Positions 1 through 40,823 of a stretch of DNA of 40,823 bases are shown piece by piece. The notes below the pieces were generated by a model. It made no database searches. It was not told the DNA's origin and saw only the letters and a program-made list of their open reading frames with translations. Location: the IMG/VR virus record IMGVR_UViG_3300034980_000254, positions 1 through 40,823 of that record, one strand, 5' to 3'. How positions within the stretch are numbered: the first letter of the stretch is position 1; each line of letters begins with the position of its first letter. This stretch comes from a virus. The position numbers were made by a program, and so were the translations under genes.

Positions 1-2
1 GA

Positions 3-32
3 ACAAAAAATGGCACTAAACCAACGGAGCTG
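3..32. repeat. 30-bp direct repeat, left copy (left phage boundary)
   Basis: Thirty bases are identical to 39370-39399, in the same orientation; identity ends exactly at base 3 and base 32. Because the right copy separates phage genes from an apparent host kinase locus, this is the best candidate for the left boundary of the element. The copy also carries GGAG at 26-29, which serves as the ribosome binding site of the gene starting at 35. Only two bases lie to its left, so the left flank cannot be judged. Confidence 0.75.
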
Positions 33-34
33 AG

Positions 35-358
35 ATGGCGAAAAAGGCTACAAAAAGTACGAAAACGGCACCACCAGCACCGGCGAAACCTGCCGGACAG
101 CCAGTCACATTTACAAAAGGCGATCCGTCACCAGCGGGGCCAGTCGTCTCGTTCCAGCATGGCGACGCGGTTGAAATCCGCGTACCGGCTGCCGTGGCTG
201 CTGGCTGCGTCAAGCTGGCAACTGGCGTTGCCTGCCCGGATTCGGCCGTGGCGATCACGCTGACTCCGCCGCGAGCAGGTCGGGATTCGGTGCTATCACT
301 TCGTTTCGTCACATCAGCGGCGGCTGATGAATTCGCCGCGTCTGTCTCCGGGGGCTAA
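35..358 (+). CDS. Small hypothetical phage protein upstream of terminase
   Basis: A 107-residue protein that I do not recognise. The first 25 residues are Lys/Ala/Pro/Thr-rich and probably disordered. The rest alternates short hydrophobic stretches with Gly, Ala and Val and looks like a small beta-rich domain. No signal peptide or membrane segment is visible. The ATG follows GGAG by 5 nt, so the start is well supported. It ends with TAA at 356-358 and lies in the same reading frame as the small terminase that follows directly. Its position at the head of the packaging operon suggests a DNA-packaging or head-decoration accessory role, but this rests on position only. Confidence 0.6.
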   Translation: MAKKATKSTKTAPPAPAKPAGQPVTFTKGDPSPAGPVVSFQHGDAVEIRVPAAVAAGCVKLATGVACPDSAVAITLTPPRAGRDSVLSLRFVTSAAADEFAASVSGG

Positions 359-781
359 ATCGGGCAAATTGCAAAGACGATCGCAGAGCACAAAGCTGAC
401 GGCACCTACCGGGCAGACAGGCACGGCTCGCTGGATATTCCGGTTGAGATACCAGAACCTGGCAACTGCCTCTCAGCTCGTGCTCGCGTGATCTATGACG
501 ATCTGGCAACGCAATTGCTGACGCTGGGCATCGTCACGTCACTCGACTCGATCGCTCTGACGGAAGCCGCCTGCTGTGCGGCTGAGTTGGAACGGTGCCG
601 ATCGGAGCTGGAAGCATCCACGCTGCTGCTCGACGGCCGATCTAATCCGCTTTGCGGCGTCATGAATCAGCTCCGCGGATCGCTCTACAAATATCTGACG
701 CAACTCGGGCTTACACCGCGAAGCCGCACGGGAATCGACGTGCAGCCTAAGACGGCTGATCCGCTCGATGCGTTCGGCTGA
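359..781 (+). CDS. terS: Terminase small subunit, P27-like, probable ATC start
   Basis: The small terminase recognises packaging-site DNA and recruits the large subunit. The C-terminal end of the frame carries LGLTPRSRTGI, the conserved tail of P27-family small terminases. The first usual start codon is GTG at 488, but coding similarity begins earlier: codons from about 386 read HKADGTYRADRHGS, which resembles the family's N-terminal motif, followed by a Pro-rich linker and LSARARVIYDDLA. No ATG, GTG or TTG lies between the upstream TAA (356-358) and 488. The most economical start is ATC at 359, directly after that stop and behind a G-rich run (350-354). Alternatives are ATT at 368, stop readthrough from the preceding gene, or a short protein from 488. 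Confidence 0.7.
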   Translation: MGQIAKTIAEHKADGTYRADRHGSLDIPVEIPEPGNCLSARARVIYDDLATQLLTLGIVTSLDSIALTEAACCAAELERCRSELEASTLLLDGRSNPLCGVMNQLRGSLYKYLTQLGLTPRSRTGIDVQPKTADPLDAFG

Positions 782-798
782 TTCTCTATCTGAATCCT

Positions 799-2535
799 AT
801 GCGTGAACATTCTCAATGCGTCGAGGCTTACTGTGCTGCCGTTCTGGCTGGTGAGATAGTTGCCGGCCGGTACGTCAGGCTGGCCGTAGAGCGGCACCTG
901 GACGATCTCGAGCACGCTGCCGAGCGTGGCCTGTATTTCGACGCCGAGATTGCGAACCGCTCGCTATCGCTGGTTGAGGCACTCTGCACGCATGTTAAAG
1001 CTGAATGGGCCGGGCAGCCGTTCCTGATGTCGCCGAATCAACAATTCATTCTCTGGTCGCTGATGGGCTGGCGACGGGCGGAAGACGGCTTGCGGCGATT
1101 CCGCAAAGCGTATCTGAGCTGCGGTCGCAAGTGGGGGAAGTCATTGTTTGCGTCGGCGATTCTCAAACTGCTGACGATCCGCGATGAGCCGATCGAGCCT
1201 GGTGCCGAGTGCTACACGATCGCAACGGCTGAAGATCAGGCGAGGCTGGTGTATGACGCTTTCGAGCAGATGATCAGGCAATCACCATCACCGAGCGTTC
1301 GGCGGGCGGCGGTGAGCCGCACGAAGCGGATGTCGTTCCCTGATGCACCGTATTTTAATTCGTTTGTGCGGCCGCTCGGCAGCGATTCAAAGAACAAAGA
1401 CGGGCTGAATCCTCATCTGGTGATCGTGGATGAGCTGCACGAATGGCGATCGTATTACCGCAAGCTCTGGGAGAAGATGTCTACCGGCGGCGGATCTCGG
1501 CGGCAACCGCTGACGGTGATCATCACGACTGCCGGCGATGACAAATCAGCGATCTGGCTCGAGCAGGATGATTTGGCAACGCGGATGCTGGACGCGGTCG
1601 AAGTCGGTGAGCATCCCAACGATTCGCTCTTCGCGTTCATTGCTCGCATCGATGAAGATGATGATCCGTTCGATGAAGCGTGCTGGCCGAAGGGCAACCC
1701 GAACATGCTCGAGTCATTCGCCGGCGGTGATGTGCCGGATTGGGTGGCAGGTTTGGGCACGCCGAAGATTGCATACTTGCGAGAAGCGGCAAGCAATGCG
1801 AGATTGAATCCGGCTGACGAAAACGCTCTCCGCAGGTATCACGCCAACATCAGAGTTGCCAGCACAGAGCGAGCGATCAGGCCGGCGGTGTGGGCGAAGG
1901 GTGCCGATGATCTCTGCGAGTGGCCGGGTACGGCCTACGGTGGCTTTGACCTGGGGCGGGCTGATGACTGGGCCGCGGTCGCGATACTGGCGAAGGTCGA
2001 CGGCGACGGCATCGATGACGCAATCTGGCAGCTAATGGTGCATACGTGGGTAGCTGAAGATGGCTCGATCGATCTATTGCAGCATCCGTTCCGGCAGTGG
2101 GTGGCAGAGGGACTGATCAACGTTTGTGAAGGCGACGCGGTCGACTTCGCTGAGATCGAAGAGCAGATCGTGGCGGACGATGCCGAGTACAACGTCGAGC
2201 AGTGGCGTTATGACAATACCTTCGCAGAGCAGATGGCCCAGAACCTGCTGAATGAACATCAATGCAACGTCTCACCGATGCACCAAAGCAGCCGAGCGTA
2301 CAATGAGCCGCTCCGATCGTTTCTTCGAGCGATCAAACAAGGGCGGCTGCTACATGGTGGGGATCAGGTACTCGCATGGCAGGCGAGCAACTTAGTCATC
2401 AAGCGAGACGCAAAAGATCAATGGATGCCGGCGAAGTCGGACTCTTTAAGCAAGGTCGACGGCATCATAGCGTCAATTATGGCATTTGAAGCCGGTCTGT
2501 TTTTCGAGGGTCAAGGTGTGGCGGGAGTGCTGTAG
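799..2535 (+). CDS. terL: Terminase large subunit, HK97/YmfN-like
   Basis: The packaging motor and headful or cos nuclease: its N-terminal ATPase translocates DNA into the prohead and its C-terminal RNase H-like nuclease cuts the concatemer. In 578 residues I see a Walker A variant CGRKWGKS (108-115), Walker B LVIVDE (207-212), a coupling motif ITTAG (242-246), and nuclease acidic residues in GGFDLGRADDW (Asp384) and SKVDGIIAS (Asp554). Length and motif order match the COG4626 type of siphophage terminases. The ATG at 799 lies 17 nt after the small subunit and the next gene starts 3 nt after its stop, so this is one packaging operon. Confidence 0.95.
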   Translation: MREHSQCVEAYCAAVLAGEIVAGRYVRLAVERHLDDLEHAAERGLYFDAEIANRSLSLVEALCTHVKAEWAGQPFLMSPNQQFILWSLMGWRRAEDGLRRFRKAYLSCGRKWGKSLFASAILKLLTIRDEPIEPGAECYTIATAEDQARLVYDAFEQMIRQSPSPSVRRAAVSRTKRMSFPDAPYFNSFVRPLGSDSKNKDGLNPHLVIVDELHEWRSYYRKLWEKMSTGGGSRRQPLTVIITTAGDDKSAIWLEQDDLATRMLDAVEVGEHPNDSLFAFIARIDEDDDPFDEACWPKGNPNMLESFAGGDVPDWVAGLGTPKIAYLREAASNARLNPADENALRRYHANIRVASTERAIRPAVWAKGADDLCEWPGTAYGGFDLGRADDWAAVAILAKVDGDGIDDAIWQLMVHTWVAEDGSIDLLQHPFRQWVAEGLINVCEGDAVDFAEIEEQIVADDAEYNVEQWRYDNTFAEQMAQNLLNEHQCNVSPMHQSSRAYNEPLRSFLRAIKQGRLLHGGDQVLAWQASNLVIKRDAKDQWMPAKSDSLSKVDGIIASIMAFEAGLFFEGQGVAGVL

Positions 2536-2538
2536 ACG

Positions 2539-3768
2539 ATGATTAACTGGCTCAAACGTCGCTTTTCTAATATCACGCAAGATCCGACATACTCGCTCAG
2601 CGATTGGGCTGAAGAGGTATACGGCTCGGCCGGTGATTCTTCGATCGATGTGAACTACTCGTCAGCGTTGGGCATTCCACCGCTATGGCGAGCGGTAAAC
2701 ATTGTTGCAAACGATGTGGGGCGGTTGCGGTGCCGAGCGTTTGAGCGATTGGAAGACAACGAGCGACGGCGAGCGACTGATCATCCGGCGTACAAACTCA
2801 TCAACCGCAAAAGTGGTATCGTCAACGCGTTTCAGTTTCGCCGCACGCTGACGCTTCACGCTCAGCTACACGGCAACGGCTTTGCTCGCATCCGTCGCAA
2901 CTCACGCGGTGAGCCAGTGCGGCTTGAAATTCTACCACCGGCACCGCTGACGTATCCGGTGATTGAAAGCACTACCCGCGGTGAGCGAGTGGTGATCATT
3001 ACACACAAAGATGATAAGGCAGTTGCACTATCATCGAGCGATGTGATTCACATTCCCGGTTTGAGCTATGACGGCGTGTGCGGGCTTTCGATCATCGACG
3101 TGCTGGAGTCCAGTCTTAAAGGTGCCATTGCAACGCAACGATACACAACTCTTTACTATGAGCAGGGCGGCAGCGTTAAAGGGTATCTGAAGGTGCCGCA
3201 AATACTGAAGCAACAACAGGCTGATGATTTGCGAGCGAATTGGGGGCGACTGGCTGAAGGCATCGGCAATACCGGGAAGACGGCGATCGTTCACGGCGGC
3301 GGCGAATATGTGGAGATGAAAGCAAACGCCAACGACGCACAGCTACTGCCCGCGAAGCAGTTTTCTATTATTGACATCAGCAACATCACCGGCGTGCGGC
3401 CGCATGACTTAGGCGATCAAACGCGAGCGGCGTACAACTCGCTCGAGCAGGAGAATCAATCGCACGCTGACCGCTGCATCGAGCCGTGGCTGGTGACTTG
3501 GGAACTCGAGTATATGGATAAGTTGCTAACTGAAGATCAGAAGGATGGCGACTCGCACTATATAGAATTTGACAGACGCGGCTTGATACGTCACAGCCTG
3601 ACTGAATTGGCGGAAGCCGATCGCAAGTATCGTGAGATGGGAAAGTATTCTGTAAACGATTTGCGGCGGCGTGATAACGAAGAATCCGTTGAAGGCGGCG
3701 ACGTTTACAATTATCCAGTGAACTGGGGTGTGCTTAATCAAGAACCTGAAAGCATCAGCGAAGAATAA
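2539..3768 (+). CDS. HK97-family portal protein
   Basis: The dodecameric portal forms the DNA channel at one capsid vertex and docks the terminase. The 409-residue protein shows the family's usual features: an early SALGIPPLWRAVNIVANDVG segment, the stem/crown region with NGFARIRR and LEILPPAPLTYPV, and the conserved stretch around KQFSIIDISNITGVRPHDL. Length is typical of COG4695 portals. It follows terL by 3 nt and its last 41 nt overlap the prohead protease frame, a common arrangement that couples translation of portal and protease. Confidence 0.95.
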   Translation: MINWLKRRFSNITQDPTYSLSDWAEEVYGSAGDSSIDVNYSSALGIPPLWRAVNIVANDVGRLRCRAFERLEDNERRRATDHPAYKLINRKSGIVNAFQFRRTLTLHAQLHGNGFARIRRNSRGEPVRLEILPPAPLTYPVIESTTRGERVVIITHKDDKAVALSSSDVIHIPGLSYDGVCGLSIIDVLESSLKGAIATQRYTTLYYEQGGSVKGYLKVPQILKQQQADDLRANWGRLAEGIGNTGKTAIVHGGGEYVEMKANANDAQLLPAKQFSIIDISNITGVRPHDLGDQTRAAYNSLEQENQSHADRCIEPWLVTWELEYMDKLLTEDQKDGDSHYIEFDRRGLIRHSLTELAEADRKYREMGKYSVNDLRRRDNEESVEGGDVYNYPVNWGVLNQEPESISEE

Positions 3769-4432
3769 TCACGCTGAGTTGATATTCTATGGTGACGTCG
3801 GTGGTTGGGATGGTATCTCAGCCGCGGAGTTTCAGAAGGCAGTTAGCGAGCTTGGTGATGGCATAAAAAACATCACGCTCCGATTGCACAGCTACGGCGG
3901 CGATGTCTACGACGGGCAGGCGATCTATAACACTCTCAAGCGGCATTCCGCGAAGGTGAGAGTCGAAGTCGATGGTGCCGCTATGTCAGCAGCCAGCTTT
4001 ATTGCAATGGCTGGCGACGAGATCGCAATGGCAGAGAATGCCATCTTCATGATTCATGATCCGTGGACGGTAGTGATGGGCAACGCTCGCGACATGCGAG
4101 AGATGGCCGATTCGATGGATAAGGTTCGCGATACCATCACCGGCGTTTATCACTCACGCACTGGCCTGGCATCAGATGACATTAACGATCTGATGGCGGC
4201 TGAAACATATTTCGACGCGTCGGAAGCTCTCGAATATGGCTTCGCGTCGGAAGTGATTCCAAACAAAGGCATCGACGACATGAGCACGTCGGTGATCCGC
4301 AACCGCTGGAAGAATTGCCCGGAGTTTCTGATTGAGGGACTCGAGCAGCCGGCAGTTGAAGCGGAACAGCAAAGCAAGAAGCTTGAAAACATGAGGCGGC
4401 GTGTTGCCGTCTTTTCTCAGTTCCGTGGCTGA
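3728..4432 (+). CDS. ClpP-like prohead maturation protease
   Basis: Peptidase S14 (ClpP/crotonase fold) proteins replace the U35 protease in many HK97-type phages and cleave scaffold and capsid N-termini. In 234 residues the nucleophile is probably Ser87 in DGAAMSAASF, the base His110 in FMIHDPW, and the acid Asp163 in TYFDASEALEYGF. The GTG start at 3728 lies inside the portal gene; TTG at 3779 is a less likely alternative because the first strand AELIFYGDV would be cut. No separate scaffold gene is visible, so the N-terminal helix of the capsid protein probably scaffolds assembly. Confidence 0.92.
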   Translation: MCLIKNLKASAKNNHAELIFYGDVGGWDGISAAEFQKAVSELGDGIKNITLRLHSYGGDVYDGQAIYNTLKRHSAKVRVEVDGAAMSAASFIAMAGDEIAMAENAIFMIHDPWTVVMGNARDMREMADSMDKVRDTITGVYHSRTGLASDDINDLMAAETYFDASEALEYGFASEVIPNKGIDDMSTSVIRNRWKNCPEFLIEGLEQPAVEAEQQSKKLENMRRRVAVFSQFRG

Positions 4433-4433
4433 G

Positions 4434-4468
4434 TGCCTGCGGACATTTTTTTGACTGCCCGCAGGGCA
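4434..4468 (+). promoter_or_regulatory. Hairpin abutting the capsid gene ribosome binding site
   Basis: TGCC-TGCGG (4434-4442) pairs with CCGCA-GGCA (4459-4468) with one bulged G; the loop includes seven consecutive T. The 3' arm ends at the first base of the Shine-Dalgarno AAGGAG (4468-4473) of the capsid gene. It could protect the 5' end of a processed capsid mRNA or tune initiation. This is a sequence observation; function is inferred. Confidence 0.4.
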
Positions 4469-4477
4469 AGGAGCGTA

Positions 4478-5755
4478 ATGAGCGTTAGCATTAAGGCGTT
4501 GAGCGAGAAGCGTGGAAAGATCGAGCACGAGCTGAATCAGTTGCTCGAAGCAGCAGGGGAAGCCGGACTATCGGCTGAATCTGAAGCTCGATTCGATGCG
4601 TTGTTTGATGAAGACTCGGCACTGAAAAAGCAGATTGATCAGATTGAATCCGTCAACGCTCTCGGTGCTGAGCTTGGCGAATTGCGAGATGCATCTGCTG
4701 AGATTACCGGACGTAAAGAGTTGTCTGATCCTGAACTCGAGAACAAAGCCCTGAAGGCTTATCTCGATTCGCAGTGGGATGAGACGAGTGCTTATGTCGA
4801 TGACAGCGGCAGAGCTGCAATGAAGGCCTACGGGATCGATCCCGGCGGCAAGCTGATCCTGAATGGATTCTGCAAAGGATTCAGGAACGATCTGACGACG
4901 GGCACAAGCTCGGGCGATGCCGGCAACGTCATCAACCAGCGGCTGATTGCTTCGCTTCAAGAGGCGTTCACTTTCTACGGTGGAATGACTCAGGTTGCAG
5001 AAGTCATCACGACTGCCAACGGTCGTGACTTCATCTGGCCGACGTTCGACGATACCAGCAATAGCGGCTCAATGGTCGCTGAAGCTGGAGCAGTCGGCAG
5101 TGCCAGCAATCCTACCTTCGCGAAGCCAACTCTGGCTGCGTACAAGGGCACCACTGGCATCTTGAAAATGACATGGGAATCCATTCGTGATACCGATGTT
5201 GATCTGGTGCCACTGCTCGGTCGAGCGTTCGGTGAGCGATTGGGTCGGCTGGTTAATACCAAAGCGACTGTCGGTGATGGCTCGGGTACTGCTACCGGCA
5301 TCACAGTCGGTGCCAGTGCTGGTGTGACGGCTGCTGCGGCTGCTGCGATCACCTTTGATGAGCTGATTGATCTCGAGCATTCTGTGGACGTTGCACACCG
5401 AAACGGTGCAACATTCATGACGAATGATTCGACGGTCAAGCTGCTTCGCAAATTGCAGGATGCTGACAATCAGTACATCTGGCAGCGAGCGGTAACGGCT
5501 GGAGCACCGAGCACATTGCTCGGGTACAACGTTGTGGTTAACAACGATATGCCAGCGGCTACCACCGGCAATGTGTCGGTCGTGTTCGGTGATCTGTCTG
5601 CGTACAAGCTGCGGCTTGTAGAGCAGGTTCGCATCTACCGGCTGGAAGAGCTGTATCGTGCAAACGATCAGGATGGTCTGGTTGCCTTCAATGCGTTTGA
5701 TGGCAAGATCATTGATCCGGGGCACGCTCCGGTGAAGAAGTTGACACAAGCCTAA
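4478..5755 (+). CDS. Major capsid protein, HK97 fold
   Basis: Forms the icosahedral shell. The first ~90 residues (MSVSIKALSEKRGKIE onwards) are charged and helical, matching the delta/scaffolding domain of HK97-type capsid proteins that the prohead protease removes. The rest contains the typical NGRDFIWPTFDDT and GTTGILKMTWESIRDTDVDL core segments and a C-terminal LEELYRANDQDGLVAFNAFDG. I chose ATG 4478 (425 aa) because AAGGAG lies 4 nt upstream; a longer frame opens at GTG 4433 but lacks a ribosome site and adds a non-conserved leader. A strong terminator follows, consistent with a separately terminated, abundant transcript. Confidence 0.95.
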   Translation: MSVSIKALSEKRGKIEHELNQLLEAAGEAGLSAESEARFDALFDEDSALKKQIDQIESVNALGAELGELRDASAEITGRKELSDPELENKALKAYLDSQWDETSAYVDDSGRAAMKAYGIDPGGKLILNGFCKGFRNDLTTGTSSGDAGNVINQRLIASLQEAFTFYGGMTQVAEVITTANGRDFIWPTFDDTSNSGSMVAEAGAVGSASNPTFAKPTLAAYKGTTGILKMTWESIRDTDVDLVPLLGRAFGERLGRLVNTKATVGDGSGTATGITVGASAGVTAAAAAAITFDELIDLEHSVDVAHRNGATFMTNDSTVKLLRKLQDADNQYIWQRAVTAGAPSTLLGYNVVVNNDMPAATTGNVSVVFGDLSAYKLRLVEQVRIYRLEELYRANDQDGLVAFNAFDGKIIDPGHAPVKKLTQA

Positions 5756-5778
5756 TTGTGAGGCGTGTGGTTTGCTGA

Positions 5779-5815
5779 GCGTGGCGGGTGTTTGTTCCCG
5801 CCCGTCACGCGTTTT
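5779..5815 (+). terminator. Rho-independent terminator after the capsid gene
   Basis: GCGTG-GCGGG (5779-5788) pairs with CCCGC (5797-5801) and CACGC (5806-5810), with CCGT bulged out on the 3' side and an 8-nt loop, followed by GTTTTG. The stem is GC-rich, but the T tract is short, so termination may be partial. Confidence 0.55.
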
Positions 5816-5817
5816 GT

Positions 5818-5887
5818 CCCGCCGGGGGTGGCTCCCCACTAGAGTCTCATTAGCTCCGGTTTACGGGTTCGATTCCCGTCGGCGGCA
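5818..5887 (+). tRNA. Atypical tRNA-like element, possible CAU anticodon
   Basis: The 3' half is a textbook tRNA: T arm ACGGG-TTCGATT-CCCGT (5863-5879), then acceptor strand CGGCGGC and A as discriminator. The 5' acceptor CCCGCCG (5818-5824) pairs at six of seven positions. A compact D arm GGGG-TGGCT-CCCC follows with no linker. The anticodon arm is weak: GAGT-CTCATTA-GCTC gives a 7-nt loop with T33 and anticodon CAT (5848-5850) but a G-U closing pair. At 70 nt it is several bases shorter than a standard tRNA. No CCA is encoded. It may be a decayed tRNA-Met/Ile2, a functional unusual tRNA, or a tRNA mimic. Confidence 0.5.
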
Positions 5888-5966
5888 TTTTACCAGCGGG
5901 CAGCGTAGTGTTTTATTATTGGTGGCGGGGCGTTTGCTCGCTGGTTCTTTCTTTGCATGGGTGCCA

Positions 5967-6533
5967 ATGGCCGACGCTTACAATTACGAGAATCGGCTGA
6001 CTCTGGTCGGCTCGATCACCGAGCCAGTCACGCTGAACGAACTCAAGCTGTATTGTGGAATCGATACCGGCTTCACTGTTGACGATGACTTACTGACGGC
6101 GGCAATATCAGCCGGCCGAGAATTCGTCGAAGGTGAGACCGGGCGGCAGTTGCCGGCGGCAACGTATGATCTGACGCTGGATTCGTTCCCGAAGATGCTC
6201 TACCTGCCACGCTCGCCAGTGGCGACGGTTACGAGCATCAAGTATCAGGACACGGACGACGCACAGCAAACACTGGCAACGTCAGTGTATGCAACGGACC
6301 TGATTGATCCTGAGCGAGTGTCTCGGATCGTGCTGAAGACGGGCGAAGCCTGGCCGGCGATCTACGATCGAATCAACGCAGTCGTCGTGCGGTTCACGTG
6401 CGGCTATGCAACGGTCCCGGCTCAGTTGCTGGCAACGGTGAAGCAATACGCGAAAGAGCTGTATGACTTCGGCGAGCCAGACGTCGAGAAGCTCAAGATC
6501 TGGCTGGCACCGTATCGGGTGCATCGATGGTAA
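5967..6533 (+). CDS. Head-tail connector protein, gp6-like
   Basis: HK97 gp6-like adaptors form a ring beneath the portal. The 188-residue protein matches in layout: an early EPVTLNELKLYC segment, helical DDDLLTAAISAGREFVEGE, a central beta region ending in LPRSPVATVTSIKY, and a C-terminal helix PAQLLATVKQYAKELYD. The frame stays open far upstream, through the tRNA-like element, but I start at ATG 5967 because the conserved LNELK motif follows by about 20 residues and upstream codons are not protein-like. No clear Shine-Dalgarno sequence is present. The end overlaps the next gene by 7 nt. Confidence 0.85.
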   Translation: MADAYNYENRLTLVGSITEPVTLNELKLYCGIDTGFTVDDDLLTAAISAGREFVEGETGRQLPAATYDLTLDSFPKMLYLPRSPVATVTSIKYQDTDDAQQTLATSVYATDLIDPERVSRIVLKTGEAWPAIYDRINAVVVRFTCGYATVPAQLLATVKQYAKELYDFGEPDVEKLKIWLAPYRVHRW

Positions 6534-6880
6534 AATACAGACCGAAGCGTGACACAGCCCTGCCGCGAAGTGTGCTGCGTGAACGTGCAAACGTCACACT
6601 GACTCTGGAGTCGTATGCACTGACACAAGACGCGGCTGGCGAAGAAGTCAAGACCTGGTCAACGCTCGCGACGCGTCAGGGGCTGCTATTGCCGCTAAGC
6701 GGATCGCAGCGGTCTGAGCGAGCAGCCACTCACACGATCAGTATGCGTTATGTGAGCGGGCTGAGTCGTGATATGCGTGTGCTAATTGGTAGCACTTATT
6801 ACGAGATACATGACGAGATCAACGTCGACACTGATGATCGTGAGCACGTTGTGCGAGTGCGTGAAATCGAGGCCAGCTAA
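6527..6880 (+). CDS. Head closure (head-tail joining) protein
   Basis: A 117-residue protein with the beta-barrel pattern of SPP1 gp16/HK97 gp7-like head closure proteins: ERANVTLTLESYALTQDAAGE near the N-terminus and a terminal DTDDREHVVRVREIEAS strand. Such proteins plug the connector after packaging. Assignment relies on fold-like pattern and on position between the gp6-like adaptor and the gp10-like tail component. ATG overlaps the end of the previous gene and its own stop TAA overlaps the next ATG, so the genes are translationally coupled. Confidence 0.7.
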   Translation: MVKYRPKRDTALPRSVLRERANVTLTLESYALTQDAAGEEVKTWSTLATRQGLLLPLSGSQRSERAATHTISMRYVSGLSRDMRVLIGSTYYEIHDEINVDTDDREHVVRVREIEAS

Positions 6881-7395
6881 TGGCAAAAAACACGATCCGC
6901 ATCGGTGCGGTAGCTGATAAGAAGCTACTCCGTAACCTTGATACATTACCAACTAAGATTCGCACAAAGATCGTCAGAAGTGCGATCAGTAAAGCAACGA
7001 CAGTAATGAAACGCGAACTGGTCAAACGTGTGCCAGTCGGTGTTGATAAAAATCCTAAAGATGATAATGACAAGCCGCGTGAACAGCTAAAAAGAAGCAT
7101 CACAAAACGGACAAAAACAGCAAAGCGGAAAACCGGCGTGCATGGAGTAGTCGGTGTGCCTCATAAGTTCCCGAAGTTTGTTTTCATGCTGCACTACGGC
7201 ATCAAAGCACACACCATCAAAGCTCCGGGTGGATGGTCGCTCAATCTGGGATTTGGCCGAGTGTATAAGTCAGTGCAGCATCCCGGCGTTGCACGAATGG
7301 ACTTTCACCGCGAAGCACTGACGGCAAGCATTCCAAAAGCTCGAGCCATAATGGCATCTCAGTTACGCAGTAAGCTGGCGAGTGTTGCCAAATGA
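6880..7395 (+). CDS. HK97 gp10-like tail component
   Basis: A 171-residue basic protein with the hallmarks of the HK97 gp10 family: N-terminal helix (KKLLRNLDTLPTKIRTKI) and the conserved C-terminal HPGVARMDFHREAL followed by a helix. The central region is rich in Lys/Arg/Thr. These proteins belong to the neck or tail terminator complex. It overlaps its neighbours by 1 and 4 nt, fitting the standard order head closure, gp10, tail terminator. Confidence 0.85.
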   Translation: MAKNTIRIGAVADKKLLRNLDTLPTKIRTKIVRSAISKATTVMKRELVKRVPVGVDKNPKDDNDKPREQLKRSITKRTKTAKRKTGVHGVVGVPHKFPKFVFMLHYGIKAHTIKAPGGWSLNLGFGRVYKSVQHPGVARMDFHREALTASIPKARAIMASQLRSKLASVAK

Positions 7396-7790
7396 TCAAT
7401 GAGGATCTCTTTACAAGACTGACCGCTGACTCTGGTGTCTCGGCATTGGTGGCATCGCGTATTTATCCGCACAAAACGCGATTCAAGCCGACGTATCCGC
7501 ACATCACCTACGAAGTGCTGAGCGACGAAAATCAATACTCATTCAGCGGCACGCTTGGATTCAAAGAAGCGAGCATCGTCTACCAATGTGTGGCGGAAAC
7601 GTACCGCGAATCAAGACTGATTGCTGACGCGGTGGAAACGTCACTGGCTGCGTTCCGCGGTGACCTCACAACGCACTATTGCCACGGCCTGCTGGTCGAA
7701 GGTGTGAGAGACAGCAAGATTCAAACGACTGATGACGCTGACTCTTTCTATTACGCCGTAAACGTTCTGATATCGGTGCATTATGAATGA
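7392..7790 (+). CDS. Tail terminator/completion protein, DUF3168
   Basis: A 132-residue protein with the DUF3168 pattern: MINEDLFTRLTADSGVSALV at the start, VASRIYPHKTRF, then YPHITYEVLS, with a C-terminal beta strand YYAVNVLISVHYE. This family caps the tail tube (like lambda gpU/SPP1 gp17). Position directly upstream of the tail tube gene supports the call. Confidence 0.85.
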   Translation: MINEDLFTRLTADSGVSALVASRIYPHKTRFKPTYPHITYEVLSDENQYSFSGTLGFKEASIVYQCVAETYRESRLIADAVETSLAAFRGDLTTHYCHGLLVEGVRDSKIQTTDDADSFYYAVNVLISVHYE

Positions 7791-7974
7791 TCCAGTTTGC
7801 TTGAAGGTCCGCACACCTTCGGGCATCTCAGAGCTAAATGTAATTGAGTTACTGGAAGTGAACGGCAACGTCTTCATTCCGGTTGGTGATTTGACAGAGC
7901 GGCTGGCGTTCCTTGAAGGACGATTATCAGCCCTTGAAACACAGTTCACGGCATTGCTTGCCGTAGGGGGTTAA
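7783..7974 (+). CDS. Small coiled-coil protein in tail operon
   Basis: A 63-residue protein not recognised by family. The C-terminal half (LTERLAFLEGRLSALETQF) has a clear leucine heptad pattern and should form a coiled coil; the N-terminal half looks like a beta hairpin. It overlaps the tail terminator by 8 nt and shares its stop base with the tail tube start, so it is almost certainly translated. A role in tail assembly is inferred from position. Confidence 0.65.
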   Translation: MNDPVCLKVRTPSGISELNVIELLEVNGNVFIPVGDLTERLAFLEGRLSALETQFTALLAVGG

Positions 7975-8372
7975 TGGCATCTCTAGGATTCGGAACGGCA
8001 GTTACATTCAGCAGCGGATTCTGTGCTGAGATCACTGATGTAAAAATCGGCGGACTCAGTCGCGAAGCTGTTGACGTTACCAACTTCAGCAGCACCGGCG
8101 GATTCAAAGAATTTATTCCGTCAACGCTGATCGACTCAGGCGAGCTTGAAGTTGAATTGATCTATGACACGGGCACTTCACCACCAATCGGCGGAGCGGC
8201 CGAAACGGTGACGATCACTTTTCCGCTCAAGTCTGGCGAATCTACAGCGGGCACTCTGGCCTGCTCTGGCTTTCTGACTGACTCAGAAGAAGCCGTTCCG
8301 ATCGACGATAAGATGTCACAGTCTGTGACGATTAAGTTTTCCGGTGAGCGGACCTATACCGCAGGGAGTTGA
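7974..8372 (+). CDS. Major tail tube protein
   Basis: A 132-residue beta-rich protein with the tail-tube pattern: ITDVKIGGLSREAVDVTNF and STLIDSGELEVELIYD near the middle and MSQSVTIKFSGERTYTAG at the C-terminus. Such proteins stack as hexamers around the tape measure. Size and place, upstream of the frameshifted chaperone pair and tape measure, match siphophage synteny (lambda gpV position). Confidence 0.9.
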   Translation: MASLGFGTAVTFSSGFCAEITDVKIGGLSREAVDVTNFSSTGGFKEFIPSTLIDSGELEVELIYDTGTSPPIGGAAETVTITFPLKSGESTAGTLACSGFLTDSEEAVPIDDKMSQSVTIKFSGERTYTAGS

Positions 8373-8374
8373 TT

Positions 8375-8728
8375 ATGTCTTTGCTCACGCGTGAGCAGAT
8401 TCTGGCGGCTGATGATTGTTCGATTGAGACTGTCAACGTGCCTGAATGGGGCGGAGAAGTTGGCGTTAAATCGCTGACCGGTGCCGAGAAAGACGCCTGG
8501 GAATCCGAGCGTCAAACTGAAGCCGGCGTTTTCAATCTGGAGAATATCAGGGCGTCACTCGTTGCGATCGCGGCTTGTGATGCTGACGGTCAAAGATTGT
8601 TCTCGCTGGCTGATGTGGTCGATCTCGGTGCCAAGTCAGTGCGGGCACTTGATCGAGTATTTCAGGCGGCAAAGAAACTCAACGGCGTGACAGATGAGGA
8701 ACTGGATGAACTCGAGGGGGAGTCCTAA
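8375..8728 (+). CDS. Tail assembly chaperone, short form (gpG-like)
   Basis: A 117-residue acidic helical protein that coats the tape measure during tail assembly. I chose ATG 8375 over TTG 8369 because GGGAG (8364-8368) lies 6 nt upstream of the ATG. The last codons GAG-GGG-GAG-TCC-TAA contain a G5 run at which a fraction of ribosomes should slip by -1 to make the long form ending at 9027. Little sequence similarity to lambda gpG is visible; the call rests on the frameshift arrangement and on synteny. Confidence 0.85.
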   Translation: MSLLTREQILAADDCSIETVNVPEWGGEVGVKSLTGAEKDAWESERQTEAGVFNLENIRASLVAIAACDADGQRLFSLADVVDLGAKSVRALDRVFQAAKKLNGVTDEELDELEGES

Positions 8729-8740
8729 GCCCTGAAGGGC
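8716..8740 (+). promoter_or_regulatory. -1 ribosomal frameshift site, tail chaperone G/GT
   Basis: The slippery run is G5 at 8716-8720 read as GAG-GGG-GAG in the zero frame; slipping one base back lets the P-site tRNA re-pair GGG with GGG and the A-site codon become GGA. A small hairpin GCCC-TGAA-GGGC (8729-8740) starts 7 nt downstream and includes the region after the zero-frame stop TAA (8726-8728). The -1 frame is open from 8710 to 9027 and encodes the gpT-like part. Confidence 0.75.
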
Positions 8741-9027
8741 GTGATTGGTGCTTCTTCGCTTTTCGCGTGCTTGGTTGTTCAGTCGCCGCTGCAAAACGCA
8801 CAACCTCATATCGTGAGTTTGTGCGTTTTCGCTTGTACCGGCAGATTGATCCGTGGGGCGATGATTGGGATCAGGCGGCAGTGATCGCGGCGACGATGGC
8901 GAACAGTATGCGGAGCAAAGGGCGAGCGGCAAAGAAAGACGATTTCCGGCCGGTATACAAGCGGCGGAACCGTCAATCAGATGCAGACATTGAGGCGACG
9001 ATTCTAGCGTTTTTTGAAGCGGGGTGA
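8719..9027 (+). CDS. Tail assembly chaperone, frameshift extension (gpT-like part)
   Basis: Made only as the C-terminal part of a fusion of about 217 residues. The frame reads SPEGRDWCFFAFRVLGCS, later YRQIDPWGDDWDQAAVIAAT, then MANSMRSKGRAAKKDDFRP, which matches the common siphophage pattern of an E/DP-WG/FG motif, an alanine-rich helix ending near AN, and a KxxDFxP segment that recruits tail tube subunits. No credible independent start or ribosome site exists. The stop TGA (9025-9027) overlaps the tape measure start. Confidence 0.8.
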   Translation, partial: GVLSPEGRDWCFFAFRVLGCSVAAAKRTTSYREFVRFRLYRQIDPWGDDWDQAAVIAATMANSMRSKGRAAKKDDFRPVYKRRNRQSDADIEATILAFFEAG

Positions 9028-10940
9028 TGATGCCAAGTATCGGCGGCTTTTCAATTTCAGTGACGGCGAATACTGCCGGGCTGAACAAAGGATTTAAGAA
9101 GGCTCGCGGGCTGACGCGTGGATTTGCGGGCGGCATCGGCAAGCTGGCGGGCGGCATGGCTGCCATCGGTGCTCCACTCGCTGGCATCGCTGGCATTGCC
9201 AAACTGATCAGAGTTGGCAGCGAATTCCAGTCAGAGATGAGTAACGTTAAGGCGTTCGTAAAGGGCACTGAGTCGGAATTACAAAAGCTTTCAGATACCG
9301 CCGAAGGGCTCGGTGCATCAACCGCGTTTACAGCGTCGGACGCGGCCAAGGCAATGGCCGAGATGGGCAAGGCGGGACTTTCTGCGAATCAAATACTAGG
9401 AGCATCTGAAGGCGTTCTGACGCTCGCCGCTGCTGGCGACATCGAGATGGCAGAAGCTGCAACAATTGCGGCTGCGTCGCTTAATCAGTTCGGCATTCCT
9501 GCATCTGAGATGGGCTCAGTTGTTGATCAGCTCGCAAAAGCTGCATCGTCTGGCTCGATCAGCTTATCAGGAATGGGCACGCAGTTATCATACGCCGCGG
9601 CGAGTGCGTCAGCGTTCGGCATGGATCTCGGCGAGACGTCCGGCATCATCTCAACACTGGCGACAACGCTCGGCGAAGACAAAGCCGGGACTGCATTCCG
9701 CTCAATGATGACATCGCTGCAAGCACCTACCGCTGGAGCGGCTGCTCAGCTCGAGTCGCTGGGAATATCTCTGACAGATTCGGCGGGTAACTTCCTGCAA
9801 CTGCCGGCGATCGTCGCACAGTTTAACGGTGCTTTGGCTGGGATGGCATCAGGCGAGAAGTCTGCCGCTATGAGCAAGATCTTCAACGTCCGCGGCATCG
9901 GTGCATTCTCCGCACTAATGAAGCAGGGGGCCGCAGGCATTCGTGAAGTCACGGCATCAGTTAATGATTCCGACGGCTTCGGACTGGCGGTTGCTGATGA
10001 GAAACTTGATAACGTTGCCGGCGGTTTCAAGCGACTCCAGAGTGCCGTGATGGCGATGTCGATCGACATCTTCCAGACGTTCGAGGGACCGCTGCAATCA
10101 GCACTTGAAGGCACTGCCAGCTTCGTGACTGATACTATGATTCCCGGCTGGAAGACGATGATGGAATGGGTCAGTGCGTTCGCAAAAGTTGCAGAGTTCG
10201 CTTGGACTAGCTTCGGAGCATTAGCAGGACTGGCGGCACTGAAGGCATTGTCTGCCGTTACAACGTTAAGCGAAGACATTCAGCACTTCTTCGGAACAAA
10301 TATGGCTGAGGTATTCAAATGGATGTTTTCTAACTGGTCGTCCATTTGGGTCGATATGGCCGCGGTTACTTTCGGTGTCCTTGAAAACATTGGACAGAAT
10401 GTGAGGAACGTATTCTCTGCTGTGTGGGAGACGGTCACATCGCTCGGTGAAACTCCTTTGACATTCGACATGGTGCCACTCATGGATGGAGTTCAAACTG
10501 TCACCGCTGGACTCGAGCTGACCGAAAGAGCAATGACGGCAGATGAGAGAGATTACCAGAGAGAGATAGCTGAAGTGGGCAATGCTATCGGTCAGGACTT
10601 CGATGACTTTTTAACGTCTACGGTCGACGGCATCGGAAGCACTACGGTAGCCGCAGATGATGTCATGGATGACGTTGCCAATGCTGACTTCAATGCTGAC
10701 TTCAATGCTGATAAATCCGCCGTCTCGACGAAAGATGGCGAAAGTCCGCTCGGCGTTGCGTTGCGAGGATCGAAGGAAGCGTTTGATGTGATCAATAAAG
10801 CTATCCGCGGCGAAAAAGACGCATACCAGAAAACGATTGCAAAAGAAGCTGAGAAGCAGACGAAACTGGCAGAGCAACAGGTTGCTCTACTTGAAGACAA
10901 TAACAGCATCGAACCGGCAGCGGTGATGAGTATTCCGTAA
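9027..10940 (+). CDS. Tape measure protein, TP901 family
   Basis: Sets tail length and passes into the cell at DNA ejection. The 637-residue protein has a Gly/Ala-rich hydrophobic N-terminal segment, then the TP901-type core: SEFQSEMSNVKAFVKGTES, LGASTAFTASDAAKAMAEMG, and GMGTQLSYAAASASAFGMDL. A hydrophobic helical patch lies near the middle and a Lys/Glu-rich helix near the end. With about 0.15 nm per residue the tail would be roughly 95 nm, short for a siphovirus. ATG codons at 9027 and 9030 are both possible starts. Confidence 0.93.
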   Translation: MMPSIGGFSISVTANTAGLNKGFKKARGLTRGFAGGIGKLAGGMAAIGAPLAGIAGIAKLIRVGSEFQSEMSNVKAFVKGTESELQKLSDTAEGLGASTAFTASDAAKAMAEMGKAGLSANQILGASEGVLTLAAAGDIEMAEAATIAAASLNQFGIPASEMGSVVDQLAKAASSGSISLSGMGTQLSYAAASASAFGMDLGETSGIISTLATTLGEDKAGTAFRSMMTSLQAPTAGAAAQLESLGISLTDSAGNFLQLPAIVAQFNGALAGMASGEKSAAMSKIFNVRGIGAFSALMKQGAAGIREVTASVNDSDGFGLAVADEKLDNVAGGFKRLQSAVMAMSIDIFQTFEGPLQSALEGTASFVTDTMIPGWKTMMEWVSAFAKVAEFAWTSFGALAGLAALKALSAVTTLSEDIQHFFGTNMAEVFKWMFSNWSSIWVDMAAVTFGVLENIGQNVRNVFSAVWETVTSLGETPLTFDMVPLMDGVQTVTAGLELTERAMTADERDYQREIAEVGNAIGQDFDDFLTSTVDGIGSTTVAADDVMDDVANADFNADFNADKSAVSTKDGESPLGVALRGSKEAFDVINKAIRGEKDAYQKTIAKEAEKQTKLAEQQVALLEDNNSIEPAAVMSIP

Positions 10941-11794
10941 TGGCAATCACAGTCAACGAACGATATGAAGGTCGCACATCTAAAATCGGACTGTATCTCA
11001 AGCGGGATCATGTCCGGCAATTTGTGGCGGAAAGCTCAGCCAATGAACGGAGCTGGGCCGTCGCTCAGGCTTCAGGTGTGCCATCACTGGGCGATGCTCA
11101 TCCTGAAGACGGCGTTGCATTATGCGTTGACATTGACGTCAAGCCGAACGGTGCTCCCAATGTCTGGGCGATCTCATGTAAGTACACAAATGATCTGCCT
11201 GATGACACAATCGATGATGACGATCCAACTTCTGTTCGAGCTAAGTCGTCATGGTCATTTGAAGACATCTCTCGATTCGTTGGGCAGGACCGTGATGATA
11301 ATCCGATCTTGAACACTGCCGGCGATCGGTATGAAGAACCGATCGAAGTGGTTGATAGTTTCCCCACGCTGACAATAACGAAGAATCGAGGATCTTTTAA
11401 TGCGTCGACTGCGTTTTCTTATAACAACTCGGTCAACTCAGACACTTATCGCGGAGCGGAGCCGGGCACTTTGCGAGTAAGGATTACAGCAAATGAAGAG
11501 TGGAAAAACGATGCACCATATTGGGCCACGAGTTATGTGTTCCGATACAATCCACACGGCTGGCAGCCGACAATATTAGAAGCTGGACTGTATCAGAAAG
11601 TATTGAGCAGCCGAGTTCCGTGCTTCATTAAAGGCGAGACTCCGCACGATTCAGAACCGGTTGAGCATCCGGTGCCGCTTGATATCAACGGATTGCAGAT
11701 TGATCCGACGACGCTCACAAATAATCCGTCGCCGGTCATTTATACGACGTGGAACGTGATTCCAGAGCTGCCGTATCTCAGCCTTGGAGTCTAA
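10940..11794 (+). CDS. Putative minor tail protein, unrecognised family
   Basis: A 284-residue protein without a motif I can name. It is rich in Asp, Asn and aromatic residues, looks beta-rich and soluble, and has no signal peptide. ATG overlaps the tape measure stop (TAATG) and its own stop overlaps the next ATG in the same way. Genes directly after the tape measure usually encode the distal tail protein or baseplate hub, so a distal tail role is the best inference. Confidence 0.6.
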   Translation: MAITVNERYEGRTSKIGLYLKRDHVRQFVAESSANERSWAVAQASGVPSLGDAHPEDGVALCVDIDVKPNGAPNVWAISCKYTNDLPDDTIDDDDPTSVRAKSSWSFEDISRFVGQDRDDNPILNTAGDRYEEPIEVVDSFPTLTITKNRGSFNASTAFSYNNSVNSDTYRGAEPGTLRVRITANEEWKNDAPYWATSYVFRYNPHGWQPTILEAGLYQKVLSSRVPCFIKGETPHDSEPVEHPVPLDINGLQIDPTTLTNNPSPVIYTTWNVIPELPYLSLGV

Positions 11795-12087
11795 TGGCTC
11801 AGAGTCCGAAGACTAATCGACGCGAGCAGGCACCGAAGCAGCGAGCTACTCGCACGCGGAAGACTGCAAACGCTCGCGGGTACAATCATGAGTGGCGGCG
11901 TGCTCGGCTACTTTGGCTTCAGGCTTGCCCGGTGTGCGTCGAGTGTGGATGGATCGACGTGCCTGCAAAGATGGTAGTTGATCACATACTCCCGCACCGT
12001 GGCAGCCGCCTGCTTTTCTGGAATCGGAGCAACTGGCAGACAATGTGTAAACGGTGCCATGATAAAAAGACAGGACGCGGTGAATGA
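11794..12087 (+). CDS. HNH endonuclease
   Basis: A small (97 aa) HNH nuclease. After a basic N-terminal tail it shows CPVCVECG (two zinc-binding Cys pairs shared with the C-terminus), the catalytic VVDHILPHRG and NWQTMCKRCHDKKT. HNH proteins of this size often sit beside terminase and assist cos cleavage, but here the gene lies within the tail operon, more like a free-standing homing endonuclease. The start at 11794 overlaps the upstream stop; the open frame extends to 11749 but that part lies in the upstream gene. Confidence 0.88.
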   Translation: MAQSPKTNRREQAPKQRATRTRKTANARGYNHEWRRARLLWLQACPVCVECGWIDVPAKMVVDHILPHRGSRLLFWNRSNWQTMCKRCHDKKTGRGE

Positions 12088-12500
12088 GCGGCGTTCAGTT
12101 TGATAAGAAATCAGCTCAGCGTGTAGCCAGTGCGACAAAACGCGTTGAGTCTATGCCGCGGGGTGGTGCTGCTACTCGTCGCGGAGCAGGCTCATCGGGG
12201 CAGGTTGTCTTTTTCATTCTGGTCGATGTATTGGGTGCCGCCACTGACTCGCTCACTGACGCATCATCAGCTCGAGCGACTGTGTACGCCAGCGATCCCG
12301 ACAATGCACCAGCGATGGCGGCGGATCAATCTACTTATACACCGCAGGAACTAATTACATCGGCACCAGATGCCCGCGTGGAATGGGTAGTCAATCGGTC
12401 ATTGGATTTGGCAGCAGTCGCGGGCACGGCTGGCATGGCAATCAGAGTCAACGGTGAGCTGCTCGTTTTCTGGGTAGACTGCACCGCAGGAGCTTCATAG
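12084..12500 (+). CDS. Hypothetical tail-region protein
   Basis: A 138-residue protein of unknown family. Its first 40 residues are basic and Gly/Arg-rich; the rest (QVVFFILVDVLGAATDS onwards) is a small beta-type domain with ATVYAS and RVEWVVNRSLDL strands and a final ELLVFWVDCTAGAS. ATG overlaps the HNH stop (ATGA). Its place between tail and fibre genes suggests a virion component. Confidence 0.55.
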   Translation: MSGVQFDKKSAQRVASATKRVESMPRGGAATRRGAGSSGQVVFFILVDVLGAATDSLTDASSARATVYASDPDNAPAMAADQSTYTPQELITSAPDARVEWVVNRSLDLAAVAGTAGMAIRVNGELLVFWVDCTAGAS

Positions 12501-12504
12501 CTGA

Positions 12505-13941
12505 ATGGCAGACACTAAAATAACTGAGATGCCGGCCGGCACACTATCGGCTGATGACTTGCTGACTTTCGTTGATGATCCATCGGGCACTCCGGCTAAT
12601 AAAAAGATCGCGTACTCATCATTAGAGTCTGGCTTATCGCTCACTTCGTCACAGATCAGCGATCTCGCAACGTATGCAACAGAGGCATACGTCGACGCGG
12701 CTGTGGCTGGATTGTACGATCACAAAGGCGGCTATGACGCGTCAGCGAACTCGCCTGATCTTGATACCTCGCCGTCGGGAATTCTCAAAGGCGACGCATA
12801 CACGGTGAGCAGTGCCGGTACGTTCTTCACCGCGGCGGTTGATGCTGGCGACGTGCTGATTGCTGATCAGGATTCGCCGACGCTCGAGACTCACTGGACG
12901 ATCGTGAATCGTAACATCGACGAATCAGCTTTCCTGCTGGCAGACGGCACGCGAGCGAGCACTGGAATTCAAGAGCTGCTCGGCCTGAACCTGACCGATT
13001 CAACCGAGCTGACGATTGCCAGCGGTGCCATCACCGTGACGCAGAGTTACCACACGATCGACACGGAATCAGACGCAGCAACCGACGAACTCGCCACGAT
13101 CACGGTAGCGGGCGGTGAAGGCGATGTGCTGGTGATCCGGCCGGAATCGTCATCACGAACGGTGGTGATAAAACACGGCACCGGCAACGTGCAATGCGTT
13201 GGCAACGACGACATCACGCTCGACGATGATCACGACTTCGCGTTATTGATCCGCAAAGATGCAACCAACTGGATGGCGTTCACTGGCGGCGGCACAGCCA
13301 CCGGCGGCGGCAGCTCAACCGACTGCTGCCTGGTGACAACGGCTAAGTCAGCAAACTACACAGCAGCGGCGGGCGATCTGGTTGTTTGCGATGCGTCGAG
13401 CGGTGCGTTCACGGTCACGTTCCCGGCGTCGCCGTCAGCCGATGATAAAATCGGAGTGTACGTCGAACACGCCAGCTTTACGCTGGCAATCACGATTCAG
13501 GGCAACGGTAAAACATTAGCTGAATTCGGATCGTCGAAAACGCTACAGGCACCGGGCGACATTCTCATCTTCCAGTACAACGGCACGAAGTGGGTAACGG
13601 TATCGGCCGGCGTATCGTCGACCGATTACATTGTCACGATCACCGACGGAACAACGGTCACGCTCGATCAGTCAGCCGGGGCAAATCACAAAGTCACGCT
13701 CGGCGGCAACCGAACGCTGGTGATGAGCAATCCAACGGTCGGCCAGTCGGTCATGTTGCAGGTTGTGCAGGACGCGACCGGCAGCCGAACACTGAGCTAT
13801 CCGTCATCAATCAAATGGCCGGGCGGCACAGCTCCGACGCTTACGACAACAGCGACACAGAGCGACTGGCTCGGCTTTAAATGTGTCGACGCATCAACGC
13901 CAGTTTATCACGGCTTCGTCGTGGGTCAGGGGTACGCATAA
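12505..13941 (+). CDS. Putative tail fibre / receptor-binding protein
   Basis: A 478-residue protein that begins MADTKITEMPAGTLSADDLL, a typical attachment motif of phage fibre proteins. The middle part has several beta-sandwich-like repeats rich in Thr, Ser, Gly and Asp; around residue 265 a Gly-rich hinge (GGGTATGGGSS) precedes further beta modules. No catalytic motif is evident. Length, composition and place in the late operon support a tail fibre. It ends directly before the GTG start of a concanavalin-like protein. Confidence 0.7.
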   Translation: MADTKITEMPAGTLSADDLLTFVDDPSGTPANKKIAYSSLESGLSLTSSQISDLATYATEAYVDAAVAGLYDHKGGYDASANSPDLDTSPSGILKGDAYTVSSAGTFFTAAVDAGDVLIADQDSPTLETHWTIVNRNIDESAFLLADGTRASTGIQELLGLNLTDSTELTIASGAITVTQSYHTIDTESDAATDELATITVAGGEGDVLVIRPESSSRTVVIKHGTGNVQCVGNDDITLDDDHDFALLIRKDATNWMAFTGGGTATGGGSSTDCCLVTTAKSANYTAAAGDLVVCDASSGAFTVTFPASPSADDKIGVYVEHASFTLAITIQGNGKTLAEFGSSKTLQAPGDILIFQYNGTKWVTVSAGVSSTDYIVTITDGTTVTLDQSAGANHKVTLGGNRTLVMSNPTVGQSVMLQVVQDATGSRTLSYPSSIKWPGGTAPTLTTTATQSDWLGFKCVDASTPVYHGFVVGQGYA

Positions 13942-15351
13942 GTGGCAGTTTTCGACAATTGCATTGCGTATTGGAATCTCGACGAGGCGGGCGGGCAAAC
14001 GCGATCCGACGCGGTCGGATCGTTTGATCTACAGGACACCTACGGTTTGGTGCCTGCGTATTCCGGGCAGATCAACAACGGGGCGCTGGCATACGGAACC
14101 AGTTCACTGATAGCCAGCACATCCCCGCCGTCGACGACGTTCGGTTATTACGGCTTTTCAATGGCGGGATGGTTCCGCATTCTCAGCGATGCAAACACGG
14201 ACACGCACGACATACTCACGATCACGTTGACTAATAGTCACACGATGACAATGACGTACAACGAATCAAGCAACCTGTTGTACTGCACACTGCGTGACGG
14301 AACGTATGGGTGGGGGGGCGAGATTCCGGGGACTCACACTACCGGTGCGGGCTGGATTTTCATAACGGCACAATGGCGGGGCACGACATTCTACGCAACG
14401 CTAGGCACGTCGGCGACACAAAGCGGACTGTCATCGGCAGCGTTGACGACTGGGCAGTCGTTAGTTTCAGTCGAGTACGAGGCCGGAACCGTTGCCGTCG
14501 ACGAGTTGGGGATCTGGGACGGCGAACTAAACGCGTCGGACATTGCCACGCTATACAACAGCGGAGCCGGACTATCGCACACCGGAGTTTTCGCCGGTTG
14601 TACGGCGTACTGGAAATGCGACGAGGCGACCGGGAAGTTCCTCGACAGCGTCGGCGATTATAATCTGTCGTCGAATTATCCGGGGAATCTGGGCCGGCGA
14701 GCCGGTAAAATCGGAACATACGCCTTCGAGAAGAATCTTATTGCTTCCGGCAATGCCGCGGTTGGTTGGGATACCAAGCCGGCAGACTTTACCGCGGCGA
14801 CGTTGTCACTCGCGGGATGGATTCGCATTGGCACGCTACCGACAAGCGGGTCGGCGAACGGCGTAATGTTCTTTGAAACAACGGACGGAGTCGGTACAGT
14901 CGACGACCAATATCGCTCGATCACGTTACGACACGACGCGACCGACGATAATCTCTACATCAAGACGTTGCACAACAACGACGACACATCGGCGACGCTA
15001 AAGGCCACGACATTCGGGGCGATATCGGCGGCGACGTGGTATCACATCGCGATCGTGTGGGATGGCACCGACGTCGATCTTGCGATTAACGGCACGACAG
15101 ATTCTGCCACCGGGCACGAATCGACGTCGGGATGTCTGGAAATTAACCAAATCGCACTAGGGGCAAACGCAGCACCTTCCGACGCATACGCGTTCGACGA
15201 GTGGGGCATCTGGGATCGGGCGTTGTCGTCGTCCGAAATTACCGCACTCTACAATAGCGGCAACGGACGATCGCATCCCGACTCGCCAGCGGGCAGCGTT
15301 GCCGACGTCGGCGGAGTTGCGTTGTTTGGTTTTCATGGATTCGCCACGTGA
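13942..15351 (+). CDS. Protein with two LamG/concanavalin-like domains
   Basis: A 469-residue protein built of two similar halves of about 220 residues. Each starts with an AYWNLDE/AYWKCDE-type strand, contains GFSMAGWFRI or LSLAGWIRIG, and ends with VDELGIWDGELNASDIATLYNSG or its counterpart near FDEWGIWDRALSSSEITALYN. This is the LamG-like jelly roll pattern (LamGL) that binds glycans. GTG directly follows the upstream stop TAA. The role is probably virion adsorption to surface polysaccharide. An internal duplication is evident from the repeated motifs. Confidence 0.8.
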   Translation: MAVFDNCIAYWNLDEAGGQTRSDAVGSFDLQDTYGLVPAYSGQINNGALAYGTSSLIASTSPPSTTFGYYGFSMAGWFRILSDANTDTHDILTITLTNSHTMTMTYNESSNLLYCTLRDGTYGWGGEIPGTHTTGAGWIFITAQWRGTTFYATLGTSATQSGLSSAALTTGQSLVSVEYEAGTVAVDELGIWDGELNASDIATLYNSGAGLSHTGVFAGCTAYWKCDEATGKFLDSVGDYNLSSNYPGNLGRRAGKIGTYAFEKNLIASGNAAVGWDTKPADFTAATLSLAGWIRIGTLPTSGSANGVMFFETTDGVGTVDDQYRSITLRHDATDDNLYIKTLHNNDDTSATLKATTFGAISAATWYHIAIVWDGTDVDLAINGTTDSATGHESTSGCLEINQIALGANAAPSDAYAFDEWGIWDRALSSSEITALYNSGNGRSHPDSPAGSVADVGGVALFGFHGFAT

Positions 15352-16208
15352 CAGAAACGCTACTGGCACCGGTACGCGGTGACGACGACATCGACGAAGC
15401 GTGGAAGGGCTCGGGCAAACGTTACCCGTGGAGCTACCGCGTGCAGGTTGTGATCCCGCACATGGACACGCCGGAACCGGTCGAGCTTGCGGTTGAGCTA
15501 TGGCGATCACAAACAGTGCGGCCGTTCATTTGTATCGTCGATATCGGCTCGCTGGACTGCCACCGCGAACGTCTCGCGGCGTTGCAATCTGACGACGTCG
15601 AGATTCATTACCTACGCGGGCACGGCTACCGGCATCCGTCCGAACCTTGCAGCGTGGCTCAGGATATTGCACTCGCTCGATGCCAGCAGGAGCATCAGTT
15701 CTGCACGCACAGTGATGTCTTCCCGCGGCGGCGTGATCTACTGGAAGCGTTCATCAAACAGTGCAACGCTGACGCTCCGGTTGTGGGTTACGAGATCAGC
15801 AGCAGAGATCACGTTAAAGGGCTTCAGGCGGACGTCTGGCGGGGTATGGTTGGACATACGGCAACTGTGTTGCATGTGCCGACGATCAAGCAGCAGGGCA
15901 TCACGTGGGACTACGAGCGGGCATTGCTCGACGGGCACGGCATCAGCCGCACGAATCTATCTGACTTCGATACAGAGATCGGTTTTAACCTGTTGCTTCG
16001 CCGAGCGGGAATCACGCCGGTGATCGTCGGAACGGAACGCAACGGAGTCAGAACGCTTGACGAAAACATCGATCATATCCGCAGCTTCGGCAGCTCGAAA
16101 CAATACTCGCCAAACCATCACGGCAAGGCATCGAAGTGGATGGCTGACGGCATGAGGGAAGCGGCGGAACGGTTGCAGGAATGGCAAGCCAGTGAGGTGA
16201 CAGGATGA
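15348..16208 (+). CDS. GT-A fold glycosyltransferase-like protein
   Basis: A 286-residue protein with a GT2-type N-terminal nucleotide-sugar fold: VQVVIPHMDTPEPVELA (32-48), ICIVDIGS at the second strand, and FCTHSDVFPRRRDLLEAF with HSD (121-123) in the place of the metal-binding DXD. It probably transfers a sugar from an activated donor. GTG start overlaps the concanavalin protein stop, and its stop overlaps the sulfotransferase start. The operon places it after the fibre genes, so targets may be virion proteins or host surface glycans. The acceptor cannot be read from sequence. Confidence 0.75.
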   Translation: MTETLLAPVRGDDDIDEAWKGSGKRYPWSYRVQVVIPHMDTPEPVELAVELWRSQTVRPFICIVDIGSLDCHRERLAALQSDDVEIHYLRGHGYRHPSEPCSVAQDIALARCQQEHQFCTHSDVFPRRRDLLEAFIKQCNADAPVVGYEISSRDHVKGLQADVWRGMVGHTATVLHVPTIKQQGITWDYERALLDGHGISRTNLSDFDTEIGFNLLLRRAGITPVIVGTERNGVRTLDENIDHIRSFGSSKQYSPNHHGKASKWMADGMREAAERLQEWQASEVTG

Positions 16209-17065
16209 CACAGCGAACGCTCTGCATGATCGTCGGGAGTGCGTACAGCGGAAGCACGCTGCTGACGGCTCTGCTCGATCGCAATCGTGACGTCAGCACG
16301 ATCGGCGAAGCAGCATCGCTTTACGATCTCCAATCAGTCCAGCGTCGAACGCATTGCTGGCGGTGTGGGTGTGCCGCTGAAGACTGCAAGCGATGGCAAC
16401 AGTGGGACCGCGAGCAGCCGTTTTACTCGTTCGCAATGGCAACGAATCCCGGTCGAGTCATCGTGGACTCGAGCAAAGATCCGGCGAAGATGATCGAGCA
16501 ATGGCACGGCGGCGGAGCGTATCCGAAAACGATCAAAGCCATCCATCTCAGCAAGTCGCCGGCGGAGCAGGTTGCCAGCTACTACCGGCACCAAAGATGG
16601 CGAACGCCAATCGGTCAGTCAGAGCCGTGGACGGCGGAAGAATGCGTCGACCAGTGGGTGCTCACTAATTACTGGTACGTCGGCTATCTGCGGCAGGCGA
16701 AGGTGCCGACGTTACGGGTGACTTATGCGGACCTGACACAGCGAACCGATGAAACGCTGCAACGGATCGCGGGCTTTCTCGGGATCGATTCAGAGTGGGA
16801 TACTGCTGACTCGCACACGCTCGGCGGGAATCCGGCAGTCGCATCAATCGAAAGCACGGACGCAAATAAGTATGACGACGAATGGCGGGCCGGCTACCTG
16901 AACGGCAAGTACGCCGACAAGCCATCATCTGGCTTGCAGGTACGCTATGACGATTCATGGAAAGAGCTGCCCGAAGAATTCGCGGCAGCGGCAACGGCGG
17001 CGACTGACGATCGGGCTGAAGAAGTCCTTCCGCTGATGCAGTTACTTGGTCACGCATCAGGATAG
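16205..17065 (+). CDS. PAPS-dependent sulfotransferase-like protein
   Basis: A 286-residue protein with the sulfotransferase nucleotide-binding signature: phosphosulfate loop GSAYSGSTLL (11-20) directly after the first strand, then VIVDSSKDP (85-93), and a 3'-phosphate-binding-like segment IHLSKSPAEQVASYYR (113-128). The family transfers sulfate from PAPS to sugars or proteins. A Cys cluster (Cys51, 54, 56, 61) may bind metal and is not typical. It overlaps the glycosyltransferase by 4 nt. A sugar-adding plus sugar-sulfating pair in the fibre operon suggests modification of a glycan; this is inference. Confidence 0.78.
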   Translation: MTQRTLCMIVGSAYSGSTLLTALLDRNRDVSTIGEAASLYDLQSVQRRTHCWRCGCAAEDCKRWQQWDREQPFYSFAMATNPGRVIVDSSKDPAKMIEQWHGGGAYPKTIKAIHLSKSPAEQVASYYRHQRWRTPIGQSEPWTAEECVDQWVLTNYWYVGYLRQAKVPTLRVTYADLTQRTDETLQRIAGFLGIDSEWDTADSHTLGGNPAVASIESTDANKYDDEWRAGYLNGKYADKPSSGLQVRYDDSWKELPEEFAAAATAATDDRAEEVLPLMQLLGHASG

Positions 17066-17083
17066 CATAAAGGGTCAACAATA

Positions 17084-17278
17084 ATGCCTGATGGCATACT
17101 ACTCGAAGACGGAAACGATCTGATTCATCAAGGCGGGATGCGAATTCTACTTGAAGGCGAAGACACATCACTGACCATACCGACGCGAACCAATCTCGGA
17201 TTACAGATTGGCACTGAGGTTATTTCCGGGCTCGGCTTCAAGGTCGGTGATCAAACGCTCGACGGGGTGAGTGCTTAA
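17084..17278 (+). CDS. Small hypothetical protein after sulfotransferase
   Basis: A 64-residue protein of unknown family. It starts PDGILLEDGNDLIHQGG, a short motif repeated in altered form as MRILLEGEDTSL, suggesting a small beta repeat like those of phage tail tip proteins. The stop overlaps the following ATG (TAATG), so it is probably translated with the next gene. Confidence 0.55.
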   Translation: MPDGILLEDGNDLIHQGGMRILLEGEDTSLTIPTRTNLGLQIGTEVISGLGFKVGDQTLDGVSA

Positions 17279-17898
17279 TGGCAACAACGCCAAAGATAAA
17301 CGAGAAGACTTCGTTCCAATACGCCGGACAGATTCAGGACGCGGCCGGAACTGATCAGCTATTGTCAGCGACTGAAGCAATCTTGCTGACGGTTTATGAT
17401 GCGAACACGAAAACGGTATTGCGAGCGACGGAAGACGCACGCAATACGAATCAGGTGTCCATCGATTCAGCCGGTGCAATCACGTACAACGTGAGGCCGT
17501 ATGAAACGCGAGTTGCAAATGCGGCAGCGAGTCCCGGCGAAGCTGAAGAGCATCGGCTATTGTTTCGGTTCGTGTGGAACTCAGTCACAACCAGCACGTT
17601 GACGAATGCGTATGCCACAACGTCAGGAAGCAGCACCGTAACGGTCACGCATGTGGCACACGGCCTGTCGGCTGATGATCACGTTGTAATCAAAGGCGGC
17701 GACGATGTCGGCGGCTTGAATCTGCAAGGGCTGCGAATCATCACCAGTGTGGTTGATTCAAACACCTACACAATCACGCACGATTGCAAAGCCACCTCAA
17801 CAGCCACCGGCGGCGGTACGGCTACAAGTTACGACCTGCCGGAAACGTCAACGCACATCTATAAGTTCAAAGCCGTCAAGCAGGATGTGGTCTGCTAG
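17278..17898 (+). CDS. Putative baseplate/tail tip protein, FCCH-like domain
   Basis: A 206-residue protein with an N-terminal beta sandwich (LSATEAILLTVYDANTKTVL) that resembles immunoglobulin-like domains in tail proteins, and a C-terminal segment VTHVAHGLSADDHVVIKGG followed by TYTITHDCKATSTATGGG. The latter has the small barrel pattern of ubiquitin-activating-enzyme FCCH-like domains that are common in phage tail tip proteins. It ends 4 nt inside the convergent gene on the other strand. Confidence 0.6.
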   Translation: MATTPKINEKTSFQYAGQIQDAAGTDQLLSATEAILLTVYDANTKTVLRATEDARNTNQVSIDSAGAITYNVRPYETRVANAAASPGEAEEHRLLFRFVWNSVTTSTLTNAYATTSGSSTVTVTHVAHGLSADDHVVIKGGDDVGGLNLQGLRIITSVVDSNTYTITHDCKATSTATGGGTATSYDLPETSTHIYKFKAVKQDVVC

Positions 17899-19292
17899 AG
17901 TGACGCCGCCATTGCAATCAGATTTTGAATCATGCGATCTGGTATTGCAATGGCTGATCCTACGCGATGAGCGGGACTTGCGTTTGAGGTTTGTGATCCG
18001 TCCTGCATTGAGTTGACGACGACCAGGGAACTTCCCACTTGCTCGAGCACTAATCCGGGAAATGGACCAAACACGTCAAGGTCGACGCCGAGAGGCATTC
18101 CGTCGTCAGGATTTTCCGTGCTGTAGTAACGCTGCGAAAACGTAACCTCGGCCAGAGTAGTGCTACCACTCGCTGGAATCAGTTTTGTGTGAGCGATAAC
18201 CGAATACACGTTGCCGTAGGTTTCTCCGCTCCACGCGATATTGACTCCATCCAGTGCATCCGATGGGCCGGCGTCAGAATATTCAAATCGTCCAGGCCAA
18301 GGGCCAAAGAGGTTATAACTGGTGGCAGCGGACGTGAAGTATGAAACTCTGTAAAATGGATGCGATGGGGGGACATTCAGAAACTCAGTAGCAGGGAAAT
18401 CAACAGCAGGATCAAAAAGGGCAGTTGTGGTTCCAATTCCGAGAGTGCTCCAAATGTTACTGTCAGTCATCGAATCGATGATCAGGACTTTATTACCTGA
18501 GTCAAGCCATGCCTTCAGTGCTGACACATTGACGCCAGCGGTGGCGTATAATGATGCACGGCTAACGATGCACGCTTTCGCCGATGCCAGCGATGCACTG
18601 CCGAATGTCTCATCCAGCATTTGAGTTGCCGGGCCAGCGAAGTGCCACGGGTAACGTGTATCTGTGGTGTATCCGAGCGTTCCGCGTCCTGTCTCAAAGC
18701 GAGTATCATATGTGGTGCTCATGACATACGCCGTGCTGGCGGTTCTCCAGTATACAATCTCGGGCGGACACTTGGACGCGGACTGTGTAAAGCTCAAACT
18801 TCCCTCAAAAAAGACAGCATGTAATTCATCACTGTAGTATGGTCGGGTGCCTTCATCGGGCCATGATACATCCCAGCAGTTATGACAGCGGGCAATACCA
18901 ACTTCCAGTCGGTATGTGTGGGTTTGAGTACCGGTGGCAACTCCCCTGAAATACCACACGCTCTCATCTTCATAGTTTGGGCCGGGATTGTAATCGATTC
19001 CTAAGAATCCAGCTCGCACGCCAGCGTTCCCCTGGCTTAGATTTACTTCAACGCGTATCTCTTCGATGTGTCGCGTGCGTACCATCATATCGGATCGTAC
19101 AACCCCGATGGCGACGGTCTCACCAGATCCGACGTGGACAATCCTCCATAACGCGGTCTTTTTTGGGTAGATATCAGAGTCGACGTCATAGTCACTGTAA
19201 GCTGTGAGATCTCTATTGTTGGTGAAATCAAGATCGCCCGTCCATGTGTGGATTACTTTTGCCCAGGGTGCGTGGCATTGACGGCACGGCAT
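17895..19292 (-). CDS. Unknown 465-aa protein, opposite strand within late operon
   Basis: The only long gene on the minus strand in the late region, which marks it as a probable late insertion (moron). It starts MPCRQCHAPWAK with a CxxC pair and has CHNC further on, which may form a zinc site. The N-terminal ~230 residues look beta-rich and aromatic. A segment VSALKAWLDSGNKVLIIDS recalls glutamine-amidotransferase-like folds, but no catalytic triad is evident. I do not recognise it. Codon third positions are more mixed than in its neighbours. Its divergence from the lipase gene leaves only 23 bp for promoters. Confidence 0.65.
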   Translation of the reverse strand: MPCRQCHAPWAKVIHTWTGDLDFTNNRDLTAYSDYDVDSDIYPKKTALWRIVHVGSGETVAIGVVRSDMMVRTRHIEEIRVEVNLSQGNAGVRAGFLGIDYNPGPNYEDESVWYFRGVATGTQTHTYRLEVGIARCHNCWDVSWPDEGTRPYYSDELHAVFFEGSLSFTQSASKCPPEIVYWRTASTAYVMSTTYDTRFETGRGTLGYTTDTRYPWHFAGPATQMLDETFGSASLASAKACIVSRASLYATAGVNVSALKAWLDSGNKVLIIDSMTDSNIWSTLGIGTTTALFDPAVDFPATEFLNVPPSHPFYRVSYFTSAATSYNLFGPWPGRFEYSDAGPSDALDGVNIAWSGETYGNVYSVIAHTKLIPASGSTTLAEVTFSQRYYSTENPDDGMPLGVDLDVFGPFPGLVLEQVGSSLVVVNSMQDGSQTSNASPAHRVGSAIAIPDRMIQNLIAMAASL

Positions 19293-19315
19293 TGATTGCT
19301 CCCTACATGGACTGA

Positions 19316-20056
19316 ATGGATCTGCTAATAAAAAGATCAGGCGGCTTCAATCAGATAGCTCACGTTCTGTGTGAGTGTGCCGGCTTTGCATACCTGCCGG
19401 TTGATGATGCAACCGCTGAGTATGATTCGCTCGGCTACTCAATGCAGCGGATCACGGCAGGTAGTTTGTCCGTCGATCTCGCTACTGATGGCACGTCAAC
19501 GATCGTGGCTTTCGCCGGCACTAATGACTTCAGCGACTGGCTGACGAATCTCAACGTCGACAAAGTCGATTGGCGTGGCTTCCAGCTTCATGAAGGATTT
19601 CATACCGGCGAATCGGATCTCTTTCGGCAGCTTGCGAGTCATTATCAGGATGAGCTGAGTAACGTCTGGATCACTGGTCACTCGCTCGGCGGAGCACTCG
19701 CAACATTGCACGCGTTGCGATTCGCTGAAGGCTACGGCACAGAATGCCTTCGCGGCGTTTATACGTTCGGCTCGCCGCGGTGCATGGATCGCCGCTCGGC
19801 TGATATCTGTGATCGACTGATGCGGCCGCGTCATTGGCGGATCGTCAACGGCAATGACATCGTCCCGAGGGTGCCGAGCTTTGTTAGATTCAAGCATTCA
19901 GGGCAGCACGTGCGGATCAATCGCAACGGCAAGATCATCCATCGTCCATCACCGCTCTGGACGCTAATTGATAGGGTGCTGGGTTACCGGGCTGACCTGC
20001 TGTTTGATCACTTCGTCGATAAATATCTATTACCGCTGGCGGGGCAAATCAAATGA
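19316..20056 (+). CDS. Class 3 lipase
   Basis: An alpha/beta-hydrolase of 246 residues with all lipase 3 hallmarks: oxyanion strand TIVAFAGTNDFSDW (62-75), nucleophile Ser123 in GHSLGG (121-126), acid Asp181 in NGNDIVPRVP and base His232 in FDHFVDKYLLP. It should hydrolyse acylglycerols or phospholipids. No signal peptide is seen. The gene overlaps the secreted protease by 4 nt and lies where lysis genes are expected, so it may attack host membrane lipids at release; a host-takeover role is the alternative. Confidence 0.85.
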   Translation: MDLLIKRSGGFNQIAHVLCECAGFAYLPVDDATAEYDSLGYSMQRITAGSLSVDLATDGTSTIVAFAGTNDFSDWLTNLNVDKVDWRGFQLHEGFHTGESDLFRQLASHYQDELSNVWITGHSLGGALATLHALRFAEGYGTECLRGVYTFGSPRCMDRRSADICDRLMRPRHWRIVNGNDIVPRVPSFVRFKHSGQHVRINRNGKIIHRPSPLWTLIDRVLGYRADLLFDHFVDKYLLPLAGQIK

Positions 20057-21342
20057 GAACGGCGTTTGTTCTGTGTGCGTTTTGTCTACCAGTGGCGGCG
20101 AATGATGCCGCCGCGGTGAAGCTCAGCAGCGGTTGCTCTGGCGTGTGCGTATCGGCTGACGGTTTGATTCTCACTGCCGATCATTGCGGCGATGATCGCC
20201 GCGTTGATGTGACATTCGCCGACGGTCAGCAATTTGAAGCCGTCGCGGTTTACCTGCCGCCGCTCAATGGAATCGATGAAGCTCAAGCGTACCGAATCAC
20301 GACTGACAAGCCGCTACCATTTGCGGCGATCTCGAGCACACCAGCAAAAGCTGGCGACTCGGTATCAGCGGTCGGCTATCCTGCCGGCAACTATCAGAAG
20401 AACGCCGGCAAAGTGCTCCGCGTAGGATTCGGGACGAAAGCACGCGACGGCTTCAGCGTGAAGCTTGCCGACGGGCTGGTCACTAATTGGGCGAGCGATG
20501 GCGGCAACTCTGGCGGGCCACTGTTCGACGCTGCCGGCGAAGTTGTCGGCCTGCTCTCAATGTCCGCGACAGATGAGCCACGATCGTATTGGATCGGCAC
20601 TGACTCAATCAGTGAGGCCGTCAAACGTGCTGAGCTGCCCGCTACGGCGTACCGGCGAGCTGATGTGATTGTCTTCACGACTGATGGCTGTGCGGCGTGT
20701 GATCGGCTACAGAGCGACGTCAGAGCGGGCAGGTTTGCCGCGTATCAATTCCAGTTCATCAAATACGATCGCACGCTCCGGCAGTGGTCAGATAAGTCGC
20801 TAGCAAAAGAGTTCGCCGACACGGCAAAAGCTCCCGCCGGTCTCGGCTTCCCGGTGATCTGGGTACGTGGCTCGACGAATTACCGAACGGGCTACGAGCC
20901 GAACCAGCGAAGCGGTCTGCTCGGCTGGCTGACTCGAGTTGTGACAGGCCTGGCAACGTTGATCATCGGCGAAGAAACTCCGCCACCGTTCCCGCCGATC
21001 GAAGGCGAAGCCGTGCCGGTGCCTGATGGTGCTGATCCTGCACCAGTGCCGGTGCCAATGCCGACACCAATCGATGCAACGAAGCTTGCGGTTGAGAAGC
21101 TCCGCGGCGATCTGCTTAAAGCAAAAGCCGACGTCGAGAAGCTGAAGAGTGCGAATCCGATCACAAAGCTGAAAGGCGTTGTTGCCCTGAAATCGGACGT
21201 GGCCGGCATCAAGGAAAACGCTCAGGCGGCACTCGATCAGGTTAAGCTCGCGAGGGAAGACGCAAAAGAAAAACCGCTCCAGTATCTGTGGGGCGTGCTA
21301 GGGATTATCACCGGACTGGCTCATCGAAGGTTTGCAGCGTAA
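20053..21342 (+). CDS. Secreted trypsin-like protease fused to thioredoxin-like domain and membrane anchors
   Basis: A 429-residue multidomain protein. A signal peptide (MRTAFVLCAFCLPVAA) precedes an S1C-type protease with His44 (LTADHCG), probable Asp75 (GIDEA) and Ser153 (DGGNSGGPLF). Residues about 203-275 form a thioredoxin-like domain with CAAC (213-216) and a cis-Pro-like GFPVIWV. Then come a hydrophobic segment (288-306), a Pro-rich linker (309-340), a charged coiled coil (342-405) and a final hydrophobic helix (408-422). I know no described phage protein with this order. It overlaps the lipase upstream and a holin-like gene downstream, pointing to lysis. Confidence 0.8.
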   Translation: MRTAFVLCAFCLPVAANDAAAVKLSSGCSGVCVSADGLILTADHCGDDRRVDVTFADGQQFEAVAVYLPPLNGIDEAQAYRITTDKPLPFAAISSTPAKAGDSVSAVGYPAGNYQKNAGKVLRVGFGTKARDGFSVKLADGLVTNWASDGGNSGGPLFDAAGEVVGLLSMSATDEPRSYWIGTDSISEAVKRAELPATAYRRADVIVFTTDGCAACDRLQSDVRAGRFAAYQFQFIKYDRTLRQWSDKSLAKEFADTAKAPAGLGFPVIWVRGSTNYRTGYEPNQRSGLLGWLTRVVTGLATLIIGEETPPPFPPIEGEAVPVPDGADPAPVPVPMPTPIDATKLAVEKLRGDLLKAKADVEKLKSANPITKLKGVVALKSDVAGIKENAQAALDQVKLAREDAKEKPLQYLWGVLGIITGLAHRRFAA

Positions 21343-21551
21343 TGGGCACAATCGCAGGAATCATCGCGAGCTTTGCCGCCAGCCACCTCGGCGGGCTCGG
21401 GCTCGGCGGCTTGATGGCTTCAAAGGGCTGGCTCGGCTTCGCCGGCGGAGCGAGCAAACTGATCATCAGGCGACGCATGGAGCGGCGAGCGAAGAAAGCC
21501 GCCGCGGATCTGGAATCATGGCTCGAGAATGAAACGGAAGAACGCGAGTGA
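21342..21551 (+). CDS. Small membrane protein, holin candidate
   Basis: A 69-residue protein. Residues 1-42 are Gly/Ala-rich and hydrophobic and could cross the membrane once or twice; residues 45-69 are strongly charged (RRRMERRAKKAAADLE) and would remain in the cytoplasm. This is the usual build of small holins. The ATG overlaps the protease stop (TAATG) and the stop overlaps the next start. Function is inferred from build and context. Confidence 0.6.
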   Translation: MGTIAGIIASFAASHLGGLGLGGLMASKGWLGFAGGASKLIIRRRMERRAKKAAADLESWLENETEERE

Positions 21552-21754
21552 TTGAGCTGCTCATCGGATTAGTCGGATTACAGGCGATGGTATTGCTGGC
21601 GGCGATCCCGTGGGCGTACAGCGTCCACGGTCGCATCGTGGCAATCGAATCACGGCTGATCGCTAATCTCGATCTGGTCGATCGGGTAACGATCCTCGAG
21701 CGAGACGTGCTGACGCTACAGATTGCACCGGATCACGATCACGATCACGATTAA
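21548..21754 (+). CDS. Small membrane/coiled-coil protein, lysis accessory candidate
   Basis: A 68-residue protein with an N-terminal membrane helix (LLIGLVGLQAMVLLAAIPWA) followed by a short coiled coil and an acidic His-Asp repeat tail (DHDHDHD). GTG at 21548 overlaps the upstream TGA (GTGA). N-terminal anchor plus periplasmic or cytoplasmic coiled coil resembles i-spanins or antiholins. The His/Asp tail may bind metal. Last gene of the late operon. Confidence 0.6.
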   Translation: MIELLIGLVGLQAMVLLAAIPWAYSVHGRIVAIESRLIANLDLVDRVTILERDVLTLQIAPDHDHDHD

Positions 21755-21834
21755 TCGTCGACCGGGATCAGGCCAAAGAAAAGAGCACCGGCCGCAAGCA
21801 GCCACGGCGTTGCCGCAAGAATTGAATCGGTCAT
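21751..21834 (-). CDS. Possible 27-aa hydrophobic peptide
   Basis: On the minus strand ATG at 21834 opens a 27-codon frame, MTDSILAATPWLLAAGALFF followed by GLIPVDD, with the composition of a single-pass membrane microprotein. It converges on the late operon and overlaps its end by 4 nt; its leader coincides with an attP arm repeat. No strong ribosome site is visible, so it may be chance. Confidence 0.25.
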   Translation of the reverse strand: MTDSILAATPWLLAAGALFFGLIPVDD

Positions 21835-21837
21835 TGC

Positions 21838-22050
21838 TACCACCCACGTTACCACCCAACGCACGCCACAGCGATTGAAAACAGTGTCCGCAACTGTTCG
21901 CTGGCTGATATATGTTTCGGGTTTGCGGGGCAATTCACTCCAGCTCGGATTAGAAATCCGGTGCTCTATCCAGCTGAGCTACGGGCGCATAACGATTTTA
22001 GTAGTTTTGACGCGTCTGCATCTGGTTACTACCACCCAAACTACCACCCA
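21838..22050. other. attP: Phage attachment site attP with arm-type repeats
   Basis: Four direct copies of TACCACCCA occur as two pairs, 21838-21846 and 21850-21858 on the left, 22030-22038 and 22042-22050 on the right; both pairs have a 12-bp period. Between them lies a 43-nt tRNA-Arg fragment (21946-21988). A core with homology to a host tRNA gene, flanked on both sides by short integrase arm sites, is the classic attP layout of tyrosine-integrase phages; the integrase gene lies 2 kb away. Both arms are present, so this attP has not been split by integration. Confidence 0.8.
21946..21988 (-). other. 5' fragment of tRNA-Arg(UCU), attP core
   Basis: Read on the minus strand from 21988, the sequence matches the 5' 43 nt of a bacterial tRNA-Arg(UCU): acceptor GCGCCCG, D arm with AGCTCAGCTGGATAGAGC, then anticodon arm CGGAT-TTCTAAT-CCG. 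After this the variable and T arms are absent and the sequence is unrelated. It therefore cannot make a tRNA but gives 43 bp of identity to a host target. Most tRNA-using phages carry the 3' part; a 5' part implies that integration would rebuild the tRNA's front half. Confidence 0.85.
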
Positions 22051-22086
22051 GCGGCACGTTACCGCCTGCAATCTCTATCTGATGGG

Positions 22087-23013
22087 ATGAAGTGCCCAAC
22101 ATGCGATCAGCTCCACATGAATCCGAAGTTCTGCTGCCAGTCATGTGCGGCATCGTATAACAACAGAGCAAAGCCCAAAAGGCAGCCGGAAGGCAACTGC
22201 CGACGGTGTGACAAGGTCATTTCAACGGCAAGAACTTATTGCTCTGTCTGCTGGTCGGGGATGCTGAAATCCACTAGGGATCGATCGCTCGCCGAGATCG
22301 AATACAAGACGGGCCACAAGTCTGCTGCCTTTTCGGCAGTACGTGAGCACGCTCGGCGGAAGAGTCGTTTTGCTCGCGTGCATCAGTGCGAGCGATGCGG
22401 CTACAGTAAGCACGTCGAGTGCTGCCACATTCGAGCGATCTCTGAATTCCCGGCAGATGCTACAGTGGCAGAAGTCAACGCAGATGAAAACATCCTAGTG
22501 CTCTGCCCGAATTGTCACTGGGAATTCGACCAGAGATTCAATATGAATGAGACAATGTCGGACACAAGAGTCTCAAGTGCCTGGTTTACGGGTGACGTCC
22601 GCACGGAATGGACTGACCTTAATCACCCTCAGTTCTATTACGATCCTGAGTTCGTTCCGTTCTGTTTGGCTCGACTTGGCGAATTGGCTGAGTTGAAGCC
22701 TGGTTGGGACGGTGAGGGAGCCCCGGCAATTGACTCGAATATACTCATTGCGGCTCGCGAGATGATTGGATCGCTTCCGCGGTTCGTTGCTGCTCGCCCG
22801 ATGGTGGTTCCACTGACATCCGGTGGTGTGCAACTGGAATGGCACAAGGGGCGAACCGTTCTCGAACTCGAATTTGAGTCCCCCGACACAGTTCATTACC
22901 TGAAGTGGGATCCGGACAACGAGATCGAAGAGGAAAGCACGTTGCCGGTCACACAGAAAGAGGAACTGGTCGCTCTGATTCGCTGGTTCATGGAGCGGTT
23001 TCTTGATGACTGA
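22087..23013 (+). CDS. HNH endonuclease fused to a WDG-type C-terminal domain
   Basis: A 308-residue protein. The N-terminal 65 residues hold two zinc-ribbon-like modules (CPTC..CCQSC and CRRC..YCSVC), seen in phage homing nucleases. An HNH domain follows: CERCGYSKHVECCHIRAISE, then LCPNCHWEFD. After about residue 190 a second domain starts (LAELKPGWDGEGAP, later VPLTSGGVQLEWHKGRTVLE), resembling a small protein otherwise found alone in many bacteria next to the kind of gene that follows here. ATG 22087 was chosen; the open frame extends upstream into attP. Function of the second domain is unknown to me. Confidence 0.75.
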   Translation: MKCPTCDQLHMNPKFCCQSCAASYNNRAKPKRQPEGNCRRCDKVISTARTYCSVCWSGMLKSTRDRSLAEIEYKTGHKSAAFSAVREHARRKSRFARVHQCERCGYSKHVECCHIRAISEFPADATVAEVNADENILVLCPNCHWEFDQRFNMNETMSDTRVSSAWFTGDVRTEWTDLNHPQFYYDPEFVPFCLARLGELAELKPGWDGEGAPAIDSNILIAAREMIGSLPRFVAARPMVVPLTSGGVQLEWHKGRTVLELEFESPDTVHYLKWDPDNEIEEESTLPVTQKEELVALIRWFMERFLDD

Positions 23014-23200
23014 AATGTCTCCCTCGGGGCCAGTGGTCCCGGCAGGTGAGACGCTACTACGGGCAATCACGCGTCCCGAGTGGTGGGATCCCGAGGAGCG
23101 CCATCTCTCGTCTGCTGCCTTTGCCTGGCCAAAATTCTCCGCTTCAATTCTCAGCAAGCTCGCCGATGCGGAATGCTGGACATCAGCGAGATCTCGCTGA
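23006..23200 (+). CDS. Short, probably truncated partner of the WDG-domain protein
   Basis: A 64-residue protein, MTEMSPSGPVVPAGETLLRA onwards, with RPEWWDPEERHLSSAAFAWPKFS. This resembles the N-terminus of a longer bacterial family in which a PxSAAF motif is followed by a further ~80 residues; here the frame ends at TGA 23198-23200, just before the convergent gene. It overlaps the upstream gene by 8 nt. It may be a C-terminally truncated remnant of a two-gene unit. Confidence 0.5.
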   Translation: MTEMSPSGPVVPAGETLLRAITRPEWWDPEERHLSSAAFAWPKFSASILSKLADAECWTSARSR

Positions 23201-23210
23201 TACCAGATCC

Positions 23211-23420
23211 TCAGTCTTTGCTGTTTTGAGCCCGCTGCCACGCTTTGAACGCGGCTGTGTCACGGTACTCAGACTCGATTCGCTCGGCAATGCTCTCGCC
23301 GGTTGTGGCGTCGAGATACTTTCGCAGCGTCGGAGTGATTCGGATCGTCAGTGATTGTTTTCGCTCGCCGCGGGCTGCCGGCCTGCCGGCACCTTTGCGG
23401 CTTCCACCTGGTGGACTCAT
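23211..23420 (-). CDS. Ribbon-helix-helix-like DNA-binding protein
   Basis: A 69-residue basic protein. A disordered Gly/Arg-rich leader (SRKGAGRPAARGERKQ) precedes a segment LTIRITPTLRKYLDATTGES with the strand-helix-helix pattern of Arc/MetJ-type repressors, then IAERIESEYRD. The start ATG at 23420 overlaps the upstream stop (ATGA). A small RHH protein between integrase and late genes is a plausible lysogeny or transcription regulator. Confidence 0.65.
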   Translation of the reverse strand: MSPPGGSRKGAGRPAARGERKQSLTIRITPTLRKYLDATTGESIAERIESEYRDTAAFKAWQRAQNSKD

Positions 23421-23644
23421 TTGACTGCCTTTCGTTGATAGCTTTTTAGCGTTGCGAGCACTTCGGCGGCAAGTCCAGAACGGACGGCATCGAAGTCGGC
23501 GGCGACGGCTTCGCCGGTCTCGAGCATTCCGACGAAGCATCGCAGCGTGTGCTCTGACACTGGCTGCCGATCGTCAGTGAACGGCAACGCGGGATCTCGC
23601 TCGCCGTCGAGATAGTCGCTGATGGTTTGCTGGATGTTGTGCAT
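23417..23644 (-). CDS. Small hypothetical protein upstream of RHH regulator
   Basis: A 75-residue acidic, helical protein with no motif I recognise. Its leader CAAAGGAACAACACG plus ATG is identical to that of the next minus-strand gene (23908), with AAGGA about 8 nt before the start, so translation is likely. It overlaps the RHH gene by 4 nt and probably forms a unit with it, possibly as partner or antitoxin-like companion; that is speculation. Confidence 0.55.
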   Translation of the reverse strand: MHNIQQTISDYLDGERDPALPFTDDRQPVSEHTLRCFVGMLETGEAVAADFDAVRSGLAAEVLATLKSYQRKAVK

Positions 23645-23674
23645 CGTGTTGTTCCTTTGGTTTGTTTGAAAGAT

Positions 23675-23695
23675 GCCCGGCCGAAGCGGCCGGGC
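23675..23695. terminator. Strong GC hairpin between minus-strand genes
   Basis: GCCCGGCCG (23675-23683) and CGGCCGGGC (23687-23695) form a perfect 9-bp stem with loop AAG. On the plus strand it is followed by TTTG; on the minus strand by ATCTTTC. It could terminate transcription in either direction, most usefully separating the minus-strand gene at 23717-23908 from those downstream. Confidence 0.5.
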
Positions 23696-23716
23696 TTTGT
23701 GGTGTGGTGGTGACTG

Positions 23717-23908
23717 TTAGCAGGTCCAACTGTGCGTGATGCATGTTCGCTCGCCGATCGTGAATGATTCGACGTTGTCCGCTGGCCGCCCCATTGCTCG
23801 CGAGAACTGATCAAGCGTTTTTCCGATCCATTCGTCCAAGACGACGCAGCCGTTGCCGCTGTAGTCGGTTGCGATTGTGTAGTCAGGGCCGATTTTGAAT
23901 TCGATCAT
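23717..23908 (-). CDS. Small hypothetical protein downstream of integrase
   Basis: A 63-residue protein with beta-hairpin-like segments (DYTIATDYSGNGCVVLDEWI) and an odd C-terminus ERTCITHSWTC. I start at ATG 23908, which has AAGGA about 8 nt upstream; the frame extends to 23986 but that part includes no ribosome site. The leader is shared exactly with the gene at 23644. Function unknown. Confidence 0.55.
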   Translation of the reverse strand: MIEFKIGPDYTIATDYSGNGCVVLDEWIGKTLDQFSRAMGRPADNVESFTIGERTCITHSWTC

Positions 23909-24008
23909 CGTGTTGTTCCTTTGTTTGTGGTTGCCGTTGTCTGATGAGCCCATATTAGGGTTATCGGTTGAATGTGCAAGACACAATCAAGGAAAAAGAA
24001 AAGAATTT

Positions 24009-25118
24009 CTAAGATTCGTCCCAAAGCACTGAAATAGCGTGCTCAACGTCCTGCCCGACATAGTATTTCATCGTCGTCTCGATGGATTCATGCCGCATCA
24101 GGAGCTGAAGAACCTGCGGCATCACCTGCCGTGACCACCGGGCACCGAACGAGCGGCGGAGATCGTGAGCCGACGCGTACCGCGGCGGGTGCTCGCTGGT
24201 CAGCACTTCAGCCGCTCGGCATATTTTCGTGATGGTTTTGCTGGCGTACTCGCCGAGATCGCCACCAGTGCGACCGGGGCGAAGTTTTGAAAACTCAAAC
24301 ACATTGCCGGCTCGCTCGCCGCTATCTTCGAGCATCGCGGCAAAGTCTGGAGTGATCGGCAGGAGCTTTCCGCGGCCGCTCTTATCGGTGCCGGGCGGAA
24401 TCCGAAACATTGGACGATCAGCAGTCAGGTCGATCGAGATTACATCAGAGCGATCCCATGACAACGAGATCGCTTCGCCTAATCGCAAGCCGCTGAGCCA
24501 TAGTCCGGTGAGGTTGCGTTGCCAGTCGTGGGCTCTGGCTTCGCCGACGATGCCCGGCGTAGCGTCAAGGATCGATCCGAACTCGGTATCAGTCAGCGGT
24601 CGGCCGTGCATCCCGCCGGCTGATTGTCGCCGGCGTGGCATCCGTGGCATCCGCGGGCAGAATGGAAGCATCCCGGCGTCGACTGCCCAATTGATCGACG
24701 CTCTGATGGCAGCCAGTCGGCTGCGGATTGTTTCCTCGGATCGTCGACGATCATCGGCTCTCATCTCGCCGACGAACTCGGTGAGCATCTCGCTGGTGAC
24801 GTCTCGCAACGTCGCCGGCTGACAGTACCGCTCGAGCAGCTCGAGTGCTCCGAGATAATCGGTTCGCGTCTTTGGTCGCAATCCTTTGAGGTGCCGCTCG
24901 TCGAGCAGGTCGACGAAGTAGCCGAAAGCGAGCGAGCCATCACCGCTCGGCGATGCTGAATTGAGCTCGTCTTCCCAGCGAGCGGCGGCACGTTCTGCAT
25001 CGCGGCGGTTGGTCGTTCCGGTGCTCCGCTCGACTTTCTTTTTCGAGCGTGGGCAGCGGTAGACCATGCTCAGGAATCGGTTGCGGCTGCGGTCGATGAC
25101 GTGGACGCGAACGGGCAC
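24009..25118 (-). CDS. int: Tyrosine recombinase integrase
   Basis: Catalyses recombination between attP and a host attB. The 369-residue protein has an N-terminal arm-binding region (1-60, basic strands), a core-binding SAM-like domain (65-160) and a catalytic domain with Arg212 (GLRLGEA), a Lys in TDKSGRGK (246 or 251), His318 and Arg321 (HDLRRSF), His343 (MRHES) and Tyr352 (MKYYVG). All expected residues are present, so it should be active. It lies 2 kb from the attP whose tRNA-Arg core and arm repeats it presumably binds. Confidence 0.95.
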   Translation of the reverse strand: MPVRVHVIDRSRNRFLSMVYRCPRSKKKVERSTGTTNRRDAERAAARWEDELNSASPSGDGSLAFGYFVDLLDERHLKGLRPKTRTDYLGALELLERYCQPATLRDVTSEMLTEFVGEMRADDRRRSEETIRSRLAAIRASINWAVDAGMLPFCPRMPRMPRRRQSAGGMHGRPLTDTEFGSILDATPGIVGEARAHDWQRNLTGLWLSGLRLGEAISLSWDRSDVISIDLTADRPMFRIPPGTDKSGRGKLLPITPDFAAMLEDSGERAGNVFEFSKLRPGRTGGDLGEYASKTITKICRAAEVLTSEHPPRYASAHDLRRSFGARWSRQVMPQVLQLLMRHESIETTMKYYVGQDVEHAISVLWDES

Positions 25119-25303
25119 ATTCTCTCTCCGTCGTAGTCGATGTGTGCAGTGCCTGGCCTGATGACGGTTCGGCCTGTCTGGCGGAGCTTGTTATGCGTCA
25201 TCGTAAACGCTTTGGCGTCGTTGAATCTGAAGCTGAGGTATAGCAGCTTCTCGCTCTGCTTCGATTCCGTCACAACGTACACAGGCCGGTTCACTCGGAT
25301 CAT
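25070..25303 (-). CDS. Small protein upstream of integrase
   Basis: A 77-codon frame that ends 49 nt inside the integrase gene. Its product starts MIRVNRPVYVVTESKQSEK and has a plausible beta-strand pattern up to about residue 58, but the final Ser/Thr/Ala-rich tail coincides with the overlap. There is no strong ribosome site. It may be a real small regulator co-transcribed with int, or a chance frame. Confidence 0.35.
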   Translation of the reverse strand: MIRVNRPVYVVTESKQSEKLLYLSFRFNDAKAFTMTHNKLRQTGRTVIRPGTAHIDYDGERMCPFASTSSTAAATDS

Positions 25304-25338
25304 TCTCTATTGTCTCACTTCAGTTGCAGCCACCTTCA

Positions 25339-25369
25339 GCGGGCTGCCCGCGGCTGAGCTATCGCTCAG
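25339..25369. promoter_or_regulatory. Tandem hairpins in the control region
   Basis: Two adjacent inverted repeats: GCGGGC-T-GCCCGC (25339-25351) and CTGAGC-TATC-GCTCAG (25354-25369). They lie in the ~145-bp gap between the minus-strand genes at 25303 and 25450, upstream of the integrase. They may be a terminator, or operators for a dimeric regulator. Confidence 0.35.
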
Positions 25370-25449
25370 AATTCTAAATCCGAATCGTAACGTGCGACGC
25401 TCAAAAGAAAACATATGTTCTGGTTGATTGTCGCAGCATCGCCACTGCG

Positions 25450-25689
25450 TCAGTCGCGGCTTTGCTTCCTGATGCTGGTTCGTGCGTTGGCTTCGACGGT
25501 ATCCAGCGAGTCGAGCATCCGCTGAAACATGCTACCGGTCAGCGTGCCGAGTTTAAGGTCAACGGTCTTCAGTTTGGCAGCTTCAGCAGCGGTTGCGATT
25601 GCCTCAAGACGTGCGGCAATATCAGCGTAAAGATCACCGGCCGCTCGGATATCTTTGAGTGAATAAGGTTTTTTGACCTGCTGAACCAT
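25450..25689 (-). CDS. Small helical hypothetical protein, divergent from early operon
   Basis: A 79-residue protein, MVQQVKKPYSLKDIRAAGDL onwards, mostly alpha-helical and Ala-rich, with no HTH visible. It is transcribed away from the early operon, the position where phages often place a repressor. A TATAAT box (25701-25696 on the minus strand) lies 6 nt before the ATG, which would give a leaderless mRNA. An alternative start is ATG 25758 (102 aa), in which case the TATAAT lies within the gene. Not recognised. Confidence 0.5.
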   Translation of the reverse strand: MVQQVKKPYSLKDIRAAGDLYADIAARLEAIATAAEAAKLKTVDLKLGTLTGSMFQRMLDSLDTVEANARTSIRKQSRD

Positions 25690-25789
25690 CCTGTAATTAT
25701 ATCTGTTTTTTGAAATCGGCAAGTCTAATCTGTGGAACAGTTTAAGATATTTCTTCATCAGTTCCGTATCAATTATTGAATCAAACGCA

Positions 25790-25819
25790 TTGACAGGACG
25801 GTTGAGGCTTCTGTAGATT
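25790..25819 (+). promoter_or_regulatory. Candidate sigma-70 promoter for the early operon
   Basis: TTGACA (25790-25795), an 18-bp spacer and TAGATT (25814-25819) stand 29 bp before the first ATG of the rightward early genes. The -35 box is perfect and the -10 matches 4 of 6. The whole 25690-25800 stretch is AT-rich relative to its surroundings, as expected for a divergent promoter region. Confidence 0.45.
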
Positions 25820-25848
25820 CCCGCCGCAACGAGCAAACGCAGAAACGA

Positions 25849-26055
25849 ATGGAGCGAGTTTTGATTACTGAATTGACTGTCACACTGCCGGGTGTCGATG
25901 TCCCGATCATTTGCAGCTACGGGCTGCCGAGAATGGATCTCTGGTCAGCTCAGCTCGAGACACAGCCGTGCTATTTCGGCAGCGGGTCCACGATCGAAGC
26001 TGCGATCGCCGAGCTGATGCCAAATTACAAAACGCCAACAACTGACGGAGAATAA
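25849..26055 (+). CDS. Small early protein, unknown
   Basis: A 68-residue protein (MERVLITELTVTLPGVDVP at the start) with beta-strand character and a C-terminal EAAIAELMPNYKTP helix. It is the first gene after the candidate early promoter. No motif is recognised; products at this place often control the early switch or the host. Start codon lacks a strong ribosome site. Confidence 0.5.
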   Translation: MERVLITELTVTLPGVDVPIICSYGLPRMDLWSAQLETQPCYFGSGSTIEAAIAELMPNYKTPTTDGE

Positions 26056-26058
26056 AAC

Positions 26059-26310
26059 GTGCCGCAGATTAAACCGGACATTGTAACGCCGACGGAACTT
26101 GATCAGCTCGCTCGCCGCTATCAGCGGTTTGTCAGTGCTCTGACTCGGATGGCTCGCACGAGTCACGATCATACTTTGCGACTGAAGCTTTCGACGCTGT
26201 CGAATGCTCATCTTGCAAGGCTCGAAGAATCATTAGACATCATGGCGACGTCAGCCTATCGGCAGACTCGTGACGAAGATCCGAAAACAGCTCGGAGCCT
26301 GTTGGTCTGA
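26059..26310 (+). CDS. Small early helical protein, unknown
   Basis: An 83-residue basic, helical protein (TPTELDQLARRYQRFVSALTR near its start). GTG at 26059 follows GGAG by 8 nt and lies 3 nt after the previous stop. Its pattern of two long helices suggests a small DNA-binding or dimerising factor but no known family is evident. Confidence 0.55.
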   Translation: MPQIKPDIVTPTELDQLARRYQRFVSALTRMARTSHDHTLRLKLSTLSNAHLARLEESLDIMATSAYRQTRDEDPKTARSLLV

Positions 26311-26311
26311 T

Positions 26312-26491
26312 ATGCAAATCGACTCCGCACAACTTTATACGACTGATGATCTGATGCAGATTCTGCATTGCGGTCGCAGAACGATCTACAGGTACATCGA
26401 AGAGAAGCATCTGCCAGTGGTGCGACTCAGCCGACAACGAATCTTCGTCCTCGGTTCCGATCTGACTGACTGGCTGAACAAGCAGAAATGA
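26312..26491 (+). CDS. Excisionase-like MerR-type HTH protein
   Basis: A 59-residue winged-helix protein of the HTH_17/excisionase type: YTTDDLMQILHCGRRTIYRY (helix-turn-helix), EKHLPVVRLSRQRIFVLGSD (wing) and DLTDWL at the end. Such proteins direct excision together with the integrase or act as early repressors. It lies directly after the previous gene (TGATATG). Good candidate for the lysis-lysogeny or excision switch of this phage. Confidence 0.75.
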   Translation: MQIDSAQLYTTDDLMQILHCGRRTIYRYIEEKHLPVVRLSRQRIFVLGSDLTDWLNKQK

Positions 26492-26630
26492 GAATGGAGT
26501 CTCGCCGCAGGCGAGATGCTTTCGCCGGGCTGTGAATGCAATCGCAGCCATCACCAGACGCCGCTCAATCACTCAGCGAAAAAGGATTCGCTCAGTGTGC
26601 CGGCTATCCCTACGCATGGAGCAAAAAAGG

Positions 26631-27002
26631 ATGAACGCGATCGAAGCAAGGATGCTGAACCACAATCTCACAGCCTGGTCGATTCACTGTCTGATGTGGC
26701 GGCATCACGAACTGGCCGCTGCGTCTGATGTCGGCGTTGTCGATCCCTATGGCTACGGGGCAATACCGAAGCCGCTCAGCGTTGCGGCGATCAAACGCAT
26801 CTCTGCACGTGAGGATCATCAGTCTTTTGCGGCAGTGACGGATTCAATTGACACGATGCTCGAGCCGGTGATTCCCGAATCGCCAACTGACTCACTACGC
26901 GGCAGCGAAGAGCGAGTCGAGACATACATGAAGCGACATGAGCGAGGCGAGCAGCTTTACCACTCACGCGACAATTCACAAAGGATTCAAATCTATGGCT
27001 GA
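26631..27002 (+). CDS. Hypothetical early protein
   Basis: A 123-residue protein with a helical N-terminal half (NHNLTAWSIHCLMWRHHEL) and a charged C-terminal part. I start at ATG 26631 with GGAG 9 nt upstream; the frame is open from 26532 without a ribosome site. It overlaps the sliding clamp start by 8 nt. No recognised family. Confidence 0.5.
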   Translation: MNAIEARMLNHNLTAWSIHCLMWRHHELAAASDVGVVDPYGYGAIPKPLSVAAIKRISAREDHQSFAAVTDSIDTMLEPVIPESPTDSLRGSEERVETYMKRHERGEQLYHSRDNSQRIQIYG

Positions 27003-28080
27003 GCTGAAAACTGATCTGCTTCGGGCACGCTGGAAACAGATCGCCAGCGTCTGCCCGCCAAAGGCAAAGCGAGACATCTATCAGCACGTGAGGATTGATG
27101 CCGACGATGCTGGTAACTTCATTCTGCACGCGACTGATGGCGAGATGTACGTCTCGATCGGCGATTGCAGCGAGCCGACATTCTCGCGGCTGTTGCCGGT
27201 CAAACGATTCTCAAGATTGATGGAAGTCGCAACCGCGGAAACAATCGATCTGGCTGCCGTTACTATCAAGTGCGGGTCCGATGAATGGGATCTTCAATCA
27301 CCGCCGATCGACGATTGGGAATTCAGAGCGATCACCGATACGGGCCGCCAATACTGGGTCGAAGCCATCGACCTGAAAACATCGTTGCAGATCGCTCAGC
27401 TTTCGATCGATGAAGAGTCGACGCGGTACGCTCTCGGTGGTGTGCTGCTCGATTTCGTCGGCAGCGAATCGCTCGCAGTCGTGGCGACTGATGGCCGCCG
27501 GATGAGTGTGAATCAGATTCCTTGCGAGTGCTCAGGTGAGCCAGATGCTGACGTGCAGCCGGTCGTGCCGGCGAAGACGATCAAACAGATACTCGCCGCA
27601 TTGAAGCCAGACGGGCGTGCGGCGTTCAGCTTTGGGACTGCCGGCGGCATCGTGATCGATACCGGCGAAACGGTGATCTACTCGCCGCTGGTGCAGGGGC
27701 GTTTTCCTGACTGGTCAAAGATCGTGCCTGATGGCAGCGGTCAGCAGTTCGATCTGCCAGCGGGCGAACTTTCCGCTGCTCTGAAGTCGGCGTCGATCGT
27801 CACCAGCGATGAAAGCCGCGGCGTTGATTGCACGCTGAGTCATGACGGCATCACAGCCACTGCCAGCGGTGCTGATGTCGGTCGCTCATGTGCTCAGCGT
27901 TCTTTGCTGTTCGAGTCAGAAGCCGAGTTTCGATGCAATCCTGATTACCTGCTGCCGCTACTCAACAAAGTCGGCAGCGATCGTGAGCTGTGCCTGACTT
28001 ATACCGGCGGCGAAGCACCGGTGATGTTTTCGCACGATGGCGGGCTGACTTATGTGCTGATGCCACTCGCCACCAGTTAA
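26995..28080 (+). CDS. DNA polymerase III beta-like sliding clamp
   Basis: A 361-residue three-domain clamp of the DnaN type. The second domain shows the signature LQIAQLSIDEESTRYALGGV and SLAVVATDGRRMSVNQ, the third ends with EAPVMFSHDGGLTYVLMPL, equivalent to the C-terminal MPMR-type end. It would encircle DNA and tether polymerase. Start ATG 26995 has AAGGA 11 nt upstream. Host bacteria carry their own clamp; a phage copy may bind phage-specific partners or exclude the host's. Next to it are recombination and replication genes. Confidence 0.85.
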   Translation: MAELKTDLLRARWKQIASVCPPKAKRDIYQHVRIDADDAGNFILHATDGEMYVSIGDCSEPTFSRLLPVKRFSRLMEVATAETIDLAAVTIKCGSDEWDLQSPPIDDWEFRAITDTGRQYWVEAIDLKTSLQIAQLSIDEESTRYALGGVLLDFVGSESLAVVATDGRRMSVNQIPCECSGEPDADVQPVVPAKTIKQILAALKPDGRAAFSFGTAGGIVIDTGETVIYSPLVQGRFPDWSKIVPDGSGQQFDLPAGELSAALKSASIVTSDESRGVDCTLSHDGITATASGADVGRSCAQRSLLFESEAEFRCNPDYLLPLLNKVGSDRELCLTYTGGEAPVMFSHDGGLTYVLMPLATS

Positions 28081-28092
28081 GGAGTCAAGGTC

Positions 28093-28593
28093 ATGGATGG
28101 ACCATTTGACATCGCCGGCCGCACAAGACGCGGAGCTGAATCGGCCTGCCTGCTGACATTGCTGGCAGTCAGCACAGCCGAGCGGGTGAGGTTCAGCTAC
28201 CAGCTTAATGAGCATGACGTCGATGACGTCACGCAAGGGATTTTTTTGCACGTGATCAATAACTGGAAACATTGGAACGCTGACAAATGTCCGGCCGGTG
28301 CAGCGTTGCGAGTCATGGTCGGGCAGGGCTGTTCGCGAGCGGTCGCCGCACTCAAGACGAAGGGCGATCTACGGATCGTCCTGGCAACCGACACATCCAG
28401 CGAGCAGGGGCAGGACTTCTTGAATTGGGTTCCTGCCATTGAATCATCAGCCGCGAACTGGTCGCCGGCTGACTGTTGCACGGACGACGATCGACCGGAA
28501 CGAGATCAGAACGAACTACACACGGCGACGGCTACTGAGTCACTCGAAGACGCTCAGCCGCTGCTATTCGATGCCTTTAATGATGGGGACTGA
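28093..28593 (+). CDS. Possible sigma-region-2-like protein
   Basis: A 166-residue protein with AAGGAG 8 nt before ATG, so it is surely translated. Residues ~35-85 (LNEHDVDDVTQGIFLHVINN and then ALRVMVGQGCSRAVAALK) follow the pattern of sigma-70 region 2: acidic helix with D-D-x-x-Q, aromatic positions, then a second helix. The C-terminal half is acidic and has no region 4. It may be a sigma-like or anti-sigma-type transcription factor; equally it may be an unrelated helical protein. Confidence 0.45.
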   Translation: MDGPFDIAGRTRRGAESACLLTLLAVSTAERVRFSYQLNEHDVDDVTQGIFLHVINNWKHWNADKCPAGAALRVMVGQGCSRAVAALKTKGDLRIVLATDTSSEQGQDFLNWVPAIESSAANWSPADCCTDDDRPERDQNELHTATATESLEDAQPLLFDAFNDGD

Positions 28594-28861
28594 TGTGTTT
28601 TACCGCGAAGACGTGGAACGGCTTAAAGGTGTGATCGGTGAGCATCGCCGACTGACTCAGATTCAGGGCTGCGTCATCGATCTGATGGCGGCACGTGATG
28701 CCGTGACTACTGACCTGCAAACACTCGAAGACGCTCAGGCGAATTGCCAGACGTTCGTCGGGCCGGGCGAAGATCGCTGGGTGATGATCGGCGACACAGC
28801 ACACCATCTCACAAACATCGACGGAACAATCAACATCGAAAAGTATATGAGGAACGAATAG
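28583..28861 (+). CDS. Small hypothetical early protein
   Basis: A protein of 92 residues from ATG 28583, or 88 from GTG 28595, which has GGGG 7 nt upstream. The first half is a helical coiled-coil-like stretch (EDVERLKGVIGEHRRLTQIQ); the second half has GPGEDRWVMIGDTAHHLTN, a beta hairpin. It overlaps the sigma-like gene and touches the following ATPase. Function unknown. Confidence 0.5.
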   Translation: MGTDVFYREDVERLKGVIGEHRRLTQIQGCVIDLMAARDAVTTDLQTLEDAQANCQTFVGPGEDRWVMIGDTAHHLTNIDGTINIEKYMRNE

Positions 28862-29602
28862 ATGCCACTCGCGACAACAACAGGCAGACAAACGCGGCCG
28901 CGGCGTTTAATGCTTTACGGAGTACACGGTATTGGTAAGAGCACATTCGCGGCTGAAGCTCCGAATGCTGTTTTCCTACCAACGGAAGACGGCATTGCAG
29001 ACATCGATTGCGAATCGTATCCGCTATCAAGCTGCTTCGATCAGTTCATGCACTATTTGCAGGAGCTGCACGACGAAGAACACGATCGCTCAACGCTGGT
29101 GATCGATTCGCTTGACTGGCTCGAGCGGCTGATCTGGGCCGAGGTCGAGAAAGAGCACAGCGTCGACTCGATCGAAGATATCGGCTACGCGAAAGGCTAC
29201 ACGTTCGCTCTGAAGCACTGGCGAACGGTGCTCAAACAACTCGAGCGGCTTCGCGATGCTCGCGGCATGACATCCATATTGCTGGCACACGCAAAGATCG
29301 AGCGGTTCACGCCGCCGGACAATGACGCCTTCGATCGCTACTCGCCGAAGCTACACAAACACGCCAGCGGAATTGTGCAGGAGTGGTGCGACGAAGTGCT
29401 CTTTGCAAATTATCAGGTTTACACACAAAGCAGCGGCGAAGGATTCGAGGCACGCACAAAAGGCGTGGGTAATGGTGAGCGGGTTATCCATACCAGCGAG
29501 ATGCCAGCACACAACGCGAAGAACCGAGCACGGTTACCAGTAACGCTGCCACTGTCGTGGCAGGCATATTTTGACGCGGTAGAAAAAGGAAGAACGCTAT
29601 GA
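28862..29602 (+). CDS. Sak4-like RecA-fold ATPase (annealing/recombination)
   Basis: A 246-residue AAA_24/Sak4-type ATPase. Walker A is GVHGIGKST (residues 20-28), followed by FLPTEDGIADIDC; Walker B is STLVIDSLDWLERL; a sensor strand TSILLAHAKIERF follows. Such proteins work with a phage SSB in homologous recombination and replication. The next gene, overlapping by 4 nt, is the DUF669 SSB-like protein usually paired with it. Confidence 0.88.
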   Translation: MPLATTTGRQTRPRRLMLYGVHGIGKSTFAAEAPNAVFLPTEDGIADIDCESYPLSSCFDQFMHYLQELHDEEHDRSTLVIDSLDWLERLIWAEVEKEHSVDSIEDIGYAKGYTFALKHWRTVLKQLERLRDARGMTSILLAHAKIERFTPPDNDAFDRYSPKLHKHASGIVQEWCDEVLFANYQVYTQSSGEGFEARTKGVGNGERVIHTSEMPAHNAKNRARLPVTLPLSWQAYFDAVEKGRTL

Positions 29603-30048
29603 GTTTACTGAGTGGATTTGATGCAACGACGGTAGAGCCGCGGGAATCGTTCCAGCCAATACCGGCGGGCGATTACACGGTCTGCATTTCAGCCAGTGAG
29701 GAAAAGACGACGGCATCGGGCAACGGTGAATATCTCAAGCTCACGCTTGAAGTGCTCGATGGCGATCACAAGGGCCGGCTGCTGTTTGAGAATCTTAACC
29801 TGAAGAATCCGAACGAGACCGCGGTGAAGATTGCACGGCAGACGATCGCCGAGATTTGTCTGGCGGTGAACGTGCCGCAACTCAATGACGCGATGGAGTT
29901 GCACGGCAAGCCGATGCTGGCATCAGTCAAAGTCGAGAAGCGGAACGACAACGGCGAGCTGCGAAACGTCATCAAGTCATTTGCACCGGTCACTGCTGCA
30001 AACGCGGCACCGGCTGCGACTGGTCAACCGTGGGCAAAGAAGAGGTAG
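29599..30048 (+). CDS. DUF669 family single-stranded DNA-binding-like protein
   Basis: A 149-residue OB-fold-type protein with the DUF669 layout: FQPIPAGDYTVCISASEEK, then GNGEYLKLTLEVLDGDHKGR and LLFENLNLKNPNETAVKIAR. The C-terminus is basic (GQPWAKKR), unlike the acidic tail of bacterial SSB. It likely coats ssDNA for the upstream Sak4-like ATPase. The pairing is widespread in phages. Confidence 0.85.
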   Translation: MSLLSGFDATTVEPRESFQPIPAGDYTVCISASEEKTTASGNGEYLKLTLEVLDGDHKGRLLFENLNLKNPNETAVKIARQTIAEICLAVNVPQLNDAMELHGKPMLASVKVEKRNDNGELRNVIKSFAPVTAANAAPAATGQPWAKKR

Positions 30049-30052
30049 TGAA

Positions 30053-30352
30053 ATGCGAGTCAGCAAAAAGGAATGCACAACGTGCAAATGTGAATTCAAA
30101 GATCGAACGAAGGATCAGCGATTCACAGAATGCCGCACGTGCCGCATGTGTCGCAGCGTGCGAACGTGCCGAAAATGTAACTGCACGTTTTACAGTGAGA
30201 AGGGTGCCGGATTCTGTGATTCATGCCGACCAGAAATGCAGCTTGCGGTTGCAGGTTGGATCGATCCAATGCCGCGGGGTCACGGTTCAAGACGGACACG
30301 AGATCAGCAGGAATTGACGCATGAGACGAAGCACGGAACGTTTCACGGTTAA
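30053..30352 (+). CDS. Cys-rich zinc-finger protein
   Basis: A 99-residue protein with repeated CxxC pairs: CTTCKC, CRTCRMC, CRKCNC and CDSC. Four to five Cys pairs suggest two zinc ribbons or treble-clef modules. The C-terminal 35 residues are basic and disordered (GHGSRRTRDQQELTHETKHG). Start ATG 30053 is 2 nt after the previous stop. It may bind nucleic acid during recombination or transcription; no specific family recognised. Confidence 0.65.
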   Translation: MRVSKKECTTCKCEFKDRTKDQRFTECRTCRMCRSVRTCRKCNCTFYSEKGAGFCDSCRPEMQLAVAGWIDPMPRGHGSRRTRDQQELTHETKHGTFHG

Positions 30353-30370
30353 TAAAAAAGGAGTGTGTGA

Positions 30371-30724
30371 ATCACCAACTCACGCAACAAGGGCAAACGC
30401 GGAGAATTAGAGGCGGCAAAAGCCGTCAACGAAGCTCTGGGGATTGCTGCTCGACGTGGGCAGCAGTTCTCGGGGCTGGAAGGCGAAGACATCGTTACCG
30501 ATCTCGACGGTGTGCATTTTGAGGTTAAGCGAACTGAGAGATTGAGCATTTACAAAGCGATGGATCAGGCAACGCTCGACGCCGGGACAGATGACGTTCC
30601 GATTGTGCTGCATCGCAAGAATCATGAGCAGTGGTTGGCGATCGTGCCACTGTCAGAACTGCAAACACTGGCTGAAAGGATTGTGAATCAGTGCAACTCA
30701 GATACTACCAACGAGCCGCCATAG
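30371..30724 (+). CDS. PD-(D/E)XK nuclease, Holliday-junction-resolvase-like, ATC start
   Basis: The frame from 30371 encodes 117 residues: NSRNKGKRGELEAAKAVNEA, GIAARRGQQFSG, EGEDIVTDLDGVHFEVKR, matching the small Hjc/VRR-type nuclease fold with Glu in GKRGE, Asp in GEDIV and the E-V-K pair. The conserved N-terminus begins exactly at ATC 30371, which lies 7 nt behind a perfect AAGGAG (30358-30363); an in-frame TGA at 30368 excludes a longer protein and no usual start exists before GTG 30512, which would remove the catalytic Asp. A resolvase fits the recombination cluster. The end overlaps the helicase by 34 nt. Confidence 0.75.
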   Translation: MTNSRNKGKRGELEAAKAVNEALGIAARRGQQFSGLEGEDIVTDLDGVHFEVKRTERLSIYKAMDQATLDAGTDDVPIVLHRKNHEQWLAIVPLSELQTLAERIVNQCNSDTTNEPP

Positions 30725-32355
30725 ATGAGGCTTATAAATACCTGAACAAGCATGATGGTAACCCGGTGATCGTCATCCCAACGGGCGGCGGGAAAACTCC
30801 GGTACTTGCTCAATTCTGCTCCGACGTTGTGGCAGAAGATGGCCGGGTGCTGGTCGTCAGTCATGTGAAGGAACTGCTTCTTCAGCAGCAGGCCACGTTG
30901 CAAACGCATTGCCCTGACGTCGAAGTCGGCTTGTACTCGGCTGGGCTGAACAGCCGCGACACAACTCAGCCGGTGATTGTGGCCGGAGTCCAGAGCATCT
31001 ACCAGCGAGCCACTGAGCTGGGATCGTTCAGCACTGTGATCGTCGACGAAGCTCACCTGATACCGCTATCTGGCGAAGGGATGTATCGGCAATTGCTGCA
31101 AGAATTATCAGTCATCAACCCGCTGGTCAGAGTGATCGGGCTGACTGCCACACCGTACCGCTTGAAAGATGGATTGATCTGCCAGCCGGAGCATTTCCTC
31201 AATGAGATTTGTTATGAGGTCGGCGTCAACGAGCTGATCGATCGCGGCTTCCTGAGTGAGCTACGATCGAAAGCCGGCACCGAAAGGCCTGACCTGTCAG
31301 CGGTGCATGTACGCGGCGGCGAGTACAAGCTCGACGAGATGGAAGAGGCGTTCAACGACGATGATCTGCTGGTCGGTCGAGCGTGTGCTGAGATCGTCAA
31401 TCTGACGGCTGATCGCAAAAGCGTTTTGATCTTCTGCTCTGGCGTTCAGCACGCGATGAACGTGGCATTCAACATCAAGAATTTCGCGGCGAAAGAGTGC
31501 GGGTTTATCTGCGGGGAGACCGACTCCGAAGAACGAGCCGCAACGATTGAGAAGTTCAAGAGCGGTGAGCTGAAGTATTTGTCGAATGTCAACGTACTGA
31601 CGACGGGCTTTGACGCTCCGAATGTCGACTGCGTCGTACTGCTGCGGGCGACGCTTTCGCCTGGTCTTTATGTGCAGATGTGCGGCCGTGGCTTCCGGCT
31701 GTTTCGTAACCGGTGGAACAATAAAACCGACTGCCTGATTCTGGACTACGGCGACAACATCAAGCGACACGGGGCCATCGACGCGATCGTCAACGTTGAA
31801 CGAAAAGAAGGTGATGGCGAAGCACCGATCAAAGAGTGTCCGAACTGCAACGAGCTGATCGCGAGCGGTTGCAAAGAGTGTCCCGAATGTGGTCACGCAT
31901 TCCCGCCGCCGAAGGGCGAGGCACGGCATAAATCGAAAGCCAGCGATAAAAAGATTCTAACTAAGCAGGAGCCGGCGTACGACGATGAGACTTTTGAGGT
32001 GATCGACGTTTCCTACAACGTACACACGAAACGCGGAGCCGATGAGGATGCACCGAAGACGCTGCGAGTGACTTACAGCGTGCGGCTTGGGCTTGAGGTG
32101 AGCGAGTGGATTTGCGTTGAACATACCGGTTGGATTCGCGGCAAGGCGGCTGACTGGTGGGAACAGCGGACGGATTTAACGATGCCGCACACAGCCGCAG
32201 AAGCCGTCGAGATCGCCGACGCCGGGCACCTGCAAAAGCCGTACACGATCACAGTGCGAACAAAGGCTGATGAGCGATGGCCGTCAGTTATCTCAGCGGC
32301 GATGAGTGAGCCGCTAACAGTCGACGTGAACGATAGTGATGAGGTGCCGTTTTAA
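30691..32355 (+). CDS. SF2 DNA helicase with C-terminal zinc ribbon
   Basis: A 554-residue DEAH-type SF2 helicase related to UvsW/RadD. Motif I PTGGGKT (30-36), motif II DEAH (119-122), motif III GLTATPYR (150-157), and motif VI QMCGRGFRL are all visible. A zinc ribbon with CPNC and CPECGH follows the helicase core, then a C-terminal domain of about 150 residues with beta character. It probably unwinds branched DNA or primes replication restart. GTG start overlaps the nuclease gene. Confidence 0.9.
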   Translation: MQLRYYQRAAIDEAYKYLNKHDGNPVIVIPTGGGKTPVLAQFCSDVVAEDGRVLVVSHVKELLLQQQATLQTHCPDVEVGLYSAGLNSRDTTQPVIVAGVQSIYQRATELGSFSTVIVDEAHLIPLSGEGMYRQLLQELSVINPLVRVIGLTATPYRLKDGLICQPEHFLNEICYEVGVNELIDRGFLSELRSKAGTERPDLSAVHVRGGEYKLDEMEEAFNDDDLLVGRACAEIVNLTADRKSVLIFCSGVQHAMNVAFNIKNFAAKECGFICGETDSEERAATIEKFKSGELKYLSNVNVLTTGFDAPNVDCVVLLRATLSPGLYVQMCGRGFRLFRNRWNNKTDCLILDYGDNIKRHGAIDAIVNVERKEGDGEAPIKECPNCNELIASGCKECPECGHAFPPPKGEARHKSKASDKKILTKQEPAYDDETFEVIDVSYNVHTKRGADEDAPKTLRVTYSVRLGLEVSEWICVEHTGWIRGKAADWWEQRTDLTMPHTAAEAVEIADAGHLQKPYTITVRTKADERWPSVISAAMSEPLTVDVNDSDEVPF

Positions 32356-32356
32356 T

Positions 32357-32890
32357 ATGACATGGTCACAAACATTCAGCGGGCACAAGTTCGATATTCT
32401 CAATCCTGATCGCGACGCGATCGTCATTGAAGACATTGCACACTCGCTCGCTCTAACTAATCGATTCAACGGTCACACTAAGTGGCCGTACAGCGTAGCT
32501 CAGCACTCGGTGCTGGTCAGTCAGTTGGTGCCGGATCAGTACGCATTGCATGGCCTGATGCACGATGCCGCTGAGGCGTATCTCGGCGACATTCCGAAGC
32601 CGTGGAAATCTTACGTGAGCATTCGCGGCGTGGACATCGGCGACATTGAAGCTGACATCGACGACGCGATTCATGATCGGTTCGGATTGCTTGGTGGTAC
32701 GCCTGAAGAAGTATGGGCGGCGGACTTCGCCGCGTTATGTGGCGAGCGATCTGCACTGATGCCGAGCGAGCACAATTGGGGACCGGTCGATGAGTGGAGC
32801 GATGAATTCGATCCGCCGGTCATCGAGCGGATTTCATGGCAATGGGCCGAGCAGTCTTTTATTCGTAGATTCAGGGAACTAACAGCGTGA
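32357..32890 (+). CDS. HD-domain phosphohydrolase, YfbR-like
   Basis: A 177-residue HD protein. His in NGHTKWPYSVAQHSVLVSQL and the HD pair in LHGLMHDAAEAYLGDIPKPW form the metal site, with a distal Asp in EADIDDAIHD. This family dephosphorylates deoxynucleotides and is common in phages. ATG 32357 was preferred to the TTG/ATG frame opening at 32336, which overlaps the helicase. With the diphosphohydrolase-like gene at 36069 it may shape dNTP pools. Confidence 0.85.
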   Translation: MTWSQTFSGHKFDILNPDRDAIVIEDIAHSLALTNRFNGHTKWPYSVAQHSVLVSQLVPDQYALHGLMHDAAEAYLGDIPKPWKSYVSIRGVDIGDIEADIDDAIHDRFGLLGGTPEEVWAADFAALCGERSALMPSEHNWGPVDEWSDEFDPPVIERISWQWAEQSFIRRFRELTA

Positions 32891-34260
32891 ATGATTATCA
32901 GCAATTCATCGAACGAAAAACATTGATCGATTCACCGACGGGCTTTGAGCCGGGTGAAATCAATCCGGCGTTGTTCCCGTGGCAGGCGGAGATCGTGAAG
33001 TATGCCTGTATGCGTGGACGCTTCGGCGGCTACGAAGACTGCGGGCTCGGCAAGAGTATCCAGCAACTTGAATCAGCCAGATTGATCAACGAGCACACCG
33101 GGCTGCCGGTGCTGATACTGGCACCGCTCGCAGTGGCTGAGCAGACGAAACGAGAAGCACGTAAGTTTGACATTCAAGCCGAAGTGCGAGTGTGCAAAAT
33201 TCAATCACACGTTGGCAACTGTATCAACGTTGCCAATTACGAGCGGCTGCACTTGTTCGATCCGTCACAGTTCGGCGGCGTACTGCTCGACGAAGGTAGC
33301 ATACTCAAGAGTGTCGACGGTAAGACTCGCGGCACGCTGCTCAGTGAATGGCAATGTGTGCCGTTCCGGCAGAGCTGGTCAGCTACTCCGGCACCGAATG
33401 ACTTCATGGAGATCGGCAATCAGGCTGAGTTTCTCGGCGTGATGAAACGCAGCGAGATGCTCGCCAGCTTCTTCGTTCACGATGGCGGTGATACATCGAA
33501 GTGGCGATTGAAAGGTCACGCTCGAGATGCGTTCTGGCGATGGATGGCGAGCTGGTGCGTGATGGTTCGCAGGCCATCGGATCTCGGTCATCCAAACGAT
33601 GGCTACAACCTGCCAGCCATCGACTATCACGAGCACTACACGCAAGCAACAGCCGCTCCCGGTCAGCTATTTGCACTCAACGCTTCAACGCTATCAGAGC
33701 GACGCGGAGCACGCAGGACATCGCTGAAGGATCGATGTGCAAAAGCGGCTGAGCTGGCAACGAATGATCAGCCGTGCGTGATCTGGTGCAACCTGAACGA
33801 CGAAGGCACGCTGCTCGAGAAGCTGATTCCAGACGCGGTCGAAGTCGCAGGCCGGCATACCATCGAGCAGAAAGAAGAACGACTGGCGGCGTTCACTGCT
33901 GGTGACATTCGCTGCCTGATCACAAAGCCAAAGATCGGCGGCTTCGGGCTCAACTGGCAGCACTGTGCAAACACGGTGATCTTCCCGACTGATTCGTGGG
34001 AGTCATGGTATCAGATGGTCAGACGGTTCTGGCGATTCGGGCAAGAGCGACCGGTCAACGTTCACGCGGTGGCCAGTGAGTCTGAAGTGGCAGTGATCGA
34101 GAACCTGAAACGAAAGGAGAAAGATGCCGGGATTATGTTTGATGGCATAGCAGCGGCTATGTCTGAATTGAGTGTTGAGCAGATACGGAAAACGGAACGA
34201 CAAACCACAAACTACACACCAACGGAAAGAATGGAACTACCGAGATGGTTGACAATGTAA
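32887..34260 (+). CDS. SNF2-like SF2 helicase
   Basis: A 457-residue phage helicase with altered motifs: DCGLGKS in place of Walker A GxGKT, LLDEGS in place of DEAH, SATPAPND as motif III, and QMVRRFWRFGQERPVNV as motif VI (Q-x-x-x-R-x-x-R). Such proteins are often next to a phage DNA methyltransferase, as here (16-nt overlap). It could act in replication fork remodelling or in anti-restriction with the methylase. Confidence 0.88.
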   Translation: MNDYQQFIERKTLIDSPTGFEPGEINPALFPWQAEIVKYACMRGRFGGYEDCGLGKSIQQLESARLINEHTGLPVLILAPLAVAEQTKREARKFDIQAEVRVCKIQSHVGNCINVANYERLHLFDPSQFGGVLLDEGSILKSVDGKTRGTLLSEWQCVPFRQSWSATPAPNDFMEIGNQAEFLGVMKRSEMLASFFVHDGGDTSKWRLKGHARDAFWRWMASWCVMVRRPSDLGHPNDGYNLPAIDYHEHYTQATAAPGQLFALNASTLSERRGARRTSLKDRCAKAAELATNDQPCVIWCNLNDEGTLLEKLIPDAVEVAGRHTIEQKEERLAAFTAGDIRCLITKPKIGGFGLNWQHCANTVIFPTDSWESWYQMVRRFWRFGQERPVNVHAVASESEVAVIENLKRKEKDAGIMFDGIAAAMSELSVEQIRKTERQTTNYTPTERMELPRWLTM

Positions 34261-35165
34261 TCGAGCAGAGCAGTGGTGATAACTGGCAGATCTATAACGC
34301 TGATTGCGTTGAAGCAGTCGGCAACCTGCCTGATGATTCGGTTGGCTTCAGCGTGTTCTCGCCACCGTTCGCCAGTCTGTACACGTACAGCAACAGCGAG
34401 CGGGATATGGGAAACTGTGCAAGCTACTCTGATTTCTGGGAACAGTTTAGCTTTCTCGTTGACGAACTGTTTCGAGTCATTAAGCCGGGGCGTTTAGTGA
34501 GTGTTCATTGCATGAACTTGCCTACAACGAAGACGCATCACGGGCACATTGGGATTCAAGACTTCCGCGGAGATATCATCAGGAGATATGAGCAGAGCGG
34601 CTTCCACTATCACAGTGAAGTTTGCATCTGGAAAGATCCCGTCACGGCTATGCAGAGAACAAAAGCGATCGGCTTATTGCATAAGCAACTGAGCAAAGAT
34701 TCCTGCATGAGCCGGCAAGGTGTGCCCGATTACGTTTGCAGTTTTCGTAAGCCAGGTGAGAACGCTGAGCCGGTATCGGGTGAGCTGGATTACTTCGCTG
34801 GCGATCAATCAACGTTCCGCAGCGAAGGGCGGTTGAGCATCGACGTCTGGCAGCGGTACGCGTCGCCGGTGTGGATGGACATCAATCCGTCAAACACTCT
34901 GCAATATACAACCGCACGCGATGAAGAAGACGAGCGGCACATTTGCCCGCTACAGCTCGACGTGATCGAGCGTTGCACACAGCTCTGGAGTAATCCCGGT
35001 GATGTGATTCTCTCACCATTTGCGGGCATCGGTTCCGAAGGTCACGTTGCCATCAAGACTGGCCGCAAGTTTATCGGCGTTGAGCTGAAGCCGAGCTACT
35101 ATCGCATCGCGTGCAAGAACATGCGAGCGGCTGAAGATTCGCTGTGTGAGAAGACTCTATTTTAA
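34245..35165 (+). CDS. DNA N4/N6 methyltransferase (beta class)
   Basis: A 306-residue amino-methyltransferase. Catalytic motif IV SPPF (39-42) precedes the AdoMet motif I LSPFAGIGSEG near the C-terminus, so the order is the permuted beta class. SPPF is typical of N4-cytosine but also occurs in N6-adenine enzymes. No restriction endonuclease partner is nearby, so it probably modifies phage DNA against host restriction. A gap of 6 nt separates its stop from the following tRNA-like element. Confidence 0.9.
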   Translation: MVDNVIEQSSGDNWQIYNADCVEAVGNLPDDSVGFSVFSPPFASLYTYSNSERDMGNCASYSDFWEQFSFLVDELFRVIKPGRLVSVHCMNLPTTKTHHGHIGIQDFRGDIIRRYEQSGFHYHSEVCIWKDPVTAMQRTKAIGLLHKQLSKDSCMSRQGVPDYVCSFRKPGENAEPVSGELDYFAGDQSTFRSEGRLSIDVWQRYASPVWMDINPSNTLQYTTARDEEDERHICPLQLDVIERCTQLWSNPGDVILSPFAGIGSEGHVAIKTGRKFIGVELKPSYYRIACKNMRAAEDSLCEKTLF

Positions 35166-35171
35166 CAGTCG

Positions 35172-35241
35172 GCGGGTGTGGCGTATTGGTAAACGCGAGG
35201 CGACAAGCCAGCTATACCGGGTTCGATTCCCGGCACCTGCA
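35172..35241 (+). tRNA. tRNA-like element without a normal anticodon arm
   Basis: Acceptor GCGGGTG (35172-35178) pairs with CACCTGC (35234-35240) including one G-U; the D arm is GCG-TATTGGTAAA-CGC; the T arm CCGGG-TTCGATT-CCCGG is perfect; A is the discriminator. Between D and T arms only 20 nt remain, too few for a full anticodon arm and variable loop. The best fold there is GGC-GACAA-GCC (35199-35209), a 5-nt loop without the invariant T33. So tRNA shape is kept but no anticodon can be assigned. It may be decayed, or a mimic. It lies 6 nt after the methyltransferase stop. Confidence 0.5.
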
Positions 35242-35242
35242 A

Positions 35243-35360
35243 TCAGAGACTGAGTCTCTGAGATCTTGAGCAACGTGCTCAGCTTTAGTGTTTACCAGAC
35301 TCTGCCGAGACTGGAGCACAACCCGCTCGCGGGTAGCAGGAACTGCCCGCGGGTATTTTC
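35243..35360 (+). ncRNA. Serial hairpin region behind tRNA-like element
   Basis: Four or five stem-loops follow one another: TCAGAGAC-TGA-GTCTCTGA (35243-35261), TGAGC-AACGT-GCTCA (35267-35281), CCAGaCTC-TGCC-GAGaCTGG (35295-35314), ACCCG-CTCG-CGGGT (35321-35334) and GCAG-GAA-CTGC (35336-35346). ACCCGC (35321-35326) can instead pair with GCGGGT (35349-35354), followed by ATTTTC, a terminator-like alternative. No open frame covers the region. Density of perfect stems suggests a structured RNA or attenuator. Confidence 0.5.
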
Positions 35361-35374
35361 AGAATGGATTCTGA

Positions 35375-36055
35375 ATGGCAAGCATCTTGATTGTCGGTGA
35401 TACGCATTGTCCTGGTATGAGGCGAGGGTATGTAGATTTCTTACAACGAATCAGAGATCGTCATAGTTGCGATCGTGTTGTGTTTATCGGCGACGTTGTC
35501 GATTGGGCCGCGATTAGTTTTCATGAAAAACTACCTGGTATGCCGGCTGCGGCGGAAGAAGTAAAGAAGGCACGCAAGCAGGTCGAGCGGCTATCAGCGG
35601 CGTTTCCAACTGGTGACTGGCTGATTGGTAATCATGACTCATTACCAGAACGGCAAGCCACTACGGCAGGACTACCGAGCGAACTGTTGCGGGATCATGC
35701 CGACTTCTGGCAAGTGGGCTGGCGAGTGTTGCCACGATTCAGCAAGCACATCATCGATAACGTCATCTACTCACACGGTGATAGTGGCAAAGGCGGAGCG
35801 ATGGCCGCTCTCAAACAGGCAAAGGACAATTTCCAATCAACAGTGATCGGACATTTTCACGCACAAGCTGGCGTCAACTGGCACGCTAATCCGCGACATC
35901 GAATCTTCGGCATGAGCGTCGGTTGTGGCATCGATGCAGACAAGCTGGCATTTTCATACGGGGCGAAGTTCCCGTCAAAACCGATACTCGGCTGCGGCGT
36001 TGTCATCAACGGCCGGCAAGCAATATTTGAACCGTGGCTGCTCAAAAGTAAATAA
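35375..36055 (+). CDS. Calcineurin-like metallophosphoesterase
   Basis: A 226-residue phosphoesterase with all five metal-binding motifs: GDTHCPG (D-x-H), FIGDVVDW (GD), WLIGNHDSL (GNHD), VIYSHGDSG and VIGHFHAQ (GHxH). Many phages use such enzymes on nucleotides, RNA ends or DNA ends. It starts just after the hairpin cluster, so its expression may depend on readthrough there. Confidence 0.9.
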   Translation: MASILIVGDTHCPGMRRGYVDFLQRIRDRHSCDRVVFIGDVVDWAAISFHEKLPGMPAAAEEVKKARKQVERLSAAFPTGDWLIGNHDSLPERQATTAGLPSELLRDHADFWQVGWRVLPRFSKHIIDNVIYSHGDSGKGGAMAALKQAKDNFQSTVIGHFHAQAGVNWHANPRHRIFGMSVGCGIDADKLAFSYGAKFPSKPILGCGVVINGRQAIFEPWLLKSK

Positions 36056-36068
36056 GAAGGAACAGCAA

Positions 36069-36437
36069 TTGACTGACAACATATTACCTGACTCGGGCTC
36101 ACGCTCAGAATTTACTACCGGTGCCGTTCGGGATGCGATGAGTGGTAAAGGGCTGCCATCACTAATACCGCCAGAAGCAATTCGCCGGCTGGCGTGCAGG
36201 TTTGAGGATGGGGCTACTAAATATGGACGCGACAACTGGCAGAAAGGAATTCCGCTCAGCCGATATCACGATGCAATTGTGCGGCACACGCTCGCGGCCG
36301 CTGAAGGTGAGCGGGAAGAAGATCATCTGGGTGCAGTGCTCTGGAATGCCGCCGCATGGATTTGGACTGAAGACCAGATCCGCGATGGGCTGTTGCCGGG
36401 CGAACTGGACGATCGAACCTACACGTCAGAGGTGTAA
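36069..36437 (+). CDS. dATP/dGTP diphosphohydrolase-like protein (DUF5664)
   Basis: A 122-residue protein with the pattern FTTGAVRDAMSGKGLPSLIP, FEDGATKYGRDNWQKGIPLS and HLGAVLWNAAAWI, known from proteins annotated as dATP/dGTP diphosphohydrolase N-terminal domain. It would hydrolyse purine dNTPs. There is no ATG in the conserved N-terminus; TTG 36069 with AAGGA 7 nt upstream is the likely start. The stop overlaps the next ATG. Related enzymes occur in phages with modified adenine, but no purine-modifying synthase is seen here. Confidence 0.75.
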   Translation: MTDNILPDSGSRSEFTTGAVRDAMSGKGLPSLIPPEAIRRLACRFEDGATKYGRDNWQKGIPLSRYHDAIVRHTLAAAEGEREEDHLGAVLWNAAAWIWTEDQIRDGLLPGELDDRTYTSEV

Positions 36438-36619
36438 TGGCTGCTAAGTTCGAGTTCTGCGTCACGACGATGGAAAAGTCATCGCCGTGGACTGAAGTGA
36501 CTCAGTTCGTTTCATACCGGGCACGTGACGAACATCACGCTCGCCGGGTGATCGTTCAGCGATGCCTGAATGATGGGCTGTGGGTGATCTTCATCTTACT
36601 GGTGGCTGACTTAACATAA
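36437..36619 (+). CDS. Small hypothetical protein
   Basis: A 60-residue protein (MAAKFEFCVTTMEKSSPWTE onwards) with ARDEHHARRVIVQRCLNDG and a hydrophobic C-terminus WVIFILLVADLT. The ATG overlaps the upstream stop (TAATG), and the primase gene follows by 16 nt. The pattern resembles small nucleotide-metabolism accessory proteins but no family is certain. Confidence 0.55.
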   Translation: MAAKFEFCVTTMEKSSPWTEVTQFVSYRARDEHHARRVIVQRCLNDGLWVIFILLVADLT

Positions 36620-36635
36620 GACAAAGGCAAACCAC

Positions 36636-38951
36636 ATGGACGTCGTCACCGCCGCTCTCGGCTACCGAGCACGCGGCTTCTTTTGTGTGCCAATACCGAC
36701 TGGCGAAAAAGGGCCGCGGATCTCAGGCTGGCAGAAGCTTCGACTCGAAGCTGAAGCACTCCGCGATTCATTCACCGCGAAGACGTCAAACGTTGGCATC
36801 GTACTCGGCAAGCCGAGCGGGTGGCTCGTTGATGTCGATCTCGATTGCCCGGAAGCTATCGAACTGGCCGCGGAGTATCTACCGGCAACCGGTGCCATTA
36901 CCGGTCGCACTGGACGCGAGCGTTCGCACTGGTGGTACATCTGCGAAGGTTGCGAAACGAAACGCTACAAAGACTCCGAACTGAGCAACGGTGCCGCCAC
37001 AACCGTAGAGCTGAGGAGTACCGGCCTGCAAACGGTAGTAGGTCCGTCGATACATCCCGATGGATCAGTTTACGATGTGCTTGATAGTGAGCCGACAATC
37101 GTACCGGCTGCCTTGTTGCAGTTGGCGGTTGCTGGTTTACATCAGGCGATTCTGGAAAGGCGAGGACATGGAACAAAGCTACAATCCGAATCAGTTTGTG
37201 CTACTGCACAAGATCATCGGAGCGACGCCAGTCACGATCTACAACGACGAAGGGCAGCAAGTGGAAGTCTGCTCGTCGCAGATGATCGCCCAGGTGACGC
37301 CTACAATCGAGAGGTTGATTTCCTGCCATACATCAGGTCGCACGGCTGGATGGATGCCGGAACAAATACAAGCGGCCAGTATCAACTGACGCGACCGGGC
37401 AAAGCCGATGGAGTGTCAGCAACGTGGAACGGTGAGCACTTCTATGTTTTCACTTCTTCAAGCTCAGTATTCGAGCCGGACAAGGGCTATCGACCGTTCG
37501 AGGTCTACACGCGACTGGATCACAACGGCGATCACACATCAGCCGCGGCGGAGCTTGCCCGGCAGGGCTTCGGCTCGAGCGACATTCTATCACGCGTCGA
37601 TCTGAGCAACTTCAGCTTCGGAACAACTTCAGCCGATCCCAGCGAGTCAAAAGGGATGGGGGGGGTATCCGCGAAAACGGAAAAACCGAAAGCAAAAATT
37701 CCGGTAGAATTCCCGCCGCATCTACTCAAGGTGCCGGGATTCGTCGGGCAGGTTACGCAGTACATGCTGAGCACAGCGAAACGGCCGCAACCGGTGCTCT
37801 CGCTCTGGGCTGCTCTGTGTCTGCAAGCTGTGCTCTGCGGCCGGAAGATTCGTGATCCGTTCGGCGGTCGAACCAATCTCTACGTCATGGCACTGGCTGA
37901 GTCAGGAAACGGCAAAGACCATCCGCGGCAAATCAATCGAAAGATTCTGGCCGGGGCGGGAATGCTCGAGCTGGAAGGGCCGGAAGACATCGCCAGCGAT
38001 TCAGGGCTGCTCTCTGCGGTCGCTCACGAACCGTCGTTACTGATGCACCTGGACGAAGTCGGCAGGCTGCTCAAGTCGTGTGCTGCTGCTGGCAGCCATT
38101 CCAGCCATCTCTACAACATCGCGACGCTGTTGCTGCGTCTGTATTCGTCAGCGGGCGGAATGTACAAGGGCAAAGCCTACGGCGATCGAGCGAAGAACAT
38201 TGAGATTGATCAGCCGTGCCTGTCAATCTATGGATCAACCGTAGCGGCTTCGTTCTGGGGTTCGATGTCGTCAGAATCAATCGCCGATGGCTTTCTCGCT
38301 CGCATGATCCCAGTGATCGGCGACGAAGATCCGCCGAGCTATCTTCCGCACGAGTTGCCGGTTCCTGAATCGATTCTGATGCACGCTCAGAGCTGGGGCG
38401 GATATCGGCCGAACGGACTCCTGGGAACGGTTCATCCCGGTCCTACTGTCGTTGAATACACGGTCGAAGCCGAGGAGATTCTAACCGGCTGGCGTGACCA
38501 ATGGGACAAGACGGCGAAGGCTGCCAATGAGTGGCGGCCGGTGTGGGTGAGAGCCGCTGAGAAGGCTTGCAGGCTCGCTCTGGTCTATGTGGCATCGAAG
38601 GGCACAAAGTCGCTCAGGATCGACGCTGACGCGATCACGTGGGCGTGTGAGGTGTCTGACTATACAACGAGCCTATTCGAGTCTGTAGGTGCTCAGCACA
38701 TCGCTGACAGCGAGTTCGAGCGGTGGTGTCAGGAAGCCACTCGGCGAATCGATAAAGCGGGCAAGTCAGGGATCTCGTTCTCGCGAATGTGTGACTTTGC
38801 ACCGTTCCGATCGCTTGATCTGAGACAGTCTCAACTCGTGCTGGACAAGCTCAAGGCGGCGGAGCTGATTCACACGAAAACGAATCGATCGGGCGGCGTC
38901 TCGTGCTATCCGGGGCCATCTGATGAGCCTGAAATGAACTTACGAGAATGA
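36636..38951 (+). CDS. Primase-polymerase / DUF3987 replication protein
   Basis: A 771-residue replication protein. Residues 1-165 form an archaeo-eukaryotic primase-polymerase domain: KGPRISGWQK, the catalytic VDVDLD (65-70) and TVVGPSIHPDG with the conserved His. After a linker (~175-225) comes RPGDAYNREVDF and a winged domain, then a DUF3987 helicase-like ATPase with a modified P-loop AESGNGKDH and MHLDEVGRLL. The C-terminal region ends in a winged helix. It should prime and unwind at the phage origin, which probably lies directly behind it. Confidence 0.88.
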   Translation: MDVVTAALGYRARGFFCVPIPTGEKGPRISGWQKLRLEAEALRDSFTAKTSNVGIVLGKPSGWLVDVDLDCPEAIELAAEYLPATGAITGRTGRERSHWWYICEGCETKRYKDSELSNGAATTVELRSTGLQTVVGPSIHPDGSVYDVLDSEPTIVPAALLQLAVAGLHQAILERRGHGTKLQSESVCATAQDHRSDASHDLQRRRAASGSLLVADDRPGDAYNREVDFLPYIRSHGWMDAGTNTSGQYQLTRPGKADGVSATWNGEHFYVFTSSSSVFEPDKGYRPFEVYTRLDHNGDHTSAAAELARQGFGSSDILSRVDLSNFSFGTTSADPSESKGMGGVSAKTEKPKAKIPVEFPPHLLKVPGFVGQVTQYMLSTAKRPQPVLSLWAALCLQAVLCGRKIRDPFGGRTNLYVMALAESGNGKDHPRQINRKILAGAGMLELEGPEDIASDSGLLSAVAHEPSLLMHLDEVGRLLKSCAAAGSHSSHLYNIATLLLRLYSSAGGMYKGKAYGDRAKNIEIDQPCLSIYGSTVAASFWGSMSSESIADGFLARMIPVIGDEDPPSYLPHELPVPESILMHAQSWGGYRPNGLLGTVHPGPTVVEYTVEAEEILTGWRDQWDKTAKAANEWRPVWVRAAEKACRLALVYVASKGTKSLRIDADAITWACEVSDYTTSLFESVGAQHIADSEFERWCQEATRRIDKAGKSGISFSRMCDFAPFRSLDLRQSQLVLDKLKAAELIHTKTNRSGGVSCYPGPSDEPEMNLRE
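37168..37389 (+). CDS. Possible overprinted 73-aa frame within primase linker
   Basis: In the +1 frame an ATG at 37168 with GAGG 3 nt upstream opens 73 codons, MEQSYNPNQFVLLHKIIGAT then VTIYNDEGQQVEVCSSQMIA, which look like ordinary globular protein. The main frame over the same stretch reads Ser/Gln/Arg-rich linker residues. The main frame resumes conserved sequence at RPGDAYN without a frameshift, so both may be real, or the alternative may be chance. Confidence 0.3.
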   Translation: MEQSYNPNQFVLLHKIIGATPVTIYNDEGQQVEVCSSQMIAQVTPTIERLISCHTSGRTAGWMPEQIQAASIN

Positions 38952-39240
38952 TTGAGCTTACGAGCAACTTCCGAGTATCACCTCGGAAGTTCGCCAATTA
39001 CATAAGGCATTACGAGAGAACAGTTTAACTGACTCGATCAGTTCAACTTCCGAACTTCGCGGCGTATGTGCCTTATAAATATAATGCTACTCCCCTCGGA
39101 AGTTCGGAAGTTCAGCAAAACAGAGTAATAATATACATATAAATCTATATATAATAACTACTTATAGAATGCTTTCTTTTCTTTTGAACTTCCGAGCTGC
39201 CTTCGGAAGTTGCTCGGAAGTTCGGAAGTTCACGAGCTAA
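38952..39240. other. Candidate replication origin: iterons and AT-rich tract
   Basis: Nine copies of CGGAAGTT in either orientation: 38966-38975 (-), 38982-38991 (+), 39045-39052 (-), 39095-39104 (+), 39105-39112 (+), 39187-39196 (-), 39202-39211 (+), 39213-39222 (+), 39223-39230 (+). The first two form a perfect 10-bp inverted repeat with 6-nt spacer. Another inverted repeat AACTGA-CTCGA-TCAGTT lies at 39027-39043. Between the clusters 39121-39185 is nearly all A/T. Iterons flanking an AT tract behind a primase gene fit an initiator-bound origin. The following 39241-39369 holds no gene. Confidence 0.65.
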
Positions 39241-39369
39241 CTGAAGACAAACTGACTTGTTCACATCTGTAATTATGCAGCGTTATGCACCACCCATGCC
39301 CCCACGCCACGGGGTAGGGGATTTGTTTTCTGCTACATGCCTACCACAGGACCGCCCTGATAAGTCTGC

Positions 39370-39399
39370 ACAAAAAATGGCACTAAACCAACGGAGCTG
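39370..39399. repeat. 30-bp direct repeat, right copy (right phage boundary)
   Basis: Identical to 3-32. Left of it lies phage non-coding DNA behind the origin; right of it lies apparent host DNA. On the minus strand this copy holds the last codons and stop (TAG, 39385-39383) of a small frame with phage terminase similarity. If joined, the two repeats would give a 39,367-bp circle in which the gene at 35 follows the origin. Confidence 0.75.
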
Positions 39400-39508
39400 G
39401 GGCTCCATTGATTCCATCGCGAGTCGATAAATTCGCACCCACCTCCCTCGCAGCCAGCCCGCGTCTGGACTTCGGCGTCAGCCCGAACTGTGCCAGTAGG
39501 CTGTAATC
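39383..39508 (-). pseudogene. Remnant resembling the C-terminus of a P27 small terminase
   Basis: The minus strand reads DYSLLAQFGLTPKSRRGL, then AAREVGANLSTRDGI and NGAPAPLV before a stop. LLAQFGLTPKSRRGL closely resembles the tail of P27 small terminases, including this phage's own LTQLGLTPRSRTGI. Upstream codons are not convincingly protein, and the frame runs into the divergent kinase gene. It may be the remnant of another prophage at the same site. The similarity is short, so chance or a different small family is possible. Confidence 0.4.
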
Positions 39509-39699
39509 ACTGATTTTCAATTTTCCGTGTCGCGGAATCGCACGGATGGTGATCTGTGTGTAGGCGGTGGCAACGGGATGTGTCAGTGTGTAGCGTTTCG
39601 TATTACGAACCACTGATCCGTCAGCACTGTTGAGCGGATGACGTTTTGAATCCCCGGTGTATTCAATTCCCGGGGCAGTTACCCCATTGAGACTTCCCC

Positions 39700-40823
39700 A
39701 TGCCCGACGACGACCAGAGCCTTGGTGGCGAACAGAGCCTTGGTGGCGAACAGACATTCTCCGGAAAAGTCGAACGCGACGACGCACCTCAGAGTCTGGG
39801 TGACGAGGGCACGTACGCGGGTGGTCCGGGGGTCCGTGATACGCGGTCACTGGGCGACCAGCCGACGTTCGGTGATGCCGGTGGCGATGACGAGCCGTTT
39901 GATGACGGTATGGAAGTGGTTGACCTGTCCGCCCGGTACACGATCGAACGTGTGCTCGGCAAAGGCGGTATGGGAGAAGTGCTGCTGGCCATGGATACGC
40001 GTCTGGAGCGTAAAGTGGCGATCAAGCGGATGCTGGGTGACGGAGCCAAGAGCCGGACAGCGGTGAGCCGCTTCCTGACGGAAGCGAAAGCGATTGCGGC
40101 TCTGAACCATCCGAACATCGTTCAGATTTACGATTATGGTCGAGCGTCCGATGGTCCGTTCCTGATCATGGAGTTCGTGGAAGGCAACAGTCTGCTGGGT
40201 CGCCTTCGCGATGGAGCGATCCCTCTGGACGAAGCGATCGACATGGCGTGCCAGTTGTGTGACGGGCTGGGCACGGCACACGATGCCAACATTATCCACC
40301 GGGATATCAAGCCAGCTAACGTGCTGCTGACCAATGACGGTGTTCCCAAGCTGACGGACTTCGGTCTGGCGAAGGACGAGACGGCAGATACTGGATTGTC
40401 TGTGGCCGGGGCCGTGCTGGGGACGCTGGACTTTATGCCGCCTGAGCAGCGGAAGGACGCGGCTCTGGTAGATGCTCGCAGCGACCTGTGGAGTCTGGCA
40501 GCCACGCTGTATCAGCTGGTGACTGGAGAGCCACCACGTGTCATCGATCTGGATGAAGTTCCACAGCAATTGCGTACAACGCTCTCAAAGGCTCTGAAAA
40601 CCAAGCCGGATGCCCGCTACCAGACGGCAGGTGAGTTCAAGGATGCGTTGCAGGAAACCACCCGGATGGCGGCACAACCGATTCAGGAACCAGCAGCAGA
40701 GCTGGGTGCTGGTGAATGTCCGAAATGCCATACGAAGAACGAAGCCAGTCGGAAGTTTTGCCAGGGATGTGGTGGTTCGCTCCGACTTTCATGTCTTTCC
40801 TGTGATGAACAGATTCCAGTCTG
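39700..40823 (+). CDS. Ser/Thr protein kinase with zinc ribbon (partial, host)
   Basis: Starts at ATG 39700 and runs off the window (374 codons seen). A Gly/Asp-rich disordered leader with a repeated QSLGGE motif precedes a Hanks-type kinase: G-loop VLGKGGMGEV (86-94), Lys109 in VAIKRM, HRDIKPAN (200-207) and DFGLA (220-224). After the kinase domain CPKCHTKN and CQGCGGS start a zinc ribbon. Such kinases with added sensor regions are very numerous in planctomycetes. It is typical chromosomal rather than phage content and marks the host flank. Confidence 0.9.
   Translation, partial: MPDDDQSLGGEQSLGGEQTFSGKVERDDAPQSLGDEGTYAGGPGVRDTRSLGDQPTFGDAGGDDEPFDDGMEVVDLSARYTIERVLGKGGMGEVLLAMDTRLERKVAIKRMLGDGAKSRTAVSRFLTEAKAIAALNHPNIVQIYDYGRASDGPFLIMEFVEGNSLLGRLRDGAIPLDEAIDMACQLCDGLGTAHDANIIHRDIKPANVLLTNDGVPKLTDFGLAKDETADTGLSVAGAVLGTLDFMPPEQRKDAALVDARSDLWSLAATLYQLVTGEPPRVIDLDEVPQQLRTTLSKALKTKPDARYQTAGEFKDALQETTRMAAQPIQEPAAELGAGECPKCHTKNEASRKFCQGCGGSLRLSCLSCDEQIPV

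Follow-up and report, generated by a model that had tools for sequence, protein, structure and literature searches.

A putative lysis cassette of planctomycete siphophages that combines a lipid hydrolase with a secreted protease–thioredoxin protein

The IMG/VR virus record IMGVR_UViG_3300034980_000254 was analyzed over its full length of 40,823 bases (hereafter the window). It has a siphophage layout, with genes for terminase, portal, prohead protease, capsid, connectors, tail proteins and tape measure, and replication genes in its right part; we infer that its host is a planctomycete. Four plus-strand open reading frames, confirmed at 19316-21754 and all overlapping, lie after the tail genes, the last of which are tail-fibre-like, and before the integrase. 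These genes and two others in their surroundings are the following:

17895-19292, minus strand: 465-aa gene filling a variable slot between the tail genes and the lipase, on the strand opposite to its neighbours
19316..20056, plus strand: class 3 lipase of 246 aa (PF01764, E=1.1e-25, 90.6 bits against a cut-off of 22)
20053..21342, plus strand: HtrA/DegS-like S1 protease–thioredoxin fusion with a signal peptide (PF13365, E=1.9e-18; AlphaFold model; Foldseek)
21342..21551, plus strand: glycine-rich hydrophobic protein of 69 aa, holin candidate
21548..21754, plus strand: bitopic protein of 68 aa, an N-terminal transmembrane segment followed by a coiled coil, holin- or spanin-like candidate
24009-25118, minus strand: integrase

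The variable slot holds a plus-strand gene of similar length in the close relative L028, weakly similar to 17895-19292 (BLASTP E=0.002), and a 697-aa gene in L081. Inversion of the window gene was considered and dropped for want of strong flanking inverted repeats. Elsewhere in the window, two genes of the tail region (15348-17065) encode a protein with a weak, sub-threshold TuaG glycosyltransferase-like match (E=0.039) and then a sulfotransferase (PF13469, E=5e-7), products that the tail block of a siphophage does not usually carry, and the product of 26938-28080 matches the central domain of the DNA polymerase III beta clamp (PF02767, E=2e-14).

The preliminary description of this locus had named a class 3 lipase, and the PF01764 match and an intact catalytic triad confirm it, with S123 in GHSLGG, D181 in NDIVPR and H232 in DHFVDKY, each in its expected motif. 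The protein matches fungal lipases of the PDB (E=5e-14) and carries no signal peptide. Comparison with a 94% identical relative (L002) yielded a dN of 0.034, a dS of 0.169 and a dN/dS of about 0.2, which indicates that the gene is under purifying selection. Orthologues lie within the cassettes of L081, L034 and L130, and we interpret the protein as a predicted lipid hydrolase occupying the enzyme slot of the cassette. It differs from LysB, the cutinase-like enzyme acting beside LysA, as its matches are to class 3 lipases and not to cutinases, and LysA was not recognized in the window. Lipase matches were also obtained in cyanophages, for which we claim no cassette.

The second protein comprises an S1 protease domain (residues about 20-195), a CxxC thioredoxin-like domain (about 204-280), a proline-rich linker and long helices (339-428). 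The S1 domain of the AlphaFold model (pLDDT 73) matches DegS and Rv3671c (Foldseek E=1e-13, prob 1.00), and its catalytic residues are H44, D75 and S153. The protein shares with the periplasmic proteases HtrA/DegS and MarP (Rv3671c) the S1 double-barrel fold, the His/Asp/Ser motifs and predicted secretion, whereas it lacks a PDZ domain and is fused to the thioredoxin-like domain, the linker and the helical tail. It is accordingly not an HtrA proper, scoring 15-48 bits against NCBIfam cut-offs of 250-1200 and giving no PDZ match.

The modelled thioredoxin-like segment has the order beta-alpha-beta-alpha-beta-beta (strands 204-210, 232-239, 268-271 and 277-279; helices 214-224 and 248-258), with a CAAC motif (C213/C216) and the cis-proline P267. 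Pfam called a thioredoxin domain in relatives only, such as Thioredoxin_2 in L100 (E=3.8e-7, 30.8 bits against a cut-off of 27), and returned no such match for the window protein itself; homology and alignment, together with the model, nevertheless support a thioredoxin-like domain there. The catalytic and CxxC residues, the catalytic aspartate excepted, are kept in 31-32 of 33 relatives, including C213, C216 and P267 in 32. The column of D75 (alignment A7) reads glutamate in 23 of the 33, mostly in cassettes of the NlpC/P60 type described below. A Sec-type signal peptide is predicted on the protein in the window and in most relatives, where its gene is the third of the unit. The fusion had been proposed to be secreted and to carry two hydrophobic anchors: the S1 domain, the CAAC motif and the signal peptide stand, but the inner anchors are weak, with KD values of 1.1 for segment 286-306 and 0.4 for segment 407-427, and of the hydrophobic stretches the N-terminal signal peptide alone is clear.

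Both small membrane proteins proposed downstream exist as overlapping frames. The start of the 69-aa gene, however, has to be shifted, most likely to ATG 21342 (in a TAATG overlap with the protease stop) rather than GTG 21288, and its product is borderline in hydropathy (KD 1.48). Homologues follow the protease immediately in L081, L082 and L013 and stand one gene further on in L034. The 68-aa protein has a clearly hydrophobic segment at residues 2-20 (KD 2.33) and an orthologue in L082. Genes for transmembrane/coiled-coil proteins of like topology immediately precede that of the slot enzyme in L034, in L130 and in all 27 NlpC/P60-type cassettes with a protease–thioredoxin gene. Against curated lysis families, no score of the small cassette proteins reaches its cut-off; sub-cut-off XhlA and DUF2570 matches occur in those of relatives, such as the weak XhlA match of the L093 transmembrane/coiled-coil protein (2.7e-4).

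A search for the same gene order in other planctomycete phages, suggested in the preliminary description, showed that the unit recurs in related phages and in planctomycete prophages. Relatives of the terminase led to planctomycete genomes (L035-L038) and to other phages. The full window order is present in L081, and L082 has all but the lipase, which is lost at the contig end. L034 has the order Gam, transmembrane/coiled-coil protein, lipase, protease–thioredoxin, a second transmembrane/coiled-coil protein and a small hydrophobic protein, then HNH, TerS and TerL (Gam, TerS and HNH were assigned by eye). Scanning viral contigs with the window protease alone gave no matches, and scanning them with an alternative slot enzyme of 200 aa added 32 loci. 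At 31 loci a slot enzyme is followed directly by a protease–thioredoxin match, usually with a 4-base overlap; three of these are of the lipase type, and at L160 thioredoxin is present alone. The 27 NlpC/P60-type loci, many of them near-identical and hence not 27 independent events, have the order transmembrane/coiled-coil protein, slot enzyme and protease–thioredoxin, mostly with 4-base overlaps. Planctomycete prophages with this order are found in G043 (three copies), G310, G384 (three), G493 and G701, and one planctomycete genome (G276) has a cassette of the lipase type. We interpret the block as a conserved, mobile unit of planctomycete phages and prophages; purifying selection on the lipase and the presence of the cassette in distant phages show that the arrangement is not a chance one.

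The third gene of the unit also varies, encoding S1 proteases without thioredoxin (L159, L161-L163, L165, L168), thioredoxin without protease (L160) or degenerate thioredoxin-like proteins (L169, L170). The S1-only proteins share a C-terminal motif and have collagen-like Gly-Pro-Pro linkers. One relative of the protease–thioredoxin protein (G659/L129) lies outside any visible cassette. Many planctomycete genomes gave protease-only matches, which were left out of the count as probable cellular HtrA-like proteins. Acidobacteriota were rejected as hosts of L034: among 297 genomes only G015's own contig matched and the same contig is also an IMG/VR record (L083), so that a misbinned phage contig is likely. 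Two prophage copies in G043 (L093-L095) are separated by 36,168 bases and show 100% identity over 20.8 kb, which reflects either a tandem prophage or an assembly duplication.

The alternative slot enzyme has no Pfam or NCBIfam match, and a PDB sequence-profile search with it returned nothing. Its model is of low confidence (pLDDT 46), with 3kw0 (Z 5.9) and Escherichia coli YiiX (2if6, Z 5.3) as best solved-structure matches and an LRAT chimera at rank 4. H43 and E58 are present in 39 of 39 sequences and C159 in 38. The order His, Glu, Cys and these best matches fit a permuted NlpC/P60 enzyme of the YiiX/YaeF type, which here takes the lipase slot; unlike known members, the phage enzyme belongs to a divergent branch without family matches, and its activity is a prediction. 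Permuted NlpC/P60 members are reported to act on lipids, one being a demonstrated phospholipase, and canonical members cut peptidoglycan (PMC12994826). Because the permuted members are described as lipid-acting and two unrelated folds share one slot, what the slot requires is probably an enzyme that hydrolyzes lipids and not one that cleaves peptidoglycan.

The unit occupies three genomic positions: between tail genes and integrase (the window), upstream of TerS/TerL (L034, L013), and between head-joining and tail genes (L096, L099, L100, L127, L128). Lambda carries its lysis genes upstream of terminase, P2 carries them between head and tail genes, and many temperate siphophages have them past the tail genes and before the integrase. 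By analogy, the three positions of the unit are classical lysis positions and lend support to a role in lysis. In L013, the protease–thioredoxin gene and the small-protein gene are followed, upstream of TerS, by a gene for a secreted DNA/RNA non-specific endonuclease (1495-2424, PF01223, E=1.1e-41) directly after the small membrane protein; it may serve to break down the DNA of the host as lysis proceeds or afterwards.

These positions also bear on entry. The lipase (or NlpC/P60-like enzyme) and the protease–thioredoxin protein could be carried in the particle to open the envelope locally during DNA injection, as the placement of the unit between head-joining and tail genes in L096, L099, L127 and L128, and after tail-fibre-like genes in the window, would allow. 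Among NlpC/P60-type prophages, the unit is embedded in the structural operon, an arrangement also compatible with a virion part and to that extent a point against the cassette reading. Virion proteins nonetheless seldom carry a Sec-type signal peptide, genes for bitopic membrane proteins accompany the enzymes, and the unit moves among three positions, one of them upstream of TerS and away from the tail genes, so that we regard entry as improbable. We likewise judge it improbable that the genes form an accessory module by which the lysogen excludes superinfecting phages or has its envelope modified: a secreted, envelope-directed protein and membrane proteins in temperate phages with integrases would suit such a module, but consecutive genes overlap end to start, are all on the late-gene strand, within the late block or at its end, and recur throughout the lineages, and no other lysis gene was recognized.

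Protein envelopes rich in cysteine, proline and disulfides have been described in planctomycetes (PMC3035269); the cysteine-rich YTV proteins belong to the walls of Planctomycetales, an order in which most species miss peptidoglycan genes (PMC8567305), and P. limnophila can do without several peptidoglycan genes (PMC10632474). We detected YTV domains in 8 of 8 genomes tested, every cassette-bearing genome tested among them, and in 0 of 14 controls. MurC homologues were present in 7 of the 8 genomes, including all six cassette-bearing planctomycete genomes, and the hosts therefore probably still make some peptidoglycan. The YTV wall proteins of cassette hosts lend indirect support to the earlier proposal of a protein-rich envelope as the target. 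Our claim is that these phages appear to target lipid and protein, not that their hosts lack peptidoglycan.

The preliminary description had recognized no lysozyme, amidase or endopeptidase, and had named a peptidoglycan hydrolase elsewhere in the late region as a finding that would overturn its reading. Our scans agree with it: no peptidoglycan hydrolase was recognized in the cassette or among nearly all predicted window genes, a few small open reading frames being left out, nor was one, or any other lysis enzyme family, among the 32 open reading frames scanned in the complete 36 kb prophage framed by the tandem G043 copies (two frames crossing locus boundaries were excluded). Families in that prophage comprise capsid, portal, terminase, tape measure, integrase, primase and Trypsin. 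These results are qualified by the fact that endolysin detection in planctomycete phages has no positive control here: the related, cassette-free prophage of the isolate TBK1r, chosen for that purpose, has a matrixin metalloprotease at the candidate lysis position instead. This gene can be placed as follows:

L173 8337-10819, minus strand: matrixin metalloprotease (HEIGHALGLPH) of the TBK1r tandem prophage, adjoining genes for a secreted coiled-coil protein and small transmembrane proteins

The TBK1r locus is possibly a third protease-based cassette.

Ordinary lysis by an unrecognized peptidoglycan hydrolase encoded elsewhere, with the lipase/protease unit merely assisting disruption of the outer envelope, would account for the MurC homologues of the hosts. 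Four window genes (10940-11794, 12084-12500, 17278-17898 and 17895-19292) lack strong family matches, several genes of the window match no family at all and could hide such an enzyme, and LysB is a known lipolytic helper beside an endolysin (PMC6116114). Against this stand the scans of the window and of the complete prophage, where the cassette enzymes are the sole lysis-enzyme candidates, and we consider this explanation unlikely, albeit one to be taken seriously. It is compatible with a lysis cassette in the broad sense and not with lysis by the unit alone.

We conclude that a temperate planctomycete siphophage probably uses the four genes as its lysis cassette, with a lipid hydrolase and a secreted protease–thioredoxin protein acting against a protein-rich, cystine-stabilized envelope. 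That lysis by an entire group of planctomycete phages dispenses wholly with a dedicated peptidoglycan hydrolase and follows a two-target strategy with interchangeable modules is a more doubtful proposition that we advance tentatively: in MurC-bearing hosts, peptidoglycan must probably still be breached.

From the observed gene content, intact catalytic residues, conservation, slot exchange and positions, we infer timing, membrane topology, substrates and lysis as follows. Late in infection, the small membrane proteins would permeabilize the inner membrane as holins, bridge the membranes as spanins, or both. The cytosolic lipase would then reach envelope lipids and hydrolyze acyl esters. The protease–thioredoxin protein, exported via its own signal peptide, would attack the proteinaceous, cystine-stabilized layer, its CxxC domain opening or rearranging disulfides and its S1 domain cutting protein. 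The lipid slot and the protein slot would in this way replace the usual dedicated endolysin.

The closest parallels are partial. The LysA–LysB–holin cassettes of mycobacteriophages Ms6 and D29, with a lipolytic LysB next to the endolysin (PMC6116114), likewise encode an alpha/beta serine hydrolase with a GXSXG motif together with small holin-like membrane proteins; LysB, however, is cutinase-like and stands beside an endolysin, whereas here a class 3 lipase accompanies a secreted protease–thioredoxin protein and an endolysin was not recognized. The lambda S-R-Rz/Rz1 and P2 Y-K-LysABC cassettes resemble the unit in their positions, in a small bitopic coiled-coil protein and in a cytosolic enzyme without signal peptide, but in the unit a predicted lipid hydrolase and a secreted protease–thioredoxin protein replace the muralytic enzyme, and an o-spanin lipoprotein was not identified.

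No paper on phage lysis of planctomycetes was found in the open-licence literature. If our reading is correct, phage lysis enzymes would be matched to whatever chemistry bears the load in the host envelope. The cassette would then offer a genetic handle on the long debate over protein versus peptidoglycan as the load carrier in planctomycetes, and enzyme leads for lysing members of a poorly tractable phylum.
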